Shown piece by piece: positions 1 to 64,000 of a stretch of DNA of 64,000 nucleotides. The notes beneath the pieces are model-generated. The model was not told the DNA's origin and did not search any database. It saw only the letters and a program-made list of their open reading frames with translations. Within the stretch, counting starts at the first letter, position 1; each line of letters begins with the position of its first letter. Location of the stretch: positions 5,084,001 to 5,148,000 of the forward strand of contig NZ_CP119520.1 of assembly GCF_029223865.1 (NCBI RefSeq), in the 5' to 3' direction. This DNA comes from Telluria mixta. Lineage in GTDB: Bacteria; Pseudomonadota; Gammaproteobacteria; Burkholderiales; Burkholderiaceae_D. Position numbers and translations under genes: made by a program.

Positions 1-62
1 AGGCGCATACGCTGAACGACACGATCCGCATGTTCAGGCTGGAAGCGGCCAGGAGCGCCTGA
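1..62 (+). CDS. Methyl-accepting chemotaxis protein, C-terminal end only (partial)
   Basis: The window opens inside a reading frame (codons in phase from base 3) that encodes about 19 residues ending TIRMFRLEAARSA and stops at 60-62. The pattern of a Leu/Asn-rich helix followed by a Phe-Arg-Leu near the end is what many betaproteobacterial methyl-accepting chemotaxis proteins show at the extreme C-terminus of the signalling domain. The identification rests on this short tail only, so it is tentative; the body of the gene lies upstream of the window. Confidence 0.4.
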   Translation, partial: AHTLNDTIRMFRLEAARSA

Positions 63-250
63 CGGCACCAACTCGACGGCGCCGGTCTGGCGCTGGCGGT
101 GCGGGAGGAACGTCGAGGCGGGAAGCGTCAGGCAGTACCGTACGGCGCATCTGCCGGCACGCGTTAACCAATGGGCAAGATTTTCGGGAATCAAGACATG
201 AAGGCCATAAACTATGCCGTATCTGTCTCGAACTGAAAGCCGGAGGTTGA

Positions 251-634
251 ATGAAGCGTCTTGTCGTCCTTGCTGGCATCCTCGCACTTGCGCCCCTGAG
301 CGCGTTGGCGAGTGATCCAGCATTGTTCCATCTGTCCGTGAAGGACGTCCCGGTGGAGAATGGGAAGGTGCTCGACATGGCGTTTCACGAAATCGAGCGC
401 AAAACGGATTCGTCGACTGTTCAGATAGCACGGCGATCCGGCGGTTCGGTGTCGTCGTCGATGTTTATCCTGAGAGGCATGTGCGGACTGGCGCGTTCGC
501 GAAGTGCCCGGTACTTTATGCCGACCCGTATTGCGGGTGAGGAGTCCGAGCGCTACACGGTAACGTTTCCCCAGGTTGCGCCAGAACCTGGAAAAGGCTT
601 CACGATGGCGCAATGCGAGCTGCTGCGGTACTGA
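251..634 (+). CDS. Small secreted protein of unknown function
   Basis: This 127-residue protein begins with a typical Sec signal peptide (MKRLVVLAGILALAPLSALA, cleavage probably after ALA), leaving a mature domain of about 107 residues. A strong ribosome site (GGAGG) lies 5-9 bases before the ATG, which supports the start. The mature part has two cysteines (MRGMCGLARS-like region near residue 79 and MAQCELL near the end) that could pair in the periplasm. No family is recognised. It stands alone, downstream of the chemoreceptor remnant and convergent with the small membrane-protein gene on the other strand; nothing shows its role. Confidence 0.7.
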   Translation: MKRLVVLAGILALAPLSALASDPALFHLSVKDVPVENGKVLDMAFHEIERKTDSSTVQIARRSGGSVSSSMFILRGMCGLARSRSARYFMPTRIAGEESERYTVTFPQVAPEPGKGFTMAQCELLRY

Positions 635-668
635 CAGGCGCCTCGCTGCAGCGTATCCGCGGGTGCTC

Positions 669-893
669 CTAACGATCGTCGCGGCGCATCAGCGCATCGA
701 TGCCGGCCACCGTGCCGGCCATCGCCAGCGCCGCGACGCCGGCGCCGGCCCAGGTGGCGATGCGGTCGCCGTGCGCCCACTCCTGCCACGCCAGCACGGC
801 GGGCATCAGCATCATCGGCGCCGTCATCGCCGTAGCGAGCCAGGCGTGGCGGCGTACGCTCTCAGCCACCGCAGCACCCGCCGCAGCAGCCAC
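669..893 (-). CDS. Small two-helix membrane protein
   Basis: A 74-residue protein with two hydrophobic stretches (about residues 17-36, rich in Met/Leu/Ala, and 47-66) separated by a short polar turn, so a small integral membrane protein. It starts with GTG at 893, with AGGGA a suitable distance upstream, and its first 32 bases overlap the end of the HMA-like gene, indicating translational coupling. It is probably the last gene of the nrdJ-side minus-strand block. No family is recognised. Coupling to the metal-domain gene suggests a joint job, but that is inference. Confidence 0.55.
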   Translation of the reverse strand: MAAAAGAAVAESVRRHAWLATAMTAPMMLMPAVLAWQEWAHGDRIATWAGAGVAALAMAGTVAGIDALMRRDDR

Positions 894-1110
894 CGCTGCG
901 TTCCCTGTTTGCCTCCGCGTAGCCGGCGCCCGTCAGCGCGGCGGTGATGGCCTGCGTCGACGTGGCGCCTTCGTCGAACTCCACGCGCATCTCGCGGCCG
1001 CCCGGTTCGAGGTCGATGCCGCGCACGCCGGGCAGGGTGCACAGGGCGCTCGTGAGGCGTTCGATGTCGGCGAAGGCGAGGGGGGCCGAGAACTGGAAAT
1101 CGTGTTGCAT
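862..1110 (-). CDS. HMA-fold (heavy-metal-associated-like) small protein with Cys-rich tail
   Basis: An 82-residue protein with the beta-alpha-beta-beta-alpha-beta pattern of heavy-metal-associated domains (PGVRGIDLEPGGREMRVEFD, then AITAALTGAGY). AGGAG lies 7 bases before the ATG. The usual MxCxxC metal loop at the start of helix 1 is absent; the N-terminal half has a single Cys in SALCTLPG. Instead the protein ends SGGCCGGCCGG, with two Cys pairs. In classical HMA chaperones the CxxC loop binds Cu(I) or Zn; here any metal would have to be bound by the tail. It sits just downstream of nrdJ on the same strand, and the next gene overlaps its end. Confidence 0.7.
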   Translation of the reverse strand: MQHDFQFSAPLAFADIERLTSALCTLPGVRGIDLEPGGREMRVEFDEGATSTQAITAALTGAGYAEANRERSGGCCGGCCGG

Positions 1111-1150
1111 GATGCTCCTTTTGCGTAGGTCGTTGGTACACCGTCAGAGT

Positions 1151-1169
1151 AGGGCCGGATGCCGGCCCT
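1151..1169. terminator. Perfect hairpin between nrdJ and the HMA-like gene
   Basis: AGGGCCGG and CCGGCCCT form an 8-bp perfect stem with a 3-base loop in the 88-bp gap between the nrdJ stop and the next minus-strand gene. There is no T-run after it on either strand, so it is at best a weak or attenuating terminator, or an mRNA-stabilising hairpin. Confidence 0.35.
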
Positions 1170-1198
1170 GTCCTTGAACCGGTTTCAGGTTTTACGAA

Positions 1199-3664
1199 TC
1201 AGGCGCAGCCGCCCAGGTAGTGGCACGATGTGCAGCGCGTGCAGCCGTCGACCTTGCGCAGCGCGCGCGCACCGCATTCCGGGCATTTCGCGCCCGTCTC
1301 TTCGACCGCCGCCGCCTCGGGCGCCGGTGCTTCCGCCGGGGTGCCGCGTCCCGCAAGCAGGCGATCCAGCGCGTCGGCGGGCACCTGGTTGCCGTAGGCA
1401 TCCAGGAACCCGCGGCGGATCAGGATCCGCTGCAGCATGAACGCGATCGCCGCCACTTCCGAATCGTGGTACACGGGCACCTGCACGCCGTCCGCCCGCG
1501 TCAGGTGGCCGCAGCGCACGGGTCCCTTTTCCCACACGACGGCGCGCATGTCGGCGAGCGCCTTGGCGATGGAGCTGCCGGCGCGCGCGGCCAGCGACAG
1601 CAGGCGCATCGTGGACGTGATCCACTGGTGGCCGTCGCTGCGCTGGTTGGCAGGCATGAAGAATTCGAACGGGCGCTCGATGACGAGGTCGCGCCCGTTC
1701 AGCCTTCCTTCCACGCGCATGAAGCTGATGGTCAGATACACCGTCTTCTTGCCTTCCTGCGTCGTGTATTCGACCTTCGAGGTGACGGATTCCAGTTCGC
1801 CGGCCGGTCGGCTTTCGAAGCGGCGGCGCAGCGGATCGACGTGGTCCGGCACTCCGGCGTCCGCCGCCTCGGCAGGCGGAGGAGGCGCTACGCTCAGCAC
1901 ACTGCCCGTGACGGCGTTCGGCCGGTACGTGGCGAGGCCCTTCAGGCCGGCGCGCCATGCCTCCGTATATAAATCCTTGAAGTCGTCGAACGGGTAGTCG
2001 GCCGGCACGTTGACGGTCTTCGAGATCGCGCCGTCCACGTACGGCTGCACGGCCGCCATCATGCCCAGGTGATCCCGCGCGGACATCTCCAGCGCCGTGA
2101 CGAACTGCGGCGGCAATTCGGATACATCGTGCCCCAGGTGACGGTACAGGCGCCACGCGTGGTCGGCTACTTCGTAGATGCGCGTGCTGTCGTCCGGCAT
2201 GCGCTTCTTGCGCTGGTAGACCCACGAGAACGCGGGCTCGATGCCGTTCGACGCATTGTCCGCGAACGCGAGGGCGATGGTGCCCGTCGGCGCGATCGAC
2301 ATCAGGTGCGAATTGCGGATGCCGTGGCGGGCGATCCGCTCGCGCAGTTCGTCCGGCAGGCGCCGCGCGAACGCGCCGTCCAGGTAGCGCGCCGGGTCGA
2401 ACAGCGGGAACGCGCCTTTTTCGCGCGCCAGGTCCACCGATGCGTCGTAGGCGGTGTCGCGCAGCGCGCGCGTGACGTCGGCGGCGAACGCGCGGCCCTC
2501 GTCGGCGTCGTAGCGCAGGCCCAGCATGACGAGCGCGCTGCCCAGGCCCAGGAAGCCGATGCCGATGCGGCGCTTGTCGCGGCCTTCCGCCGCCTGCTGC
2601 GGCAGCGGCCATTCGGTGGCATCGAGCGCGAGGTCGAGCATGCGCACGCCGACCGCCGTCACTTCGCGGAACGTGTCGAGGTCGAAGAACGCCTCCGGCG
2701 TGAACGGGTGGCGCACGAACTTCGTCAGGTCGAGCGAGCCCAGGTCGCAGCAGCCGTACGGCGGCAGCGGCTGTTCGCCGCACGGGTTGGTGGCGGCCAG
2801 CGTCTCGGCGTAGTACAGGTTGTTCTCGCCGTTGATGCGGTCCAGGAACAGCACGCCCGGCTCCGCATGGTCGTAGGTGGAGCGGATCACCTTGTCCCAC
2901 AAGTCGCGCGCGCGGACCGTGCGGTAGACCCAGCGGCCGTCCGGGCGTAGATGTGCGCCGTTCGCCTGGTCGTCCGGTCCCGGCTCGGCAAGGTGCGTCA
3001 GCTCGACGGCGCCGTCGTCCAGCACGGCGCGCATGAACGCATCCGTGACGCCGACCGACAGGTTGAAATTGCTGAACGCGCCGCCGTCCTTGGCGGCGAC
3101 GAACGCTTCGATGTCGGGATGGTCGATGCGCAGCACGCCCATCTGGGCGCCGCGGCGTGCACCCGCCGACTCCACCGTGCGGCACGACGCGTCGAACACG
3201 GCCATGTACGACACGGGGCCGGACGCGCGCGACTGCGTGCCTTTCACGAGGCTGCCGGCTGGGCGGATCGCGGAAAAGTCGTAACCGACGCCGCCGCCGC
3301 GCCGCATCGTTTCCGCCGCTTCGGCCACAGCGTCGTAGATGCCGGGCACGGCGCCGTCGCGGCCGCTGATCGCGTCGCCGACGGGCTGCACGAAGCAGTT
3401 CATCAACGTGGCCTTCAGGCCGATGCCGGCGGCGGAGTTGATGCGGCCGGCGGGCACGAAGCCGTGGTCCTGCGCCCACAAGAAGCGCTGCTCCATCTCC
3501 AGGCGCAGCGGCTCGGGTTCGTGCGCGGCCAGCGCGCGGGCCACGCGGGCGCGCACTTGCGCGACGGTCGTCTCGTCGCCTTTCGCGTATTTTTCCCGCA
3601 GTACGTCGGCCGACACGTCCTGCGTCGGCATGGATGCGGCAAAGAGGGATTCGTTGGCGTTCAT
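1199..3664 (-). CDS. nrdJ: Adenosylcobalamin-dependent (class II) ribonucleotide reductase
   Basis: The 821-residue enzyme reduces ribonucleotides to deoxyribonucleotides using a radical from coenzyme B12, so it works with or without oxygen. Family landmarks are visible: NCFVQPVGD (first redox Cys) near residue 75, [17 protein letters not shown] (active-site Asn-x-Cys-x-Glu) near 300, the phosphate-binding PTGTIAL near 475, and a C-terminal Cys-rich tail CPECG...CTRCTSC for re-reduction or metal binding. The start at MNANESLF is chosen because GAGG precedes it; an upstream extension in the same frame runs antisense-like through the next gene and is not protein-like. A Crp/Fnr-type palindrome is centred 62.5 bp upstream. 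Its position beside ubiTUV suggests use under oxygen limitation. Confidence 0.95.
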
Positions 3665-3718
3665 GTCATCCTCGGTGATAGTCAGGCGTCCACTATCCCC
3701 GAGGCGCGCCGGCCCCGC

Positions 3719-3734
3719 CTTAAACTGGTTGAAG
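3719..3734 (-). promoter_or_regulatory. Dnr/FNR-type palindrome upstream of nrdJ
   Basis: CTTAAACTGGTTGAAG (plus strand) is an imperfect palindrome; on the minus strand the core reads TTCAA-N4-TTTAA, resembling the NNR/Dnr/FNR class (TTnAn-N4-nTnAA). Its centre is 62.5 bp before the nrdJ ATG, and a GATAGT element lies where a -10 box would be for an activator at -41.5. It overlaps the TAA stop of the upstream gene. It matches the ubiU site closely in sequence and exactly in spacing. Confidence 0.6.
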
Positions 3735-4118
3735 CATTCGGCGTTCCGCTGCCAGCAGGGCCACGTCGTCCGCCACCTCGCGCGCGACGGTAGCCGCTTC
3801 GGCCGCGTCGAACTGCATGTGATAGCGCTTGCGCACGCCGTGTTCCGCCAGCTGGACGTGCAGGTCCGGCGTGACGCCATGCCGCGCGAGGCAGTTGCGC
3901 ACGCATTCGAGCGGACAGCCGTCGACGGCGACGACGGGCCGGCCCGACTTCGCGAGCTTGACGAGCGACGGCACGTCGCCGCCCACGCCGGCAATGCACG
4001 ACATCTCGGCGACGTCGGCGCGGTCGAGTTCCAGCGCGATGTGGTTGGCCATCTGCGCCGCGCTGGAACAGCCGGAGCAGGAATAGACGAGGGGGAAAAC
4101 GGTGCGGTCACGGCCCAT
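3720..4118 (-). CDS. DGC-domain putative zinc/metal-binding protein
   Basis: This 132-residue protein has the cysteine pattern of the DGC family (Pfam PF08859): [11 protein letters not shown] near residues 12-22, [10 protein letters not shown] near 40, and [12 protein letters not shown] near 66-77. The family is thought to bind zinc or another metal; its reaction is not established. The gene lies between ubiT (12-base gap) and nrdJ on the same strand, so it is probably transcribed with ubiUVT. Co-location with enzymes that need Fe-S or cobalamin hints at a metal or sulfur-related helper role, which is inference. Confidence 0.85.
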
Positions 4119-4130
4119 GGGTTTCTCCTT

Positions 4131-4532
4131 TCAACGGTCGATGGCGTCCAGCGTATTCTTGATGAGCAGTCCCAGCTCCGTATCGCCTTCCATCACGAGG
4201 CGCCGGCTGAAGAACAGCGTGTCCGGGTCCTCGCGGCGCGTGGCCAGCAGGCCCAGGTCGTACAGGGTTGCGCCGATGACGACGTCCGGTTCCGTCTTCG
4301 ATGTGACGGCCGCGAACGAGCGCCCGTTCCACGCGACGTCGAAGGCGACACCCGCGTCCAGCACGGCCAGGCGCAGTCGCTTGCGCAGCAGTTGCGCGCG
4401 CACGTCCGCGTCCAGGTGGGGCTTCAAACCGGCGTTCAGGCCTGCCGCGAACAGCCAGGCGCCGGGCCGGCCGGGCAACCGGGACAGGACGTGGCGGACG
4501 GGCGCCGGCAGGCGGTAGGGGGAAGCGTTCAT
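4131..4532 (-). CDS. ubiT: UbiT, SCP2-domain lipid-binding factor for anaerobic ubiquinone synthesis
   Basis: A 133-residue protein with a single SCP2-type lipid-binding domain (about residues 25-125; [12 protein letters not shown] and [12 protein letters not shown] are typical). UbiT is an accessory protein for oxygen-independent ubiquinone synthesis and is thought to bind the isoprenoid quinone intermediates. The ATG overlaps the ubiV stop in an ATGA, giving tight coupling; the order ubiU-ubiV-ubiT is the conserved one. The closest alternative name is YhbT-like SCP2 protein. Confidence 0.9.
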
Positions 4533-5416
4533 GCGGCGACCTCCTCGAGGCCGGGTCGGCCATGCCAGAAACCGTTGCACGCGGCGCCGGGCATCCACGC
4601 GCCCATGCGCTCGCGCGCGGCGGCGCCGGACAGCGACCCCGTCAGCACGCCGTGCACGCTGGCGACGATGTCCGCCATGTGGGCCGACTGCGGGCTGAGA
4701 CGCACGATGCCCACGCCCAGAGCGCGCATGGCGGGCAGCGCGTCGACGAGGTTGTAGACCTTCGCGGACTGGGTCTGGATGCCGTTCAGCACGAGGAACG
4801 GTTTTCCCTCCTGCGTGTTCAGCACGAGGCCGTCCGGATGTTCCAGGCAGCTGAAGCGGCAATCGTCCTTGGGCAGGTTGCGGTGGCGCGCGGTGAAGCA
4901 GCGGGCGGAAAACGCGAGCGGCATGCGGCCGTAGGCGAATACCTCGGTCTCCACGCCGGCCGGCAGGTCGGACTGCATGGCGGCGAGGCTCGCGGACGGC
5001 ATCTCCAGCGGCGCGACCCAGCGCACGGCGCCGGCGCGGGCGAGCAGGGCGAGCGTGGCTGGGTTGTACACGTTCAGGTGCGGTCCCGCGACGAACGGGC
5101 GGCCGTCGACACAGTGGACGGCCCCCATGTCGTTGGCCTCCACGAGGAAGCGCCCGTTGGCGGCGACGCGGCGCAGGGCGGAGAGGTCGGACGGCGATTC
5201 GATCAGGACCTGGGTCGACAGCACGACTTCCTTGCCGGCGGCGGCCAGGCGGTCGGCCAGCGTGAGCCAGTCGGAGGGGCGCAATTCGTGCCGGCGCGAA
5301 CACACGGTTTCGCCGAGGTAGACGATGTCGACGGGCGTCTCCGCCATCGCATCGTAGAACGCGAACACGGTGTCGCGCGGCCAGTAGTATTGCAGGGGCC
5401 CGAGGGCAATCTTCAT
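4529..5416 (-). CDS. ubiV: UbiV, Fe-S subunit of oxygen-independent ubiquinone hydroxylase
   Basis: A 295-residue member of peptidase family U32. UbiV works as a heterodimer with UbiU to hydroxylate ubiquinone precursors without O2. The four cysteines known to hold a 4Fe-4S cluster are present with the family spacing: GETVCSRRHE in the N-terminal part and RCFTARHRNLPKDDCRFSC in the second half (C-x12-C-x3-C). The chosen start, MKIALGPLQYYWPR, matches the conserved N-terminus; an in-frame ATG eight codons upstream (5440) overlaps the ubiU stop as ATGA and cannot be excluded. Confidence 0.93.
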   Translation of the reverse strand: MKIALGPLQYYWPRDTVFAFYDAMAETPVDIVYLGETVCSRRHELRPSDWLTLADRLAAAGKEVVLSTQVLIESPSDLSALRRVAANGRFLVEANDMGAVHCVDGRPFVAGPHLNVYNPATLALLARAGAVRWVAPLEMPSASLAAMQSDLPAGVETEVFAYGRMPLAFSARCFTARHRNLPKDDCRFSCLEHPDGLVLNTQEGKPFLVLNGIQTQSAKVYNLVDALPAMRALGVGIVRLSPQSAHMADIVASVHGVLTGSLSGAAARERMGAWMPGAACNGFWHGRPGLEEVAA

Positions 5417-5436
5417 GATGGTCTTTCGGTACGAAG

Positions 5437-6447
5437 TCATTTCCAGGGGCGGTGGTAGGCGCCCAGCGTGTGCTGGCTGCCTTCGGCGACGTTGTCCAGG
5501 CTCGTCATCCACTCGCGCCGGACCGTGTAGCGGCCGTGTTCCGCGAGGCAGGCGTCGATGGCGGCACGCCACACCTTCGTGACCTGGGCCACGTACGCGG
5601 GGCTGCGCTGGCGGCCTTCGATCTTGACGGCGCGCGCGCCCGCCGCCACGAGCTTCGGCAGGATCTCGAGCGTGTTCAGGCTCGCGGGCTCCTCGATCGC
5701 GTAATAGGTCTCGCCGTCCACGTCGAAGCGGCCCTTGCACAGGGTGGGGTAGCCGGCCTGCTCGCCGTCGCCGTAGCGGTCGATGAGGACGTCGTACAGG
5801 CGCGCCTCCAGCGCGCGCGGCGTCCGCGTCCAGCGCACGGCCTTCGCGGGCGAGCACACGCCGTGTGTATTGGGCGATTCGCCGGTGGCGTACGAGGACA
5901 GCTGGCAGCGGCCCTCGGCCATCACGCACAGGCTGCCGAAGCCGAACACTTCGATCTCGACGGGCGAATGCTCGATGACTTTTTCCGCCTGGGCCAACGA
6001 CAGCACCCGCGGCAGCACGGCGCGCGCGATGCCGAAGTGGCGGTGGTAGAAGGCGATGGCGTCGATGTTCGTCGCCGAGCCCTGCACGGACAGGTGCAGC
6101 CGCAGCTGGGAATGCACGCGCGCCGCGTATTCCATCAGGCCCGGGTCGGCGAGGATCACGGCGTCGATGCCGTGCGTGGCGGCGCGGTCGAGGGCGCGGC
6201 GCCAGGGACCGTCGCCGCCCGGCTGCGGGTAGGTGTTCAGCGCGAGGAAGACCTTGCGGTTGCGGTCGTGGGCATAGCGGATGCCTTCGATGATGGCGTC
6301 TTCGGAGAAGTTCAGGCCGGCGAAGTTGCGCGCATTGGTCGCGTCGCGAAAGCCGAGGTAGACGCAGTCGGCGCCGTGGTCGATGGCGGCCTTGAGGGCC
6401 GGCAGGCTGCCGGCGGGACAAACGAGTTCGAGGGAGGGAGAGGTCAT
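5437..6447 (-). CDS. ubiU: UbiU, Fe-S subunit of oxygen-independent ubiquinone hydroxylase
   Basis: A 336-residue U32-family protein. Starting with MTSPSLELVCPAGSLPALK, it carries the UbiU cluster cysteines in SLCVMAEGRC, NTHGVC and LCKGRF, with the same 7-, 17- and about 40-residue separations described for E. coli UbiU. With UbiV it forms the O2-independent hydroxylase that uses prephenate-derived hydroxyl groups in other bacteria. It is the first gene of ubiU-ubiV-ubiT-DGC. GAGGGAG-like sequence is inside the coding start rather than before it. A Crp/Fnr-type palindrome is centred 62.5 bp upstream, so anaerobic or NO induction is likely. Confidence 0.94.
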   Translation of the reverse strand: MTSPSLELVCPAGSLPALKAAIDHGADCVYLGFRDATNARNFAGLNFSEDAIIEGIRYAHDRNRKVFLALNTYPQPGGDGPWRRALDRAATHGIDAVILADPGLMEYAARVHSQLRLHLSVQGSATNIDAIAFYHRHFGIARAVLPRVLSLAQAEKVIEHSPVEIEVFGFGSLCVMAEGRCQLSSYATGESPNTHGVCSPAKAVRWTRTPRALEARLYDVLIDRYGDGEQAGYPTLCKGRFDVDGETYYAIEEPASLNTLEILPKLVAAGARAVKIEGRQRSPAYVAQVTKVWRAAIDACLAEHGRYTVRREWMTSLDNVAEGSQHTLGAYHRPWK

Positions 6448-6501
6448 GGCGGGCGGGTGAACGGTAACGCAGGAAGCATAGTTACGAGCGACCCACGCCG
6501 C

Positions 6502-6517
6502 CTTAAACGAGGTTAAG
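6502..6517 (-). promoter_or_regulatory. Dnr/FNR-type palindrome upstream of ubiU
   Basis: CTTAAACGAGGTTAAG is a near-perfect palindrome (outer five bases CTTAA/TTAAG perfect). On the minus strand the core is TTAAC-N4-TTTAA, close to the NNR/Dnr consensus left half TTAAC. Its centre is 62.5 bp before the ubiU ATG and a TAACTA element follows at -10 spacing. It overlaps the TAA stop of the preceding gene, exactly as the nrdJ site does. Confidence 0.65.
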
Positions 6518-6905
6518 CAAATCGCACGGCGTGTCCGTTCGGGTCGAACGCGAGGAAGCGCTCGATGGCGCCGCGGTGCACGGCGTCGATCATCATCTTG
6601 AGGCCGCGGTCGATGCCGGACGCCTGCTGTTCCCCAGCCAGCGCGGCGACGAGGACCATGTCCCACGGCTGGCCCGTCGCGCGCGACTCGTCGGCCAGCA
6701 TCGTGAAATCCGCGAGCTCGTCGAGCCCCTTGTCGACGCACATCACGGGAGACAATGCGCCGCCGCGGCCTTCCTCGAAGCGGCGCGCCTGGCCCGGCGT
6801 ATGCGTCTGCGGCAGTTCGGCGACCGCAAAGACGAACAGCAGGCGCTGCGCCTCCGGCTGGGCGCGCGCGGCGGTGAGGAAATCGGAGAAATTCGAGAGT
6901 TGCAT
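6513..6905 (-). CDS. Conserved small protein linked to the ubiUVT/nrdJ cluster (function unknown)
   Basis: A soluble 130-residue protein with no signal peptide or membrane segment, beginning MQLSNFSDFLTAARAQPEAQRLLFVF. In relatives, small proteins like this next to ubiU are often labelled ribonucleotide reductase subunit alpha, but none of the catalytic motifs of that enzyme is present, so the label should not be trusted. It lies upstream of ubiU on the same strand and divergent from the Dnr-type regulator gene, sharing a 127-bp intergenic region with it. A role alongside the anaerobic enzymes is inferred from position only. Confidence 0.75.
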   Translation of the reverse strand: MQLSNFSDFLTAARAQPEAQRLLFVFAVAELPQTHTPGQARRFEEGRGGALSPVMCVDKGLDELADFTMLADESRATGQPWDMVLVAALAGEQQASGIDRGLKMMIDAVHRGAIERFLAFDPNGHAVRFA

Positions 6906-6988
6906 GGTGGGTGAGTCCGGGAATGGGAGATGGTCCGATTGTAGGGACGTTCCTCGCGCGCGTAAGTCGGCACGATGGAGGACCCCGC

Positions 6989-7005
6989 CTAGTCATTCCG
7001 GACTA
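6989..7005 (+). promoter_or_regulatory. CTAGTCA motif / TAGTC-GACTA inverted repeat before dnr
   Basis: The intergenic region of the regulator gene has CTAGTCATTCCGG, followed directly so that TAGTC and GACTA form an inverted repeat with a 6-base spacer. A very similar 13-mer (CTAGTCACTTTGG) occurs before nnrS at 21805. The start codon at 7033 is 28 bp downstream. The binding protein is unknown; a response regulator or alternative promoter element are possibilities. Confidence 0.35.
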
Positions 7006-7032
7006 TCCCATGCGGCCCCCGTACGCGCGAGA

Positions 7033-7737
7033 ATGGCGGCATCCCGACTATTTCCTCCCGCGACCGTGGCCACCATCGATCCCTGCACCTTCCTGCGCCG
7101 CCTGCCGCTGTTTTCCGACCTCGGCGAGGACGAGCTGCGCGCCGTCGGCGCGGCCGCCACCGAGCAGCACGTCGACCGCGGCCGCGCCATCGTCGAGCGG
7201 GGCGACCCGTGCGAGGGGTTTCATTCGATCCTGTACGGCCAGGTCAAGCTGGCCTTCATCTCGCCGCAGGGCCAGGAAAAAGTCATCGAGATCCTCGGTC
7301 CCGGCAAGACGTTCGGCGAAGCCGTCATGTTCATGGACAAGCCGTACTTCGTGACGGCGACGGCGCTGGAAGACTGCCTGCTGCTGCACGTCCGCAAGGA
7401 AGCCATCTTCGCCGAGCTGGAACGGAGTCCGGCCTTCGCCCGCCGCATGCTGGCCGGGATGAGCCGGCGCCTGCACGGCCTCGTGGCGGACGTGGAGTCG
7501 TACACCCTGCACACGGGCGGCCAGCGCGTCGTCGGTTACCTGCTGAAGGATGCGCCGGAATCCGGCGCGACCGTGCGGCTGTCCGTCAGCAAGCGCCTCG
7601 TCGCGTCGCGCCTGAACATCACGCCCGAGTATTTTTCGCGCGTGCTGAACGATCTCACGCGGCGCGAACTCGTGCGCGTGGACGGCCGCGACATTGCGAT
7701 CCTGAACGCGGACGGCCTGCGCGCCTACGAGGGATAA
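7033..7737 (+). CDS. dnr: Dnr-type Crp/Fnr family transcription regulator
   Basis: A 234-residue regulator with an N-terminal cyclic-nucleotide-like sensor domain (about 20-130), a dimer helix (RMLAGMSRRLHGLV) and a C-terminal helix-turn-helix (VSKRLVASRLNITPEYFSRVLNDL). The recognition helix has ExxSR, as in FNR/DNR, which reads TTGAT-like half-sites. The segment GQEKVIEILGPGKTFGEAVMFMDKP strongly resembles P. aeruginosa DNR. The FNR iron-sulfur cysteine cluster is absent (only three scattered Cys), so an NO/heme-type sensor is more likely than an oxygen-labile cluster. ATG 7033 lacks a clear ribosome site; GTG at 7066 is an alternative start. Its 3' end overlaps ackA by 13 bp on the other strand. 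Confidence 0.88.
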   Translation: MAASRLFPPATVATIDPCTFLRRLPLFSDLGEDELRAVGAAATEQHVDRGRAIVERGDPCEGFHSILYGQVKLAFISPQGQEKVIEILGPGKTFGEAVMFMDKPYFVTATALEDCLLLHVRKEAIFAELERSPAFARRMLAGMSRRLHGLVADVESYTLHTGGQRVVGYLLKDAPESGATVRLSVSKRLVASRLNITPEYFSRVLNDLTRRELVRVDGRDIAILNADGLRAYEG

Positions 7738-8831
7738 GCGTCCGCCACCTGTTTCGTCTCGCGTGCGATCACGGCTTCCTCGTCGGCCGGCAGCGCCCAC
7801 ACGGCAACGGCGCTGTCCGCGGCGTGCAGGCGCGGACCGCCGGCCGCGTTCGCGTCCGCATCGAGGCGCACGCCCAGCCACGCCGCCTGTTCGCACACGC
7901 GGGCGCGGATCTCGGCCGCATGCTCGCCGATCCCGCCCGTGAACACGAGCACGTCGAGCCCACCGGCGGCCGCAGCCAGGGAGCCGAGCTCGCGCGCGAT
8001 GCGGTACACGAACACGTCGACCGCCTCCCGCGCGGCGGGCGCGTCGCTGGCGAGCAGCGTGCGCATGTCGCCGCTGACGCCGGAGAGACCCAGCAGGCCG
8101 CTGTCGCGGTACAGCAGCCGTTCCAGCGCGTCGGGCGTCATCCCTTTCGTGCGCAGCAGGTGCAGCACGAGGCCGGGGTCGAGGACGCCGCAGCGCGTGG
8201 CCATCGGCAGGCCGTCGAGCGCGGAAAAGCCCATCGACGTCGCGACGCTCCGGCCGTCGACCATGGCGCACATGCTTGCGCCGCTGCCCAGGTGGGCGAC
8301 GACGACGCGGCCGCGGGCACGCGGTTCGATGGCGGGCAGCGCCTCGGCGATGTGGGTGTACGACAGGCCGTGGAAGCCATAGCGCAGCATGCCTTCATCC
8401 GCCAACGCGCGCGGCAGGCCGTACAGGCGCGCCACTCTCGGGTTCCCGAGGTGGAACGCGGTGTCGAAGCAGGCGACCTGCGGCAGGCCCGGATGCAGGT
8501 GCGCCATCGCTTCCATGCCCGCCACGTTGTGCGGCTGGTGCAGGGGCGCCAGCGGGGCCAGGGCCCGCAATTCTGCCAGCAGCGCCGGCGTCACGAGGGC
8601 CGGCCCCGCATGGGCATTGCCGCCGTGGACGACGCGGTGGCCGATGGCCGCCAGCCGGGCCGGCGCGAGGTGGCTTTCGACCTGGTCGATGACGACGCCC
8701 AGTTGCGCGGGGCCGCCATCGCCTTCCACCTGGCCGTGCGCGGTCGCGATGAGATCCGCGCCGCGTTCCACATATACGGCGTACTTGATGCTGGACGAAC
8801 CGGCGTTGATGCAAGCGTAACCCCTGTTCAT
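7725..8831 (-). CDS. ackA: Acetate kinase
   Basis: A 368-residue kinase that converts acetyl-phosphate and ADP to acetate and ATP. Family signatures are clear: NAGSSSIKYAV near the N-terminus, RVVHGG near 66, FDTAFH and RYGFHGLS near 140-160, GSGASM near 185, and FTGGIGEHAAEIR near 300. It overlaps the preceding pta-type gene by 4 bases (ATGA), so it is the last gene of phaC-fabI-pta-ackA. With the phosphotransacetylase it gives substrate-level ATP from acetyl-CoA when respiration is limited. Confidence 0.95.
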   Translation of the reverse strand: MNRGYACINAGSSSIKYAVYVERGADLIATAHGQVEGDGGPAQLGVVIDQVESHLAPARLAAIGHRVVHGGNAHAGPALVTPALLAELRALAPLAPLHQPHNVAGMEAMAHLHPGLPQVACFDTAFHLGNPRVARLYGLPRALADEGMLRYGFHGLSYTHIAEALPAIEPRARGRVVVAHLGSGASMCAMVDGRSVATSMGFSALDGLPMATRCGVLDPGLVLHLLRTKGMTPDALERLLYRDSGLLGLSGVSGDMRTLLASDAPAAREAVDVFVYRIARELGSLAAAAGGLDVLVFTGGIGEHAAEIRARVCEQAAWLGVRLDADANAAGGPRLHAADSAVAVWALPADEEAVIARETKQVADAYPS

Positions 8832-10234
8832 GGCGATCCGATCACCGCGGGAGCCGTCGAGTGGCGCACGAGCAGGGACGCCAATGCGCACGAGGCGAGG
8901 CGGGCCAGCGGCCCGTCCGCGCGGCTGGTGAGCATGATGGGTACACGCGCACCGAGTACGATGCCGGCCACTTGCGCTTCCGCCAGGTACTCCAGCTGCT
9001 TGGCCAGCATGTTGCCCGCTTCGAGGTCGGGCACGACGAGGATGTCGGCGCGGCCGGCCACGGGCGACACGAAGCCTTTGGTGCGCGCCGCTTCCTCCGA
9101 CACGGCGAGGTCGAACGCCATGGGCCCGTCGATGATCGCGCCCTCGATCTGGCCGCGGTCGGCCATCTTGCACAGGGCGGCCGCCTCGATGGTCGACGCG
9201 ATCTTCGGGTACACCGTCTCGAGCGCGGACAGGATCGCCACGCGCGGCGCCGCGATGCCCAGCGCGTGCGCCAGGTCGATCGCGTTGCGGACGATGTCGC
9301 GCTTGTCCTCCAGCGTCGGGTAGATGTTGATGGCGGCGTCCGTGAGGAACAGGGGCCGCGGGTACGTGGGCACGTCCAGCGCGAACACGTGGCTGATGCG
9401 GCGGCCCGTGCGCAGGCCGGTGTCGCGGGCGACGACCGCGTGCATCAATTCGTCCGTGTGCAGCGCGCCTTTCATGATGGCGCCCACCTCGCCCGTGCGC
9501 GCCAGCGCCACGGCGGTATCGGCAGCCGCATGGCTGTGCGCTGTCGGCACGATGCGGTACGGCGCGAGGTCGACGTTCGCCAGCTCGGCCGCCTGGCGGA
9601 TCCTGGCTTCCGGGCCGACCAGCACCGGCGTGATCAGGCCTTCGCGCGCCGCTTCGACGGCGCCCAGCAGCGACACCGTGTCGACCGGGTGGACGACGGC
9701 CGTGGCCACGCGCGGCGCATCCTGCGCGGCCGCCAGCAGCGCGCGGTAGCGGCTCCCGCGCTCGCGCAGGCGCACTTCCGGCAGCGCGATGCGGGGCCGC
9801 GCGACTTTCTCGGCCGGCGCGATGACTTCCGCCGTGCCCGTGGCCACCCGCAGGCCATCCTGGTTCGTCACCGTGCAGTCGAGCGTCACACGATGTTGTT
9901 CCGGATCGAGCCGGGCGACGGTGAGCAGGACGGTCACGGTGTCGCCCAGCCCCACCGGCTTCAGGAAGCGCAGCGACTGGCCCAGGTAGACCGTGCCCGG
10001 ACCGGGCAGCTGGGTGCCGAGCACCGTGGAGATCAGGGCGCCGCTCCACATACCGTGCGCTATCACTTCATGGAACATGCTGCTGCGGGCGTACTCCTCG
10101 TCCAGGTGGGCGGGGTTGACGTCGCCCGACACGACGGCGAACAGTTCGATGTCGGCCCGGGTGAGGGTGCGCGCGAGGCTCGCGCTGTCGCCGACCTTCA
10201 GTTCGTCGAACGTGCGGTTGCTGATCGTGTCCAT
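8828..10234 (-). CDS. Bifunctional MaoC-type hydratase / phosphate acetyltransferase
   Basis: A 468-residue fusion. Residues 1-140 form a MaoC hot-dog hydratase-like domain (FAVVSGDVNPAHLDEEYA, FHEVIAHGMWSGAL), and residues 165-465 a phosphate acetyl/butyryltransferase domain (GAIMKGALHTDELMHAVV, DGPMAFDLAVSEEAA, VVPDLEAGNMLAKQ). Such fusions are common in betaproteobacteria and are annotated as bifunctional enoyl-CoA hydratase/Pta. The transferase half makes acetyl-phosphate for the adjacent AckA. The hydratase half could supply (R)-3-hydroxyacyl-CoA to the polyhydroxyalkanoate synthase encoded upstream, which is inference from the operon. Confidence 0.9.
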   Translation of the reverse strand: MDTISNRTFDELKVGDSASLARTLTRADIELFAVVSGDVNPAHLDEEYARSSMFHEVIAHGMWSGALISTVLGTQLPGPGTVYLGQSLRFLKPVGLGDTVTVLLTVARLDPEQHRVTLDCTVTNQDGLRVATGTAEVIAPAEKVARPRIALPEVRLRERGSRYRALLAAAQDAPRVATAVVHPVDTVSLLGAVEAAREGLITPVLVGPEARIRQAAELANVDLAPYRIVPTAHSHAAADTAVALARTGEVGAIMKGALHTDELMHAVVARDTGLRTGRRISHVFALDVPTYPRPLFLTDAAINIYPTLEDKRDIVRNAIDLAHALGIAAPRVAILSALETVYPKIASTIEAAALCKMADRGQIEGAIIDGPMAFDLAVSEEAARTKGFVSPVAGRADILVVPDLEAGNMLAKQLEYLAEAQVAGIVLGARVPIMLTSRADGPLARLASCALASLLVRHSTAPAVIGSP

Positions 10235-10237
10235 CGT

Positions 10238-11014
10238 TCACCCCATCACGTGGTAGCCGGCGTCGACGTATTCGACGTTGCCCGTCACGAGGCGCGCGCC
10301 GTCGCTGGCGAGGAACGCGGCGACCGCGCCCACGTCGTCGAGTCGGGCCAGCATGTGCTCGGGCGCGCGCGACCAGGCGTCGCCGAGCAGTTCGTCGAAG
10401 TGTTCGAGGCCGAACGCCGCGCGCGTGCCCATCGGGCCCGGCGAGACGGCGTTGACGCGGATGCGCCGGCTGCCCAGCTCTGCGGCCAGCGACCGTACCG
10501 ACGCCTCCAGCGCGGCCTTTACGGGACCCATCAGGTTGTAGTGCGGGACGACCTTCTCGCCGCCGTAGAACGTGAACGTCAGCAGGCAGCCCCCGTGCGG
10601 CATCAGCGGCTCGGCGAGTTTCGCGCAGCGGATGAACGAGTGGCACGACACGTCCATCGCCAGCGCGAAGCCTGCCGCGGAACAGTCGACGACGCGGCCC
10701 TGCAGGTCGTCCTTGGGCGCATAGGCGATCGCGTGGATCACGAAATCGATCGTGCCCCAGGCGGTGCGCACGGCGTCGAACACGGCTTCCAGCTGGCCCG
10801 GCTGGCGCACATCGCACGGGAGCACGAGCGGGGCGCGCAGTGCCTCCGCCAGCGGGCGCACGTGGGGTTCGGCCTGCTCGTCCAGGTACGTCACCGCCAG
10901 TTCGGCCCCGCACGCGGCCATGACGCGGGCGCAACCCCAGGCGATGCTGCGGTCGTTGGCGATGCCGAGGATGAGCCCGCGCTTGCCGCGCAGGTCGATG
11001 AGAGCGTTCTGCAT
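10238..11014 (-). CDS. fabI: FabI-type enoyl-[ACP] reductase
   Basis: A 258-residue short-chain dehydrogenase of the FabI type: an unusual Rossmann motif (GLILGIANDRSIAWGCAR) and the FabI catalytic Tyr-x6-Lys (YNLMGPVKAALE). It reduces the enoyl intermediate of fatty acid synthesis with NAD(P)H. Here it lies between phaC (19-base gap) and the Pta fusion (3-base gap), an arrangement linked to oxygen limitation rather than housekeeping lipid synthesis, so it is probably a second copy used as a reductant sink or for membrane lipid adjustment. The Ala before the catalytic Lys is Val here, a mild deviation. Confidence 0.88.
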   Translation of the reverse strand: MQNALIDLRGKRGLILGIANDRSIAWGCARVMAACGAELAVTYLDEQAEPHVRPLAEALRAPLVLPCDVRQPGQLEAVFDAVRTAWGTIDFVIHAIAYAPKDDLQGRVVDCSAAGFALAMDVSCHSFIRCAKLAEPLMPHGGCLLTFTFYGGEKVVPHYNLMGPVKAALEASVRSLAAELGSRRIRVNAVSPGPMGTRAAFGLEHFDELLGDAWSRAPEHMLARLDDVGAVAAFLASDGARLVTGNVEYVDAGYHVMG

Positions 11015-11033
11015 GTGAATCTCCAGTAAGGGG

Positions 11034-12800
11034 TCAGCGTTCGAGCACGTAGCGGCCGGGGGCCGGCTCGAGGAGCGCGTAGCCGGCCGCGCCCGGCGCC
11101 GGCGGTGCGGTGCGGCCGGTGCTGCCAGCCTCCAGCCAGTCGACCCAGGCAGGCCACCACGAGCCGTCTCGCGCGGGCGTGGCGGCAACCCACTCGTCCG
11201 GCGCCAGGTACCGGTCGCCGTCGGTGCGGCGGGCGAGGCGGAAATGGCGCCCCCGGTGGCCCGGTTCGCTGACGATGCCCGCGTTGTGGCCGCCGCTCGT
11301 GAGGACGAAGGTCACGTCGGCGTCGGCGACGAGGTTGATCTTGTAGACGGACTTCCACGGCGCCACGTGGTCCGTCTCGGTGGCGACGACGAACAGCGGC
11401 GCGCGGATGTCGGCCAGCGCGACGGGCCTGCCGTCGATGTGGTACCGCCCTTCGAACAGGTCGTTCTTCAGGAACAGCCGGCGCAAGTACTCGCTGTGCA
11501 TCCGGTAGGGCATGCGCGTGGCGTCCGCGTTCCACGCCATCAAATCGTTCATCGGCGGACGCTGGCCGAGCAGGTAGTCGTTGACGATGCGCGACCATAC
11601 GAGGTCGTTGGAGCGCAGCAGCTGGAAGGCGCCGGCCATCTGGCGCGTCTGCAGGTAGCCCTGGCGCCACATGATGTCTTCCAAAAAATTCAGTTCGCTG
11701 TCGTCGATGAACAGCGAGAGTTCGCCCGCCTCCGTGAAATCCGTCTGGGCGGCGAACAGCGTCAGCGAGCGCAGGCGCTCGTCGCGCCGGCCGGCCAGGT
11801 ACGCGGCGGCGATGGCGAGCAAGGTCCCGCCCAGGCAATAGCCGACGGCATGCACGCGCCGGTCCGGGACGATCGCGTTCACGGCGTCGAGCGCCGCGAG
11901 CACGCCCTGGCGCAGGTAGTCGTCCATGCCCAGGTCGCGGTCTTCCTCGCCCGGGTTGTGCCACGAGATCATGAAGACCGTGTGGCCCCGGCCGACGAGG
12001 TAGTTCACGAGCGAGTTACGGGGCGACAGGTCGAGGATGTAGTATTTCATGATCCATGCCGGCACGATCAGCACGGGTTCCGCGTGCACGTCCGGTGTCG
12101 CGGGCGCGTACTGGATCAGCTCCATCAGCCGGTTGCGCAGCACGACGCGGCCGGGCGTGACGGCGACCTGGCGGCCCGGCACGAAGTCCTCGGCGCCGGC
12201 CGGCGGACAGTCCGTCAGCATGCGCCAGCAGTCGTCCGCTAGGTAGCCCATCCCTTTCGCGAAGTTCATGCCGCCCTGTTGCGCGGTCGCCTGCAGCACC
12301 TCCGGGTTCGTCGCGATGAAATTCACGGGCGACATCATGTCCAGCAACTGGCGCGCGACGAACGCCACCACCTGCTCATGGTGCGGCGCGACGCCGCCGA
12401 TGCCGGTCGTGACGTTGTGCCACCACTGCTGGTTGAGGAGGAAGCCCTGCTGGATCACGTTGAAAGGCCAGCGCTGCCAGGCCTCGCCGTCGAAGCGGCG
12501 GTCTTGCGGCAGCGGTTCGATGCAGCGTGCCACCTGTCCGACCGCGGCGCGCGCCGCGTAGTCGCCGAAGCGGCCGGCCTTGCGCAAGGCCTTGTCACAC
12601 AGCCTGGCCCATTTGCCGGGCGACTGGGCCAGGTGCAGGCTCCAGTCCACCCACGCGAGCGCCAGCGCGGCGGGCGAGATGCCGGATGTCACGCGGCCGA
12701 GCGCCGCATGCAGCATGCGGTCGGTCACGGTGGGCGGTTCGATGTCGTCCCAGGGATCGGCGGACGGGGGAATGGGGGCATGCGGGTTGAATTTGTCCAT
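11034..12800 (-). CDS. phaC: Polyhydroxyalkanoate (PHB) synthase
   Basis: A 588-residue alpha/beta hydrolase-type polymerase that joins (R)-3-hydroxyacyl-CoA units into storage polyester. The lipase-like box GYCLGGTLL carries the nucleophile Cys (near residue 340), with the catalytic Asp in ATETDHVAPW and His in TSGGHNAGI. The N-terminal PhaC domain (about 90-260, MSPVNFIATNPEVL) is complete, and the length fits class I. It heads phaC-fabI-pta-ackA. A perfect FNR box is centred 42.5 bp before its ATG. AAGGTGG 7-13 bases upstream could serve as ribosome site. Anaerobic induction is expected. Confidence 0.93.
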   Translation of the reverse strand: MDKFNPHAPIPPSADPWDDIEPPTVTDRMLHAALGRVTSGISPAALALAWVDWSLHLAQSPGKWARLCDKALRKAGRFGDYAARAAVGQVARCIEPLPQDRRFDGEAWQRWPFNVIQQGFLLNQQWWHNVTTGIGGVAPHHEQVVAFVARQLLDMMSPVNFIATNPEVLQATAQQGGMNFAKGMGYLADDCWRMLTDCPPAGAEDFVPGRQVAVTPGRVVLRNRLMELIQYAPATPDVHAEPVLIVPAWIMKYYILDLSPRNSLVNYLVGRGHTVFMISWHNPGEEDRDLGMDDYLRQGVLAALDAVNAIVPDRRVHAVGYCLGGTLLAIAAAYLAGRRDERLRSLTLFAAQTDFTEAGELSLFIDDSELNFLEDIMWRQGYLQTRQMAGAFQLLRSNDLVWSRIVNDYLLGQRPPMNDLMAWNADATRMPYRMHSEYLRRLFLKNDLFEGRYHIDGRPVALADIRAPLFVVATETDHVAPWKSVYKINLVADADVTFVLTSGGHNAGIVSEPGHRGRHFRLARRTDGDRYLAPDEWVAATPARDGSWWPAWVDWLEAGSTGRTAPPAPGAAGYALLEPAPGRYVLER

Positions 12801-12835
12801 GCGCCCACCTTACCGGTTCGATCGATTTCAGATCA

Positions 12836-12849
12836 TTGATCTAAATCAA
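12836..12849 (-). promoter_or_regulatory. Perfect FNR/Anr box upstream of phaC
   Basis: TTGATCTAAATCAA matches the FNR consensus TTGAT-N4-ATCAA at all ten defined positions. It is centred 42.5 bp before the phaC ATG and lies just beyond the 3' end of the L,D-transpeptidase gene. If it acts as a class II site (-41.5), transcription would start within about a base of the ATG. Confidence 0.8.
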
Positions 12850-12864
12850 AATCTTGAAGCATCG

Positions 12865-14415
12865 TCAATCCGCGCGCAGCGCCTGCGCCAGTTGCTCGTC
12901 GAGGCCATAGATGTCTTCGCTGAACAGGGCACGGCCGTCGCGGTCCGTGAGCGCCGTCGCGTAGAACAGCACGACGGGGACCGTCTCCCGCAGCGGCACC
13001 GTGACGGTCCGGCCCGGACGCAAGGCCGCGGCCACGGCCTCCATACCCCAGCGTTCGGGGTCGGCCAGCACGAATTGCGCGAGCGCGGCCGGGTGCTCGA
13101 CGCGGATGCAGCCATGGCTCAGGTCGCGCCGCGACCGCGCGAACAGCTCCTGCGCCGACGTGGAGTGCAGATAAATGTTCATCGGGTTCGGCATGGCGAA
13201 CTTGACCGCGCCGAGCGCATTCTTCGGTCCCGGGCGCTGCCGCACCCGCGCCGTGCCCGCGCGCAGGGCGGCGAGTGCGCCGGCGTCCGGCAATACCCGG
13301 CCGGAAGCGGACAGCGCTTCCATGTCGTTGCGCGCGAGGTAGCCGGGGTCGCGCGCCAGCTTCGGAATGATCTCGGCCGTTTCGATACTGCGCGGGACGT
13401 TCCAGTACGGATTGAATTCCACGTAGCGCATCTGGCCGATGAACAGCGGCGTGGGCGTGCGCGCGGCCGCGCCCACGATCACCCGCATTTCAAGCAGTTG
13501 TCCGGCCGGGTCGTGGCCGTCGAACGCCCACAGGCGGTAGGCCGGCACGTCGACGACCACCACGCGGCCCTGCGGCGGACGCGGCAGCCAGCGCAGGCGC
13601 TCCAGCGTCAATTCCAGCTGCGTCACGCGCCGGGCCGGCGATACCGCCAGCGCGGCCAGCGTGCCGGCGCCCAGCACGCCGTCTTCCGCCAGGCCGTGAC
13701 GCGCCTGGAAGCGGCGCACGGCGGCCGCCAGCGCCGGTGTGTAGACGTCGCCGTCGGGCACGTCGTCGTCCAGGTCGCCGAACAGGCGCAGGCGCTCGCG
13801 CACCAGCGCCATGCCCGCATAGCGCGTGCCTGGTTCGATCCGCCTGGCGGGAAGGGGCGGCAGGTCCGGCCAGTGCGGGTGCGCGGCGGCGAGGGCGCGG
13901 TAGCGGGCAAGCGTGGCCTCCACCCGGCGCACCATCGGGATCGGCGGCGAAGCCGCGTCCACTGCCTCCGGCATGCGTCCGGTACGCAGCGCATCGCGCA
14001 GGTGGTCCACGGGGTCGAAGGCGGGGGCGTCGTCGGACGGCAGGCGATAGCCGGACGCGAGACGGCCAAAGTGCAGGTCGGCCAGGTACTGGAGCATGGC
14101 GGTGCTGAGGTCCCGCTCGATGGCGAGGGCGGCGGCGACGTCCACGCCGGCGTCGAGCCGGGAGGCCAGGCCCTCGGCGTCGTAACGGGCCGGGTCGAGG
14201 CCGTGCGCGGGCGCGTCCCGCAGCAGGCGCACGGCTTCGCGCGCGCGGCCGCCGCCGTCACCCAGCCAGGACGGCGGCGCGGCGCCGGCATACAGCCGCG
14301 CCGCAAGCACGCGGGCGTCGACGGGACCGCGCGGTGCGGTCTGGGCAGCGGTGGCAAGCGCGGGGGCAAGGGCGAACAGGAGGCAGCAGATCCAGCGGGA
14401 GGCAATGACGTTCAT
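12865..14415 (-). CDS. L,D-transpeptidase (YcbB/LdtD-like)
   Basis: A 516-residue periplasmic enzyme that makes 3-3 peptidoglycan cross-links. A signal peptide is visible (MNVIASRWICCLLFALAPALATA). A YcbB-like N-terminal region is followed by a peptidoglycan-binding domain (TPALAAAVRRFQARHGLAED, near 235-270) and the YkuD catalytic domain, with the nucleophile Cys in SHGCIRVEHP near residue 445 and HSTSAQ upstream. The start MNVIASR is preferred over a Met twelve codons upstream because the signal peptide begins there. An FNR-like box is centred 42.5 bp upstream, the same distance as at phaC. Why cell-wall cross-linking should be under anaerobic control is not evident from the sequence. Confidence 0.92.
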   Translation of the reverse strand: MNVIASRWICCLLFALAPALATAAQTAPRGPVDARVLAARLYAGAAPPSWLGDGGGRAREAVRLLRDAPAHGLDPARYDAEGLASRLDAGVDVAAALAIERDLSTAMLQYLADLHFGRLASGYRLPSDDAPAFDPVDHLRDALRTGRMPEAVDAASPPIPMVRRVEATLARYRALAAAHPHWPDLPPLPARRIEPGTRYAGMALVRERLRLFGDLDDDVPDGDVYTPALAAAVRRFQARHGLAEDGVLGAGTLAALAVSPARRVTQLELTLERLRWLPRPPQGRVVVVDVPAYRLWAFDGHDPAGQLLEMRVIVGAAARTPTPLFIGQMRYVEFNPYWNVPRSIETAEIIPKLARDPGYLARNDMEALSASGRVLPDAGALAALRAGTARVRQRPGPKNALGAVKFAMPNPMNIYLHSTSAQELFARSRRDLSHGCIRVEHPAALAQFVLADPERWGMEAVAAALRPGRTVTVPLRETVPVVLFYATALTDRDGRALFSEDIYGLDEQLAQALRAD

Positions 14416-14450
14416 GCAAGCACGATAGACGGCGGCCTGGTGCGGCGTCA

Positions 14451-14464
14451 TTGATGCAGGTCAA
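14451..14464 (-). promoter_or_regulatory. FNR-type box upstream of the L,D-transpeptidase gene
   Basis: TTGATGCAGGTCAA matches TTGAT-N4-ATCAA at nine of ten positions (on the minus strand TTGAC-N4-ATCAA). Its centre is 42.5 bp before the chosen ATG at 14415, identical to the phaC arrangement. Confidence 0.6.
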
Positions 14465-14602
14465 ACCGGCTGCTGGCCGTTACATTCGCCGAAAACGTCG
14501 GTCTTTCCGCGGAAAATTATTTTGTCATCAACATTTCATCATCGCCGCCTACGCTTGACCCCTGCTGAGCATCAAATTCGTCATTTCAAATAATCAACCT
14601 GG

Positions 14603-14659
14603 ATGAACCAAATGCAATATTTCGATCTCGCGTTCCCCGTCCCGATGGTGCACGCATGA
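14603..14659 (+). CDS. Possible 18-residue leader peptide coupled to the phospholipase gene
   Basis: A short frame starting ATG AAC CAA and encoding MNQMQYFDLAFPVPMVHA ends in a TGA that overlaps the phospholipase ATG as ATGA. The phospholipase start has no good ribosome site of its own, so translation could be coupled from this leader. There is only a weak ribosome site before the leader itself. This is a suggestion, not a supported gene. Confidence 0.25.
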   Translation: MNQMQYFDLAFPVPMVHA

Positions 14660-16821
14660 GCCGCCGCGGCTTCCTCCGTACGCTGGCCCAGGCCGGCGGC
14701 GCCAGCGCCGTCCTCGCGTCCCTCCCGCCCGCCATCCAGAGGGCGCTGGCCCTGCCGGCCAACCAGCGCACCCGCAGCCTGCAGGACGTCGAGCACATCG
14801 TCGTGCTGACGCAGGAGAACCGCAGCTTCGACCATTATTTCGGCACGCTGGAGGGCGTACGCGGATTCGGCGATCCATTCCCGATTCCCGTGATGGACCG
14901 CCAGAATCTCTTCAACCGCAAGACGGTCTTCGTGCAGAAGACGGTCGGCGGCGCGCCGGTACCCGGCCGGCCCGACTGGCCGCAGAGCCGCGCCATCGCG
15001 CCGTTCCGCCTGAATACCGTGCAGGACTTCCCGGTCATGCGCGTGGCCGGCACGCCGCACGCGTGGCTCGATGCGCAACTGGCGTGGGACCACGGCCGCA
15101 TGAACGACTGGTGCACGGTCAAGCAGAACCATTCGCTGGGCTATTACGCGGAGGCCGACGTGCCGTTCCAGTTCGCGCTCGCCCGCGCCTTCACGATCTG
15201 CGACCACTACCATTGCGCGACGCAGACCGGCACCAACACCAACCGGCTGTTCCTGTTCACCGGCCACAACGACCCGCTGGGCGCCGCGGGCGGCCCGTCG
15301 ACCGACAACAGCCACGACGACTTCAATCCGGATCCGAACACCGACTATCGCTGGACCACGTATCCGGAGCGCCTCGAAGCGGCCGGGATCAGCTGGCAGG
15401 TCTACCAGAACATGGCGGACAACTTCACCGACAATGCGCTGGCCGGCTTCCGCTCGTTCCGCAATGCGTGGTACCAGCGGCCCGGCTATTCGCCGTCACT
15501 GCGCAGCCGCGGCGTCAGCACGCGCGATCTCGACCTGCTCAAGGCCGACGTGCTGGCCAACCGGTTGCCGCAGGTGAGCTGGGTCGTCGCGACCGCCGAG
15601 GGCTCCGAGCACCCCGGGCCGTCGAGCCCCGCATCGGGCGCCGACTACATCGCGCGCGTCCTCGACGCCCTGACGGCCAATCCGGAGAGCTGGAGCAAGA
15701 CGGTCTTCATCATCAACTTCGACGAGAACGACGGCTTCTTCGACCACATGCCGCCGCCCGCGGTCCCGTCGTACACGACGTACAGCCCCGATCCGGCGCA
15801 GGCCCGGTTCGCCGGCGCATCGACCGTCGACACGACTGGCGAATACCACCATATCCTGAACGGCGCCGACGCGCGCACGTTGCATCGCCCGTACGGCCTG
15901 GGCCCACGCGTGCCGCTGTACGTCATCTCCCCGTGGACGAAGGGCGGCTGGGTGAATTCGCAGGTGTTCGATCACTCGTCGATCGTCCGCTTCATCGAGG
16001 CGCGCTTCGGCGTGCGCGAGCCGCTCATCAGCCCATGGCGGCGCGCGGTGAGCGGCAACCTGCTGTCCTGTTTCGACTTCGTGAACCCGAACGACAGCGC
16101 GGTGGCCTTGCCCGACACGGCCGCCCGGCGCGCGCTGGCGCTGAGCCTAGGCAGCACGAAGGTTCCGGCGATCCCGACGGCCCTGTCGGCACCCGTGCAG
16201 GCGGCCGGCGTGCGTCCGGCGCGTGCGCTGCCGTACGAGCTGCAGGTGCAGGCGGCTGTCGCGGGCAGCCTGATCGACCTGACGTTCGAGAACGCGGGCG
16301 AGGCGGGGGCCGTTTTCCACGTGTACGACCGCCTGGCGCTGGATCAGATCCCGCGCCGCTACACCGTCGAGGCGGGCAAGCAGTTGACGGGCCGCTGGAC
16401 GACGGGTGCCGCCTACGACCTGTGGCTGCTGGGGCCGAACGGCTTCCACCGGCACATCGCGGGCGACGTGCGCCGCGCCGCGGACGCCGCGTTGCCGGAG
16501 CTGGTCGTGCGCGCCGACCGCCGGGCCGGGGAGCTGGTCGTCGACTTCGTGAACAACGGCGGCCAGCCGTGCATCTTCCAGCTGACCGCTAACAAGTACA
16601 CGACGATCCGTGTTCCGGACGTGCGCGTGCTCGCACGGTCGCGCAGCACGCTCCGCCTGTCGCTGGCGCAGACCGCCAACTGGTACGACTTCAGCGTGCG
16701 CGTGAGCGGCATGCCCGGCTGGCTGCGGCGTTTCGCGGGCCATCTCGAAAACGGCCTGCCGTCGATCAGCGACCCGGCGATGCGGGGCGCGGCGCAGCTC
16801 GACCAGTACCGTGTCGTTTGA
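14656..16821 (+). CDS. Phosphocholine-type phospholipase C (Tat-exported)
   Basis: A 721-residue enzyme of the phosphoesterase family that hydrolyses phosphatidylcholine-type lipids outside the cytoplasm. It begins with a twin-arginine signal (MSRRGFLRTLAQAGG), meaning export in folded form. Catalytic-domain markers include QENRSFDHYFG near residue 53, TGTNTNRLFLF near 195, NFDENDGFFDH near 355, and the C-terminal domains of unknown function typical of this family (about 510-700). The length matches non-hemolytic bacterial phospholipases C. The substrate could instead be another phosphodiester. The PEP-CTERM gene follows after 13 bases. It probably serves phosphate or choline scavenging. Confidence 0.9.
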   Translation: MSRRGFLRTLAQAGGASAVLASLPPAIQRALALPANQRTRSLQDVEHIVVLTQENRSFDHYFGTLEGVRGFGDPFPIPVMDRQNLFNRKTVFVQKTVGGAPVPGRPDWPQSRAIAPFRLNTVQDFPVMRVAGTPHAWLDAQLAWDHGRMNDWCTVKQNHSLGYYAEADVPFQFALARAFTICDHYHCATQTGTNTNRLFLFTGHNDPLGAAGGPSTDNSHDDFNPDPNTDYRWTTYPERLEAAGISWQVYQNMADNFTDNALAGFRSFRNAWYQRPGYSPSLRSRGVSTRDLDLLKADVLANRLPQVSWVVATAEGSEHPGPSSPASGADYIARVLDALTANPESWSKTVFIINFDENDGFFDHMPPPAVPSYTTYSPDPAQARFAGASTVDTTGEYHHILNGADARTLHRPYGLGPRVPLYVISPWTKGGWVNSQVFDHSSIVRFIEARFGVREPLISPWRRAVSGNLLSCFDFVNPNDSAVALPDTAARRALALSLGSTKVPAIPTALSAPVQAAGVRPARALPYELQVQAAVAGSLIDLTFENAGEAGAVFHVYDRLALDQIPRRYTVEAGKQLTGRWTTGAAYDLWLLGPNGFHRHIAGDVRRAADAALPELVVRADRRAGELVVDFVNNGGQPCIFQLTANKYTTIRVPDVRVLARSRSTLRLSLAQTANWYDFSVRVSGMPGWLRRFAGHLENGLPSISDPAMRGAAQLDQYRVV

Positions 16822-16834
16822 TCAGGAGACTCCC

Positions 16835-17581
16835 ATGCACGTTCGCTTCCTCATTGCCGCGGCGCTGCTGGCCGCGGCCTGCAACAGCCAGGCCGCCGTC
16901 GTCTACGGCAGCAACCTCGTCGTCAACGGTGATGCCGAAGCCGGTACCGCCGGCTGGACCGGCTACGCGGGTTACAACACGTTCCAGTCCGTGGACTACG
17001 GCAGCAACTGGGTGCTGCCCACGCAACCGGGACCGCTGGAGCGCGGCAACAAGATGTTCGCCGGATTCGGCCAGTATGCCGTCGGGTACCAGACGCTGGA
17101 CTTCGGCCTGGCGACGACCCGCGCCACCTCGTACGCCCTGACGGGCTGGCTCGGCGGCTGGGCCGACCAGGACGACAACGCCTTGTTCTACGTGCAGTTC
17201 CTCGACGAGTTCGACAACGAGATCGGGAACTCGATGCTCGGACCGGTGACGCCGCAGGACCGCAACAATCAAACTGGCCTGATGTACCGCGAGACCGACG
17301 GCTTCGTGCCGACGGGCACCCGCAGGCTGTCGTTCTGGCTGTCGATGGAGCGCCTCGTCTCGGGCGACAATGACGGCTATGCGGACAACCTGTCGTTCGT
17401 GCTGCAGGCGCCGCCCGCAGGCGAGGTGCCGGAACCCGGCACGGCGGCGGTGTTCGCGCTGGGACTCGGCATGCTGGGCTGGTCGCGCCGGTCAAAGCGA
17501 CAGGCGATGCCGCATCACGGGCGCCGCCAGGTCGAGCCCGAGCCGCAGGCAGGCGATGGCCAGCAGCACGCCGGCGACTGA
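16835..17581 (+). CDS. PEP-CTERM sorting-domain protein
   Basis: A 248-residue exported protein with a signal peptide (MHVRFLIAAALLAAACNSQA) and a mature beta-rich domain of the kind found in choice-of-anchor proteins (SNLVVNGDAEAGTAGWTG). Near residues 205-235 it carries the PEP-CTERM signal: VPEPGTAA, a hydrophobic helix and RRSKRQ. This tag directs processing by an exosortase and release to the surface or matrix. Unusually, about 20 residues (AMPHHGRRQVEPEPQ...) follow the basic end, and the 3' 90 bases overlap the opposite gene. AGGAG precedes the ATG. It probably shares a transcript with the phospholipase gene. Confidence 0.8.
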   Translation: MHVRFLIAAALLAAACNSQAAVVYGSNLVVNGDAEAGTAGWTGYAGYNTFQSVDYGSNWVLPTQPGPLERGNKMFAGFGQYAVGYQTLDFGLATTRATSYALTGWLGGWADQDDNALFYVQFLDEFDNEIGNSMLGPVTPQDRNNQTGLMYRETDGFVPTGTRRLSFWLSMERLVSGDNDGYADNLSFVLQAPPAGEVPEPGTAAVFALGLGMLGWSRRSKRQAMPHHGRRQVEPEPQAGDGQQHAGD

Positions 17582-18742
17582 CGCAAGCGGCGGCACCACG
17601 CACGCGGCAACCAGCACCGCGACGGCCGCCCCGTGCCAGCGGCATTGCGTACGGAGGCGGTCGGGCGCGATGAGTTCGGCGAACTTCGGCACCGCCACGT
17701 CCGCCGGCAGCCGCGCGCGCAGCTGGTGCCACACAAGGAACGGGACGATCCGGTACAGCATGCCGTTCACGGCTGACATCGCGCAGCCCGCGAGGAAGCA
17801 GACGCCGACGAGGGCATCCGATGTCTCGCCCGGCCAGGCAAACATCCAGGCCGCGGCGGTCAGCGACGCGAGCGACAGCAGCCAGTAGCGCGTGCCTGCC
17901 GCGGTGCGCGTGCGTTCCCGCCGCAGCAGCAGGGCTGCCGCCAGGCCCGCATAGGCGGTGACGAGCGCGGCGCCGGCCAGCGCGGGCACGGCGCGCCAGG
18001 GCGCGTCCAGCCAGCGGCCCGCGATCCATCCAGCCAGCGCAAGCAGCACGAGCGGCGCCAGCACGCGCGCGGCGGGCGGCGGAAACGGGTCGGTCGCCTG
18101 GAACATCGGGATCACCTGGAACGACACGGCCATTACGAGCGGCAGCACCCAGCCGGCCAGGCCCAGCGCCGCGTGGGTATCGACGAGCGGCAGGACGGGG
18201 ACGGCCGGACCGCCTGCGAGCCAGCCCGCGAGGAGCAGGCCGGCCCCGACGCACGCCAGCAGCGCCGCGACGGCCGCGCGCATGCCGCCGGCGATGTGGG
18301 CGGTGGACGCCGCGGCGCGGGTCCGTTGCCATAGCGAGGGCACCAGGCAGGCCAGCAGCGCACCGAACGCCGCCAGCAGCGTGGCGCCCGCCAGCGCGAA
18401 CAGCAGCGCATGCCCGGACAGGAATGCGGCCGCCAGCAGCGCCGCGCCGGCGCCCAGCAGCGGACAGCTCCAGGCGGCCGGGCGCCACGTCCCGCGCAGC
18501 GGCAGTCCGGCTACGGCAGGGATCATCTGCAGCAGCGAGCCCGCCATCGTCATCGTGAGGAAGCCCAGCGTGACGAGGTGGACGGCCGCCAGCGCGGGCG
18601 CAAACCAGCGCGACGCGACGACGGCCGCGCCATGCCACGCGACGACGACGCCCGCCGCCACGCCGAACCAGGGCGCCGCCAGCAGGAACGCGAGAGGCAC
18701 GGTGGGCGGCGGGAGGCGGGTGGTGTCGAGGGCGCGCCGCAT
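17492..18742 (-). CDS. Polytopic membrane protein of the NO-response operon
   Basis: A 416-residue protein with about 11-12 hydrophobic segments and several conserved-looking His in or near helices (VVAWHGAAVV, VHLVTLGFL, DTHAALGLAG, LVWHQLRAR). It is the last gene of norB-nsrR-DUF2249 and its ATG overlaps the DUF2249 stop. The family is not firmly recognised; the His-bearing helices and the setting recall heme- or copper-binding NnrS-like proteins, though it is clearly different from the nnrS product encoded nearby. A role in NO or metal handling in the membrane is inferred from the operon. Confidence 0.75.
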   Translation of the reverse strand: MRRALDTTRLPPPTVPLAFLLAAPWFGVAAGVVVAWHGAAVVASRWFAPALAAVHLVTLGFLTMTMAGSLLQMIPAVAGLPLRGTWRPAAWSCPLLGAGAALLAAAFLSGHALLFALAGATLLAAFGALLACLVPSLWQRTRAAASTAHIAGGMRAAVAALLACVGAGLLLAGWLAGGPAVPVLPLVDTHAALGLAGWVLPLVMAVSFQVIPMFQATDPFPPPAARVLAPLVLLALAGWIAGRWLDAPWRAVPALAGAALVTAYAGLAAALLLRRERTRTAAGTRYWLLSLASLTAAAWMFAWPGETSDALVGVCFLAGCAMSAVNGMLYRIVPFLVWHQLRARLPADVAVPKFAELIAPDRLRTQCRWHGAAVAVLVAACVVPPLASVAGVLLAIACLRLGLDLAAPVMRHRLSL

Positions 18743-18957
18743 CAGGCGTCCCGCGCGATGGTCACGAGGCAGCCGTCGTCCCGCCAGGCGGACTGCCAGC
18801 GGTAGCCGGAGCGCGCGAGGATGCCGTACAGCGGGTGCGGTTCGCGCGCCAGCAGCACGCGCAGCCGTGCGCCGTCGGCGAGAGCATCGAGCGCGTCCAG
18901 CACGCGCTCCATGGGTTCGGGGGCGGGCAGGGCCCGCAGGTCGAGATAATCGTTCAC
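18742..18957 (-). CDS. DUF2249-domain small protein
   Basis: A 71-residue protein starting with GTG, with the DUF2249 pattern: DLRALPAPEPMERVLDALDAL, then LREPHPLYGILARSGY-like (here LLAREPHPLYGI) and a final beta strand with aromatic residues. Proteins of this family often accompany NO-reductase and hemerythrin genes; their reaction is unknown, and a TusA-like fold has been proposed. Its start overlaps the nsrR stop (GTGA) and its stop overlaps the next ATG, so the three genes are translated as one unit. Confidence 0.82.
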   Translation of the reverse strand: MNDYLDLRALPAPEPMERVLDALDALADGARLRVLLAREPHPLYGILARSGYRWQSAWRDDGCLVTIARDA

Positions 18958-19358
18958 GATGGTCCGATGAGGCTGGACAGCGCAATGCCGTCCAGCGACT
19001 CGAGAAAGCAGGCCGTCGCGCGGCACAGCGCCCCTTTCAGCACGCACGCCGGTGCCAGCGGGCACGCGCGGGCGCGGCCGTCCAGGCAGGCGACGAGGTG
19101 GAAATCGGGTTCCGTGTGGCGCACGACGTCGCCGACGGTGATGTCCGCGGGCGCGCGGGCAAGGCGGATGCCGCCGCAGCGGCCCCGCACGGTCTCGATG
19201 AAGCCCGCGTGTCCCAGCTCGTTGACGATCTTCGTCAGGTGATGATGGGAGATCCCGTGCAGGGTGGCCACTTCGCCGGTGGTGGCGAGCCGGCCCCCGT
19301 TGGCCCCGAGGTACATCAGCACGCGCAGGGCGTAGTCGGTATGTTCGGTGAGACGCAT
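18954..19358 (-). CDS. nsrR: NsrR, Rrf2-family NO-sensing repressor
   Basis: A 134-residue Rrf2-type winged-helix regulator (MRLTEHTDYALRVLMYLG; helix-turn-helix GISHHHLTKIVNELG). Three Cys in the C-terminal half (VACLDGRARACPLAPACVL) fit the [Fe-S] ligands of NsrR, which loses DNA binding when NO attacks the cluster. It lies 22 bases after norB on the same strand, so it is co-transcribed with the NO reductase it most likely represses; a matching operator lies before norB. IscR is unlikely because of the Cys spacing and the setting. Confidence 0.9.
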   Translation of the reverse strand: MRLTEHTDYALRVLMYLGANGGRLATTGEVATLHGISHHHLTKIVNELGHAGFIETVRGRCGGIRLARAPADITVGDVVRHTEPDFHLVACLDGRARACPLAPACVLKGALCRATACFLESLDGIALSSLIGPS

Positions 19359-19380
19359 GTTCGCTCCGGCGCCCGTGGGT

Positions 19381-21684
19381 TCAGGCCTTGGTGGAAACGC
19401 GGGCCCTGGCGGCGGGCCGGCCGGCGATCTCGATGGGTACCTCGACCGGTCGTGCCGGACGGCGCATCGCCCGCAGCACGAACAGCGCGAGGAACACGGT
19501 GCCCACCGCGAACACGATGTCGCCCGGCACGCGCAGCCACACCATGTTTTCCATGAACGGGGAGTGGATCACTTCCGGCGAGCGTGCGAACCACATGCCT
19601 TTCGTGATGCTGGCCCAGGCCTGGTAAATGCCGGCCGGGACCAGTGCCATGAACACCATCATCGCGAGGCCGAGGTTCAGCAGCCAGAACATCGGTTTCA
19701 GCAGCGCGTCCGACCAGGCCAGGCGGTCCGTCAGGCCGCGCAGGCAGAACAGCATCAGGCCCACGCCCAGCATGCCGTACACGCCGAACAGGGCGGCGTG
19801 GCCGTGCGCGGCCGTCATGTTCAGGCCCTGCATGTAGTACAGCGCGATCGGGGTGTTGATGGAGAAGCCCAGCAGGCCCGCGCCCACCGTGTTCCAGAAG
19901 CCGACGGCGATGAAGCACAGGATCGCCCAGCGGTAGTTTGCCACCCACGGCGCGGCCTTGGTGCGCTGGTAATTGCGGTACGCCTCGATGCCGATCATCG
20001 ACAGCGGCACCACTTCCAGCGCCGAGAACATGGCGCCGATCGCGATCACGGCCGTCGGGGTGCCCGTGAAATACAGGTGGTGCAGCGTGCCGAGGATGCC
20101 GCCGAACAGGAACACGATGGTCTCCAGCACGATGGCGGCGTTGGCGCTGGCCGCGCGGATCAGGCCCAGGCGGGTGAACAGCAGGGCGATGACGGCCGTG
20201 GCGAACACTTCGAAGAAGCCTTCGACCCACAGGTGCACGAGCCACCACCTCCAGTATTCGACCATGGCGTAGTGCGTATGCTGGCCCCAGGTCAGCGACG
20301 TGGCGTAGAAGCCGCCGATGCACACGGCCGCGAGGAACACCATCGCGATCAGGCCGCGGCTTTCCGACGGGCGGCGCAATGCGGGCCACAGGCCGCGGCC
20401 CAGCAGGAAGGCCCAGAACAGCAGGCCGACGAACAGCAGGTATTGCCACACGCGGCCCATGCTGGTGAATTCGAGGCCCTGGTTGCCGAGCCAGAAGCTG
20501 AAGTCGACGCCGCGGTGTTGCAGCGTACCGAGCCAGCCGCATGCCGTCGAACCGGCGACGATGAACAGCAGTGCGTAGAACAGCAGGTTCACGCCGAGCG
20601 CCTGGTACTTCGGCTCATGGCCGGAGATGGCGGGCGCGATGTACAGGCCCGTCGCGAGCCACGCGGTGGCGATCCACAGCACGGCGAACTGGGTGTGGAT
20701 CGTGCGGCTGATCGTGAACGGCAGGATGTCGCCCAGCGGGACGCCGAAGAAGCTGTGGCCCTCGACCGAGTAGTGCGCAGTGATCACGCCCATGCCTACC
20801 TGGGCGAGGATCAGTGCGACGACGACGGCGAAGTATTTGCGCGTGGCCTTCATCGACGGCGTCGCCTTCAGCTTGAACAGCGGGTCGTCCTTGGGCGGTT
20901 TCGGATCGGCTTCTTCCGGCTGGGCGGAGTGGAACAGCACCATGCCGGCGATGGCGCCGATCATGACGATGATGCTGGCGACCGACCAGATGCCGGCGCC
21001 GGCCGTCGGGGTGTTGCCGACGAGGGGTTCGTGCGGCCAGTTGCTCGTGTACGACAGATCCGATTCGCCCGGACGGTCGGTGGCCGCCGACCAGGACGAC
21101 CAGAAGAAGAACGCGGTCAGCGCCTTGCGATCCTCAAGCGCGGGCAGGGAGCCGGCGCTCATCGCGTACTGCTCGCGCAGCTTGTCGAGTTTCGGATCGG
21201 TGCCGAACAGGCCCGCGTAATGGCTCGCGACGGCCGCGATGGCGGCGGTGCGCTCGGCCGACAGGGTCAACGTGTCGGCGGCCGCGTCATAGGTGTTGCG
21301 GCGCAGGGCTTCTTTCACGAGCGCGTCGATGCCGCCCCGTGCGGCCGCATCCAGCTGTGCGTAAGGTTGGCCGTGGTCGCGCCGGGCCAGGCGGTCCTGC
21401 AGGTCGACGGCTTCGCGGTGCAGCCAGTCGGCCGACCAGTCGGGCGCGACGTAGCTGCCGTGGCCCCAGACGGTGCCCAGCTGCTGGCCGCCGGCGGCGA
21501 GCCAGGCCTGCTGGCCGCGCTTGATCTGGTCGCCGGTATAGATGACGTGGCCCTGGTGGTCGAGGACTTGTCCGGGGATCGGCGGCGCCTTCAGGTAGAT
21601 CTCCCGGCCCACGAACAAGAGCGTGCCGAAAGACAGGACGCAGATGATCGCCAGCCAGGTCCATAGTCTGCGTGTAGCGTGCAT
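19381..21684 (-). CDS. norB: Quinol-dependent nitric oxide reductase (qNOR)
   Basis: A 767-residue single-subunit NO reductase that reduces 2 NO to N2O with electrons from quinol. The N-terminal extension (about 1-230, with the first membrane helix at WTWLAIICVLSFGTLLFV) is typical of qNOR and replaces NorC. The oxidase-like core has HLWVEGFFE near 500, the FeB ligands HHLYFTGTP near 550, and HGHAALFGVYGMLG near 620. AAGGA precedes the ATG at 21684; an ATG 24 codons upstream falls inside the NsrR operator and is rejected. It is followed by nsrR, DUF2249 and a membrane protein. Control by a Crp/Fnr-type box and an NsrR box is visible upstream. Confidence 0.95.
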   Translation of the reverse strand: MHATRRLWTWLAIICVLSFGTLLFVGREIYLKAPPIPGQVLDHQGHVIYTGDQIKRGQQAWLAAGGQQLGTVWGHGSYVAPDWSADWLHREAVDLQDRLARRDHGQPYAQLDAAARGGIDALVKEALRRNTYDAAADTLTLSAERTAAIAAVASHYAGLFGTDPKLDKLREQYAMSAGSLPALEDRKALTAFFFWSSWSAATDRPGESDLSYTSNWPHEPLVGNTPTAGAGIWSVASIIVMIGAIAGMVLFHSAQPEEADPKPPKDDPLFKLKATPSMKATRKYFAVVVALILAQVGMGVITAHYSVEGHSFFGVPLGDILPFTISRTIHTQFAVLWIATAWLATGLYIAPAISGHEPKYQALGVNLLFYALLFIVAGSTACGWLGTLQHRGVDFSFWLGNQGLEFTSMGRVWQYLLFVGLLFWAFLLGRGLWPALRRPSESRGLIAMVFLAAVCIGGFYATSLTWGQHTHYAMVEYWRWWLVHLWVEGFFEVFATAVIALLFTRLGLIRAASANAAIVLETIVFLFGGILGTLHHLYFTGTPTAVIAIGAMFSALEVVPLSMIGIEAYRNYQRTKAAPWVANYRWAILCFIAVGFWNTVGAGLLGFSINTPIALYYMQGLNMTAAHGHAALFGVYGMLGVGLMLFCLRGLTDRLAWSDALLKPMFWLLNLGLAMMVFMALVPAGIYQAWASITKGMWFARSPEVIHSPFMENMVWLRVPGDIVFAVGTVFLALFVLRAMRRPARPVEVPIEIAGRPAARARVSTKA

Positions 21685-21746
21685 GGCTTTTTCCTTCACT
21701 GTGGTTGATCGATACACCGCATTGTGCGGCGAAACACGGCAATAGT

Positions 21747-21761
21747 TGCATTGCAAATGCA
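21747..21761 (-). promoter_or_regulatory. NsrR-type operator in the norB promoter
   Basis: TGCATTGCAAATGCA is an inverted repeat TGCATT-N3-AATGCA, matching the core of the enterobacterial NsrR consensus (TGCATTT-N-AAATGCA). It lies 63-77 bp before the norB ATG and covers the position where a -10 element would fall if the Crp/Fnr-type box at 21778-21791 acted at -41.5, so bound NsrR would block the promoter. Confidence 0.65.
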
Positions 21762-21777
21762 GCTTTATTTGAAATGC

Positions 21778-21791
21778 TTGACCCAGTTTAG
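21778..21791. promoter_or_regulatory. Dnr/FNR-type box between norB and nnrS
   Basis: TTGACCCAGTTTAG closely resembles the nrdJ site (minus-strand TTCAACCAGTTTAA; 11 of 14 bases shared) and fits TTGAC-N4-TTnAn. It is about 100 bp before the norB ATG and 98 bp before the nnrS ATG, so it could serve either or both directions. Confidence 0.5.
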
Positions 21792-21804
21792 GAATGCGTA
21801 CGGA

Positions 21805-21817
21805 CTAGTCACTTTGG
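21805..21817 (+). promoter_or_regulatory. CTAGTCA motif upstream of nnrS
   Basis: CTAGTCACTTTGG shares 10 of 13 bases with CTAGTCATTCCGG before the dnr gene and is embedded in GGACTAGTC, itself a GACTA/TAGTC palindrome. Both sites are on the coding strand and both are followed by TGCGGCC 22-25 bases from the motif start. The factor is unknown. Confidence 0.35.
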
Positions 21818-21882
21818 CCGATTGTCCGGTGCGGCCGCGGCTTCTAACATGCAGCCGAGATACCACTTAAAAGGAGGCCGCC

Positions 21883-23073
21883 ATGGCCCTCATGACCATC
21901 GAAGAAGCCCGTCCGGCGCAGCCACCTGCCGGCCACGGCGCGCCGCTGTTCGCGCTCGGGTTCCGCCCGTTCTACCTGCTGGCCGCCGCGTTCGGCGCGC
22001 TCGCCGTGCCGCTGTGGATCGCGGCGCAGGCGGGCGTGCGGCTGCCCGTGCGCATCGACATGCTGTGGCACATGCACGAAATGGTGTTCGGCTTCGCGCT
22101 GGCCGTCGTCGTCGGCTTCCTGTACACGGCCGGCTACAACTGGACGAAGCTGTGGACCCCGCGCGGCAAGGCGCTGGCCGCCATCGCCGCCGTGTGGGTG
22201 GCGGGGCGGATCGCCATGCTGGCCGCGCCGCCCGTCATCGGTGCCGTCGTGGACGCCGCGTTCCTGCCGGTCGCCGCGTGGCCGCTGTTCCGCGTGCTGA
22301 AGCAGTCGGGGAACATGCGCAACATGTTCCTCGTCGGCCTGCTGGCGCTGCTCACGTTGACCAATGTGTGCTATCACGCGGCCGCATTGGGTTGGCTCCG
22401 CGCGGATCCGCTGGCGCCCGTGCACGCCGCGATCCTCCTGATCGTCGTGATCGAGATCGTGATCGGCGGTCGCGTGATCCCCATGTTCACTCGCAACGGC
22501 GCGCCGGGCACTTTGCCCGTGCAGGATGCGCGCCGCGACACATGGGCGCTGGCACTGACCGTGCTGGCGGGTCTCGCATGGACGTTCGGCCTGCCGGCTC
22601 CCGTCACCGCCAGCCTCGCGCTGTTCGCGGCCGTCGGCCAGGCTGTCCGCCTGCTCGGCTGGCAGCCGTGGCGCACGTGGCGCAATCCGCTGCTGTGGAT
22701 CCTGCATGTCTCGTACTTCTGGATCCCGTTCGGCTTCCTGCTGCTGGCGCTGGCCCAGTACGGCGTCGTCACGGGCAGCGCGGCGCTGCACGTGCTGACG
22801 GTCGGCGCGCTCGCCGGCCTGATCATGGGCATGATCACCCGCACGGCGCTGGGCCACACGGGCCGTCCCCTGAAGGCCGGCCGCGGCGAGACCGCGATGT
22901 TTGTGCTCGTGCAGGCGGCCGTCGTGCTGCGCTTCGCCGCCGGCGTGGTGCCGGCCTGGCGTGATGCGGGCCTGGTGCTCGCCACCATGTGCTGGACCGC
23001 CGCCTTCCTCGCCTACCTGGCGGTCTATGTGCCTTACCTGACCTCCGCCCGCATCGACGGCCGTGAAGGCTGA
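21883..23073 (+). CDS. nnrS: NnrS, heme/copper membrane protein of NO stress defence
   Basis: A 396-residue protein with 12 likely membrane helices. The NnrS family markers are present: ALGFRPFYLLAA near the N-terminus, LWHMHEMVFGFA near 60-72, GYNWT near 83, GGRVIPMFTRN near 195, and MGMITRTALGHTGRPL near 310. NnrS binds heme and copper and protects the cell from NO-induced iron chelate formation. A strong AGGAGG lies before ATG 21883 (an ATG three codons later is possible). It is divergent from norB and followed by hemN. Confidence 0.94.
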   Translation: MALMTIEEARPAQPPAGHGAPLFALGFRPFYLLAAAFGALAVPLWIAAQAGVRLPVRIDMLWHMHEMVFGFALAVVVGFLYTAGYNWTKLWTPRGKALAAIAAVWVAGRIAMLAAPPVIGAVVDAAFLPVAAWPLFRVLKQSGNMRNMFLVGLLALLTLTNVCYHAAALGWLRADPLAPVHAAILLIVVIEIVIGGRVIPMFTRNGAPGTLPVQDARRDTWALALTVLAGLAWTFGLPAPVTASLALFAAVGQAVRLLGWQPWRTWRNPLLWILHVSYFWIPFGFLLLALAQYGVVTGSAALHVLTVGALAGLIMGMITRTALGHTGRPLKAGRGETAMFVLVQAAVVLRFAAGVVPAWRDAGLVLATMCWTAAFLAYLAVYVPYLTSARIDGREG

Positions 23074-23085
23074 ACCGGAGTGACC

Positions 23086-24471
23086 ATGCATCCCACCATC
23101 GAATTCGACGCCGACCTGATCGCCCGCATGACCCAGCGCGGTCCGCGCTACACGTCGTACCCCACCGCGGACCGTTTTACCCCGGCGTTCGGCGCCGGCG
23201 AGTTTGCCGCCGCCGCACGGCCGGGCAAGCCGCTGTCGCTGTACGTGCACATCCCGTTCTGCGAATCGCTGTGCTACTACTGCGCGTGCAACAAGATCAT
23301 CACGCACGACCGCGCGAAGGCCGCGACATACCTGGGCTACCTGCTGCGCGAGATCGACATGCAGGCCGCGCTGTTCGCGGACGGCGCCGTCGTCGAGCAG
23401 CTGCACTTCGGCGGCGGCACGCCGACTTACCTCAGTGACGACCAGATGGGCGACCTGCTGGGCATTCTCCGCAGCCGTTACACGTTCGCGGCCGACGACG
23501 TCGGCGAGTTCTCGATCGAGATCGACCCGCGCACCGTGGACGCGCGCCGCATCCGCACGTTGCGCAGGCAAGGGTTCAATCGTCTGTCGCTGGGCGTGCA
23601 GGACTTCGACGAGGACGTGCAGCGCGCCGTCAACCGCATCCAGCCGGAAGCGCTGACGCGCGACGCCATCGCCGCCGCGCGCGACGCGGGCTTCCGCTCC
23701 ATCAGCATCGACCTGATCTACGGCCTGCCGCTGCAGAACGTGACGACGATGACGGCCACGCTGGACAAGGTCGTCGCCGCGGCGCCGGACCGGATCTCCG
23801 TCTACAACTATGCGCACATGCCGCAACTGTTCAAGTCGCAGAAGCTGATCCGCGACGAGGATCTCCCGGACGGCGCGACGAAGCTGGCGATGCTGGGCCT
23901 GTGCATCGAGAGGCTCGGCGCAGCGGGCTATGTCTACATCGGCATGGACCACTTCGCCCGGCCGGACGACGAACTCGCGCGCGCCCAGCGCGATCGTACT
24001 TTACACCGCAATTTCCAGGGCTATTCGACGCATGCGGAGATCGACATGGTTGCCTGCGGCGTGTCGGCCATCAGCGCCGTGAACGGCACCTATGCGCAGA
24101 ACGAGAAATCGCTCGAACCGTATTACGCGCGCCTCGATCGTGGCGAACTACCCGTGGCGCGCGGGCTGGCGCTGTCCGGCGACGACCTGTTGCGGCGCGA
24201 CGTGATCCAGAAGCTGATGTGCGACTTCGCGCTCGACCTGCGCGACCTCGCGGCGCGCTGGGACGTCGACGTCCCAGCGCGCTTCGCGCCGGAGCTGGCA
24301 CGGCTGGCCGAACTGGCGCAGGACGGCCTGTTGACCGTGGCGCCGGACCGCATCGACGTCACGCCGAAGGGGCGGCTGCTGGTGCGTAATATCTGCATGG
24401 TGTTCGATGACTATTTCGGCAAGCCCGCTGCCGTGCCGTTGCAAAGGATGCAGTATTCGCGCACCGTGTAG
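23086..24471 (+). CDS. hemN: Oxygen-independent coproporphyrinogen III oxidase
   Basis: A 461-residue radical-SAM enzyme that decarboxylates coproporphyrinogen III for heme synthesis without oxygen. The cluster motif CESLCYYCAC (CxxxCxxC plus the extra Cys) is near residue 60, followed by HFGGGTPTYLS and GVQDFDEDVQRAVNR, all typical of true HemN rather than HemW. GGAG six bases before ATG 23086 supports this start; a GTG two codons earlier is in frame. It follows nnrS by 12 bases, so it shares NO/oxygen control and can supply heme for NorB and NnrS when oxygen is absent. Confidence 0.95.
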   Translation: MHPTIEFDADLIARMTQRGPRYTSYPTADRFTPAFGAGEFAAAARPGKPLSLYVHIPFCESLCYYCACNKIITHDRAKAATYLGYLLREIDMQAALFADGAVVEQLHFGGGTPTYLSDDQMGDLLGILRSRYTFAADDVGEFSIEIDPRTVDARRIRTLRRQGFNRLSLGVQDFDEDVQRAVNRIQPEALTRDAIAAARDAGFRSISIDLIYGLPLQNVTTMTATLDKVVAAAPDRISVYNYAHMPQLFKSQKLIRDEDLPDGATKLAMLGLCIERLGAAGYVYIGMDHFARPDDELARAQRDRTLHRNFQGYSTHAEIDMVACGVSAISAVNGTYAQNEKSLEPYYARLDRGELPVARGLALSGDDLLRRDVIQKLMCDFALDLRDLAARWDVDVPARFAPELARLAELAQDGLLTVAPDRIDVTPKGRLLVRNICMVFDDYFGKPAAVPLQRMQYSRTV

Positions 24472-24567
24472 GCTTGGCAGAGAGTCCAGACTGTATTCAC
24501 GACGACACAGTTTCTGCAAATAGGCGAACATTCTCTACGGCAATGTTCTATATTCTCGACATACGGC

Positions 24568-24581
24568 TTGATTCTTCTCAA
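24568..24581 (+). promoter_or_regulatory. FNR-like sequence upstream of the GGDEF/EAL protein gene
   Basis: TTGATTCTTCTCAA matches TTGAT-N4-ATCAA at nine of ten positions. It lies in the 135-bp gap after hemN, centred 32.5 bp before ATG 24607 (65.5 bp before the next in-frame ATG at 24640). No convincing -10 element is seen, so it could be chance. Confidence 0.3.
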
Positions 24582-24606
24582 GCTTATCGAGTATTGCCAA
24601 ACTGCC

Positions 24607-27192
24607 ATGAATGCAGCCACCTCACATCTACCCGCGCCCATGACGCCGTCGACGCCGCCTTGCCCCGAGGGCTATGTCGCGCTCGAATGGCTCGAACATG
24701 CGCCCGGCTTCGTCGCCTTCGTCGTCGGTCCCGACCTCGTGTTCGCCCACGCGAACGACGCTTACAAACGCCTGGTGGGACGCGCCGACCTGATCGGCCT
24801 GCCGATGGAGGTCGCGCTTCCGGAAGTGGCGGAGCAGGGCGTCGTGGCGCTGCTGAAATCCGCGCTGACCACGGGCGAACCGGTCGTGCACCGCGCCTGG
24901 CCGGTGCGGCTGCCCGGTCCCGACGGCGCACCGCAACAGCGCTACGTCGACTTCGTGGCGCAACCCGTGCCGCACAGCGAGTCGCAGGGCGGCGCCGGTC
25001 TCCTGATCCTGGGCAGCGACGTGACGATGGAGACGGTGTCGCAGCGCGACCTGCAGTTCACGCTGACGCACGACGTGCTCACGGGCCTGCCGAACCACGC
25101 CCTGTTCCGCGACCGCCTCGAACACGCGCTGCGCCGCGCGGCGCGCGTCCAGCATCCGGTGCACGTGGCGGCGCTGCAGCTCGACCTGTTCAAGCGCGTC
25201 CACGCGCTGGTCGGCCGCGAAGGCGGCGAGCATATCCTGGTCGAGATCGCGCGGCGCATCGAGCGCGCCGCCGGGCCCGACGTCACGGTCGCCCGCGACG
25301 GCGGCGACAAGTTCCTGCTGCTGCTGGAAGGGACGCAGCAACCGCAGGCGGCGGTGCGCATCGAGGACATCGTCCGGGCGGTGGCGGAGCCGTTCGAACA
25401 CGATGGACATGGCGTGTACGTGACCTGCTGCGTGGGCGCCGCGGCGTTCCCCCTGAGCGGCGCCACGGCGGAAGACCTGCTGCTCGCCACCGACCGCGCG
25501 CTCGCGTGCTCCCAGGAAGCGGGTGCCGGCACGCAGTGCTGGGACGATACGCTGCCCGCGGATGGCGGCCTCGACCGCATGCGGATCGGCTTCGCGCTGC
25601 GCGAGGCGCTCGCGGGCGACGGCCTGTCCTTGCGCTACCGGCCGCGGGTCGACCTCGTCTCCGGCGCGATCTGCGCCGTGGAAGCGACGGTCTGCCTGGA
25701 CCATGACGGCGCCGCGGTGCCGGCGGCCACCCTGCTCGGCGTGGCGGAAGAGTGCGGCCTGGGCGGCGCGCTGGCCGACTGGGTACTGCGCCGCGCCGCC
25801 GCGCACGCCGCGCAGTGGCGTGCGCAGGGACACACCGCGCTGCGCGTGGGCGTCCACCTGACGGCGCGCCAGCTCGCGATGTGCGACCTGGAAGGGACGA
25901 TCCTGCTCGCGCTCGCGGAGGCGGGCGTGCCGCCGACCTGCCTGGACCTGGAACTGGCCGAGAACCTGCTGGCGGAAGACGTGGACCGCCTGGCCGGTTG
26001 CCTGCGCGCGTTGCGCGACAAGGGCATCCGGCTGGGCCTCGACGGCTTCGGGACCGGTTCATCGAGCCTTGTCAACCTGCAGCGCCTGCCGATCGACGTG
26101 CTCAAGATCGACGGTTCGTTCATCGCGCGCGTGCCCGACGGGGACGGCGCGGCGGCCGTCGTGGATGCGATCGTCACGATGGGCCACAGCCTGGGCATGC
26201 GCGTCGTCGCCGACGGTGTCGAGCGCGAAGGCCAGTGCGATTTCCTGGCGCGCCACATGTGCGACGCGGTGCAGGGCGATTTCGTGTCGGGGCCGGTGCC
26301 GTTCGACGCGATGACCGCGCAACTGCAGACGGGCCCCGGCCTGGCGCCGCGCCTGCTGCGCTTCAACCGCACGCAGCCGACCTTGCTGCTCGTCGACGAC
26401 GAGACCAGCATCGTGTCGTCGCTGCGCCGCCTGCTGCGCGGCGACGGCTACCGCATCCTCACCGCGAACAGCGGCAGGGAAGGCCTGAAGCTGCTGGAAG
26501 AACACACCGTCGACGTGATCGTGTCCGACCAGCGCATGCCCGAGATGACCGGCGTCGAATTCCTGCGCGAGGTGCGCCGGCTGTATCCGGACACCGTGCG
26601 CATCGTGTTGTCCGGCTATACCGAGCTGCAGACGGTGACGGACGCCGTGAACGGCGGCGCGATCTACAAATTCCTGACGAAGCCCTGGGACGACGAGCAG
26701 TTGCGCAGCCACATCCAGGAGGCGGTCGCGTACGGCGCGATGGCCAACGAGAACCGCGTGCTGACCCTGGAAGTGCGCACGGCGAACCAGAAGCTCGCGG
26801 CCGTGAACCGCCAGCTGGAATCCGTGCTGGCGCGCCAGCAGAGCGACATCGAACGGGGCGAGATCAGCCTCGACATCGTCCACGAGGCGCTCGACAACGT
26901 GCCCGTGCCGGTGCTGGCGAGCGACGATACCGGCACCATCGTGCTGGCCAACCGCGCGGCGCACGGGCTGTTCGCGGCGCAGGGACAGGTGCAGGGCGCG
27001 GTGCTGGGATGCGAGCTGCGCCAGTTGTTCCCCGGCCTGCCGGAGCCGTTGCCGGAAGGTTCGAGTTTCGCGTTCGAACACCGGCTCGGCGAGCATCGGC
27101 TTCATGCCCGCATGCAGCCGATGGGCAACGGCACCCAGTCGCGGGGCTGGCTGATCGTCATCGAGCAGGACCGGATGGCGGCGCCGGCATGA
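24607..27192 (+). CDS. PAS-GGDEF-EAL-REC-PAS signalling protein with degenerate GGDEF and EAL sites
   Basis: An 861-residue cytoplasmic protein: PAS (about 15-140), GGDEF-like (150-300), EAL-like (325-570), a KPW-type receiver (585-705; LLLVDDETS, VSDQRMPE) and a C-terminal PAS (755-860). The GGDEF signature reads GGDKF. The EAL domain has EAT for EAL, VHLTARQL for the VNLS motif, LDGFGTG for DDFGTG and ADGVE for AEGVE, so metal-binding residues are lost and neither catalysis is expected. It probably binds c-di-GMP or partners as a receptor or scaffold, with the receiver as input. ATG 24607 was chosen; the next gene starts in its stop codon (ATGA). Confidence 0.85.
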   Translation: MNAATSHLPAPMTPSTPPCPEGYVALEWLEHAPGFVAFVVGPDLVFAHANDAYKRLVGRADLIGLPMEVALPEVAEQGVVALLKSALTTGEPVVHRAWPVRLPGPDGAPQQRYVDFVAQPVPHSESQGGAGLLILGSDVTMETVSQRDLQFTLTHDVLTGLPNHALFRDRLEHALRRAARVQHPVHVAALQLDLFKRVHALVGREGGEHILVEIARRIERAAGPDVTVARDGGDKFLLLLEGTQQPQAAVRIEDIVRAVAEPFEHDGHGVYVTCCVGAAAFPLSGATAEDLLLATDRALACSQEAGAGTQCWDDTLPADGGLDRMRIGFALREALAGDGLSLRYRPRVDLVSGAICAVEATVCLDHDGAAVPAATLLGVAEECGLGGALADWVLRRAAAHAAQWRAQGHTALRVGVHLTARQLAMCDLEGTILLALAEAGVPPTCLDLELAENLLAEDVDRLAGCLRALRDKGIRLGLDGFGTGSSSLVNLQRLPIDVLKIDGSFIARVPDGDGAAAVVDAIVTMGHSLGMRVVADGVEREGQCDFLARHMCDAVQGDFVSGPVPFDAMTAQLQTGPGLAPRLLRFNRTQPTLLLVDDETSIVSSLRRLLRGDGYRILTANSGREGLKLLEEHTVDVIVSDQRMPEMTGVEFLREVRRLYPDTVRIVLSGYTELQTVTDAVNGGAIYKFLTKPWDDEQLRSHIQEAVAYGAMANENRVLTLEVRTANQKLAAVNRQLESVLARQQSDIERGEISLDIVHEALDNVPVPVLASDDTGTIVLANRAAHGLFAAQGQVQGAVLGCELRQLFPGLPEPLPEGSSFAFEHRLGEHRLHARMQPMGNGTQSRGWLIVIEQDRMAAPA

Positions 27193-28019
27193 CGACGAGC
27201 GTGGTTCAACTCACCCAGGTGGTGCAGCGCCTGCGCGACCTGCCGGCGCTGCCGTCCGTCGTGCTCGACCTGATCAGTTCGTTCGGGCGCGAGGACGTCG
27301 ACGTCACGACCCTGGCCGAGAAGATGTCGCGCGACCAGGCGATGGCCGCGAAAATCCTGCGCCTGGCGAATTCGTCGTTCTACGGCCTGCCCGCCAGGGT
27401 GAAAACGGTCAAGCAGGCGATCGTCGTGCTCGGGTTCGACAGCGCGCGGGCGCTGGCCGTGGCGGGCAACGTCATCGACCGCTTCGGCGCCGCCGGCCAG
27501 CCCAGGGTCGACGTGGCCTATTTCTGGCGCCATTCGATCGCGACCGCGCTGTGCGCCCGCAGCCTCGCGCGCCACGCGGGGCTCGACCAGGACGCGGCCT
27601 TCATCGGCGGGCTGCTGCACGACATCGGCCGGCTCGTGCTGGCGACCAGCTTCCCCGAGCAGTATGCGCGGGTGATCGCGGAGTACGATGGGGCGGACCT
27701 ATCCGCCGTCGAGCTGCGCGTGCTCGGCGTGGACCACGAACGCGCCGGCCAACTGCTCGCCGAGGCGTGGAAGTTCCCGCCGGTGATCCAGCGCGCGATC
27801 GGCCAGCACCACGCACCGGCCGCGGCCGACCTGGCCGACATCCCCGGCGTCGTGCACGTGGCGAACGGGCTGGTACATGCGCTCGATCCAAACGGGCGCA
27901 TGGCCGGCGTGGCGGCGGCCAACCTCGGGCTGCTGCCGGAACAACTGGCCGCCGTGTGCCGCGAGACGGAAGGGCAATTCGAGGAAGCATGCCGGCTTTT
28001 GATGCAAGATCAGCGATGA
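27189..28019 (+). CDS. HDOD-domain protein
   Basis: A 276-residue protein almost wholly made of an HDOD domain (about 15-210): LPALPSVVLDLIS, RDQAMAAKILRLANSSFYG, VKQAIVVLGFDSARAL, and IGGLLHDIGRLVL. HDOD is related to HD hydrolases and serves in signal transduction, often beside c-di-GMP proteins; it usually has no proven catalysis, though here an HD pair and later H residues (GVDHERAG, GQHHAP) persist. Its start overlaps the stop of the GGDEF/EAL gene, and the REC-HD gene follows after 16 bases, so they form one transcription unit. Confidence 0.88.
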   Translation: MTTSVVQLTQVVQRLRDLPALPSVVLDLISSFGREDVDVTTLAEKMSRDQAMAAKILRLANSSFYGLPARVKTVKQAIVVLGFDSARALAVAGNVIDRFGAAGQPRVDVAYFWRHSIATALCARSLARHAGLDQDAAFIGGLLHDIGRLVLATSFPEQYARVIAEYDGADLSAVELRVLGVDHERAGQLLAEAWKFPPVIQRAIGQHHAPAAADLADIPGVVHVANGLVHALDPNGRMAGVAAANLGLLPEQLAAVCRETEGQFEEACRLLMQDQR

Positions 28020-28035
28020 ACGACAATACTCAGTC

Positions 28036-29385
28036 ATGAACATGTTTTCCGCCACCGCGCGCACGGATGCGCCCGCGGGCACGATCCTGTGCGTCGACGA
28101 CGAGCCGAATATCCTCGCCTCGCTGCGCCGCCTGTTCCGCCGCGAAAACTACAAGGTCCTGGTTGCCGGCAGCGCCGCGGCCGGGTGGGCCGTGCTGGAA
28201 GAGGAGCACGTCGACATCGTGATTTCCGACATGCAGATGCCGGAAGTGAACGGTACGGAATTCCTCGAACGCGTGCGCCAGCGCTGGCCGGACACGCTAC
28301 GCCTGCTGCTGACGGGCCATGCCGACCACGAGGCCACCATCGGCGCGATCAATCGCGGCGAGGTCTACCGCTACATCACGAAGCCGTGGAACGAGGATGC
28401 GATGCTGCTCGTCGTGCGCGACGCGCTGGAACGCCAGTCGCTGCAACGCGAAAAGATCCGGCTGGAAGAACTGACGCGCCAGCAGAACGAGCAGCTGCGC
28501 GACCTGAACGCGAACCTGGAACAGCGCGTGCGCGACCGGACGGCGGAACTGTCCGCGGCCCAGAAATCGCTGCAGGCCTCGCACGAACGCCTCAAGAACA
28601 ACTTCCTTACGCTCATCAAGGTGTTCTCGAGCATGGTCGAGACGCGCGCCGGCGCCGTGCCCGGCCACGGCCGCCGGGTCGCCGACCTGGCGCGCCGCAT
28701 CGCCATCCGCATGGGCCTGCCGGCCCGCGAGGCGCAGGACATCTTCGTGGCGGGCCTGCTGCACGAAATCGGCAAAACCGGATTTCCCGACGGCCTGATC
28801 GGCATCCCCGAATCGGTGCTGAAAGGCGACAACCTCGGGCTCTACCGCAAATACCCGCAGCTGGGCGAACAGATCCTGATGCCGCTCGAGGAATTGCGTG
28901 AGGCGGCACGCATCATCGGCGCCCACCGCGAGCGCTTCGACGGCGCCGGCTTCCCGGAAGGCATGGGCGGCTTCGACATCCCGCTCGGCGCGCGCATCCT
29001 GGCGGTGGCCCACGATTTCGAGGCGCTGCAGCGTGGCCTGCTCGCGCAGCGCCGGGCGGATGCGGCGCAGGCGACGGAACTCGTCGCGGAAAGCCGCGGC
29101 AAGCGCTACGATCCGGAGGTCGTCGAAGCGTTCTACGATATCCGCACCGGGCGCAGCGTGGCCGAGGTGATCGCCGAAGTCGCGTTGGGCACGGCCCAGC
29201 TCAAGCCGGGCATGGTGCTCACCCGCGACCTGGTATCCCCGGAAGGGACGCTGCTGCTGTCGGCCGACCATGTCCTGTCCGACCGGATGCTGAAACAGCT
29301 CGCCGAATACGAGCGCCGCTCGTCGATCGAATTGCAACTTTACGTGAAGTCAGGGTCTCCCGATGCGCCGCATTCTCATTCTTGA
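28036..29385 (+). CDS. Response regulator with divergent HD-GYP domain (RpfG-like)
   Basis: A 449-residue protein: receiver (about 15-135; ILCVDDEPN, phosphorylation Asp in VISDMQMPE, YITKPW), a coiled coil (140-190; LNANLEQRVRDRTAELS), and an HD-GYP-type domain (195-360). The HD-GYP motifs are altered: LLHEIGK instead of HDxGK, RKYPQ in place of KxHP, HRERFDGAGFP in place of HHExxDGxGYP. Several metal ligands are therefore changed, and c-di-GMP hydrolysis is doubtful. It overlaps the next receiver gene by 23 bases. Confidence 0.85.
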   Translation: MNMFSATARTDAPAGTILCVDDEPNILASLRRLFRRENYKVLVAGSAAAGWAVLEEEHVDIVISDMQMPEVNGTEFLERVRQRWPDTLRLLLTGHADHEATIGAINRGEVYRYITKPWNEDAMLLVVRDALERQSLQREKIRLEELTRQQNEQLRDLNANLEQRVRDRTAELSAAQKSLQASHERLKNNFLTLIKVFSSMVETRAGAVPGHGRRVADLARRIAIRMGLPAREAQDIFVAGLLHEIGKTGFPDGLIGIPESVLKGDNLGLYRKYPQLGEQILMPLEELREAARIIGAHRERFDGAGFPEGMGGFDIPLGARILAVAHDFEALQRGLLAQRRADAAQATELVAESRGKRYDPEVVEAFYDIRTGRSVAEVIAEVALGTAQLKPGMVLTRDLVSPEGTLLLSADHVLSDRMLKQLAEYERRSSIELQLYVKSGSPDAPHSHS

Positions 29386-29866
29386 CGACGAACCGTCCGT
29401 GCTGAGCGCCCTGCGGCGCACCCTGCGCGCGGCATTCCCGCCGGACGACGTCGTGATCGAAGCGTTCGACGAACCGGAAGCGGCCGTCCTGCGCGCGGGC
29501 GAACAGGACTTCGACGTCGTCATCTCCGACTACCGCATGCCCGGCCTGAACGGCGCCGACGTGCTCCAGCTCATGAAAGGCCTGCAGCCGGAAGCGGTTC
29601 GCATCGTCGTGTCCGCGACGACGGAAATCCTCGAAGTGGCCGATGCCGTCAACCGCGCCGAAGTGTTCCGCTACCTGGCCAAGCCGTGGCAGCAGGAAGA
29701 ACTCGTCGCGACCGTGCGCGAAGCGTTTGCGCGCCGCGACCGGTTCGCGCCGTCGCGCCCGGCGCCGGCCGGCGGACGGGACGATGTGCTGCGGCGCCTG
29801 GAACAGGACGAGCCCGGCATCACCCGCGTCGACTGGGACGAAGACGGCAATATCCGCCTGTTCTGA
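29363..29866 (+). CDS. Single-domain response regulator
   Basis: A 167-residue protein: a receiver (about 1-125; ILILDDEPS, phosphoacceptor in VISDYRMPG, YLAKPW) followed by a 40-residue tail rich in charged residues and ending WDEDGNIRLF, with no known output domain. Its start lies inside the end of the REC-HD gene, so the two are co-translated. It probably acts as a phosphate shuttle or protein-binding switch for the neighbouring kinase pathways. A hairpin with a T-rich stretch follows at 29939. Confidence 0.85.
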   Translation: MRRILILDDEPSVLSALRRTLRAAFPPDDVVIEAFDEPEAAVLRAGEQDFDVVISDYRMPGLNGADVLQLMKGLQPEAVRIVVSATTEILEVADAVNRAEVFRYLAKPWQQEELVATVREAFARRDRFAPSRPAPAGGRDDVLRRLEQDEPGITRVDWDEDGNIRLF

Positions 29867-29938
29867 GCCCGCGATCCCGTCCGGATCGGTGGGAAATCCC
29901 GTCTTGGCGTCTTGAAATCGTTACCACTATGTGGATTG

Positions 29939-29956
29939 AATTGCCATAAGGCAATT
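29939..29956 (+). terminator. Likely terminator after the signalling operon
   Basis: AATTGCC and GGCAATT form a 7-bp stem with an ATAA loop, followed by TTCTTT. It lies between the response regulator and the next HDOD gene. A TTGACA hexamer starts four bases after it (29960), a possible -35 for the downstream gene, though no clear -10 is found at standard spacing. Confidence 0.45.
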
Positions 29957-30008
29957 TCTTTGACACAATCCAGCGCATAACAATGTACGTTGGCGCGGGG
30001 GTGACGGT

Positions 30009-30983
30009 ATGGGTTGGATTTCTCGTTTGATGGGCGGTTCGGACGGCGGCGCCAGCCAGTCCGCGGCGACGGCGGCCAAGGCCGGCGAGCAGAAACTGGA
30101 GCAGGCACGGCAGCTTGAGCGCATCGGCCACGACATCGATGCGGCCTATTACCGCTGGCTGACGGGCTCGGCCCGTTTCGACGCCGCTCCCGACGTGGAA
30201 AACGGTATCCTCGACGAGGTCCGCGCGCTCGCGGCCCGTCCGGACGATGCGGCCGGGCTCGTGCCGCGCGTCCCCGAAGTCATCCCCCAGCTGCTGGGCA
30301 GCCTGGGCGAGGAAGACGTGTCGACCGGCGACCTGTCGCGCCTCGTCGTGCAGGACCCCGTGCTCGTGGCGGAAGTGATCCGCGAGGCCAACAGCGCGTT
30401 CTATCGCCCCATGACGAAGGTCGACACGGTCGGCGCCGCGATCAAGCTGCTGGGGCAGAACGGCCTGCGCATGGTGCTGGCGCGCGTCGCGTTCCGGCCC
30501 GTCATCAACATGGACTCGGACGGTTTCGCGCGCCGGGTCGCGCCGCACGTGTGGGAACAGTCCGAGCGGTGCGCGCTGGCCGCGAGCCTGATCGCGCCGG
30601 GGATTCCCGCCGGTGGATTCGAAGCGTACCTTTCCGGCCTGATGCAGAACGTCGGCCTGATCGTCGCATTCCGCCTGTGCCCGGACCGCGCCGTGCCCGG
30701 TTCCACCGGGTTCAGCAGCCAGTTGCTCGCCCTGGGGCGGCAGATGTCGGCCGGCATCGCCCGCCACTGGGAATTCCCGGCGGAGGTCGCCCTTGCCATC
30801 GAACAGGCGGGCGCGCCGGACGCATCCAACCTCGCGCGGGCGCTCGCGCAGGGCGACCGCATCGCCAAGCTGCGGCTGCTGATCGATGCCGGCGCCGTGA
30901 CGGAGGACGATGCCCTCGTCACGGATGGACTCGACAGCTTCCAGCGCCGTTGCCTCGGCAAGCTGGCTCACGTCGAAAGCTAA
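30009..30983 (+). CDS. HDOD-domain protein, second copy
   Basis: A 324-residue protein with a short N-terminal region (MGWISRLMGG, then an Ala/Lys-rich helix), and an HDOD domain (about 85-280): RVPEVIPQLLGSL, VVQDPVLVAEVIREANSAFY, GAAIKLLGQNGLRMV. The HD pair itself is replaced (LSGLMQNVGLIVA where the first HDOD protein has IGGLLHDIGRLVL), so it must be non-catalytic. It stands between two possible transcription terminators and is probably a separate unit between the two signalling operons. Confidence 0.85.
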   Translation: MGWISRLMGGSDGGASQSAATAAKAGEQKLEQARQLERIGHDIDAAYYRWLTGSARFDAAPDVENGILDEVRALAARPDDAAGLVPRVPEVIPQLLGSLGEEDVSTGDLSRLVVQDPVLVAEVIREANSAFYRPMTKVDTVGAAIKLLGQNGLRMVLARVAFRPVINMDSDGFARRVAPHVWEQSERCALAASLIAPGIPAGGFEAYLSGLMQNVGLIVAFRLCPDRAVPGSTGFSSQLLALGRQMSAGIARHWEFPAEVALAIEQAGAPDASNLARALAQGDRIAKLRLLIDAGAVTEDDALVTDGLDSFQRRCLGKLAHVES

Positions 30984-30991
30984 TCGATTAC

Positions 30992-31008
30992 CCACACGCT
31001 TCGTGTGG
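30992..31008 (+). terminator. Hairpin after the second HDOD gene
   Basis: CCACACG and CGTGTGG form a perfect 7-bp stem with a CTT loop, eight bases after the stop codon; AATGTCAATTTT follows. It is the most likely end of the HDOD transcript. Confidence 0.5.
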
Positions 31009-31130
31009 AATGTCAATTTTCCGCAACATTATATCGATAACCCCTGTCGTTTAATTTGCGACAGAATTATCGAATTTGCGGTATTTTAAGATGCGCGTGG
31101 GCGATTTATTGCTAGAAATTTCAGGAAATC

Positions 31131-31168
31131 TACAGGTTTAGCCATTCTTCCTGCATGGAGAACCTGTA
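31131..31168 (+). other. Nested stem-loop in the region before the chemosensory operon
   Basis: The 300-bp gap 30984-31283 is AT-rich (for example around 31035-31090) compared with its surroundings. It contains CTGTCG/CGACAG (31044-31064) and, here, TACAGGTT and AACCTGTA as an 8-bp stem enclosing a second pair CCAT/ATGG. If transcribed it would be a structured leader about 115 bases before the first CheW start. It does not resemble a riboswitch class I can name. Confidence 0.35.
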
Positions 31169-31283
31169 CATACATCCATAGCATGCACGGCCGCGGTGAG
31201 ACGCCGCTCTCAAGGTCCGCTACGATCAGGCTCATGCGAGGAATGCCAGCGGTCGCATGGCATCGCATCGACAGGAGATGGTC

Positions 31284-31793
31284 ATGAATCCCTCCGCTTT
31301 TGCGTCCGAAGCGGCGTTGCCGGCGCGGCAACCGGCAGCCATGCAGGTCCTTGAGTTCATTTGCCGGGGGCAGCGCTTTGCCGTGCCGCTGACAACGGTG
31401 CGGCGGGCCGTGCTCAGCGCGCGGCCGGTGCCGTTGCCGGGCGCTTCGGAGATCGTGCTCGGCGTGCTCGACGTGGGCGGCGACACCGTCACCGTCCTCG
31501 ATTTCGCCCTTCGTGCCACCGGCCGCCCGACGGTGATCTCGCCCACCCAGCAATTTCTCATCGTCGAGATGGACGGCTTCCTGTGCGCGCTCGTGGTGGA
31601 CGCGGTCGTCGGCCCGGGTACGGCGGTCCCGGACAGCGCCTGGCCCGATGCCGCGGGCGCCGCCGGCTACGTCGACGGCGTGGTGCGCCTGCCGGACGGG
31701 CTCTGTCTCGTGGTCGACCCGGCCCGGTTCCTGTTCGATCACGAACGGGCGCAGTTGACGCAGGCGTTGGGAGCGGCAGGTGAGTGCCACTGA
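31284..31793 (+). CDS. CheW-like coupling protein (WspB position)
   Basis: A 169-residue protein with one CheW domain (about 20-150; VLEFICRGQRFAVPLTTVRR, GVLDVGGDTVTVLDF). CheW proteins link chemoreceptors to the kinase CheA. AGGAG six bases before ATG 31284 sets the start. It is the first gene of CheW-CheR-CheW-MCP-CheA-CheB-output, all overlapping or within a few bases, an operon with the composition of the Wsp surface-sensing system. Confidence 0.88.
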   Translation: MNPSAFASEAALPARQPAAMQVLEFICRGQRFAVPLTTVRRAVLSARPVPLPGASEIVLGVLDVGGDTVTVLDFALRATGRPTVISPTQQFLIVEMDGFLCALVVDAVVGPGTAVPDSAWPDAAGAAGYVDGVVRLPDGLCLVVDPARFLFDHERAQLTQALGAAGECH

Positions 31794-33090
31794 CGACACC
31801 GTCGTCGCCGACGTGCTCGACCTCGCGGCGCAGCGGGTCGAGGCCGCGACGTGCCTGACGTTCGCGGGCCCGCGCCGCCGCCAGTTCGACGCCGCCCTGG
31901 ACCGGATGGCCGACGCGCTGGGCCTGCCGGGCGCCGCGGCCTGCGCGTCGTGGCTGCTGGCGGGGCCGTGGGACGACGCGCGCGCCGCCCTGTGCGCACG
32001 CTTCCTGACCATCGGCGAGACGTATTTCCTGCGCGAGCCGCGCGCGTTCGACCTCGTGTGCGACCAGGCACGCACGCTGCTGGCGCGCGGTGCGGCGCGC
32101 CCGTTGCGCATCTGGAGCGCCGGCTGCTGCACGGGCGAGGAACCGTATTCGATTGCGCTGGCGCTGCGCCGCGGCGTGCCGCAGCTGCCGCCCGAGCGGG
32201 TGGACATCCTCGCCACCGACCTGAACGACGCCTTCCTCGACGTCGCCCGCACGGGCATCTACCGGCGCTGGTCGTTCCGCCGCGCCGACCCGGCCGACCT
32301 GGCCGCGTTCTTCCGGCCGCTGGGCGACGGCCGCTACGAAGTCGATGCATCCCTGCGCGCCCAGGTGCGCTTCGCGAACCTGAACCTCGCGAGCGACACC
32401 TATCCGTCCGCGCTGGACGTCATCTTCTGCCGCAACGTGCTGATGTACTTCGGGCCGGACCAGGCCGCGCGCGTCGTCGCGCGGCTGCGCGACAGCCTCG
32501 TCGACGGCGGCTGGCTCGTCGTGAATGCGAGCGAGGCGTCGACCCGGCTGTTCCAGGGTTTTACGCCCGTGTACCTGGAGGACGCCGTGTTCTTCCGCAA
32601 GGACGCATTGCCCGCGCCCGCGCCGGTGCCGCCGGTGCCGCCGGTGGCTGCCGGCGCGCCGGTCGTGCGGGCACCCGCGCCCGTCCCCCGTCCCGAGCCG
32701 TTGGCGGCGGCCAGGCCGTCCGCGCCGGTCGCGGCGGACGATACGGCCATGGCGCGCGTGCACGCGCTGGCGCAAACGGGCGCGCGCGAAGAGGCGCTGC
32801 AATGCCTGCGCCGTGCCGTCGAGGCCGAGGCGCTGTCGGCCCCGTTGCAGCAGCGCGCCGCGCTGTTCGCGCTGGAGCACGGCGACCTGGCCCTCGCGCG
32901 CCATTGCGCGCGGCGCCTTCTGTATCTCGAACCGGACAGCGCGTTCGGCCATTACCTGTGGGCGCTGATCGAAGACGCCGCGGGCCGGCGGCCGCGCGCG
33001 CGCAGCCTGTTGCGCGACTGCCGGCGGCTGGCCGGTGCCGACGCCGAGCTGCTTGGCGCCGCCGGCGCCTGGCTGGAGCGCATGTCATGA
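31780..33090 (+). CDS. CheR methyltransferase with C-terminal TPR region (WspC-like)
   Basis: A 436-residue enzyme that methylates glutamates of the chemoreceptor using S-adenosylmethionine. The methyltransferase domain (about 1-270) has FLREPRAFD, the SAM-binding IWSAGCCTGEEPYSIAL, ILATDLNDAFLDVA and VIFCRNVLMYF. A Pro/Ala linker (270-315) leads to a helical TPR-like region (315-436) as in WspC. It starts with GTG after GGAG and overlaps the preceding CheW gene by 14 bases. Confidence 0.9.
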   Translation: MSATDDTVVADVLDLAAQRVEAATCLTFAGPRRRQFDAALDRMADALGLPGAAACASWLLAGPWDDARAALCARFLTIGETYFLREPRAFDLVCDQARTLLARGAARPLRIWSAGCCTGEEPYSIALALRRGVPQLPPERVDILATDLNDAFLDVARTGIYRRWSFRRADPADLAAFFRPLGDGRYEVDASLRAQVRFANLNLASDTYPSALDVIFCRNVLMYFGPDQAARVVARLRDSLVDGGWLVVNASEASTRLFQGFTPVYLEDAVFFRKDALPAPAPVPPVPPVAAGAPVVRAPAPVPRPEPLAAARPSAPVAADDTAMARVHALAQTGAREEALQCLRRAVEAEALSAPLQQRAALFALEHGDLALARHCARRLLYLEPDSAFGHYLWALIEDAAGRRPRARSLLRDCRRLAGADAELLGAAGAWLERMS

Positions 33091-33692
33091 CGGCCGCCTT
33101 CGACTGGGAAGCCCTGTCGCGCCGGCTCGAAGCGGCGGGCGCGGGCCTGGCCGCGCTGGATCGCTTCGACCCCACGGCCCAGGAGCGCCTGCTCGCGGAG
33201 CGCGCGGCCGCGCTGGCCGCCGCGGGCGCCGCGCCGGAACCGGCAGCACCCACGGGCATCGAGGTGCTGGCCTTCCGCTGCGGCGGCGAGCGCTATGCGT
33301 TCGATTCGGCCTGGGTCGCGCGCGTGCTGCCGGCGCTGCCGCTGACCGCCTTGCCCGGCGTGCCGGGCGTCGTCGCCGGCATCGCGATGTGGGAAGGCGA
33401 GGTACTGGCCGTCGTCGACCTGCGCGTGCTGCTCGCGCTGCCGCTCACCGAGCTGGCCGAACCGGGCGCGCTGATCGTCCTGCGCGGCGAGGCCAACCGC
33501 TTCGCCGTGCTGGCCGACGCGATCGACGGCACCCGCCACTTCCCGCACGAGCACCTGGGGCACGACCAGCCGCTGCTGGCCGGCCAGGACGCCAGCTGGC
33601 TGCTCGGCGTCGCCCCCGACCGCACGGCGCTGCTCGACGCGCGGCGCCTGCTCGCCGATGCCGCGCTGACCGTGAATACGGACCACCAATAA
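33087..33692 (+). CDS. CheW-like coupling protein (WspD position)
   Basis: A 201-residue protein: a helical Ala-rich N-terminal extension (about 1-55; ERLLAERAAALAAA) and a CheW domain (60-190; EVLAFRCGGERYAFDSAWVARVL, IAMWEGEVLAVVDLRVLL). The start overlaps the cheR stop (ATGA). Two different CheW proteins on either side of a CheR are characteristic of Wsp-type systems, where they support receptor clustering. Confidence 0.88.
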   Translation: MTAAFDWEALSRRLEAAGAGLAALDRFDPTAQERLLAERAAALAAAGAAPEPAAPTGIEVLAFRCGGERYAFDSAWVARVLPALPLTALPGVPGVVAGIAMWEGEVLAVVDLRVLLALPLTELAEPGALIVLRGEANRFAVLADAIDGTRHFPHEHLGHDQPLLAGQDASWLLGVAPDRTALLDARRLLADAALTVNTDHQ

Positions 33693-33707
33693 CAACAGGA
33701 GATTCCC

Positions 33708-35342
33708 ATGCGCGCCCTTGCCGACCTTTCCACCCGCGCGAAACTGATGGTCGGTTTCGGATTGATCGTCGTGGCGATGGTGTTGTCCAGCTACTCGTCC
33801 TGGAACGGACTCGCGCGCCAGCGGGCGTTGCAGCAGCGCCTGTACAACGACGACCTGGCGGTCACGATGAAGGTGCTGGAACTGCGCAGCGCCATCAACC
33901 GCGAACGCGTGGCGCTGCTGTCCACGCTGGTCGCCGGCAGCGTCACCCAGGTGGGTTTCGGACGCCAGCTCGAGGCCGAGGAAGCGGCGATCCGGGGGCT
34001 GCTCGGCGAGCTCGCCGAGCACAAGAACGCCGATCAATCGTTTGCGGCGGACTATGCGCGCCTCGCCAACGCCTACCAGGAGTACGACAACGTGCGCGAC
34101 AACGAGGTGCTCGCGCAGGTGCGGGCCGGGCAGCGCGCGGCCGCCGGCGAGGCCGCGACGGGGCGCCTGCAGAACACGTTCGACCGCCTGCGGACCGTCG
34201 CCGACGAGATCGCGACGAAGCAGATGGCGGAAGCGCGGTCGCGGATGCGCGACGGCGAGGCGCTCGTGGAAACCGCGGGCGCGACCCTGATCGTCCTGAA
34301 CCTGGCGGTCGTCGCGCTGGCGTTCGCGAAGACGGTCTGGCTCAACCGCGCCATCGCCGTCCCGCTGCGCGACGCGACCGCCGTGGCCTCACGCATCGCG
34401 ACGGGCGACCTGCGCGCCGACGTCCCGGCCGGCACGAGCCGCGACGAGGTCGGGCAGTTGATGCGCGCGCTGGGCGACATGGTGCAGTCGTGGCGTGTGC
34501 TCGCGGCCGAGACGACGCGCGGCGTCGCGACGCTGACCGGGGCCGCCGGCGAGATCCTGACCAGCAGCGCGCAGGCGGCGGCCAGCACGGCCGAGACGGC
34601 GGCCGCCGTGAGCGAGACCACCGCCACGGTCGAGGAGGTCAAGCAGACGTCGCTGCTGGCGTCCGAGAAGTCGCGCACCGTGTCGGAGGCGGCGCAGCGG
34701 GCCGCGCGCACGGCTGCCGACGGCAGGCGCGCGCTGGAGGACAGCGTGAAGGGCATGGGATCGATCCAGGAAAAGATGGAGGCGATCGCGAGCACCGTCG
34801 TGCGCCTGTCCGAGCGCAGCCACGCCATTGGCGAGATCACCGCGACGGTCGCGGGCCTGGCCGAGCAATCCAACCTGCTGGCCGTGAACGCGGCCATCGA
34901 GGCCGCCAAGGCCGGCGAACATGGCCGCGGCTTCGCCGTCGTGGCGCAGGAAGTCAAGAGCCTCGCCGAGCAGTCGCGCCAGGCCACGCGCCAGGTGCGC
35001 GAGATCCTGGGCGAGATCCAGAAGAGCGTGGGCGCGGCCGTGATGATCACGGAGCAGGGCGCCAGGACGGTCGCGCAGGGCGTCGAGCAGACGAATCAGG
35101 CCGGCGAGGCCATCCGCGAACTGGCGGATACCATGACGGAGGCGGCGCAGGCGGCGGTGCAGATCGCAGTGTCGAGCCAGCAGCAGCTGGCCGGCATGGA
35201 CCAGGTGGTGCTGGCGATGGAGAACATCCAGCAGGCCAGCACGGAAAACGCGGCCGGCTCGCGCCAGGCGGAGGCGTCGGCGCGCAACCTGCATGCGCTG
35301 GGGCAGTCGCTGCGCCAGACCATCGACCGCTTCCAGTTCTGA
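33708..35342 (+). CDS. Methyl-accepting chemotaxis protein of the Wsp-like system
   Basis: A 544-residue receptor: a short cytoplasmic start, TM1 (about 12-30), a periplasmic four-helix-bundle sensor (31-185) with no metal or ligand motif visible, TM2 (about 188-210), HAMP (212-265) and a long signalling coiled coil with the conserved hairpin tip [16 protein letters not shown] near 390. It ends RQTIDRFQF without the NWETF-type CheR-docking pentapeptide. AGGAG precedes the ATG. It feeds the adjacent CheA. Confidence 0.92.
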
Positions 35343-35349
35343 TCCCGCG

Positions 35350-37497
35350 ATGAGCGACGAAGCGTTCCGGGAACGGTTGCGCGCCATCTTCGGCGAGGAG
35401 GCGCGCGAGCACCTGGCCCAGATCGACGTGAACCTGGTGGCGCTCGAGCAGGCGGGCGTGGGCCAGCGCGACGTCCTGGTCGAGCGCCTGCTGAAGGTGC
35501 TGCACACCCTCAAGGGCGCGGCGCGCACGGTCGACGAGCTCGAACTGGAGCGCCTGTGCCATGCGCTGGAAGGCATGCTGCCCGTCGTGCGCGCGCGCGC
35601 CACGGCCGAACAGTTCGACCTGCTGCACCGGGCCGCCGCGGCCGCGCGCCAGGTCGTCGACGCGCCTGGCCTGCGCAGCCGCAAGGTGGCCGGCCTGCTG
35701 GCGGCGCAGGTCGACGCCGCCGCGGGCGAGGCGCCGGTGCAGACGGCCGAAGCACCTGCGCCTGCGCCAGCGCCTGCGCCGGAAGAACCGGAATCCGTCG
35801 ACGAGCCAGTCGAAGAGGCGGAGCAAAACCGGACCGACGAACGCATCCGCGTCGACGGCCGCTGCATCGATTCGATCCGCGCCCACGCGGAAGGCCTGCT
35901 GCCCGTCGAACTGAAGCTGCGCCATCACGTCGACGAATTGCGGCTGTTCGCGGCCGGGATCGCGACCCGGCGCCGCGAAGGGCCCGCTGCCTTCGATGAC
36001 GAAGCCGTGCGCATCGAGCTCGCCTGCGCGCAGCTGGCCACCGGGCTGGAAAACACGGGCAAGGAATTGCATGCGGTGCGCGCCCGCCTGTTCGATGCGG
36101 TGCTGGAAACGGCGCTGGTGCCGGCCGCCGCCGCGTTCGGCGAATTGCCCGCGCTCGTGCGCAACCTCGCGCGCGGCCGCGGCAAGCAGGTGCGGCTCGA
36201 GACCTTCGGCGCCGACGTGGACCTCGACCGGCGCGTGCTGGGCGTCGTGCGCGAAGCGCTGATCCATCTCGTCACGAATGCCGTCGACCACGGCATCGAA
36301 ACGCCCGACCAGCGCACGCGCGCCGGCAAGGATCCGGCCGGGCGCATCAAGATCGCGGTGACGCAGCGCGACGCGCGCATGGTGTGCGTGCGCGTGCGCG
36401 ACGACGGCGCCGGCATCGACACGGACGCGGTCGCGCGCCGCGCCGGCGTGGATGCCGCCGAACTCGCGCAGATGAGCGATCAGCAGCGCCTGCAGCTCGC
36501 GCTGCGCGCCGGCGTGTCGACCCGGACCGAGGTCACGTCCGTGTCCGGGCGCGGTGTGGGCCTGGCCATCGTGGCGGACAAGGTGGCCGCCGCCGGCGGC
36601 CAGCTGGTCGTCGGCACGGTGCCGGGTGCCGGCGCGTCGTTCGAACTGCTGCTGCCGGTGGGCGTGGCGAGCCTGCACGCGCTGGTCGTGGAAGTCGACG
36701 GCCACCGCTACGCGCTGCCGCTTGCGGGCCTGGAAGCCGTGCGCAGCGCGGCGCAGGCGGCCGTCCGCACCGTCGAGGGCCGCGAGACCGTGCTGATGGG
36801 CGGCCGCGTGCTGCCGCTCGTGCGCCTCGGGGCGCTGTTCGGCACGACGCGGCCCGGCGGCGGCGCCGCAGCCGGAGAGGGCGTGGTGATCGCGGCGCAG
36901 GCGGGCGGCCAGGCGTTCGCCCTGCATGTCGACGCCATCGTCGCCGAGCAGGACCTGCTGCCCAAGCCCCTCGGCCCGCTGCTGCGCCGGGTGCGCTGGT
37001 TCAGCGGCGCGGCGCAGCTGGGCGACGGCACCCTCGCGCCCGTGATCGCGCTCGACGACATCGGCGCGCGCGGACTCGCGAACGCCGCCGCGGCGGCCGC
37101 GCCGGCGCCGACGGCAGGGCCGCGCAAGGTGCTCGTCGTGGAGGATTCCGTGACGTCGCGCCTGCTGCTCAAGCACATCCTGGAAGGCGCCGGCTATGCG
37201 GTAGACACGGCCGTCGACGGCCTCGACGCGCAATCGCGGCTGCGCACGGGGCGCTACGACGTGGTGGTGAGCGACGTCGAGATGCCGAACATGGATGGCC
37301 TCGCGCTCACCGCCAGCATCCGGGCGACGCCGGCCACCGCCGAGCTGCCCGTGATCCTGGTGACGTCGCTGCAGACGCCCGAGCAGCGCGAGGCCGGGCT
37401 GCGCGCCGGGGCGGACGCGTATTTCACCAAGGGCAGCTTCGACCAGGACCGCCTGCTGGCGACGGTGCGCCGCGTGGCGGGGATGGAGGGATCATGA
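35350..37497 (+). CDS. Hybrid CheA histidine kinase with C-terminal receiver (WspE-like)
   Basis: A 715-residue kinase: Hpt/P1 (about 1-110; phospho-His in VLHTLKGAA), a Pro/Ala/Glu linker (120-165), dimerisation helices, an ATPase domain (265-425; LVTNAVDHGIE, RVRDDGAGID, GRGVGLAIV), a CheW-like domain (430-570) and a receiver (593-715; VVEDSVTSRL, VVSDVEMPN). The fused receiver matches WspE. It starts seven bases after the receptor gene. Its phosphate would go to CheB and to the large output regulator encoded last. Confidence 0.92.
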   Translation: MSDEAFRERLRAIFGEEAREHLAQIDVNLVALEQAGVGQRDVLVERLLKVLHTLKGAARTVDELELERLCHALEGMLPVVRARATAEQFDLLHRAAAAARQVVDAPGLRSRKVAGLLAAQVDAAAGEAPVQTAEAPAPAPAPAPEEPESVDEPVEEAEQNRTDERIRVDGRCIDSIRAHAEGLLPVELKLRHHVDELRLFAAGIATRRREGPAAFDDEAVRIELACAQLATGLENTGKELHAVRARLFDAVLETALVPAAAAFGELPALVRNLARGRGKQVRLETFGADVDLDRRVLGVVREALIHLVTNAVDHGIETPDQRTRAGKDPAGRIKIAVTQRDARMVCVRVRDDGAGIDTDAVARRAGVDAAELAQMSDQQRLQLALRAGVSTRTEVTSVSGRGVGLAIVADKVAAAGGQLVVGTVPGAGASFELLLPVGVASLHALVVEVDGHRYALPLAGLEAVRSAAQAAVRTVEGRETVLMGGRVLPLVRLGALFGTTRPGGGAAAGEGVVIAAQAGGQAFALHVDAIVAEQDLLPKPLGPLLRRVRWFSGAAQLGDGTLAPVIALDDIGARGLANAAAAAAPAPTAGPRKVLVVEDSVTSRLLLKHILEGAGYAVDTAVDGLDAQSRLRTGRYDVVVSDVEMPNMDGLALTASIRATPATAELPVILVTSLQTPEQREAGLRAGADAYFTKGSFDQDRLLATVRRVAGMEGS

Positions 37498-38552
37498 TCC
37501 GGGTATTGGTCGTCGACGATTCGAACTCCGTGCGCGCGCTGTTGATGCACATTCTCGGCACGGCCCCGGGCCTCGCGGTCGTGGGCTGCGCGGCCGACGG
37601 GGAGGAAGCGCTGAAACTCGCACGCGAGCTGCAGCCGGACGTGATCACGATGGACCTGCACATGCCGCGCATGGACGGCTTCGAAGCGATCCGGCGCATC
37701 ATGCGCGATTGCCCGACGCGCATCGTCGTCGTCAGCGGCAGCGACGACCGGGCGGAAGTCGACGCCAGCTTCCGTGCGATCGAGGCGGGTGCGCTGGTGC
37801 TGGTGCGGCGGCCCCCCGGCATCGGCAACCCGGCGCATGCCGACCGCGCGCGCGACCTCGTGCGCACGGTGAAGGCGATGGCCGAGGTGCGCGTCGTGCG
37901 GCGCTGGAGCGATGCGCGGCGCGCGGCGCGTCCGCTGCAGGGGGCGCCGCGGCGCCTCGTCGCCATCGGCGCGTCGACGGGCGGCCCGACCGTGCTGCGC
38001 GACATCCTGGCCGAACTGCCGAAGGATTACCCGCTGCCCGTCGTGATCGTGCAGCACCTCGCGCCCGGGTTCATGGACGGCCTGGCGACCTGGCTGGCCG
38101 ACGCCAGCGGCTACCCGGTGGACGTGCTGAAGGACGGTGCGCCGCTGACCGGCGGGCGCGCATGCCTCGTCCCGGAAGGCTGGCAGGCGGCGCTGGGCCC
38201 GGGGCTCGTCGGCCGGCTCGTGCCGGCGCCGCCGGAACACGGCATGCGCCCGTCCGTGTCGCACCTGTTCCGCGCCATCGATCCCGACTTGCGTGCCGCC
38301 ACCGCGGCCGTCCTGCTGACCGGTATGGGCAAGGACGGCGCGGCCGAATTGAAGGTGTTGCGCGAACACGGCGCGCTGACGATCGCGCAGGACCGCGCGA
38401 GCGCCGTCGTCTACGGCATGCCGGGCGAGGCGTTGCGGCTGGACGCCGCGATGCTGGTGCTCGAGCCCGCGGAAATCGGCAAGGTGCTGGCGCGGTTGCC
38501 GGCCGAGCCGTTTCCGTCTTCTGTTTTCCCAACGAATGGAGACCATCCATGA
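37494..38552 (+). CDS. CheB-type methylesterase response regulator (WspF-like)
   Basis: A 352-residue two-domain protein: receiver (1-125; VLVVDDSNSVR, phosphoacceptor in TMDLHMPRMD) and methylesterase (155-345) with the catalytic Ser in IGASTGGP, His in VQHLAPGF and Asp in LLTGMGKDGA. It removes methyl groups from the receptor for adaptation. ATGA overlaps join it to cheA before and to the output gene after. Confidence 0.92.
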   Translation: MIRVLVVDDSNSVRALLMHILGTAPGLAVVGCAADGEEALKLARELQPDVITMDLHMPRMDGFEAIRRIMRDCPTRIVVVSGSDDRAEVDASFRAIEAGALVLVRRPPGIGNPAHADRARDLVRTVKAMAEVRVVRRWSDARRAARPLQGAPRRLVAIGASTGGPTVLRDILAELPKDYPLPVVIVQHLAPGFMDGLATWLADASGYPVDVLKDGAPLTGGRACLVPEGWQAALGPGLVGRLVPAPPEHGMRPSVSHLFRAIDPDLRAATAAVLLTGMGKDGAAELKVLREHGALTIAQDRASAVVYGMPGEALRLDAAMLVLEPAEIGKVLARLPAEPFPSSVFPTNGDHP

Positions 38553-41500
38553 GCACGTCTCCCGACAATGTCGTCGAACGCGATTCCGACCAAATGAGGG
38601 ACAGCGCGAACGACATCGAGATCCTGGTGGTGGAGGACAGCGCCACCCAGGCCCGCCAGCTGGCGCAACTGCTGGAAACCGCGGGCTACCGCGTGCGCGT
38701 CGCCTCCGACGGCCGCGCGGGCCTGGAGGCTGCCCGACAGCGACCGCCGACGCTCATCGTCACCGACATCAACATGCCGCGCATGGACGGCTTCGAGATG
38801 TGCCGGGCGATCAAGCAGGATGCCGGCCTGCTCGACGTGCCGGTGATCCTGCTCACGTCCCTCTCCAGCCTGTACGACGTGATCAAGGGCCTCGACTGCG
38901 GCGCGGACAACTTCATCCGCAAGCCGTTCGAGGCGGACTACCTGCTCGGGCGCATCCGCTTCATCCTCGCCAACCGCGCGCTGCGTTCCAACGAGCGGGT
39001 GCAGCTGGGGATGAAGATCAACCTGGGCGGGCAGACCCATTTCATCACGGCGGAACGCCAGCAGATCTTCGACCTCCTCATCTCCACGTACGAGGAAGCG
39101 ATCCACATGACGGAGCAGTTGCGCGCCCAGCAGGAGCGCATCGCCCATTCTTACCAGTCGCTGGAAGGGCTGTACCGGGTTGCGGAAGCGATCAACCCGG
39201 TGCTGTCGGAGCAGGACGTGGCCGAGCGTGCGCTCGACCGCGTGCTGGACCTGCCGGGCGTCACCGGCGCGACGATCCGCCTGCACGACCACGACGGCCG
39301 GCCCACGTTCGCGGTCGCGCGCGACGGCACCGGCGCGGTCATGGAGCCGTGTCATTGCTCACCGCCGGTGACCGGCGCCGTGGCGCGTTCCACCTGCCGC
39401 GGTTTCCCGAGCCTGCGCATTCCGCTGTCGACCGGCACGCGCAGCCGCGGCATGATGTGCCTGACCGTCGGCGACGGCCCGTTGGCCGAGGACGACCGCC
39501 AGGTGCTCGAGACGGTGGGCAGCCAGATCGCCGTCGCCGTCGAGCGCGCGCACCTGTACGGCAACATGGAGCGCCTGGTGGACGAGCGCACCGCCGCGCT
39601 CGAGTCGGAACGCGCGCTGCTGGCGGCCGTCGTGAACCTGTCCGGGGCGCTCGTCTGCGTGGTCGACGGCGACGGCAGCATCCGGTTGTTCAATCCGGCC
39701 TGCGAGCAGACGTCCGGCTGGCGCGCCGAGGAGGTGCTGGGGCGGCCGTTCCGCGACCTGTTCCGCCGCGCCGACAACGCGCCCATCGAGTTCAATGCGT
39801 CGCCGGCCGGCGCCGTCCCGGTGCAGCAGAGCGGCGAATGGGTCGCGCGCGACGGGTCCGTCCGCGCCGTGATCTGGTCGTCGACCATGCTGCGCCGCGT
39901 CGACGGCAGCGTGCAGTACGTCGTCACGGCGGGGATGGACGTGACGGAGCTGCGCCGCGCGGAAGAGAGCCTGCGCTATCTCTCCAACTTCGACCGCGAG
40001 ACCGGTCTGCCGAACGACGTGCTGCTGCGCGACCGCGTGCGCCAGATGCAGGCCCGCGTCATCGACGGCAAGCCGCTGCTCGGCTACATGCTGCTGCGGC
40101 TGACGCGTTTGCAGGTGATCCGGGCCAGCGTCGGGCTGGAAGCGGAACAGGCGCTGCTGCGCCAGGCCGCCACCCGCCTGGGGGAACTCCAGGACGCCGA
40201 CCTCACCGTCGCGCGCACGGGGGAGCGCACGTTCACGCTCGCCGCGCTGCGCGCGAACGAGGCGGAGCTGGCCGCGCTGGCGCGCCTGGTGCTGGAGCGC
40301 ATGGACCAGGCGTTCGTCCACGACGGCGAGAACGTGCACCTGGACCCGTGCATCGGCATCGCGCTGTTCCCGAACGACGCCGACGACTACGACGGCCTCA
40401 CGCAGGATGCGGAGGCGGCCCTGCAGCGCGCGCTGGCCAGCAAGGACGAGCGCTACGCGTTCTACCGGCCCGAGCTCAACGACGGCGTGTACGAGCGCTT
40501 CCGCTTCGAGAACGCGCTGCGGCGCGCGCTGGAGCGCGACGAGCTGATCGTCTACTACCAGCCGCAGGCGAGCCTCGCCACCGGGCAGCTCATCGGCTTC
40601 GAGGCGCTGCTGCGCTGGCAGCATCCGGAACTGGGCCTGATCCCGCCGGGCCGCTTCATCGGCCTGGCCGAGGAGACGGGCATGGTCCTGCCCATCGGCG
40701 AGCGGGTGCTGGGCCTGGCGTGCGAACAGTCGATGGCCTGGCAACGCGAGGGCCTGCGCGCGGTGCCGGTCTCGGTGAACCTGTCGGCGCGCCAGTTCTC
40801 GGAGCGGATCGTGGACACGGTCGCGAAGATCCTCGCCGAGACGGGACTCGAGCCGAAGCTGCTGGAACTGGAGCTGACGGAAAGCGCGTCGATGGAAGAC
40901 CCGGAGAAGACCGTCGACATCCTGTGCAAGCTGAAGGACATGGGCGTGCGCCTGGCCATCGACGATTTCGGCACCGGCTATTCGAACCTGAACTACCTGA
41001 AGCGCTTCCCGGTCGACCGCCTGAAGCTCGACCAGTCGTTCGTGCGCGACCTGACGTCCGACCCGGACGACCTGGCAATCTCGCGCGCCGTGATCGCAAT
41101 GGGCCACGGCCTGCGGCTGGAGGTGATCGCGGAGGGCGTGGAGACGGAAGGGCAGCTGGCGCTGCTGGCGCAGAACGGCTGCGACGAGGTGCAGGGCTAT
41201 TTGTTCGGGCGGCCCGCGTCCGCGGACGATTGCGAGCGCATGCTGCGCGAGGAGAAGGCGCTCGCGCTGGAGAAACTGCAGCCGCAGCCCTACCACCGTA
41301 CCATGCTGTACGTGGACGACGAGGTGAACCTGCTGGCGGCGATCCGGCGCGCGATGCGCCAGAGCGGCTACCGCGTGCTGGTGGCGAGCAGCGCGCGCGA
41401 GGCGTTCGAGATCCTCGCGACGACCGAGGTCGGGGTCATCGTGTGCGACCAGCGCATGCGGGGGATGAGCGGCACGGAATTCCTCGCGCGCGTGAAGCAG

Positions 41501-41686
41501 ATGTATCCGCTCGCCGTGCGCATGGTGCTGTCGGGGTACACGGACCTGCAGTCGGTCACGGACGCCGTCAACCGGGGCGCGATCTTCAAGTTCCTGACGA
41601 AGCCGTGGATCGACACGGAACTGGACGAGGCGGTGCGCGAGGCGTTCGCGGAATTCGAGGCGAAACGGTTGCACGGGAACCCGTGA
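38549..41686 (+). CDS. REC-GAF-PAS-GGDEF-EAL-REC output regulator (c-di-GMP phosphodiesterase)
   Basis: A 1045-residue protein: receiver 1 (about 20-140; LVVEDSAT, VTDINMPRMD), GAF (200-345), PAS (360-475), GGDEF-like (485-640) and EAL (660-905), then a KPW-type receiver 2 (917-1045). The GGDEF signature is replaced by TGERTF, so no cyclase activity is expected. The EAL domain keeps every catalytic motif (EALLRWQ, VNLSARQF, ELTES, DDFGTGYSNL, LKLDQSF, AEGVETEGQ, EVQGYLFG), so it should degrade c-di-GMP. It overlaps cheB (ATGA) and fills the place of WspR. In classical Wsp the output is a cyclase; here the sign appears reversed. Confidence 0.9.
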   Translation: MSTSPDNVVERDSDQMRDSANDIEILVVEDSATQARQLAQLLETAGYRVRVASDGRAGLEAARQRPPTLIVTDINMPRMDGFEMCRAIKQDAGLLDVPVILLTSLSSLYDVIKGLDCGADNFIRKPFEADYLLGRIRFILANRALRSNERVQLGMKINLGGQTHFITAERQQIFDLLISTYEEAIHMTEQLRAQQERIAHSYQSLEGLYRVAEAINPVLSEQDVAERALDRVLDLPGVTGATIRLHDHDGRPTFAVARDGTGAVMEPCHCSPPVTGAVARSTCRGFPSLRIPLSTGTRSRGMMCLTVGDGPLAEDDRQVLETVGSQIAVAVERAHLYGNMERLVDERTAALESERALLAAVVNLSGALVCVVDGDGSIRLFNPACEQTSGWRAEEVLGRPFRDLFRRADNAPIEFNASPAGAVPVQQSGEWVARDGSVRAVIWSSTMLRRVDGSVQYVVTAGMDVTELRRAEESLRYLSNFDRETGLPNDVLLRDRVRQMQARVIDGKPLLGYMLLRLTRLQVIRASVGLEAEQALLRQAATRLGELQDADLTVARTGERTFTLAALRANEAELAALARLVLERMDQAFVHDGENVHLDPCIGIALFPNDADDYDGLTQDAEAALQRALASKDERYAFYRPELNDGVYERFRFENALRRALERDELIVYYQPQASLATGQLIGFEALLRWQHPELGLIPPGRFIGLAEETGMVLPIGERVLGLACEQSMAWQREGLRAVPVSVNLSARQFSERIVDTVAKILAETGLEPKLLELELTESASMEDPEKTVDILCKLKDMGVRLAIDDFGTGYSNLNYLKRFPVDRLKLDQSFVRDLTSDPDDLAISRAVIAMGHGLRLEVIAEGVETEGQLALLAQNGCDEVQGYLFGRPASADDCERMLREEKALALEKLQPQPYHRTMLYVDDEVNLLAAIRRAMRQSGYRVLVASSAREAFEILATTEVGVIVCDQRMRGMSGTEFLARVKQMYPLAVRMVLSGYTDLQSVTDAVNRGAIFKFLTKPWIDTELDEAVREAFAEFEAKRLHGNP

Positions 41687-41716
41687 AGGAGGAGGCTGCT
41701 ATCGCGCTTTTGGATA

Positions 41717-41748
41717 CCCGCCCGGCCCATTTCATATAGGTGGGCGGG
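41717..41748 (+). terminator. Possible terminator after the chemosensory operon
   Basis: CCCGCCC (41717-41723) and GGGCGGG (41742-41748) can pair around an 18-base loop, 30 bases after the output gene stop. The loop is long and no T-run follows, so this is weak. Confidence 0.25.
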
Positions 41749-41801
41749 GGAGGCTGGCTCATACTTCAGGTTTCCCTTCTCATAACCATAACGACGAGAC
41801 C

Positions 41802-44327
41802 ATGACGCTTCTTCCCCGTTCCCTCACCATCGTTGCCTTCGGCGTCGCCCTGCTGTGCGGCGCCGCCCATGCCGCCGACGTCCGCGAGCGCCTGTCGTTC
41901 GACGCCGGCTGGCGCTTCGCGAAGGGCGATCCGGGCGGCAGCACCGCGCCGGACGCGACCGCCCAGCCGGGCTTCGACGACGCCGCGTGGCGCAAGCTCG
42001 ACCTGCCGCACGACTGGGGCGTCGAAGGCCCGTTCAAGCAGGAATACCCGGGCGAGACGGGCAAGCTGCCATGGTGGGGCGTGGGCTGGTACCGCAAGCA
42101 CTTCACCTTGCCGGCGGGCGATGCCGGCCGCCGCGTCTACCTGGACATCGACGGCGCCATGTCGCACGCGAAGGTCTGGGTCAACGGGCAGTACGTGGGC
42201 GGCTGGCCGTACGGCTACGCGTCGTGGCGCGTGGACCTGACGCCGTTTGCGAAACCGGGCAGCGACAACGTCGTGGCGATCCGCCTCGACAACCCGGAGA
42301 AATCGTCGCGCTGGTATCCCGGCGGCGGCATCTACCGCCACGTGTGGCTCGTCAAGACGGCGCCGGTGCACGTGGCCCAGTACGGCACGTTCGTGACGAC
42401 GCCGCAGGTGTCGAAGGCCCAGGCGACGGTGTCGGTACAGACGACGGTGGAAAGCAACGGCCGCGCGGCGCAGGTGCAGGTCGCGACCGAGATCTACACG
42501 CTCGACGCGGCCGGCAAGCGCGGCGCGGCGCCGGTCGCGCGCCAGGCGGCGACCAAGGTCACCAAGGTCGAGAGCGACCGCCAGGCCCAGCTCACGCAGA
42601 CCCTGACGGTGCCGCAGCCGAAGCTGTGGAGCATCGCGAGCCCGCAGCGCTACGTGGCCGTCACGACCGTCACGGAAAACGGCCAGGTGACGGACGTCGT
42701 CGAGACGCCGTTCGGCATCCGCTCCGCCGTATTCGACGCGAAGAACGGCTTCCTGCTGAATGGCCAGCGCGTGCCGCTGAACGGCGTGTGCATGCACCAC
42801 GACCTGGGTGCGCTGGGCAGTGCGATCAACGAGCGCGCACTGGAGCGCCAGCTGCAACTGCTGCGCGAGATGGGCACGAACGCGATCCGCACGAGCCACA
42901 ATCCGCCGGCGCCGGAGCTGCTGCACCTCGCGGACCGCATGGGCTTCGTCGTGCTGGACGAGGCGTTCGACATGTGGCACGAGAAGAAGACGCCGAACGA
43001 CTATCACACGTCGTTCGACGAATGGCACGAGAAGGACCTGCGCGCGCAGATCCGGCGCGACCGCAACCACCCGAGCGTGATCGCCTGGAGCACCGGCAAC
43101 GAGATCCCGGAACAGGGCAAGCCGGAAGGCTGGAAACTGGCCGCGCACCTGGCCGAGATCGCGCGCGGGGAAGACCGCACGCGTCCCGTCACGTCGGCGT
43201 ACAACCACACCGACTCCGGCTACAACGGCTTCCAGAACGTGGTCGATATCTTCGGCTACAACTACAAGCCGGGCGAATACGGCAAGATGCACGCGTCCGC
43301 GCCTTACCTGCCGATCTACGGCAGCGAGACCGCGTCGACGATCAGCTCGCGCGGCGAATACTTCTTCCCGGTCAGCGACGACAAATCGAAGGGCGCCGCG
43401 AACTTCCAGGTGAGCAGCTACGACCTGACGGCACCGCCGTGGGCGACGTCGCCCGACGTCGAATTCAAGGGCCAGGACGACAACCCGTTCGTCGCGGGCG
43501 AATTCGTGTGGACCGGCTTCGACTACCTCGGCGAGCCGACGCCGTACAACGACGACACGACGAACCTGCTGAACTTTACCGACCCCGCCCAGCAGGCGCG
43601 CGCCGCGCAGGAACTGGCCACGCTGAAGAAGATCGCGATGCCGTCGCGCAGCTCGTACTTCGGCATCATCGACCTGGCCGGCTTCAAGAAAGACCGCTTC
43701 TACCTGTACCAGGCCCGCTGGCGCCCGGAACTGCCGATGGCGCACCTGCTGCCGCACTGGAACTGGCCGGAGCGCGTGGGCCAGGTGACGCCGGTGCACC
43801 TGTACACGTCGGGCGACGAGGCGGAGCTGTTCCTGAACGGCAAATCGCTCGGCCGCAAGAAGCGCGGCCCGCGCGACTACCGCCTGCGCTGGGACGACGT
43901 CACGTACCAGCCCGGGACGTTGAAGGCCGTCGTCTACAGGAAGGGCAAGCGCTGGGCCGAGGATACCGTCGCGACGACGGGCAAACCCGCGAAGCTGCTC
44001 GTGTCGGCCGACCGTGCGCAGGTCCGCGCGGACGGCAAGGACCTGTCGTTCGTGACGGTCACGATCGCGGACAAGGACGGCCGCCCCGTGCCGCGCACGC
44101 ATGACCGCATCACGTTCAAGCTGTCCGGGCCGGGCGAGATCGTCGCAACGGACAATGGCGACGCGACCGACCTGGAAGCGTTCCAGTCGCCCCAGCGCAA
44201 GGCGTACAACGGCCTGGCCCTGGCCATCGTGAAGACGAAGGCGGGCGAAGCCGGCAAGCTGACCCTGACGGCCAGCGCCGACGGCCTCGAAGGGGCGCAG
44301 GTGACGCTGGACAGCCAGGCGCAGTAA
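41802..44327 (+). CDS. Secreted glycoside hydrolase family 2 (beta-galactosidase-like)
   Basis: An 841-residue exported enzyme with a signal peptide (MTLLPRSLTIVAFGVALLCGAAHAAD). The GH2 architecture is complete: sugar-binding jelly roll (about 45-190; LDLPHDWGVEGPF, WVNGQYVGG), Ig-like domain (200-300), TIM barrel (305-600) with acid/base Glu in WSTGNEIPE and nucleophile Glu in GEFVWTGFDYLG, then C-terminal beta domains. It removes terminal beta-linked sugars in the periplasm or outside; galactose is the commonest substrate but beta-glucuronide or mannoside cannot be excluded. It has no transporter or regulator neighbour. Confidence 0.88.
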   Translation: MTLLPRSLTIVAFGVALLCGAAHAADVRERLSFDAGWRFAKGDPGGSTAPDATAQPGFDDAAWRKLDLPHDWGVEGPFKQEYPGETGKLPWWGVGWYRKHFTLPAGDAGRRVYLDIDGAMSHAKVWVNGQYVGGWPYGYASWRVDLTPFAKPGSDNVVAIRLDNPEKSSRWYPGGGIYRHVWLVKTAPVHVAQYGTFVTTPQVSKAQATVSVQTTVESNGRAAQVQVATEIYTLDAAGKRGAAPVARQAATKVTKVESDRQAQLTQTLTVPQPKLWSIASPQRYVAVTTVTENGQVTDVVETPFGIRSAVFDAKNGFLLNGQRVPLNGVCMHHDLGALGSAINERALERQLQLLREMGTNAIRTSHNPPAPELLHLADRMGFVVLDEAFDMWHEKKTPNDYHTSFDEWHEKDLRAQIRRDRNHPSVIAWSTGNEIPEQGKPEGWKLAAHLAEIARGEDRTRPVTSAYNHTDSGYNGFQNVVDIFGYNYKPGEYGKMHASAPYLPIYGSETASTISSRGEYFFPVSDDKSKGAANFQVSSYDLTAPPWATSPDVEFKGQDDNPFVAGEFVWTGFDYLGEPTPYNDDTTNLLNFTDPAQQARAAQELATLKKIAMPSRSSYFGIIDLAGFKKDRFYLYQARWRPELPMAHLLPHWNWPERVGQVTPVHLYTSGDEAELFLNGKSLGRKKRGPRDYRLRWDDVTYQPGTLKAVVYRKGKRWAEDTVATTGKPAKLLVSADRAQVRADGKDLSFVTVTIADKDGRPVPRTHDRITFKLSGPGEIVATDNGDATDLEAFQSPQRKAYNGLALAIVKTKAGEAGKLTLTASADGLEGAQVTLDSQAQ

Positions 44328-44358
44328 GGGCAACTGTTGTAATCAGGCGATAGCAACC

Positions 44359-44382
44359 GAAACTCTTGCATGCAAGAGTTTC
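44359..44382. promoter_or_regulatory. 24-bp perfect palindrome between the GH2 and kinase genes
   Basis: Bases 44359-44382 are a perfect palindrome; each half is GAAACTCTTGCA or its complement. It begins 31 bases after the GH2 stop and lies 69 bases before the kinase ATG. It could be a dimeric regulator operator or a terminator hairpin without T-run. Confidence 0.4.
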
Positions 44383-44397
44383 AAGAAAGCCCCCACA

Positions 44398-44442
44398 CTC
44401 GGCGTTTCCTCCGGATAATAGAATCTCCGTAGATACGCCGAG
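44398..44442 (+). other. Inverted repeat just before the histidine kinase start
   Basis: CTCGGCGT (44398-44405) and ACGCCGAG (44435-44442) can form an 8-bp stem with a 29-base loop, ending eight bases before the ATG. The 3' arm covers the only GAG-like ribosome site, so pairing could limit translation. A GATAAT hexamer inside the loop could instead be a -10 element. Confidence 0.3.
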
Positions 44443-44450
44443 CCATCGCC

Positions 44451-45743
44451 ATGGAATTTGAAGTCTTTGAATCGCTGTCGTCGAGCCCAGCGCCGGTCGA
44501 GGCCACGTCGCCGCTCGTCCGGCTGCAATACCTGATCGACAACACGCCGGCGATCATCTACGCCACCGTGCCCAGCGGCGACTTCAAGATGACGTTCGTG
44601 AGCAACAACGCGTACAACGTCCTCGGCTACCGGCCGGAAGAGATGCTGGCCGACCCGAACTTCTGGTTCGACCATCTCCACCCGGACGACGCCCCGGCGA
44701 TCTTTTCCAGCCTGGCCCAGTTGTTCGTGGAAGGCGAACGCACGTACGAATACCGGTTCCGCACGGCCAGCGGCGAGTACGTGTGGATGCACGACCGCCT
44801 GCGCCTGATCCGCGACGAGCACGGCACGCCGGTGGAGGTCATCGGCTCGCTGACCGACATCACCGCGCGCAAGGGCATGGAGCAGGAACAGCAGCAACTG
44901 ATCGCGCGCCTGAGCGAGGCGCACGAGCAGCTGCTGCAGTCGGAAAAGATGGCGTCGATCGGCCAGCTCGCGGCGGGCGTCGCGCACGAGATCAACAACC
45001 CCATCGGCTTCGTCAATTCCAATATGGGCACGTTGCGCCACTACGTGGACACCCTGCTGAACGTGGTGGACGCGTACGGCGAGGCCGTGCACAAGGCGGC
45101 GCCCGGCTCGGCGCTGGAAGCGCAGATCGATGCCATCAACCGCCAGGCCGACCTCGGCTACCTGAAGGACGACATCGCCGACCTCGTGAGCGAGTCGATG
45201 GATGGCCTGAAGCGCGTGAAGGACATCGTCCAGGCGTTGAAGGATTTCTCGCACGTCGGCCAGAACGACTGGCAGTACGCGGACGTGCACTCGGGCCTCG
45301 ACACGACGCTCAACATCGTCGCCAACGAGATCAAGTACAAGGCGACGGTCGAGAAACACTACGGCAAGCTCCCGGAAATCAAGTGCCTGGCCTCGCAGCT
45401 GAACCAGGTGTTCATGAACCTGCTCGTCAACGCCGCCCAGGCCATCAAGAGCAAGGGCGTGATCACGATCGCCACCGGGTCGAACGACGGCTGGGTGTGG
45501 GTGAAGATCAGCGACAACGGCTGCGGTATCCCGCAGGAGAACCTGAAACGCATCTTCGAACCGTTCTTCACCACCAAGCCGGTCGGCAGCGGGACGGGCC
45601 TCGGCCTGTCGCTGTCGTACAGCATCGTCAACAAGCATGGCGGGCGGATCGACGTGGCGTCGAAGCCGAACGTCGGTACCGTCTTCACGATCAAGCTGCC
45701 GGTGATGCCGCCGTCGTCGGTGACGGAAGCCCCGACGGCCTGA
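44451..45743 (+). CDS. PAS-domain sensor histidine kinase
   Basis: A 430-residue soluble kinase: PAS (about 22-145; FVSNNAYNVLGYRPEEML, FDHLHPDD, with the PAC end EVIGSLTDITARK), a coiled coil, the phospho-His helix (LAAGVAHEINNPIGF near 180) and the ATPase domain (290-425; N box MNLLVNAAQAI, ISDNGCGIP, GTGLGLSLSYSIV). There are no membrane segments, so it senses an internal signal or binds a partner. No response regulator is adjacent, making it an orphan kinase whose target could be among the receivers in the signalling island. Confidence 0.9.
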   Translation: MEFEVFESLSSSPAPVEATSPLVRLQYLIDNTPAIIYATVPSGDFKMTFVSNNAYNVLGYRPEEMLADPNFWFDHLHPDDAPAIFSSLAQLFVEGERTYEYRFRTASGEYVWMHDRLRLIRDEHGTPVEVIGSLTDITARKGMEQEQQQLIARLSEAHEQLLQSEKMASIGQLAAGVAHEINNPIGFVNSNMGTLRHYVDTLLNVVDAYGEAVHKAAPGSALEAQIDAINRQADLGYLKDDIADLVSESMDGLKRVKDIVQALKDFSHVGQNDWQYADVHSGLDTTLNIVANEIKYKATVEKHYGKLPEIKCLASQLNQVFMNLLVNAAQAIKSKGVITIATGSNDGWVWVKISDNGCGIPQENLKRIFEPFFTTKPVGSGTGLGLSLSYSIVNKHGGRIDVASKPNVGTVFTIKLPVMPPSSVTEAPTA

Positions 45744-45746
45744 CGC

Positions 45747-46232
45747 TCACTCCTCGTGCAGGCTGATCGCCTGCTTCTCCTTCTCCGGCTTGTCCAGCCA
45801 GCGCCGGTGCAGCGCGCGCTCGATCGGCTTGCCGCACACGAACAGGACGAACACGAGGACGAGGGCGATCGCGGCGATCTGCCAGGATCCCATGCCGCAC
45901 AGGATGCCAAGGATGGCCGTGATCCAGATCGACGCGGCCGTCGTCAGGCCGCGCACGCGGTCACTGCCGTTTTCCCGGATGATCACGCCCGAGCCGAGGA
46001 AGCCGATGCCCGTCACCAGGCCCTGGATCACGCGGCTGACGGCGGATGGGTCGGCCTGGCCGTCGCCGGTCAGGAAGTTGGCGCCGGCCAGGGTCAGCAC
46101 GCAGGCGCCCAGGCAGACGAGCCCCAGCGTGCGGATGCCCGTGGGCTTGCCGTGCAGGTTGCGGTCCAGGCCGATCAGGCCGCCGACCAGGACCGAGACC
46201 GTCAGGCGCAGCAGGATTTCGAGGTAGTCCAT
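45747..46232 (-). CDS. MgtC/SapB-family membrane protein
   Basis: A 161-residue protein with four to five membrane helices and the MgtC/SapB signature: RLTVSVLVGGLIGLDRNLHGKPTGIRT (in part), GIGFLGSGVIIR and GLTTAASIWI. The cytoplasmic C-terminal ACT-like domain of true MgtC is missing, so it is the short SapB/YhiD-type form, possibly affecting Mg2+ homeostasis or ATPase activity. Its end lies four bases from the convergent kinase gene; its start is divergent from the pilin operon. Confidence 0.88.
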   Translation of the reverse strand: MDYLEILLRLTVSVLVGGLIGLDRNLHGKPTGIRTLGLVCLGACVLTLAGANFLTGDGQADPSAVSRVIQGLVTGIGFLGSGVIIRENGSDRVRGLTTAASIWITAILGILCGMGSWQIAAIALVLVFVLFVCGKPIERALHRRWLDKPEKEKQAISLHEE

Positions 46233-46335
46233 GCGTCGGTTTGTTGTCGAGGGGATACTATTGTACGGCGTGCGCGCGAAAGTCTTGTTGAATCAAGTGT
46301 CGTGCATATGCCACGGAGTGACACATTCTGATAGA

Positions 46336-46351
46336 ATTTCCATGTGGAAAT
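46336..46351. promoter_or_regulatory. Palindrome in the mgtC-like/pilE divergent region
   Basis: ATTTCCATGTGGAAAT is an inverted repeat with 7-base arms and a TG centre, 37 bases before the pilE start. It overlaps a TAGAAT hexamer (46332-46337) that could be the -10 element of the pilin operon, so a repressor bound here would block it. Confidence 0.35.
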
Positions 46352-46387
46352 ATGTAATGTTGGCCCACGCACCCCATGAGGTCCACC

Positions 46388-46798
46388 ATGTCTTACCGAA
46401 TTCCGTTCATTCCTTCGCGTCGCAGCGGCTTCACCCTGATCGAACTCCTGATCGTGGTGGCGATCGTCGGCATCCTGGCGTCCATCGCGCTGCCCGCCTA
46501 CGGCAAATATCTCGTGCGCGGCAACCGCGCGGCGGCGCAGGCGTATCTGCTCAACCTGGCGCAGGCGCAGGCGCAGTACTTCGCCGATGCCCACGAGTAC
46601 GGGGGCACGCCGACCGCACTCAACCTGCCCGTGCCGGCCGAGGTCGCGAGTTACTATACGATCACCATCGACGCCGCCGGCGGTCCGCCGCCGTCGTTCA
46701 CGATCACGGCCACGCCGGTGCTCGGGACGCGCCAGGCCGGCGACGGCAACCTCACCATCGACAACAGCGGCGCCCGGACGCCGACCAACCTATGGTAA
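46388..46798 (+). CDS. pilE: Type IV pilin, PilE-like minor pilin
   Basis: A 136-residue prepilin: a short basic leader ending SG, then FTLIELLIVVAIVGILASIALPAYGKYLV with the Glu5 needed for assembly; prepilin peptidase PilD would cut before Phe. The globular domain is small and lacks the C-terminal Cys pair usual in major pilins. GAGG six bases before ATG 46388 supports this start over the ATG four codons upstream. It heads the minor pilin operon pilE-fimT-pilV-pilW-pilX-pilY1. Confidence 0.88.
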   Translation: MSYRIPFIPSRRSGFTLIELLIVVAIVGILASIALPAYGKYLVRGNRAAAQAYLLNLAQAQAQYFADAHEYGGTPTALNLPVPAEVASYYTITIDAAGGPPPSFTITATPVLGTRQAGDGNLTIDNSGARTPTNLW

Positions 46799-47247
46799 AG
46801 CGTGCGCGCGGCTTCACGCTGATCGAACTGCTGACGGTCGTGGCCATCACCGCGATCCTGTCGGCCATGGCTGCGCCGTCCTTCAAGGGGCTCGTGGCCG
46901 GCCAGCGTGCGCGCGCCACCAGCACCGACCTGTACGCTGCCCTCGTGCTCGCGCGCAGCGAAGCGATCAAGCGCGCTACCCAGGTCACCCTGCAGCCGGC
47001 CGCCGACACGTGGCAGGCCGGCTGGCGCATCCCGAATCCGTCCGACACCGGGCACCCGGTCGCGAACCACGGCGCCGTGCAGGGTGCGACGATCACCGGC
47101 CCGACCGCCGTCGTGTACCTGCCCAACGGCCGCGTCGCGAGCGATACGCCGCCGTCGTTCGACATCGCCGTCGACGGCGCTGCGAGCCACCGCTGCGTGC
47201 AGGTGGACCTGAGCGGGCGCCCGCGCCTGCAGGCGTCGGGGTGCTGA
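46792..47247 (+). CDS. fimT: FimT/GspH-type minor pseudopilin
   Basis: A 151-residue prepilin-like protein with leader MVKRARG and helix FTLIELLTVVAITAILSAMAAPSF, followed by the GspH/FimT domain (LVLARSEAIKRATQVTL, YLPNGRV). FimT is a minor pilin and in some bacteria binds DNA for natural transformation; basic residues here are compatible but not diagnostic. Its start overlaps the pilE stop by seven bases. Confidence 0.88.
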   Translation: MVKRARGFTLIELLTVVAITAILSAMAAPSFKGLVAGQRARATSTDLYAALVLARSEAIKRATQVTLQPAADTWQAGWRIPNPSDTGHPVANHGAVQGATITGPTAVVYLPNGRVASDTPPSFDIAVDGAASHRCVQVDLSGRPRLQASGC

Positions 47248-47829
47248 ATGCGCACCGTGCCGCCACTTCCCAGCGCGGGCCTGAGCCTTGTCGAAGTGCT
47301 CGTGACCGTCGTCGTGCTCGCGTTCGGCCTGCTGGGGATCGCCGCGCTGCAGGCCAAGGTGCAGGTGGGATCGATCGAGGCCTACCAGCGCGCGCAGGCC
47401 GTCGTGCTGGTGGATGACATGCGCGCCCGCATCCTCGGCAACCCGGCCCATGCGGCCGACTACGTGACGGAAACCCCGCTCGGCAAGAGCGATACCCAGC
47501 CGGCCGACTGCACCACCGTGGCCGTCGGCACCGCGCGCGACCAGTGCGAATGGAGCCAGGAACTGAAAGGCGCCGCCGAGCAGTCGGGCGCCGGCACGGC
47601 AACCGGCGCGATGATCGATGCGCGCGGCTGCGTCGAGCAGCTGCAGGCGCCCGACCCGGCGGCCGGCGTGTGCAAGCCCGGCATCTATCGCGTGAGCGTC
47701 GCGTGGCAGGGGCTGCATCCGACCAGGGCGCCGGGGCTCGCGTGCGGCGCCAACCAGTACGGTGCGGACGACGCCAACCGGCGCGCGATCGCCGTGCAGC
47801 TGGCGATCGGCCTGCCTTCGTGCATTTAG
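47248..47829 (+). CDS. pilV: PilV-type minor pilin
   Basis: A 193-residue protein with leader ending SAG and helix LSLVEVLVTVVVLAFGLLGIAALQ, the PilV hallmark, then VEAYQRAQAVVLVDDMRARIL-like sequence. PilV primes pilus assembly as part of the tip complex with PilW, PilX and PilY1. Six Cys in the globular part (for example ADCTTVA, DQCEWSQ, RGCVEQ, GVCKPG) suggest disulfides. ATG follows directly after the fimT stop. Confidence 0.88.
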   Translation: MRTVPPLPSAGLSLVEVLVTVVVLAFGLLGIAALQAKVQVGSIEAYQRAQAVVLVDDMRARILGNPAHAADYVTETPLGKSDTQPADCTTVAVGTARDQCEWSQELKGAAEQSGAGTATGAMIDARGCVEQLQAPDPAAGVCKPGIYRVSVAWQGLHPTRAPGLACGANQYGADDANRRAIAVQLAIGLPSCI

Positions 47830-47837
47830 GAGACGCG

Positions 47838-48884
47838 ATGGTTGTCCTGTCCAAGCGCCGGTCCGCCGGCTTTTCGATGCCCGAGCTGCTCGTGTCCGTG
47901 ACGATGGGCCTGTTGATCGTCGTCGGCATGGTCACGCTGTTCTTCCACAACAGCCGCGCCCAGGCCGAGGTCGAGCGCGCCAACCGTCAGATCGAGAGCG
48001 GCCGCTATGCCGTCGACCTGCTCGCAAACGATTTGCGCAACGCCGGCTTCTACGGCGAATTCGACCCGACCCTGCTGCCTGACCCGGCGGCCGTCCCCGA
48101 CCCGTGCGCTGCCACGCTGGCCGCGCTGAAGGCCATGCTGCCGCTGCACGTGCAAGGGTTCAGCCCTGCCGATACGCTGCCGTCCTGCGTGTCCGACGTG
48201 CGCGCCGGCACGGCCCTCATCGTCGTGCGCCACACGCGCGCCTGCGTCAGCGGGGATCCGAACTGCAGCGCCAACGATCCGGCCGGCCCGCTGTTCCAGG
48301 CGTCGCTGTGCAGCGATGCGGGCGAGCTGGGTTCGGCCGACCCGGCCGACTGGTATGCGCTCGACATCGACCCGGCCCAGCTGCTGCGCACCCGGCGCGA
48401 CTGTACGACGGCGGCCGTCACGCGCCGCTACCAGACGCACATCTATTTCGTCGCCAACAACGACGAGCCGGGCGACGGCATCCCGACCCTGAAGCGCGCC
48501 GAACTGCGCTATGTCGACAACCAGCTGAAGTTCAAGACCGTGCCGCTGGCGGAGGGCGTCGAGAACCTGCAGCTCGAATACGGCATCGACACGAGCGGCA
48601 ATGGGAGTGTCGGCGTCACGACGAGCTCGCCCGCCGGCGCCAACGGGTGCACCTTGCCGGCGTGCGCGGTCTCGAACTGGCGCAACGTGGTCGCCGTGCG
48701 CCTGCACGTGCTGGCGCGCAGCCCGAGCACGACGCCCGGCTGGACCGACTCGAAAACCTACAACCTCGGCACGGCCGCCGACGGCACCGCACGCACGGCC
48801 GGGCCGTTCAACGACGGCTACAAGCGCCACGTGTTCCAGACGTTCGTGACCCTGGCCAATCCAGTGGGAAGGAAACAGCCATGA
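47838..48884 (+). CDS. pilW: PilW-type minor pilin
   Basis: A 348-residue protein with leader ending AG and helix FSMPELLVSVTMGLLIVVGMVTLFF, then NRQIESGRYAVDLLANDLRNAGFYG, the PilW signature. The large globular region contains ten or so Cys, likely disulfide-bonded, and would form the platform between pilin shaft and PilY1. AGGAG is seven bases before the ATG. It overlaps pilX by four bases (ATGA). Confidence 0.9.
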   Translation: MVVLSKRRSAGFSMPELLVSVTMGLLIVVGMVTLFFHNSRAQAEVERANRQIESGRYAVDLLANDLRNAGFYGEFDPTLLPDPAAVPDPCAATLAALKAMLPLHVQGFSPADTLPSCVSDVRAGTALIVVRHTRACVSGDPNCSANDPAGPLFQASLCSDAGELGSADPADWYALDIDPAQLLRTRRDCTTAAVTRRYQTHIYFVANNDEPGDGIPTLKRAELRYVDNQLKFKTVPLAEGVENLQLEYGIDTSGNGSVGVTTSSPAGANGCTLPACAVSNWRNVVAVRLHVLARSPSTTPGWTDSKTYNLGTAADGTARTAGPFNDGYKRHVFQTFVTLANPVGRKQP

Positions 48885-49450
48885 GGACGCCGCGCCGCGA
48901 GCGGGGCATCACCCTGGTGACCGCCCTGATCATGCTCCTGCTGCTCACGATGCTGGCGCTGGCCAGCGTCAACCTGGGCAATTCGAACCTGCAGGTGGTC
49001 GGCAACATGCAGCGCCGCGACCAGGCCCTCGCCGCCGCGCACGCCGTGCTGGAAGAGACGATCAGTTCGCCCACGTTCACCCAGACGCCGAACAGCGCGC
49101 TGTCGAACACGTGCGGCGCGCCGAACCAGCGCTGCGTCGATACCGACGGCGACGGCAGGACCGACATCAAGGTCACCCTCAGCCCGCCGCCCAGCTGCGT
49201 GAAGGTCCAGCCGATCAAGAATTCCGACCTCAACCTGAACGACGACGAAGACATCGGCTGCGCGGTCGGCGCCTCCCAGATGCATGGCGTGGCCGGTGCC
49301 AACGACGGCAATTCCGACTGCGACAACAGCGTCTGGGACCTGAGCGCGGTCGCCACCGACGACGCGACGCAGGCCTCCGTCAAGGTCGTCCAGGGCGTCG
49401 GCGTGCGCATCTCGCGCGACGACGTCGCCACCAACTGTCCGCAACCGTGA
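48881..49450 (+). CDS. pilX: PilX-type minor pilin
   Basis: A 189-residue protein: basic leader ending ERG, helix ITLVTALIMLLLLTMLALASVNLGN, then NMQRRDQALAAAHAVLEE, the PilX N-terminal signature. It has an acidic, Cys-containing globular half with an Asp-rich stretch (VDTDGDGRTD) resembling a calcium-binding loop. It belongs to the pilus tip priming complex and is overlapped by the pilY1 start. Confidence 0.88.
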   Translation: MRTPRRERGITLVTALIMLLLLTMLALASVNLGNSNLQVVGNMQRRDQALAAAHAVLEETISSPTFTQTPNSALSNTCGAPNQRCVDTDGDGRTDIKVTLSPPPSCVKVQPIKNSDLNLNDDEDIGCAVGASQMHGVAGANDGNSDCDNSVWDLSAVATDDATQASVKVVQGVGVRISRDDVATNCPQP

Positions 49451-52400
49451 GCAAGACCATGATCCGACCCACACTCGCGCTGGCGCTGTCCGCGTGCCTC
49501 GCCGGCCTGCCCATCGTCGCGGCGGCGGACGACATCGACATCTTCACCGGCGCATCCGCCGGCAACAACATCAACCCGCGCATCCTGATCGTGCTCGACA
49601 ACACGTCGAACTGGGCCCGCCAGAGCCAGCAATGGCCGGGCGGCCTGCAGCAGGGCCAGTCGGAAGCGCGCGCGATCAGCAACCTGCTGACGACGCTGGA
49701 CAGCACGGTCAGCCTGGGCCTGATGGAATTCGTCACGGGCGGCAACGCCAACGACGACGGCGGCTTCATCCGCTCCGCGATCCGCCCGCTGGACAACTCG
49801 GCCAAGACGAGCTTCACGAGCCAGCTCTCGACCATCTACGACAACATCAATTCACCGAACGAGAAGCGCAATTCGCACACGCCGTACGGCGACCTGATGT
49901 ACGACGTCTATAACTACTTCGCGGGCGCCGACGCGTATTCGCCGGGCGGCGTCATCGCCAGCATTGCCGACGCCGCCGGCTACACGACGCCGTATTCGAC
50001 GTTCCGCTCGCCGCTGACAGCCGCGAACACGTGCGGCAAGAGCTTCGTGATCTTCATCGGCAACCCGAATGCTTCCGGGCCGGCCAGCGACACGGCGGCC
50101 AACACGGCCCTGCTCAACGGGCTGAACGGCAGCACCGTGAGCCAGCTCGGCCTGCCGAACTTCACGACGCAGAACGCGACGACGACCAGCAACCTGGGCG
50201 TCACCAACGCCTGCTACGCGAGCCCGGCGGCCGCGGCGGGCGAGGTGGACGCGTACGCGGCGCAGTGCGCGAGCTACACCGAGGGCTGCTCGATCGGCGC
50301 CGCGACGGCGAACGTGAATCCCATCGCCTGTCCGGCCGGCAGCCGGTCGTACACGGTGACGCAGTCCGTGTATCACCCGGCCACGACGAGCCCGGGCCAG
50401 CCCGTGCCGGGGACGGTCACGACGTCCACAGGGACGACGACCGGCTTTTACGCGACGGCGGGCGACGTCCCGGGGAGCGACCACGGCAACCTGACCTGCC
50501 CGGCCACGCAGACGACCACGAACGGCAACAGCACGACCACGACGACGTACAGCTGCTCGTACACGGTCGGCGCGCCGGTCGGCACCGCAACCACGGCGAC
50601 CGCCACCGCCACCGCCAGCCTGGATGCGAACAGCCGGGGCGCCGGCTGCTACACGGGCGTCGGCACCGCAGCCGGCAACTGGAACCCGGCGGCGACGACG
50701 GACTTCGGCGGCCTGTCTTGCCCGGCCAACAGCACCTGCACGTATTCCGGTGCACTGGCCAGCAACGCCAGCGGCTGCCAGGGCAGCGGCTACCGCCAGG
50801 TGAACGTCACCCAGACCGCGACGAGCAAGCGCCAGTACACGATCACGCAGACGGTGACGCCCACGTCGGTCAGCGACACGACGACGCCGGCCTACACGAC
50901 GACCACGAACCTGGGCATGACGTCGCAGTGCTATCCGACACCGCCGACGTCGACGCCGGACTACGCCGCGTCGTGCACCGGCACCAACATCAGCTGCACG
51001 TACAACAACACGCCCACCAGCACCACGCTGGCATCCTGCCCGGCCGGCACGAGCGCCTATAACATCGTCGGGACGAACATCGTGCTGACCGACGTCCCGA
51101 CCGGGACTACGTCGACCGACACCGGCCCGCGCAACGCCGACGAATGGTCGCGCCTGCTGCACGACAAGGGCGTCCCCGTCACCGGGTCGACCGTGCGGTC
51201 GCCCGTGACGACGTACACGATCGACGTCTACAACGCCCAGCCGAACGCCACCCACACGGCCCTGCTGATGAGCATGGCCAAGGCCGGCGGCGGCAAGTAT
51301 TTCGCCGCGAAGAACGAGCAGGCGATCCTCGACGCGCTGCGCCAGATCATCATCGAGATCCAGGCCGTGAACACGACGTTCGCCTCGACCAGCCTGCCGG
51401 TCAACGCCACGAACCGGTCGCAGAACGAGAACCAGGTCTTCATCGGCATGTTCCGCCCCGACCCGGACGCGAAGCCGCGCTGGTTCGGCAACCTCAAGCG
51501 CTACCAGCTGATCGCCAGCGGCGCCAACATCGAGCTGGGCGACGTCAACGGCAAGATCGCCGTCAACACGCTGACCGGCTTCGTCACGCCGTGCGCGGCG
51601 AGCTACTGGACGTCGGATTCGGGCACGTACTGGAGCGGCCTCGGTATCAACCCCGACCCGTCCGGCGCCTGCGCACCGGACGGCGTGAGCCCGTACTCCG
51701 ACCTGCCGGACGGCCCGCAGGTGGAAAAGGGCGGCGCGGCCGAGATCCTGAGGCAGGGTAACGTGGCCGGCGCGTGGAGCGGCAACCAGGCCGTCAACCG
51801 CAACATGCTGACGCTGTCGGGCACGACGCTGGCCACGTTCAACACGGCCAATACGGGCCTGTCCGCGAACCTCGTCAACTTCATCCAGGGCGCGGACGTC
51901 AACAACGAAAAGGGCGCCGGCGCCACGACGACGACGCGGCCTTCGATCCACGGCGACGTGATCCACTCGCGCCCGCTGCCCGTGAACTTTGGCGGCACGA
52001 CCGGCGTGCGCGTGTTCTACGGCGCCAACGACGGCGCGCTGCACGCGGTGAGCGCCAATACCGGCGTCGAGACCTGGTCGTTCGTCGCACCCGAATTCTT
52101 CGGCCGCCTGCAGCGCCTGATGGACAATTCTCCGCTCGTTAGCTATCCGAACCTGAGCAGCGCGATCTCGCCGGCGCCGGCGCGCAAGGATTACTTCTTC
52201 GACGGCTCGATCGGCCTGTACCAGAACGCCGACAATTCGAGGGTGTGGATCTTCCCGTCGATGCGCCGGGGCGGGCGCATGCTGTACGGCCTGGACGTGA
52301 CGCATCCCGACCAGCCGGTGTACAAGTGGAAGGCCGGCTGCCCGAACCTGACCGACGACATCGGCTGCACGGCCGGGATGTCCGGCGTCGGCCAGACCTG

Positions 52401-53454
52401 GTCGACGCCGAACGTCGCCTTCATCAAGGGGTATTCGACGACGACGCCGGTGCTGGTCGTGGGCGGCGGCTACGATGCCTGCGAAGACGCCGACACGGCA
52501 TCGCCCGCATGCGGCAGCGGCAAGGGCCGCTTCGTGTACGTGCTGGACGCGAACACGGGCGCGGTGATCCGTTCGTTCCCGACCGACCGCGGCGTGGCGG
52601 CCGACGTGGCCCTCGTCGACGTCGACAACGACGGCTATCCCGACTATGCCTACGCGGCCGACCTGGGCGGCGGCATCTACCGCGTCGACTTCGTGGGCAG
52701 CTACGCCGGGCGCACGCCGCTCGCGGGCGACGCCTGGACGGCGCGCAAGGTCGCGTACACGACGGGTGCCGGCCGCAAGTTCCTGTTCACGCCCGCGCTG
52801 CTGGCCAGCCAGGGCAGGGTCTACGTGGCGCTGGGCAGCGGCGACCGCGAGCATCCGCTGCAGTCGCAATACCCGTACGCCAACGTGACGAACCGGTTCT
52901 ACGTCTACCTGGACGACCTGGCGGCGGCCTCCGGGACGCCCGCGACGAACATGGACGCCATGACGGACTACACGACGAACACGGACTGCGCCGCCGCGAA
53001 GGTATTGCCGAATTCGGGGACGAAGGGCTGGTTCATGGACCTGAACCAGTACGGCCAGGGCGAGCAGGTGGTGACGTCGGCGCTGATCGCGAGCGGCATG
53101 GTCACGTTCAGTACCAACCGTCCCGTGCCGCCCGATGCGGCGAGCTGTTCGACGTCGCTGGGCGAGGCGCGCGGCTACTGGGTCAACCTGCTGAACGGCT
53201 CCGGCGCCATCAACGTGCCGGGCCTGTGCGGCGGCGCGCGCTCGTCGGTCTTCGTGGGCGGCGGCCTGCCGCCGTCGCCGGTGAAGGCCAGCAGCGTGCC
53301 GATCGGCGGCAAGGCGGTGTCGGTCGTGCTGGGCGCGGTGCAGAAGGGCGGCGCGGCGTCGGCGGGGGCCAGCGTGTCGATCTCGCCGCAACGGATCCGA
53401 CCGGCGATCGCGCAGAAGCGCAAGCGGGTGTATACCTATACGGCGGGGGATTAA
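49447..53454 (+). CDS. pilY1: PilY1-like type IV pilus tip adhesin with Thr/Cys-rich insertion
   Basis: A 1335-residue exported protein (GTG start overlapping the pilX stop; ATG at 49459 is the alternative) with signal peptide ALALSACLAGLPIVAAA. A von Willebrand A-like domain begins near residue 40 (ILIVLDNTSNWARQ, a degenerate MIDAS) and resumes near 575-640 (AKAGGGKYFAAKNEQAILDAL). Between them lies a Thr/Ser/Cys-rich insertion of about 300 residues. The C-terminal PilC/PilY1 beta-propeller (about 800-1300) has the calcium loop DVDNDGYPD. It mediates adhesion, surface sensing and pilus extension control. Confidence 0.92.
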   Translation: MSKTMIRPTLALALSACLAGLPIVAAADDIDIFTGASAGNNINPRILIVLDNTSNWARQSQQWPGGLQQGQSEARAISNLLTTLDSTVSLGLMEFVTGGNANDDGGFIRSAIRPLDNSAKTSFTSQLSTIYDNINSPNEKRNSHTPYGDLMYDVYNYFAGADAYSPGGVIASIADAAGYTTPYSTFRSPLTAANTCGKSFVIFIGNPNASGPASDTAANTALLNGLNGSTVSQLGLPNFTTQNATTTSNLGVTNACYASPAAAAGEVDAYAAQCASYTEGCSIGAATANVNPIACPAGSRSYTVTQSVYHPATTSPGQPVPGTVTTSTGTTTGFYATAGDVPGSDHGNLTCPATQTTTNGNSTTTTTYSCSYTVGAPVGTATTATATATASLDANSRGAGCYTGVGTAAGNWNPAATTDFGGLSCPANSTCTYSGALASNASGCQGSGYRQVNVTQTATSKRQYTITQTVTPTSVSDTTTPAYTTTTNLGMTSQCYPTPPTSTPDYAASCTGTNISCTYNNTPTSTTLASCPAGTSAYNIVGTNIVLTDVPTGTTSTDTGPRNADEWSRLLHDKGVPVTGSTVRSPVTTYTIDVYNAQPNATHTALLMSMAKAGGGKYFAAKNEQAILDALRQIIIEIQAVNTTFASTSLPVNATNRSQNENQVFIGMFRPDPDAKPRWFGNLKRYQLIASGANIELGDVNGKIAVNTLTGFVTPCAASYWTSDSGTYWSGLGINPDPSGACAPDGVSPYSDLPDGPQVEKGGAAEILRQGNVAGAWSGNQAVNRNMLTLSGTTLATFNTANTGLSANLVNFIQGADVNNEKGAGATTTTRPSIHGDVIHSRPLPVNFGGTTGVRVFYGANDGALHAVSANTGVETWSFVAPEFFGRLQRLMDNSPLVSYPNLSSAISPAPARKDYFFDGSIGLYQNADNSRVWIFPSMRRGGRMLYGLDVTHPDQPVYKWKAGCPNLTDDIGCTAGMSGVGQTWSTPNVAFIKGYSTTTPVLVVGGGYDACEDADTASPACGSGKGRFVYVLDANTGAVIRSFPTDRGVAADVALVDVDNDGYPDYAYAADLGGGIYRVDFVGSYAGRTPLAGDAWTARKVAYTTGAGRKFLFTPALLASQGRVYVALGSGDREHPLQSQYPYANVTNRFYVYLDDLAAASGTPATNMDAMTDYTTNTDCAAAKVLPNSGTKGWFMDLNQYGQGEQVVTSALIASGMVTFSTNRPVPPDAASCSTSLGEARGYWVNLLNGSGAINVPGLCGGARSSVFVGGGLPPSPVKASSVPIGGKAVSVVLGAVQKGGAASAGASVSISPQRIRPAIAQKRKRVYTYTAGD

Positions 53455-53474
53455 CACGACGTCGTTCCTGCGCA

Positions 53475-53561
53475 GGCGGGATAGCGCCAGCGGCGCTATC
53501 CCGCCAAGTTCGATGCGTCGCGGCAGCGCTGGCAAAATTGGGTCCCCGCCTCCGCGGGGAC
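53475..53561. repeat. REP-like pair of palindromes after pilY1
   Basis: Two perfect hairpins lie in the 124-bp gap between convergent genes: GGCGGGATAGCGCC with its complement (53475-53505, 14-bp stem, AGC loop) and GTCCCCGC with GCGGGGAC (53542-53561, CTCC loop). Their outer flanks (ACGACGTCGTTCC and GGGGACGACGTT) are also roughly complementary. The make-up is that of a REP/BIME-type extragenic repeat; the first hairpin may also act as a bidirectional terminator. Confidence 0.6.
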
Positions 53562-53578
53562 GACGTTCGAACGCTAGC

Positions 53579-53938
53579 TCAACCGGCCTTCTCGACCGCC
53601 TTGACCATGCACTTCGACAGCTTGTCGAAGTGCGCCAGCGCCGCCTGCGTGAGCGTCACCTGCTTGCGCCGCGTGTCTTCGGTATCGGTCAGCATGATCC
53701 AGCCCTTTTCGCGCATCGACGTCAGGCGGCTGTGCACGGTGGCGGGGGCGCCGAGTTCCTTCTTGGCCATCATGTCGCGTACGCACAGGCGTTCGCCTTC
53801 CTGCATGGCGCGCGCGACGGTGCCGAGGATGCGTTCTTCCAGCGGGTCGAGCGAGGGGAGGGACGGCAACCCGCGCAAGGCTTCCGCAAGTTGCAGAAAG
53901 CGTAGATAGATGTCGGCGGGACGGTTAGATTTGCTCAT
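53579..53938 (-). CDS. MarR-like winged-helix regulator
   Basis: A 119-residue protein with a winged-helix core (about 30-105): LEERILGTVARAMQEGE, then the recognition segment GAPATVHSRLTSMREKGWIML and the wing TDTEDTRRKQVTLTQAA. It most resembles the MarR type, possibly dimerising through the C-terminal helix. The start MSKSNRP is chosen; an upstream Met lies before the promoter. A palindromic ATTATAAT seven bases upstream would place the transcription start at the ATG. It probably controls itself and the divergent membrane-protein gene 51 bases away. Confidence 0.8.
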   Translation of the reverse strand: MSKSNRPADIYLRFLQLAEALRGLPSLPSLDPLEERILGTVARAMQEGERLCVRDMMAKKELGAPATVHSRLTSMREKGWIMLTDTEDTRRKQVTLTQAALAHFDKLSKCMVKAVEKAG

Positions 53939-53944
53939 GCGCAG

Positions 53945-53952
53945 ATTATAAT
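53945..53952. promoter_or_regulatory. Palindromic ATTATAAT, possible shared -10 for divergent genes
   Basis: ATTATAAT contains TATAAT on both strands within the 51-bp gap of the MarR-like and membrane-protein genes. For the minus strand it implies a start of transcription at the MarR ATG (leaderless); for the plus strand a leader of about 30 bases. The -35 regions are poor on both strands. Confidence 0.4.
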
Positions 53953-53989
53953 GCGAGAGCCACACGAACTCCATTACCTACCGAGCATC

Positions 53990-54598
53990 ATGCCATCCCC
54001 CTTAACTCCTGGTCACGGCGCCGGACCCGGCGTGTCCGAGCGCGCCCGTATCGCCTGCGCGAGCGTCGTCGGCTCGGTGGTGTTCTATCTCCTCCTGGCG
54101 CGGTTGCAGGACTGGGTGTTCCCCAACGTCGAGTTCATGCGCGGGGTGGGCTGGATCTACCTGCCGGCGGGCGCGCGGCTGCTGTGCCCATTGCTGCTGG
54201 GCTTGCCGGGTGCGGTCGGCGTTCTGGTCGGGTCGTGGTGCGAGTGCTTCTTCCACCTGTATCCGGACGACCCGTTGCGCTCGTTCGCGGGCGGCATCAG
54301 CTCGGCCCTCGCGCCCTACCTGGTGTATGTGTTCGCGCTGCGCGTGCTGGGGATGCAGGCGTCGCTGTCGAACCTGACGTCGCGCCGCCTGCTGCTGCTC
54401 GTGCCGCTGTTCGGCGTGGCCAGCCCGCTGATGCACCACCTGTGGTTCTGGCTCCATGGCGACCAGGTCGACCTTGCGCAGGGCTTCGCCGTCATGGCGG
54501 CCGGCGACATGCTGGGCGCGCTCGTCGTCCTGTACGCACTGAAGGGCATGCTGGGGCTGCTGCCCACGCCGGCTCCCCGCCGCAACGATCTTTCATGA
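53990..54598 (+). CDS. Integral membrane protein, unknown function
   Basis: A 202-residue protein with about five membrane helices (near 25-45, 55-75, 78-95, 105-130, 140-160, 175-195), with helices rich in Leu/Ala/Gly and motifs LPAGARLLCPLLLGLPGAVG. The pattern of helices recalls MASE1-type sensory membrane domains but there is no output domain attached. It is divergent from the MarR-like gene, which may regulate it. ATG 53990 was preferred; another in-frame ATG lies at 53951 within the promoter region. Function unknown. Confidence 0.72.
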   Translation: MPSPLTPGHGAGPGVSERARIACASVVGSVVFYLLLARLQDWVFPNVEFMRGVGWIYLPAGARLLCPLLLGLPGAVGVLVGSWCECFFHLYPDDPLRSFAGGISSALAPYLVYVFALRVLGMQASLSNLTSRRLLLLVPLFGVASPLMHHLWFWLHGDQVDLAQGFAVMAAGDMLGALVVLYALKGMLGLLPTPAPRRNDLS

Positions 54599-54621
54599 CG
54601 CGCCGGACATGATTCCGCTGC

Positions 54622-54635
54622 GGATTCATGAATCC
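54622..54635. promoter_or_regulatory. 14-bp palindrome upstream of the alcohol dehydrogenase gene
   Basis: GGATTCATGAATCC is a perfect palindrome in the 138-bp gap before the dehydrogenase, 101 bp before its ATG. A second small hairpin (TCCCG/CGGGA) follows near 54666-54677. It could be the operator for the downstream LysR regulator (the TTCATGAA core fits a T-N11-A style dyad only loosely) or another factor. Confidence 0.3.
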
Positions 54636-54736
54636 AGTTCATAAGGTCAAGCAATCCCGGCCGGTCCCGTGCGGGAGGTTTGCCGTTACCATCGTCGGCC
54701 TGCGATGCAAACGACAACCTTACGAAAGGATCATCC

Positions 54737-55786
54737 ATGACCGTCAAGGCCTATGGCGCCCACGCCGCCGACCAACCGCTCGAATCCCTGGACATCACCC
54801 GCCGCGCACCTGGTCCGCACGACGTGCAGATCGAGATCGCCTATTGCGGCGTGTGCCACTCCGACCTGCACACGGTGAAGGCCGAGTGGGCCGGCACCCT
54901 GTATCCGTGCGTGCCGGGCCACGAGATCGTCGGTAAAGTCTCCGCCGTCGGCGCCCACGTGCAGGGTTTCAAGGAAGGCGACCTGGTCGGCGTCGGCTGC
55001 ATGGTCGACAGCTGCCGGCACTGCGCGGATTGCGAGGATGGCCTCGAAAACTATTGCGACGGCATGGTCGGCACGTACAACGGCCCGACGGCTGACGCAC
55101 CCGGCCACACGCTGGGCGGCTACGCCGAGCGCATCGTCGTGCACGAGCGCTACGTGCTGCGCGTGCGCCATCCGGAAGCGCAGCTCGCGGCCGTGGCGCC
55201 GCTGCTGTGCGCCGGCATCACGACCTACTCTCCGCTGCGCCACTGGAACGCGGGTCCCGGCAAGACGGTGGGCATCGTCGGCATCGGCGGCCTGGGCCAC
55301 ATGGGCATCAAGCTGGCCCGCGCGCTGGGCGCGCATGTCGTCGCCTTCACGACGTCCGAATCGAAGCGCGCGGACGCCGAGGCGCTGGGCGCGCACGAGG
55401 TGGTCGTGTCGCGCGACGCCGCCGCCATGGCCGCGCGGGCGAAGCGCCTGGACCTGATCGTCAACACGGTCGCCGCGCCGCACGACCTGGACGCCTGGCT
55501 GAACCTGCTCAAGCGCGACGGCACGATGGTGCTGGTCGGCGCGCCCGCGACGCCGCACCCGTCGCCGCAGGTGTTCAACCTGATCACGAAGCGCCGCGCG
55601 CTGGCCGGCTCGATGATCGGCGGGATCCCGGAAACCCAGGAGATGCTGGACTTCTGCGCGCAGCACGGCATCGTCGCCGACATCGAGATGATCCGGGCCG
55701 ACGAGATCAACGCCGCGTACGAACGCATGCTCGAGGGCGACGTGAAGTACCGCTTCGTGATCGACAACGCGACGCTGGGCGCCTGA
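54737..55786 (+). CDS. Zinc-dependent NADP(H) alcohol dehydrogenase (cinnamyl-alcohol/YahK type)
   Basis: A 349-residue medium-chain dehydrogenase that interconverts aldehydes and alcohols. Catalytic zinc ligands lie in CGVCHSDLH and VPGHEIVG; structural zinc is held by CRHCADCEDGLENYC (near 93-107). The nucleotide fold GIGGLGHMGIKLARALG is followed by FTTSESK, where Ser after the second strand favours NADPH. The family includes broad aldehyde reductases (YahK, YjgB). GAAAGGA precedes the ATG. The LysR gene follows after 14 bases. Confidence 0.92.
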   Translation: MTVKAYGAHAADQPLESLDITRRAPGPHDVQIEIAYCGVCHSDLHTVKAEWAGTLYPCVPGHEIVGKVSAVGAHVQGFKEGDLVGVGCMVDSCRHCADCEDGLENYCDGMVGTYNGPTADAPGHTLGGYAERIVVHERYVLRVRHPEAQLAAVAPLLCAGITTYSPLRHWNAGPGKTVGIVGIGGLGHMGIKLARALGAHVVAFTTSESKRADAEALGAHEVVVSRDAAAMAARAKRLDLIVNTVAAPHDLDAWLNLLKRDGTMVLVGAPATPHPSPQVFNLITKRRALAGSMIGGIPETQEMLDFCAQHGIVADIEMIRADEINAAYERMLEGDVKYRFVIDNATLGA

Positions 55787-55800
55787 TTTAGAATCGCGGC

Positions 55801-56691
55801 ATGGCACGCGATAACCTCAGCGACATCCTCGTCTTCCTCGCGGTCGCGCGCGAACGCAGTTTTACGCGCGCGGCCGTAAAACTGGGCATGACGCAGTCCG
55901 CCCTCAGCCACACGATCCGTGCATTGGAAGCGCGGCTGGGCGTGCGCCTGCTGACGCGCACGACGCGCAGCGTGTCGCCCACCGAGGCCGGCGAGCGCCT
56001 GCTGCAGAACGTGGCGCCGCGGCTGGAAGAGATCGACGCGGAGATCGCCGCCGTCAGCGAGCTCGGTGACCGGCCCGCCGGCACCGTCCGCATCACGGCG
56101 ACGGACCACGTCATCGACAACGTGCTGTGGCCGCGCCTCGCCGCCGTGCTGCCGCAGTACCCGGACATCCACCTCGAGATCAGTGCCGAATACCGCATGG
56201 TGGACGTGGCCGCGGAACGCTACGACATCGGCGTGCGCTGGGGCGACCAGGTCGAGAAGGACATGATCGCCGTGCGCCTCACGCCCGACACGCAGACGCT
56301 TGTCGTGGGCGCGCCCGGGTACTTCGCGCACCGCGCGGTGCCCGCATCCATCGACGACCTCATGAAGCACGAGTGCATCCGCCTGCGCCTCGCCGGCGGC
56401 GGCGTGTACGCGTGGGAGATGCTCGATCGCGGCGAAGCCGTCGACGTGCGCGTGCGCGGCCGCTATACGTTCAACGGCGTCTACCAGATGCTGAACGCGG
56501 CGCTGTCCGGCAGCGGCCTCGCCTACATGACCGAGGACATGGCGGCACCGCATGTGCAGGCCGGCCGCCTCGTCAGCGTGCTGGCGGACTGCTGTCCGAA
56601 ATTCCCCGGCCTGCATGCCTACTACCCGAGCCGGCGCCATGCGTCGCGCGCACTGGCCGTCGTGCTCGATGCGATCCGGCACAAGGACTGA
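55801..56691 (+). CDS. LysR-family transcription regulator
   Basis: A 296-residue regulator: winged helix (about 5-65; FLAVARERSFTRAAVKLGMTQSALSHTIRALEARLG) and a periplasmic-binding-like effector domain (92-290; DRPAGTVRITATDHVI, IGVRWGDQVEKDM). It belongs to the group with AraC-free, small-effector sensing near DhcR/AaeR. Lying directly downstream of the dehydrogenase on the same strand rather than divergent, it may be co-transcribed and regulate that gene in response to an aldehyde or aromatic compound; this is inference. Confidence 0.92.
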   Translation: MARDNLSDILVFLAVARERSFTRAAVKLGMTQSALSHTIRALEARLGVRLLTRTTRSVSPTEAGERLLQNVAPRLEEIDAEIAAVSELGDRPAGTVRITATDHVIDNVLWPRLAAVLPQYPDIHLEISAEYRMVDVAAERYDIGVRWGDQVEKDMIAVRLTPDTQTLVVGAPGYFAHRAVPASIDDLMKHECIRLRLAGGGVYAWEMLDRGEAVDVRVRGRYTFNGVYQMLNAALSGSGLAYMTEDMAAPHVQAGRLVSVLADCCPKFPGLHAYYPSRRHASRALAVVLDAIRHKD

Positions 56692-56828
56692 TTTCTGCTG
56701 GGATTTTTCGTGCATACCATATCTCCGAAGAGGCCGGCGCACGGTTGAACCGAATACCTGAACGGATGGCCGGGATGTTCTAGAATGGGTCGCCTGCGGT
56801 GCCTGTCGCACGCCGCATGGAGGACCGC

Positions 56829-58607
56829 ATGGACCTGCTCGAGGCAATCAACGACCCCGCCGCATTGCGTGCGCTGCCCCGCGCGCGCCTGGAGCCGCTG
56901 GCGCGCCAGCTGCGCCGCTTCCTGGTCGACACGGTGGCGCGCACCGGCGGCCATCTCGCGTCGAACCTGGGGACAGTCGAACTGACGATCGCGCTGCACT
57001 ACGTGTTCGCCACGCCGCGCGACCGCATCGTGTGGGACGTCGGCCACCAGAGCTATGGCCACAAGGTGCTGACGGGGCGTCGGGCGCAGATGCACACGTT
57101 GCGCCAGGCCGGCGGTCTCTCGGGCTTCCCGCGCCGCTGCGAGAGCGTGCACGACTGCTTCGGCACGGCGCATTCGTCGACGGCGTTGTCCGCCGCGCTC
57201 GGCATGGCGCTGGCCGCGAAGCTGCAGGGCGATGATCGCCATGTCGTGGCCGTCTGCGGCGATGGCGCGCTGTCCGCCGGCATGGCGTTCGAAGCGCTGA
57301 ACAACGCCGGTATCGACCCTGCGCTGCGCCTGCTCGTCGTCGTCAATCACAACGGCATGTCCATTTCTCCCGCCGTGGGCGCGCTGGACCGTCACTTGTC
57401 CGATCTGGCATCCGGCCGCGTGCGCCCGGGCGCATCGCTGTTCGAGGCGCTCGGCCTGGCGTACTCGGGCCCGGTCGACGGCCACGATCTCGATGCCCTG
57501 GTTCCCGCGCTGGAGGCCGCCCGGCGGCGCACGGGCCCGCAGGTGCTGCACGTCGTCACGCGCAAAGGCAAGGGCTATGCGCGCGCGGAAGCGGCGCCCA
57601 CCCTGTACCACGGTACCGGCCGCTTCGATCCCGGGAAGGGCCTGCCGGACGGCGCGCGCGGCCGACCCGCGTACACGGACGTGTTCGGCGACTGGCTGTG
57701 CGACATGGCCGCGCACGACCCGCGCCTCGTCGGCATCACACCCGCCATGCGCGAAGGCTCCGGCCTCGTGCGCTTCGCCCAGCGCTTTCCCGACCGCTAT
57801 GTCGACGTCGGCATCGCCGAACAGCATGCGCTCACGTTCGCGGGCGGCCTCGCCGTCGACGGGATGAAACCCGTCGTCGCCATCTATTCCACGTTCCTGC
57901 AACGTGCCTACGACCAGTTGATCCACGACGTCGCGCGGCAACACCTGGACGTGACGTTCGCGATCGACCGTGCCGGCCTCGTCGGCGCGGACGGCGCCAC
58001 GCATGCGGGCAACTACGACATCGCCTACCTGCGCTGTGTGCCGAACATGGTCGTGATGGCGGCGTCCGACGAAGCCGAGTGCCGGCGCATGCTGACGACC
58101 GCCTACCGCCATCCCGGCCCGGCGGCCGTGCGCTATCCGCGCGGGCCGGGACCGGGCGTCGGGCCGGCACCGGACCTGGATGCCATTCCGTTCGGCCGCG
58201 GCGAGGTGCGCCGGCGCGGGTCCGGCATCGCGATCCTCGCGTTCGGGCCGATGCTGGCGCCGAGTCTCGACGCCGCGACGGAACTGGGGGCGACAGTCGC
58301 CAACATGCGCTTCGTGAAGCCGCTCGACGCCGACCTCGTGGCGGCGCTGGCGCGCGATCATGCGCAGCTCGTGACGGTCGAGGAGGGCGCCGTCATGGGC
58401 GGTGCGGGGGCGGCCGTGGCGGAGGCGCTGGCCGCCGCCGGCATCCAGCGGCCGCTGTTAATGCTGGGCCTGCCCGACATGTTCATCGAGCACGGCGACC
58501 CCGCCGCGCTGCTGGGCGCGGCCGGGCTCGACGCGGCCGGCATCGCGGGTGCCATCCGCCAGCTTTATCGTGCCGATGCGCCTTTGCTCGTAGCAAATAG
58601 TGATTAG
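56829..58607 (+). CDS. dxs: 1-Deoxy-D-xylulose-5-phosphate synthase (hopanoid-cluster copy)
   Basis: A 592-residue thiamine-diphosphate enzyme that condenses pyruvate and glyceraldehyde-3-phosphate as the first step of the MEP isoprenoid pathway. Signatures: [24 protein letters not shown], the thiamine motif [19 protein letters not shown], and DVGIAEQHA. It is slightly shorter than the housekeeping form (about 620). GGAGG six bases before ATG 56829 decides the start over upstream GTG/ATG codons. Being first in the hopanoid cluster, it probably boosts precursor supply; a second copy is expected elsewhere in the genome. Confidence 0.93.
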
Positions 58608-58620
58608 CTTGAGGTGCCCC

Positions 58621-59469
58621 ATGCTCCCCGAAACGGATGCGCTCACCGTGCCGGTGCACACGCCGGCCAGCTCGTTCGGCATCGCCATGCGCGTACTGCC
58701 CGCGCCGCGGCGCGCGGCGATGTTCGGCATCTACGCGTTTTGCCGCGCCGTCGACGACATTGCCGACGGCCCCGCGCCGCCCCGTGAACGCCGCGCCGCG
58801 CTGGAACGGTGGCGGGCCGACGTCGACGCCGCGTACGCCGGCGGCCGGGCCCCGCGCCTGCGCGCGCTGGCGCCGCACATCGCCGCGTACGGCCTCGCGC
58901 GCGCCGACTTCCACGCCGTGATCGACGGCATGCTGATGGATGCGCAGGACCGCCCCATCTGCGCACCGCCGGCCGACACCCTCGACCTGTACTGCGATCG
59001 CGTCGCCGCCGCCGTCGGGCGGCTGTCCGTGCGCGTATTCGGCCTGCCGCAGGACGACGGCCTCCTGCTCGCCCACCACCTGGGCCGCGCGCTGCAGCTG
59101 ACCAATATCCTGCGCGACATCGACGAGGACGCCGCCATCGGCCGCGCCTACGTGCCGCGCGAACTGCTGCTCGCGGCCGGCGTCGAAGCCCGCGTGTGCG
59201 CGGCCGGCGCGGACGACATCGCGGCGCATCCGGCGCTGCCCCGGGCGTGCGCCGACCTGGCCGCGCAGGCGCGCCGGCACTACGCCGCCTCCGACTTCGT
59301 ACTGCGCCGCCACCGGGGCAGTGCGGCCCGGGCGCCGCGCCTCATGGGGGCCGTGTATGCGGCCCTGCTGGCGCGGCTCGCGGCGCGCGGGTGGGGCAGT
59401 CCGCGCACGCCTGTCCGGCTGGGACGCCTGGCCAAGGTCGGCATCCTGGTGCGGCACGCGCTCCGGTAG
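58621..59469 (+). CDS. hpnD: Presqualene diphosphate synthase
   Basis: A 282-residue trans-isoprenyl diphosphate synthase that joins two farnesyl diphosphates to presqualene diphosphate. HpnD-type features: SSFGIAMRVLPAPRRAAMF, the first Asp motif YAFCRAVDDIAD, and the second LTNILRDIDEDA. HpnC proteins differ in the N-terminal motif. GAGG precedes ATG 58621, 13 bases after dxs. The partners HpnC and HpnE needed for squalene are not in this window. Confidence 0.9.
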   Translation: MLPETDALTVPVHTPASSFGIAMRVLPAPRRAAMFGIYAFCRAVDDIADGPAPPRERRAALERWRADVDAAYAGGRAPRLRALAPHIAAYGLARADFHAVIDGMLMDAQDRPICAPPADTLDLYCDRVAAAVGRLSVRVFGLPQDDGLLLAHHLGRALQLTNILRDIDEDAAIGRAYVPRELLLAAGVEARVCAAGADDIAAHPALPRACADLAAQARRHYAASDFVLRRHRGSAARAPRLMGAVYAALLARLAARGWGSPRTPVRLGRLAKVGILVRHALR

Positions 59470-59483
59470 CCACGGGGGATGTC

Positions 59484-61496
59484 ATGCGCTACTCGTCATT
59501 CCGGTCCATGGCGCAGGCCGGCGCCGTCGAAGCGGAACGCACACTCACCAGCCGCGCACGCCTGGAGCCGGCCATCGACGCGGCGCTCGCGGCCGTGCTG
59601 TCCGACCAGCGCGACGACGGCCACTGGGTCTACGAACTCGAAGCGGACGTCACGATCCCCGCCGAGTACGTGCTGATGGTGCACTACCTGGGCGAGACGC
59701 CGGACACGGCCCTTGAGCGCAAGATCGGCACGTATCTGCGCCGGCGCCAGGGCGACCACGGCGGCTGGCCGCTGTTCCACGGCGGCGCGTTCGACCCGAG
59801 CGCCAGCGTCAAGGCCTATTTTGCGCTGAAGATGATCGGCGATCCGCCGGGCGCGCCGCACATGGTGCGGGCGCGTGCGGCGATCCGGGACCACGGCGGC
59901 GCCGAACGCAGCAATGTCTTCACGCGCATGCTGCTGGCGCTGTTCGGCGAGATGCCGTGGTCGGCCGTGCCCGTGATGCCGGTGGAGATCGCGCTGTTGC
60001 CGCGCTGGTCGCCGTTCCACCTGTCGAAGGTCTCGTACTGGACCCGCACCGTGCTGACGCCGCTGCTCGTGCTGGGCGCGCTGCGGCCGCGGGCGCGCAA
60101 TCCGCGCGCCGTGGGCGTCGCGGAACTGTTCCTTGCGCCGCCGGCCAGCCTCGGGCTGGCGCCGCGCGCGCCGCACCAGGACCGCATGTGGTTCGCGCTG
60201 TTCCGCACGCTGGAGTCGCAGATGCGCCTGCTGGCGCCGCGCCTGCCCGCGCGCCTGCGCCGGCGCGCGGTCGAGCAGGCGGCCGCGTTCGTGCGTGCGC
60301 GCCTGAACGGCGAGCACGGCCTGGGCGCCATTTTCCCCGCGATGGTCAACGCCGTGCAGATGCTCGACGTGCTGGGCTTGCCGCCGGATGCGCCCGAGTC
60401 GTCCGCCGCGCGCCGCGCCATCGACCGGCTGCTCGTCGACCACGGTGCCGAAGCCTATTGCCAGCCCTGCCTGTCGCCCGTGTGGGACACGGCGCTGATG
60501 TGCCACGCGCTGCTGGAAGCGGGCACGCCGTCCGCGCTGGCCGCGGCGCGGCGCGGACTCGACTGGCTGCTGCCGCTGCAGATCCTCGACCGGTCCGGCG
60601 ACTGGGCCGCGCGCCGGCCGGACGTGCGTCCCGGCGGCTGGGCGTTCCAGTACGAAAACGCGTGCTATCCCGACGTCGACGACACCGCCGTCGTGGCGAT
60701 GGCCATGCACCGGGCCGCGCACGTCGAACCGCAACCGTTGCCGGACCGGTACGCGGACGCCGTCGCCCGCGCCCGCGAATGGATCGTCGGCATGCAGGGC
60801 AGGGGCGGCGGCTGGGGCGCGTTCGAGGCCGACAACACGCACCATTACCTGAACCACATCCCGTTCGCCGACCACGGCGCGCTGCTGGATCCGCCGACGG
60901 CCGACGTGTCCGCGCGCTGCCTGTCGATGCTGGCCCAGCTGGAGCCGGGCGCCTGTGCGCGGCGCCGGTCGCCGGCCGCGCGGGCACTGGGCTGGCTGCT
61001 GCGCCGGCAGGAGAAGAACGGGAGCTGGTACGGGCGCTGGGGTGTGAACTATGTCTACGGCACGTGGTGCGCGCTGTGCGCCCTGGCGGCGGCCGGCCTG
61101 CCATCCGATGCGGCGCCCGTCGCCCGGGGCGCCCGCTGGCTCGCGTACGTGCAGAATCCGGACGGCGGCTGGGGCGAGGGCGGCGACAGCTACCGGCTCG
61201 ACTATGCCGGCCACGCGTGGGCGCCGTCGACGGCGTCGCAGACGGCATGGGCGCTGCTGGGCCTGATGGCAGCGGGCGCCGTCGACACGCCGGCCGTCGC
61301 GCGCGGCATCGCCTGGCTCGTCGACCGGCAGCGCGCGGACGGCCTGTGGGACGAACCGCAGCACACGGCCACGGGCTTTCCCCGCGTGTTCTACCTGCGC
61401 TATCACGGGTACGCCCGTTACTTTCCACTGTGGGCGCTGGCCCGCTACCGCAACCTGCGGGCCGGCGGCAGCGGGCGGGTTCCCTTCGGGATGTGA
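59484..61496 (+). CDS. shc: Squalene-hopene cyclase
   Basis: A 670-residue class II triterpene cyclase that turns squalene into hopene/diplopterol at the membrane surface. The catalytic Asp motif is intact (YPDVDDTAVV, near residue 395), as are several QW repeats (QGDHGGWP near 95, QRDDGHW near 45, GRGGGWGAF near 435, QEKNGSWYGRWG near 515, QNPDGGWGE near 560, QRADGLWDE near 620). GGGGGA precedes the ATG; the gene follows hpnD after 14 bases. It is the defining gene of this hopanoid cluster. Confidence 0.95.
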   Translation: MRYSSFRSMAQAGAVEAERTLTSRARLEPAIDAALAAVLSDQRDDGHWVYELEADVTIPAEYVLMVHYLGETPDTALERKIGTYLRRRQGDHGGWPLFHGGAFDPSASVKAYFALKMIGDPPGAPHMVRARAAIRDHGGAERSNVFTRMLLALFGEMPWSAVPVMPVEIALLPRWSPFHLSKVSYWTRTVLTPLLVLGALRPRARNPRAVGVAELFLAPPASLGLAPRAPHQDRMWFALFRTLESQMRLLAPRLPARLRRRAVEQAAAFVRARLNGEHGLGAIFPAMVNAVQMLDVLGLPPDAPESSAARRAIDRLLVDHGAEAYCQPCLSPVWDTALMCHALLEAGTPSALAAARRGLDWLLPLQILDRSGDWAARRPDVRPGGWAFQYENACYPDVDDTAVVAMAMHRAAHVEPQPLPDRYADAVARAREWIVGMQGRGGGWGAFEADNTHHYLNHIPFADHGALLDPPTADVSARCLSMLAQLEPGACARRRSPAARALGWLLRRQEKNGSWYGRWGVNYVYGTWCALCALAAAGLPSDAAPVARGARWLAYVQNPDGGWGEGGDSYRLDYAGHAWAPSTASQTAWALLGLMAAGAVDTPAVARGIAWLVDRQRADGLWDEPQHTATGFPRVFYLRYHGYARYFPLWALARYRNLRAGGSGRVPFGM

Positions 61497-61499
61497 GCC

Positions 61500-62195
61500 G
61501 TGGCCGATGCGGCGCGCGTGCTCGCCGTCTGCGGCATGCCGTTCGAGGCCGCGATCGCGGACGGGCCCGGCGTCGTGTGCATCCATGGCCCCGGGCCGTG
61601 GCGGGTCGCGCAGCGGCTGCACGCGATGCTGGACGGCGACGGTTGCTGGGGCGGCATCATCAGCTTCGGGTGCGCCGGCGGCCTGGACCCGGAACTCGCC
61701 AGCGGCGACTGCGTCGTGGCCACGAGCGTGCTGACGCCGGACGGCGTCATCGCGACGGACCCTGACTGGTCGCGCGTGCTGCTGGACCGCGTGACGGGCG
61801 CCCGGCCGGGACTGCTCGCCGGCACGGACGCGCCCCTCGCCACGGCCGCCGCCAAGGCCGCCCTGTGGCGTGAGGCGGGCGCCATCGCCGTGGATATGGA
61901 AACCCATGCGGCCGCGCTGGCCGCACGGCGCCACGGCCTGCCGTTCGCGGCGTGCCGCGTCGTGCTCGATCCGGCCTGGCGCAACGTGCCCGCGGCCGCG
62001 CTGGCCGGCCTGGACGTCGGCGGGGTCTGGCCCGTGCTGCGCAGCCTGGCCGGTGCGCCGGGGCAGATCGTGCCGCTGTGCGTGCTGGCGGGCGAGGCGT
62101 GGGTGGCGCGGCGTTCGCTGTTGCGAGTGCGCGCGCGGCTCGGGCCGGCGTTGGGGCGCTATCTGGTGACGTCGTCCTTGCCGCCATCGTTCTGA
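61500..62195 (+). CDS. hpnG: Hopanoid-associated phosphorylase
   Basis: A 231-residue member of the nucleoside phosphorylase family with MTA/SAH nucleosidase-like core (VAVCGMPFEA-type start, FGCAGGLDPELASGDCVV, and VDMETHAAALAARRHGLPF near 140). HpnG removes adenine from adenosylhopane to give ribosyl-hopane for C35 hopanoids. It starts with GTG three bases after the shc stop, and its last 37 bases overlap the convergent mlaA gene. The SAM-dependent HpnH acting before it is not in the window. Confidence 0.9.
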   Translation: MADAARVLAVCGMPFEAAIADGPGVVCIHGPGPWRVAQRLHAMLDGDGCWGGIISFGCAGGLDPELASGDCVVATSVLTPDGVIATDPDWSRVLLDRVTGARPGLLAGTDAPLATAAAKAALWREAGAIAVDMETHAAALAARRHGLPFAACRVVLDPAWRNVPAAALAGLDVGGVWPVLRSLAGAPGQIVPLCVLAGEAWVARRSLLRVRARLGPALGRYLVTSSLPPSF

Positions 62196-62899
62196 CCATA
62201 GTCTGGCAGCGGCGTCTCCCTGCCTTCGTCGAGCTGCGCGCGTCGCCGGCCCAGGTAGGCATCGCGCACGAACAGATAGCGGTCCAGCGCGGCCTGCTCC
62301 AGCAGGTTGGTCGCGTTCAGGTAGCGGGCCCGGGTACTGACGAAGTCGGCGCCCCACAGCGTGTTGCGCAGCGCCGGCTTCGCGTATGTGGCGGGCGAGC
62401 CGTACTGGTCGACGGCGAAGCCGGCCGTGTCGCGGAACGTGCTCGGGCCGAACAGCGGCAGCACGAGGTAGGGACCGGCCGGTACGCCGTAGTGGCCCAG
62501 CGTGAGGCCGAAGTCCTGGTCGCGCTTGGCGATGCCGGCCGGCGTGGCGATGTCGAGCACGCCCAGCAGCCCGAACGTGGAATTGACGGCCACGCGCATC
62601 AGGTCGTTCATGCCGTCCATCAGGCGCAACTGGGCGAAATCGTTCAGCATCACGGTGACGTCGCCCAGGTTGGAAAAGACATTCTCGACGCCGGTGCGGA
62701 CGAAGCGCGGCACGGCACGGTTGTACGTGCGCGCGACCGGTTGTGCAATGTGGCGGTCGAGCGAGTCGTTGAAGCGGTACGTGGCGCGGTTGAGCGGTTC
62801 CAGCGGATCGGCCTTGTCACGTTCCGGGCCGGTGGCGCAGCCGGACAGGAGTAACAGCAGCGTGGTCGCAACGAGCCGGCGCGGCGGCGGATGGGTCAT
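62159..62899 (-). CDS. mlaA: MlaA/VacJ-family outer-membrane lipoprotein
   Basis: A 246-residue lipoprotein: signal and lipobox LLLLLSGCATG, then the MlaA domain (about 30-225; DPLEPLNRATYRFNDSLDR, FSNLGDVTVMLNDFAQ, HYGVPAGPYLVLPLFGPSTFRD). MlaA removes misplaced phospholipid from the outer leaflet as the outer part of the Mla system. Here its ATG overlaps the hpnN stop (ATGA), so the cell likely couples it to hopanoid export rather than only to the mla operon. The 3' end overlaps hpnG. Confidence 0.92.
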   Translation of the reverse strand: MTHPPPRRLVATTLLLLLSGCATGPERDKADPLEPLNRATYRFNDSLDRHIAQPVARTYNRAVPRFVRTGVENVFSNLGDVTVMLNDFAQLRLMDGMNDLMRVAVNSTFGLLGVLDIATPAGIAKRDQDFGLTLGHYGVPAGPYLVLPLFGPSTFRDTAGFAVDQYGSPATYAKPALRNTLWGADFVSTRARYLNATNLLEQAALDRYLFVRDAYLGRRRAQLDEGRETPLPDYGQNDGGKDDVTR

Positions 62900-64000
62900 G
62901 GCGGTCCTCGTTCGGCAGGAGCCGGGGCGCGGGGCTGCCCCAGCAGGACGGGCTGGAAGAACACGGCGCCGATCAGGGTGCAGACCAGCGCCAGCACCAG
63001 CAGCTTGCCCATGCTGGCGGTGCCGGGGTGGTGCGACAGCCACAGGCTGCCGAATGCGGTGCCGGTGGTCGCCGCGCTGAGGACGATCGCTTGCGTGAGC
63101 GGATGTTCCAGCCGGGCCGGCTGCCCCGCGCGCCACGCCATGATGTAATAGATCTTGAACGCGACGCCGACGCCCAGCAGCAGCGGCAGCGCGATGATGT
63201 TCGCGAAATTCAGGTGGATGCGCAGCAGCACGCAGGCCTCCAGCGTGACCAGGCTCGACACGAGCAGGGGCACCATCGTCAGCAGCACGTCGCCCACGCG
63301 CCGGAACGCGATCCACAACAGCAGCGCGATGGTGACGACGGCCAGCAGCGCCGCCTGCACGAACGCGGCGATGATCAGGTCCGCCGCATGGCGCACGGAG
63401 ATCGGCCCGCCGGCCGCATCCGGCGCGATGCGCAGCACGGCATCGGTGAAGCGGCGCAGCCGGCTGGCGTCCTCGCGGCTCGTTCCCGTCGGCCCCGTCG
63501 GCCGCCTTGGGCTGACGTCGACGAGCGCGCGGCCATCGGGCGCGATCCAGTTGCGGCGCATCGGGGCGGGCAGGGTCGCCAGCGTGACGGGTTGCGGCTG
63601 CAGTGCGAGGCGCAGGGCGTCCAGCGCGAGGCGCAGCGTTCCCGCCAGCGCCTGGTCGGCACGGTCGCGGGCGGCCGGCCCCGCCCGTGCCAGGGCAGCG
63701 AGCGCCCGCGCGAGCCGTGACGCTTCGGCCGCCCCGGGCCCGGGATGGTCGAGCGCCGCGTTGTGCAGCGACAGCGCGGCCGTGCGCAGCGCCGCCGCGC
63801 GCTGCGGGTCCGACGCCGGTGCGATGGGCGACATCTCCAGCACGGGCAGCAGGCGGGCGGCGGCGGCCGCGATGGCGTCCAGTTTGCCGGTCTGGCCGTC
63901 GGGGACGAGGCTGGCCGCCGTCAGGACATGGGCGACGTCGGGCAGGCGTTCCAGGCGCGCCGCCAGCGTGGTCGCCTGCGCCAGCGACGGGGCGAGCACC
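62896..64000 (-). CDS. hpnN: HpnN-type RND transporter, C-terminal part (5' end beyond window)
   Basis: The window holds at least 368 residues from the C-terminal half of an RND-superfamily (MMPL/SSD-like) exporter. A periplasmic Ala/Arg-rich region (about 1-210 of the visible part) is followed by five to six membrane helices (LLAVVTIALLLWIAF, VLLTMVPLLVSSLVTLE, IIALPLLLGVGVAFKIYYI, AIVLSAATTGTAFGSL, LLVLALVCTLIGAVFF). HpnN moves hopanoids from the inner to the outer membrane. The identity follows from the helix pattern and its coupling to mlaA beside hopanoid genes. Confidence 0.85.
   Translation of the reverse strand, partial: VLAPSLAQATTLAARLERLPDVAHVLTAASLVPDGQTGKLDAIAAAAARLLPVLEMSPIAPASDPQRAAALRTAALSLHNAALDHPGPGAAEASRLARALAALARAGPAARDRADQALAGTLRLALDALRLALQPQPVTLATLPAPMRRNWIAPDGRALVDVSPRRPTGPTGTSREDASRLRRFTDAVLRIAPDAAGGPISVRHAADLIIAAFVQAALLAVVTIALLLWIAFRRVGDVLLTMVPLLVSSLVTLEACVLLRIHLNFANIIALPLLLGVGVAFKIYYIMAWRAGQPARLEHPLTQAIVLSAATTGTAFGSLWLSHHPGTASMGKLLVLALVCTLIGAVFFQPVLLGQPRAPAPAERGPP

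Follow-up and report, generated by a model that had tools for sequence, protein, structure and literature searches.

The window examined here is a stretch of 64 000 nucleotides of Telluria mixta DNA, and it contains an island of genes for anaerobic metabolism on the minus strand. ubiU, which belongs to O2-independent ubiquinone biosynthesis (5437–6447; NCBIfam NF047963, 548 bits against a cut-off of 440), is followed by ubiV (4529–5416; NCBIfam NF047965, 416 bits, cut-off 275), by ubiT with its SCP2 domain (4131–4532; NCBIfam NF047962, 127 bits, cut-off 47) and by a gene for a DGC-domain protein (3720–4118; Pfam PF08859). Next comes nrdJ, the gene for the adenosylcobalamin-dependent (class II) ribonucleotide reductase (1199–3664; NCBIfam TIGR02504, 573 bits, cut-off 400; Pfam PF02867), and then a gene at 862–1110 for an 82-residue protein with a Cys-rich tail, which we call HMA-like from a reading of its sequence alone. 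On the other side of ubiU lies a minus-strand gene for a 130-residue protein (6513–6905) without a Pfam or NCBIfam match; five of seven matching plasmid records label this protein ‘ribonucleotide reductase subunit alpha’. Beyond it, on the plus strand, a regulator with the recognition helix PEYFSRVL is encoded at 7033–7737. It matches the cNMP-binding (Pfam PF00027) and HTH_Crp (PF13545) families above their cut-offs, which places it in the Crp/Fnr superfamily.

Direct reading of the plus strand gives CTTAAACTGGTTGAAG at 3719–3734 and CTTAAACGAGGTTAAG at 6502–6517; read on the minus strand, these are the predicted regulator boxes of nrdJ (CTTCAACCAGTTTAAG) and ubiU (CTTAACCTCGTTTAAG). Their centres are at 3726.5 and 6509.5, and from each it is 62.5 bp to the A of a minus-strand ATG, that of nrdJ at 3664 and that of ubiU at 6447. 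Each box overlaps a TAA stop codon: the nrdJ box that of the DGC-domain gene (3720–3722), the final gene ahead of it, and the ubiU box that of the 130-residue protein (6513–6515). GGCGG follows both boxes on the minus strand, and 21 nt past each box there is a −10-like hexamer on the same strand, GATAGT for nrdJ (3692–3697) and TATGCT for ubiU (6475–6480). The near-identity of the boxes, their distance to the ATG, the overlapping stops and the letters that follow had all been described in the original prediction and were found again on re-reading the sequence. It had spoken of twin boxes; both are real, but two is an undercount, as a genome-wide scan for box plus −10 finds a third minus-strand box, CTGAAACCGGTTCAAG at 1173–1188, with a −10-like TACTCT at 1146–1151, beyond nrdJ and before the HMA-like gene.

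We compared 62 genomes of the same genus, 21 of which have ubiU. The box stands ahead of ubiU in 20 of these 21 (at least 10 of 12 positions), the remaining genome having TTGAC-N4-GTCAA, and ahead of the island nrdJ in 19 of the 21 regulator-positive loci examined, having been lost in G004 and G025. These sites were first chosen with the box pattern and then rechecked by a scorer blind to positions 0, 3, 5 and 6, which chose the identical site in 20 of 21 ubiU and 19 of 21 nrdJ loci; the disagreements are two one-base register shifts and the boxless G004. The palindromes are kept in relatives, as had been expected, but the 62.5 bp distance is not: it occurs in seven of 21 ubiU and five of 19 nrdJ promoters and is common to the closest relatives only. 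Over all these promoters the distance ranges from 44 to 134 for ubiU, counted to the in-frame ATG lying farthest upstream, and from 62 to 93 for nrdJ. The preserved feature is the 21–22 nt from the box to a TATAGT/GATAGT-like −10. Of the 21 ubiU promoters, 15 have a spacing of 21 nt and six have 22 nt; of the 19 nrdJ promoters with a box, 18 have 21 nt and one has 22 nt. Such geometry is that of a class II site, whose operator near −41.5 stands ∼21 nt ahead of the −10, and supports the Crp/Fnr-type site that had been proposed. Sites of the third type, with at least 10 of 12 box positions and TAnnnT exactly 21 nt on, are found at 12 of 21 same-genus nrdJ loci.

In Telluria mixta the nrdJ box covers the last DGC codons together with the stop (LQPV-stop), which raises chance or coding constraint as an explanation for the retention of its letters. 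We consider this scarcely credible: a similar box precedes ubiU in a different gene context, the letters at nrdJ change farther out in the genus while the spacing to the −10 stays the same, and shuffled sequences fail to reproduce the ubiU boxes. When the regions upstream of ubiU in the 21 same-genus genomes were shuffled by dinucleotides, four of 4200 shuffles reached at least 10 of 12 box positions and none reached 11; 20 of the 21 real regions reach at least 10 and 17 at least 11.

The box taken alone (up to one mismatch) occurs at 26 places in the whole 7.44 Mb genome against 25 for the reversed pattern, which is background, and an attempt to define a genome-wide regulon from the box alone was dropped for this reason. 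The remaining two exact matches to the box alone sit within reading frames that we read as TatD-like and GGDEF. When the −10 is included (up to two mismatches), eight places are found in the genome against three for the control; three of the eight are the promoters in the window (nrdJ, ubiU and the third at 1146–1188), and a fourth is the nrdJ box read in reverse. Across the 62 same-genus genomes, box plus −10 with up to one mismatch gives 42 places against eight for the reversed pattern, and 20 of the 21 exact matches are located at nrdJ or ubiU. The combined architecture is nearly exclusive to these promoters.

The protein encoded at 7033 had been put forward as the regulator of both genes. 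Its best solved relative is DNR (3dkw; E = 2e-35, the next distinct sequence having 3e-25), so that ‘Dnr lineage’ here means the nearest among solved relatives rather than a position in a tree with named reference DNRs. No FNR-type N-terminal cysteine cluster is seen in the alignment of 29 regulator rows; a single Cys, within a G-x-x-C-x-G segment, is kept in 28 of them. An orthologue (at least 55% identity) is present in all 21 ubiU-positive genomes of the genus and in four of the 41 ubiU-negative genomes (Fisher p = 7e-13, with genomes counted without phylogenetic correction). This co-occurrence points to the 7033 protein, and the presence of the box at 20 of 21 ubiU and 19 of 21 nrdJ loci supports the suggestion that one regulator would serve both. 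The nrdJ box was found in none of nine regulator-negative loci examined (12 further such genomes were listed and left out), a contrast that is weakened because, in genomes without the regulator, the nrdJ present may for the most part be the other paralogue. Second nrdJ copies were rejected as targets, as all four examined of nine such copies are boxless. Three genomes (G010, G020 and G059) have the regulator, lack ubiU and have a boxless nrdJ.

The regulator also goes with nitrogen-oxide metabolism, as would be expected of a DNR. narG is found in 20 of 25 regulator-positive and one of 37 regulator-negative genomes, and nirK in nine of 25 and none of 37, respectively, adjoining the regulator in four; Telluria mixta itself has a narG match and no nirK match. 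A box before the presumed nirK starts was looked for in the four linked genomes, and none was found; with nothing convincing in these cases nirK was set aside as a target. Autoregulation was likewise rejected, as none of 25 genomes has a CTTRAAC-type box plus −10 among the sites listed for the 350 bp that precede the regulator. An FNR-like site does occur in that interval in six of the 25, Telluria mixta not being among them, which suggests an FNR-to-regulator cascade in those six genomes only.

Spacing of 21–22 nt between box and −10 is typical of activator-dependent promoters of the Crp/Fnr family. Our preferred reading, to which we give a probability of roughly three in four, is that the boxes are operators of the Dnr-lineage activator encoded at 7033–7737, which would read a derived half-site and serve a small regulon of its own. 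From the sequence patterns we infer both binding by this protein and activation rather than repression. A dimer would sit ∼41.5–42.5 bp upstream of the transcription start and, in the manner of class II activation, touch RNA polymerase at promoters whose −10 is TATAGT-like. Its targets would be nrdJ, the ubiUVT genes along with the DGC gene, and probably the small HMA-like gene, all switched on together under anoxia and/or during the respiration of nitrogen oxides; by descent from DNR, the signal would be NO. The direction of control is unreadable from sequence, and the same protein might on binding repress these genes or modulate them in air, with the class II position a coincidence; we judge this very unlikely given the near-invariant spacing and the description of DNR and NnrR as activators (PMC1274295).

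Like the DNR regulon of betaproteobacteria and Pseudomonas (PMC1274295), the system proposed here combines a Crp/Fnr protein without the FNR cysteine motif, a TTNA-N6-TNAA-type palindrome and linkage to nitrogen-oxide genes. The published betaproteobacterial targets are nir, nor and nos genes (PMC1274295), whereas the sites predicted here are at ubiU, nrdJ and probably the HMA-like gene and read mostly CTTRAACnnGTTYAAG. The half-sites had been taken to indicate a Dnr/NNR specificity. That part of the original prediction is unsupported in the form given, as they differ from the published sites of betaproteobacterial DNR (CTTGATnnnnATCAAG) and alphaproteobacterial NnrR (ctTTGcgnnnncgCAAag) (PMC1274295), and for the same reason we regard the half-site as a derived spelling. 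Recognition of TTGATnnnnATCAA, one mark of a DNR, is not what is predicted for the genus, where the sites are mostly TTRAACnnGTTYAA. Induction of nrdJ by Dnr in P. aeruginosa (PMC5645315) and activation of ubiUV by Fnr in E. coli (PMC10470549) are already published; what appears to be new is the half-site, together with the narrowness of the proposed regulon and the placing of ubiU and nrdJ under one control. As in E. coli, ubiUV has an upstream Crp/Fnr-type site, with anaerobic activation there and proposed here; Fnr, however, reads TTGAT-type sites, and nrdJ is unmentioned in the searched text of that report (PMC10470549).

The E. coli precedent also supports a different explanation, in which the true FNR of the genome binds the boxes, these being degenerate sites of the FNR (Anr) type. 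FNR-model matches occur in 61 of the 62 genomes, 54 of them above the curated cut-off; before ubiU, relatives in other genera have TTGAT or TTGAC sites that FNR could read; and the G of TTGA is still present in 19 of 46 half-sites within the genus. We nevertheless think it unlikely. FNR is near-universal in the genus, yet ubiU and the box occur only alongside the Dnr-lineage regulator, and position 5 of the half-site is A, rather than T or C, in 41 of 46 halves (23 distinct sites). The window also contains FNR-like TTGATNNNNATCAA at 12835–12850, from which the code of FNR itself looks unchanged. With a genus half-site that is mostly CTTRAAC and not CTTGAT/C, these promoters should be poor targets for FNR.

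The DNA codes of FNR, Anr and Dnr are almost the same, which raises the question of how such paralogues escape cross-talk. This genus offers a natural case: the operators have changed and a dedicated neighbouring regulator has been kept. Residues 180 and 181 (CRP numbering), the published specificity-covarying positions (PMC1274295), are unchanged in the regulator family (Pro and Glu); residue 182, outside those determinants, differs. The change from His to Tyr at this position of the recognition helix may have caused the altered half-site, although the correlation is loose. Genomes of His-type relatives show TTGAT/C at ubiU. Beyond the genus, a full TTNA-N6-TNAA site precedes ubiU in 42 of 65 His-type genomes, with A at position 5 in none of 44 halves (22 distinct sites), and G046, the sole His-type regulator genome of the group, has TTGACCTGGGTCAA at ubiU. 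Nine of ten Tyr-type genomes outside the genus have no such site in the region before ubiU itself, though the gene may be internal to a larger operon in these genomes; the tenth, G261, has CTTAATCCAGTCTAAG. nrdJ sites of looser spelling are present in nine of the ten (not G134), and in the six distinct Tyr-type sites (nrdJ and the G261 ubiU site) A occupies position 5 in three of 12 halves. At nrdJ of G171, which is His-type and sister to the Tyr clade, the halves are TTRA. These counts reject a strict rule that Tyr means A at position 5, and an automatic recount places the A5 signature mainly inside the genus. Because the Tyr-type regulators form one clade in the family tree (98/87), any covariation with the operator counts as one event. 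In the scoring of sites from other genera, G at position 3 earned a small bonus and position 5 none, which slightly favours the contrast at position 3. The spelling counts leave out 23 His-type genomes (of the 65) that lack a full-core site, G370, three genomes in which ubiU is absent, G234 (nrdJ at a contig edge) and the degenerate nrdJ sites of G004 and G025.

A tentative and rather doubtful extension of these comparisons is that the Dnr-lineage regulator left the shared FNR/Dnr code: after the His-to-Tyr change at position 182 the operators would have relaxed at position 3 and become CTTRAACnnGTTYAAG in the genus, insulating a private regulon (ubiUVT, nrdJ and the HMA-like gene) from FNR. 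If so, oxygen-free quinone biosynthesis and B12-dependent dNTP synthesis would form one dedicated module. The preferred reading by itself places these two tasks of oxygen-free growth under one adjacent regulator, which leads to testable predictions for anaerobic growth of the Massilia group.

Related arrangements are found on two plasmids. Cupriavidus necator H16 pHG1 carries a Crp/Fnr homologue (36% identical to the 7033 protein, with the helix PETLSR) near two U32-family genes and one SCP2 gene, which we read as ubiUVT-like, and the neighbourhood also holds nnrS and a ‘putative zinc-binding protein’ that may be compared with the DGC gene here; there is no full-core site within 350 bp upstream of the ubiU-like gene. 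Vitreoscilla filiformis pVF1 encodes a Tyr-type regulator that is placed outside the Tyr clade and has CTTGAACTGCTTCAAG between the regulator and napD, a hint of a second origin.

On the minus strand of the window the genes run in the order ubiU-ubiV-ubiT-DGC (O2-independent ubiquinone biosynthesis, then a DGC-domain gene) and then nrdJ, which encodes a B12-dependent ribonucleotide reductase. One palindrome with CTTRAAC and GTTYAAG arms two nucleotides apart (the box; 12 scored positions) lies upstream of ubiU (6502-6517) and a second upstream of nrdJ (3719-3734). The gene for a Crp/Fnr-family regulator of the Dnr lineage (7033-7737, plus strand) points outward from this block. Direct reading of the sequence bore out the box coordinates, the 62.5 bp between each box and its ATG, the overlaps with TAA stop codons and the GGCGG of the original prediction; the -10 hexamers, GATAGT at nrdJ and TATGCT at ubiU, start 21 nt past the box in both cases. 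Judged by sequence and conservation, the boxes are a real, conserved operator pair of class II type. A TAGTC-N6-GACTA inverted repeat is also present upstream of the regulator start (6990-7005) and is complete in three of the seven close genomes compared, including that of the window.

True UbiU is encoded in 21 of the 62 same-genus genomes (at least 74% identity). With all loci oriented, the ubiU box retains at least ten of the 12 fixed positions in 20/21 genomes and at least 11 in 17, the sole exception in its letters being G046, with CTTGACCTGGGTCAAT; among 4200 shuffled ubiU upstream regions, four reached 10 and none reached 11. A -10-like hexamer follows the site in all 21, at 21 nt in 15 and 22 nt in six. 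At nrdJ, 19 of the 21 regulator-positive loci examined carry the box together with GATAGT or a similar hexamer (21 nt away in 18 loci, 22 nt away in G014); G025 and G004 have lost it. The palindromes are kept in these relatives, but only the closest ones share the fixed distance to the ATG: at ubiU it is 62.5 bp in 7/21 and ranges from 44 to 134 bp. Among nine regulator-negative nrdJ loci examined (start codons unsure in three; 12 more such genomes known to have nrdJ lie outside this contrast), the top box score was 7 to 9, and nrdJ in many regulator-negative genomes may represent the other paralogue. Nine regulator-positive same-genus genomes carry a second nrdJ copy; the box is absent from the four of these examined, which may reflect a division of labour between the copies.

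The boxes had been described as twins; the pair stands, but the operators probably form a triplet. The third box, CTGAAACCGGTTCAAG, lies at 1173-1188, between nrdJ and an 82-residue HMA-like gene. Twelve of 21 loci have, downstream of nrdJ, a box of at least 10/12 followed by TAnnnT at a spacing of exactly 21 nt, and the following gene is of the HMA-like kind in all seven loci whose downstream frame was read. Allowing up to two mismatches, box plus -10 occurs at eight places in the window's own 7.44-Mb genome (control, three): nrdJ, ubiU, 1146-1188, the nrdJ box matched in the opposite direction, and four further places. With at most one mismatch there are 42 places in the 62 genomes (control, eight). 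Of these, 21 are exact (nrdJ 14, ubiU six, a GGDEF-like reading frame one) and 21 have one mismatch (ubiU six, nrdJ four, backward nrdJ box one, pta-like gene three, elsewhere seven); two of the pta-like assignments were checked by tblastn and that in G059 was made by likeness only. The box-like CTTAAACCAGATTAAG is found at L200 and L209 (G035 and G005) and at G059:C4:103911, with a pta-like gene downstream in the two loci checked; this gene is a possible extra target in these three genomes.

Orthologues of the regulator (at least 55% identity) are present in 25/62 genomes: 21/21 with ubiU and 4/41 without (Fisher p = 7e-13, counting genomes as independent and ignoring phylogeny). FNR-model matches occur in 61/62 genomes (54 above the cut-off), so FNR alone does not account for this pattern. 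narG is found in 20/25 regulator-positive versus 1/37 regulator-negative genomes and nirK in 9/25 versus 0/37, adjoining the regulator in four; narG is present in the window's genome, and nirK gave no match there. Counter-examples are G010, G020 and G059, which have the regulator and no ubiU, and no box was found at their nrdJ. Across the wider family, a homologue at E = 1e-50 or better turned up in 104 of the 392 genomes sampled, and ubiU is also present in 76 of the 79 homologue-bearing genomes outside the genus. Cupriavidus necator H16 has a 36% homologue near two U32-family genes, an SCP2 gene, a putative zinc-binding protein and nnrS. The operators most likely serve the adjacent Dnr-lineage activator, as proposed, for which we infer binding, activation and signal alike; the half-sites differ from the published Dnr specificity, and the spelling in the genus is a derived one. 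An FNR-like site lies upstream of the regulator gene in 6/25 genomes (L159 and L164-L168; G014, G035, G059, G005, G020 and G010), which suggests a putative FNR-to-regulator cascade there, as for Anr and Dnr. One cysteine in a G-x-x-C-x-G segment is kept in 28/29 aligned homologues and may be relevant to sensing.

The recognition helix reads PEYFSR in the window; in most relatives its sequence is PEHFSR (Tyr in 36 rows, His in 69; the residue is position 182 in CRP numbering, assigned by eye). At half-site position 5 (TTGAx), A occupies 41/46 halves of 23 distinct same-genus Tyr-type sites, 0/44 halves of 22 distinct His-type sites outside the genus and just 3/12 halves of six distinct Tyr-type sites outside it. 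At position 3, A is found in 9/12 halves for Tyr-type outside the genus, 24/46 within it and 6/44 for His-type, so a looser position 3 matches the Tyr clade better than A5. Even this match is not exclusive: G171, the His-type sister of the Tyr clade, has CTTAAGCGAAATTAAG at nrdJ, and the Tyr-type G208 has the near-canonical CTTGACGTAAGTTAAG. A full TTNA-N6-TNAA site lies upstream of ubiU in 42 of 65 His-type genomes outside the genus and is absent within 400 bp before ubiU in the other 23; no upstream site was found in nine of ten Tyr-type genomes outside the genus. Tyr forms one clade in the family (98/87) and so counts as a single event there. Two Tyr-type regulators, those of Vitreoscilla filiformis and Eleftheria terrae, were placed outside this clade, a placement for which the program warned of long branches. 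On V. filiformis pVF1 (L408) the regulator is divergent from napD, and the shared intergenic region holds CTTGAACTGCTTCAAG plus the canonical CTTGATTGCACTCAAG; E. terrae has only a poor CTTGACGTTCCGCAAG.

Earlier papers give the beta DNR consensus as CTTGATnnnnATCAAG, with covarying residues 180 and 181 (PMC1274295), and describe induction of nrdJ by Dnr (PMC5645315) and activation of ubiUV by Fnr (PMC10470549). No paper linking ubiU and nrdJ was found among the matches listed, subscription papers being outside the scope. Systems of this kind are already known; the operator variant and the private regulon appear to be new.

The window holds FNR-type and derived boxes within 10 kb of one another. 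The FNR-type site, TTTGATTTAGATCAAT (12835-12850, minus strand), is followed 21 nt on by TAAGGT and lies upstream of a gene (11034-12800) that we take to encode a PHA synthase. In six His-type genomes belonging to a single genus (L271, L274-L277 and L279; G183, G244, G204, G139, G262 and G214), a more distant nrdJ homologue is preceded at 108-308 bp by a full-core TTGAT/C site that has a TAGAAT-like hexamer; control of nrdJ by Fnr/Dnr-type regulators may therefore be more widespread. A 130-residue protein (6513-6905), with no Pfam or NCBIfam match, lies between or beside the regulator and ubiU in several relatives too and is annotated as 'ribonucleotide reductase subunit alpha' in five of seven matching plasmid records.
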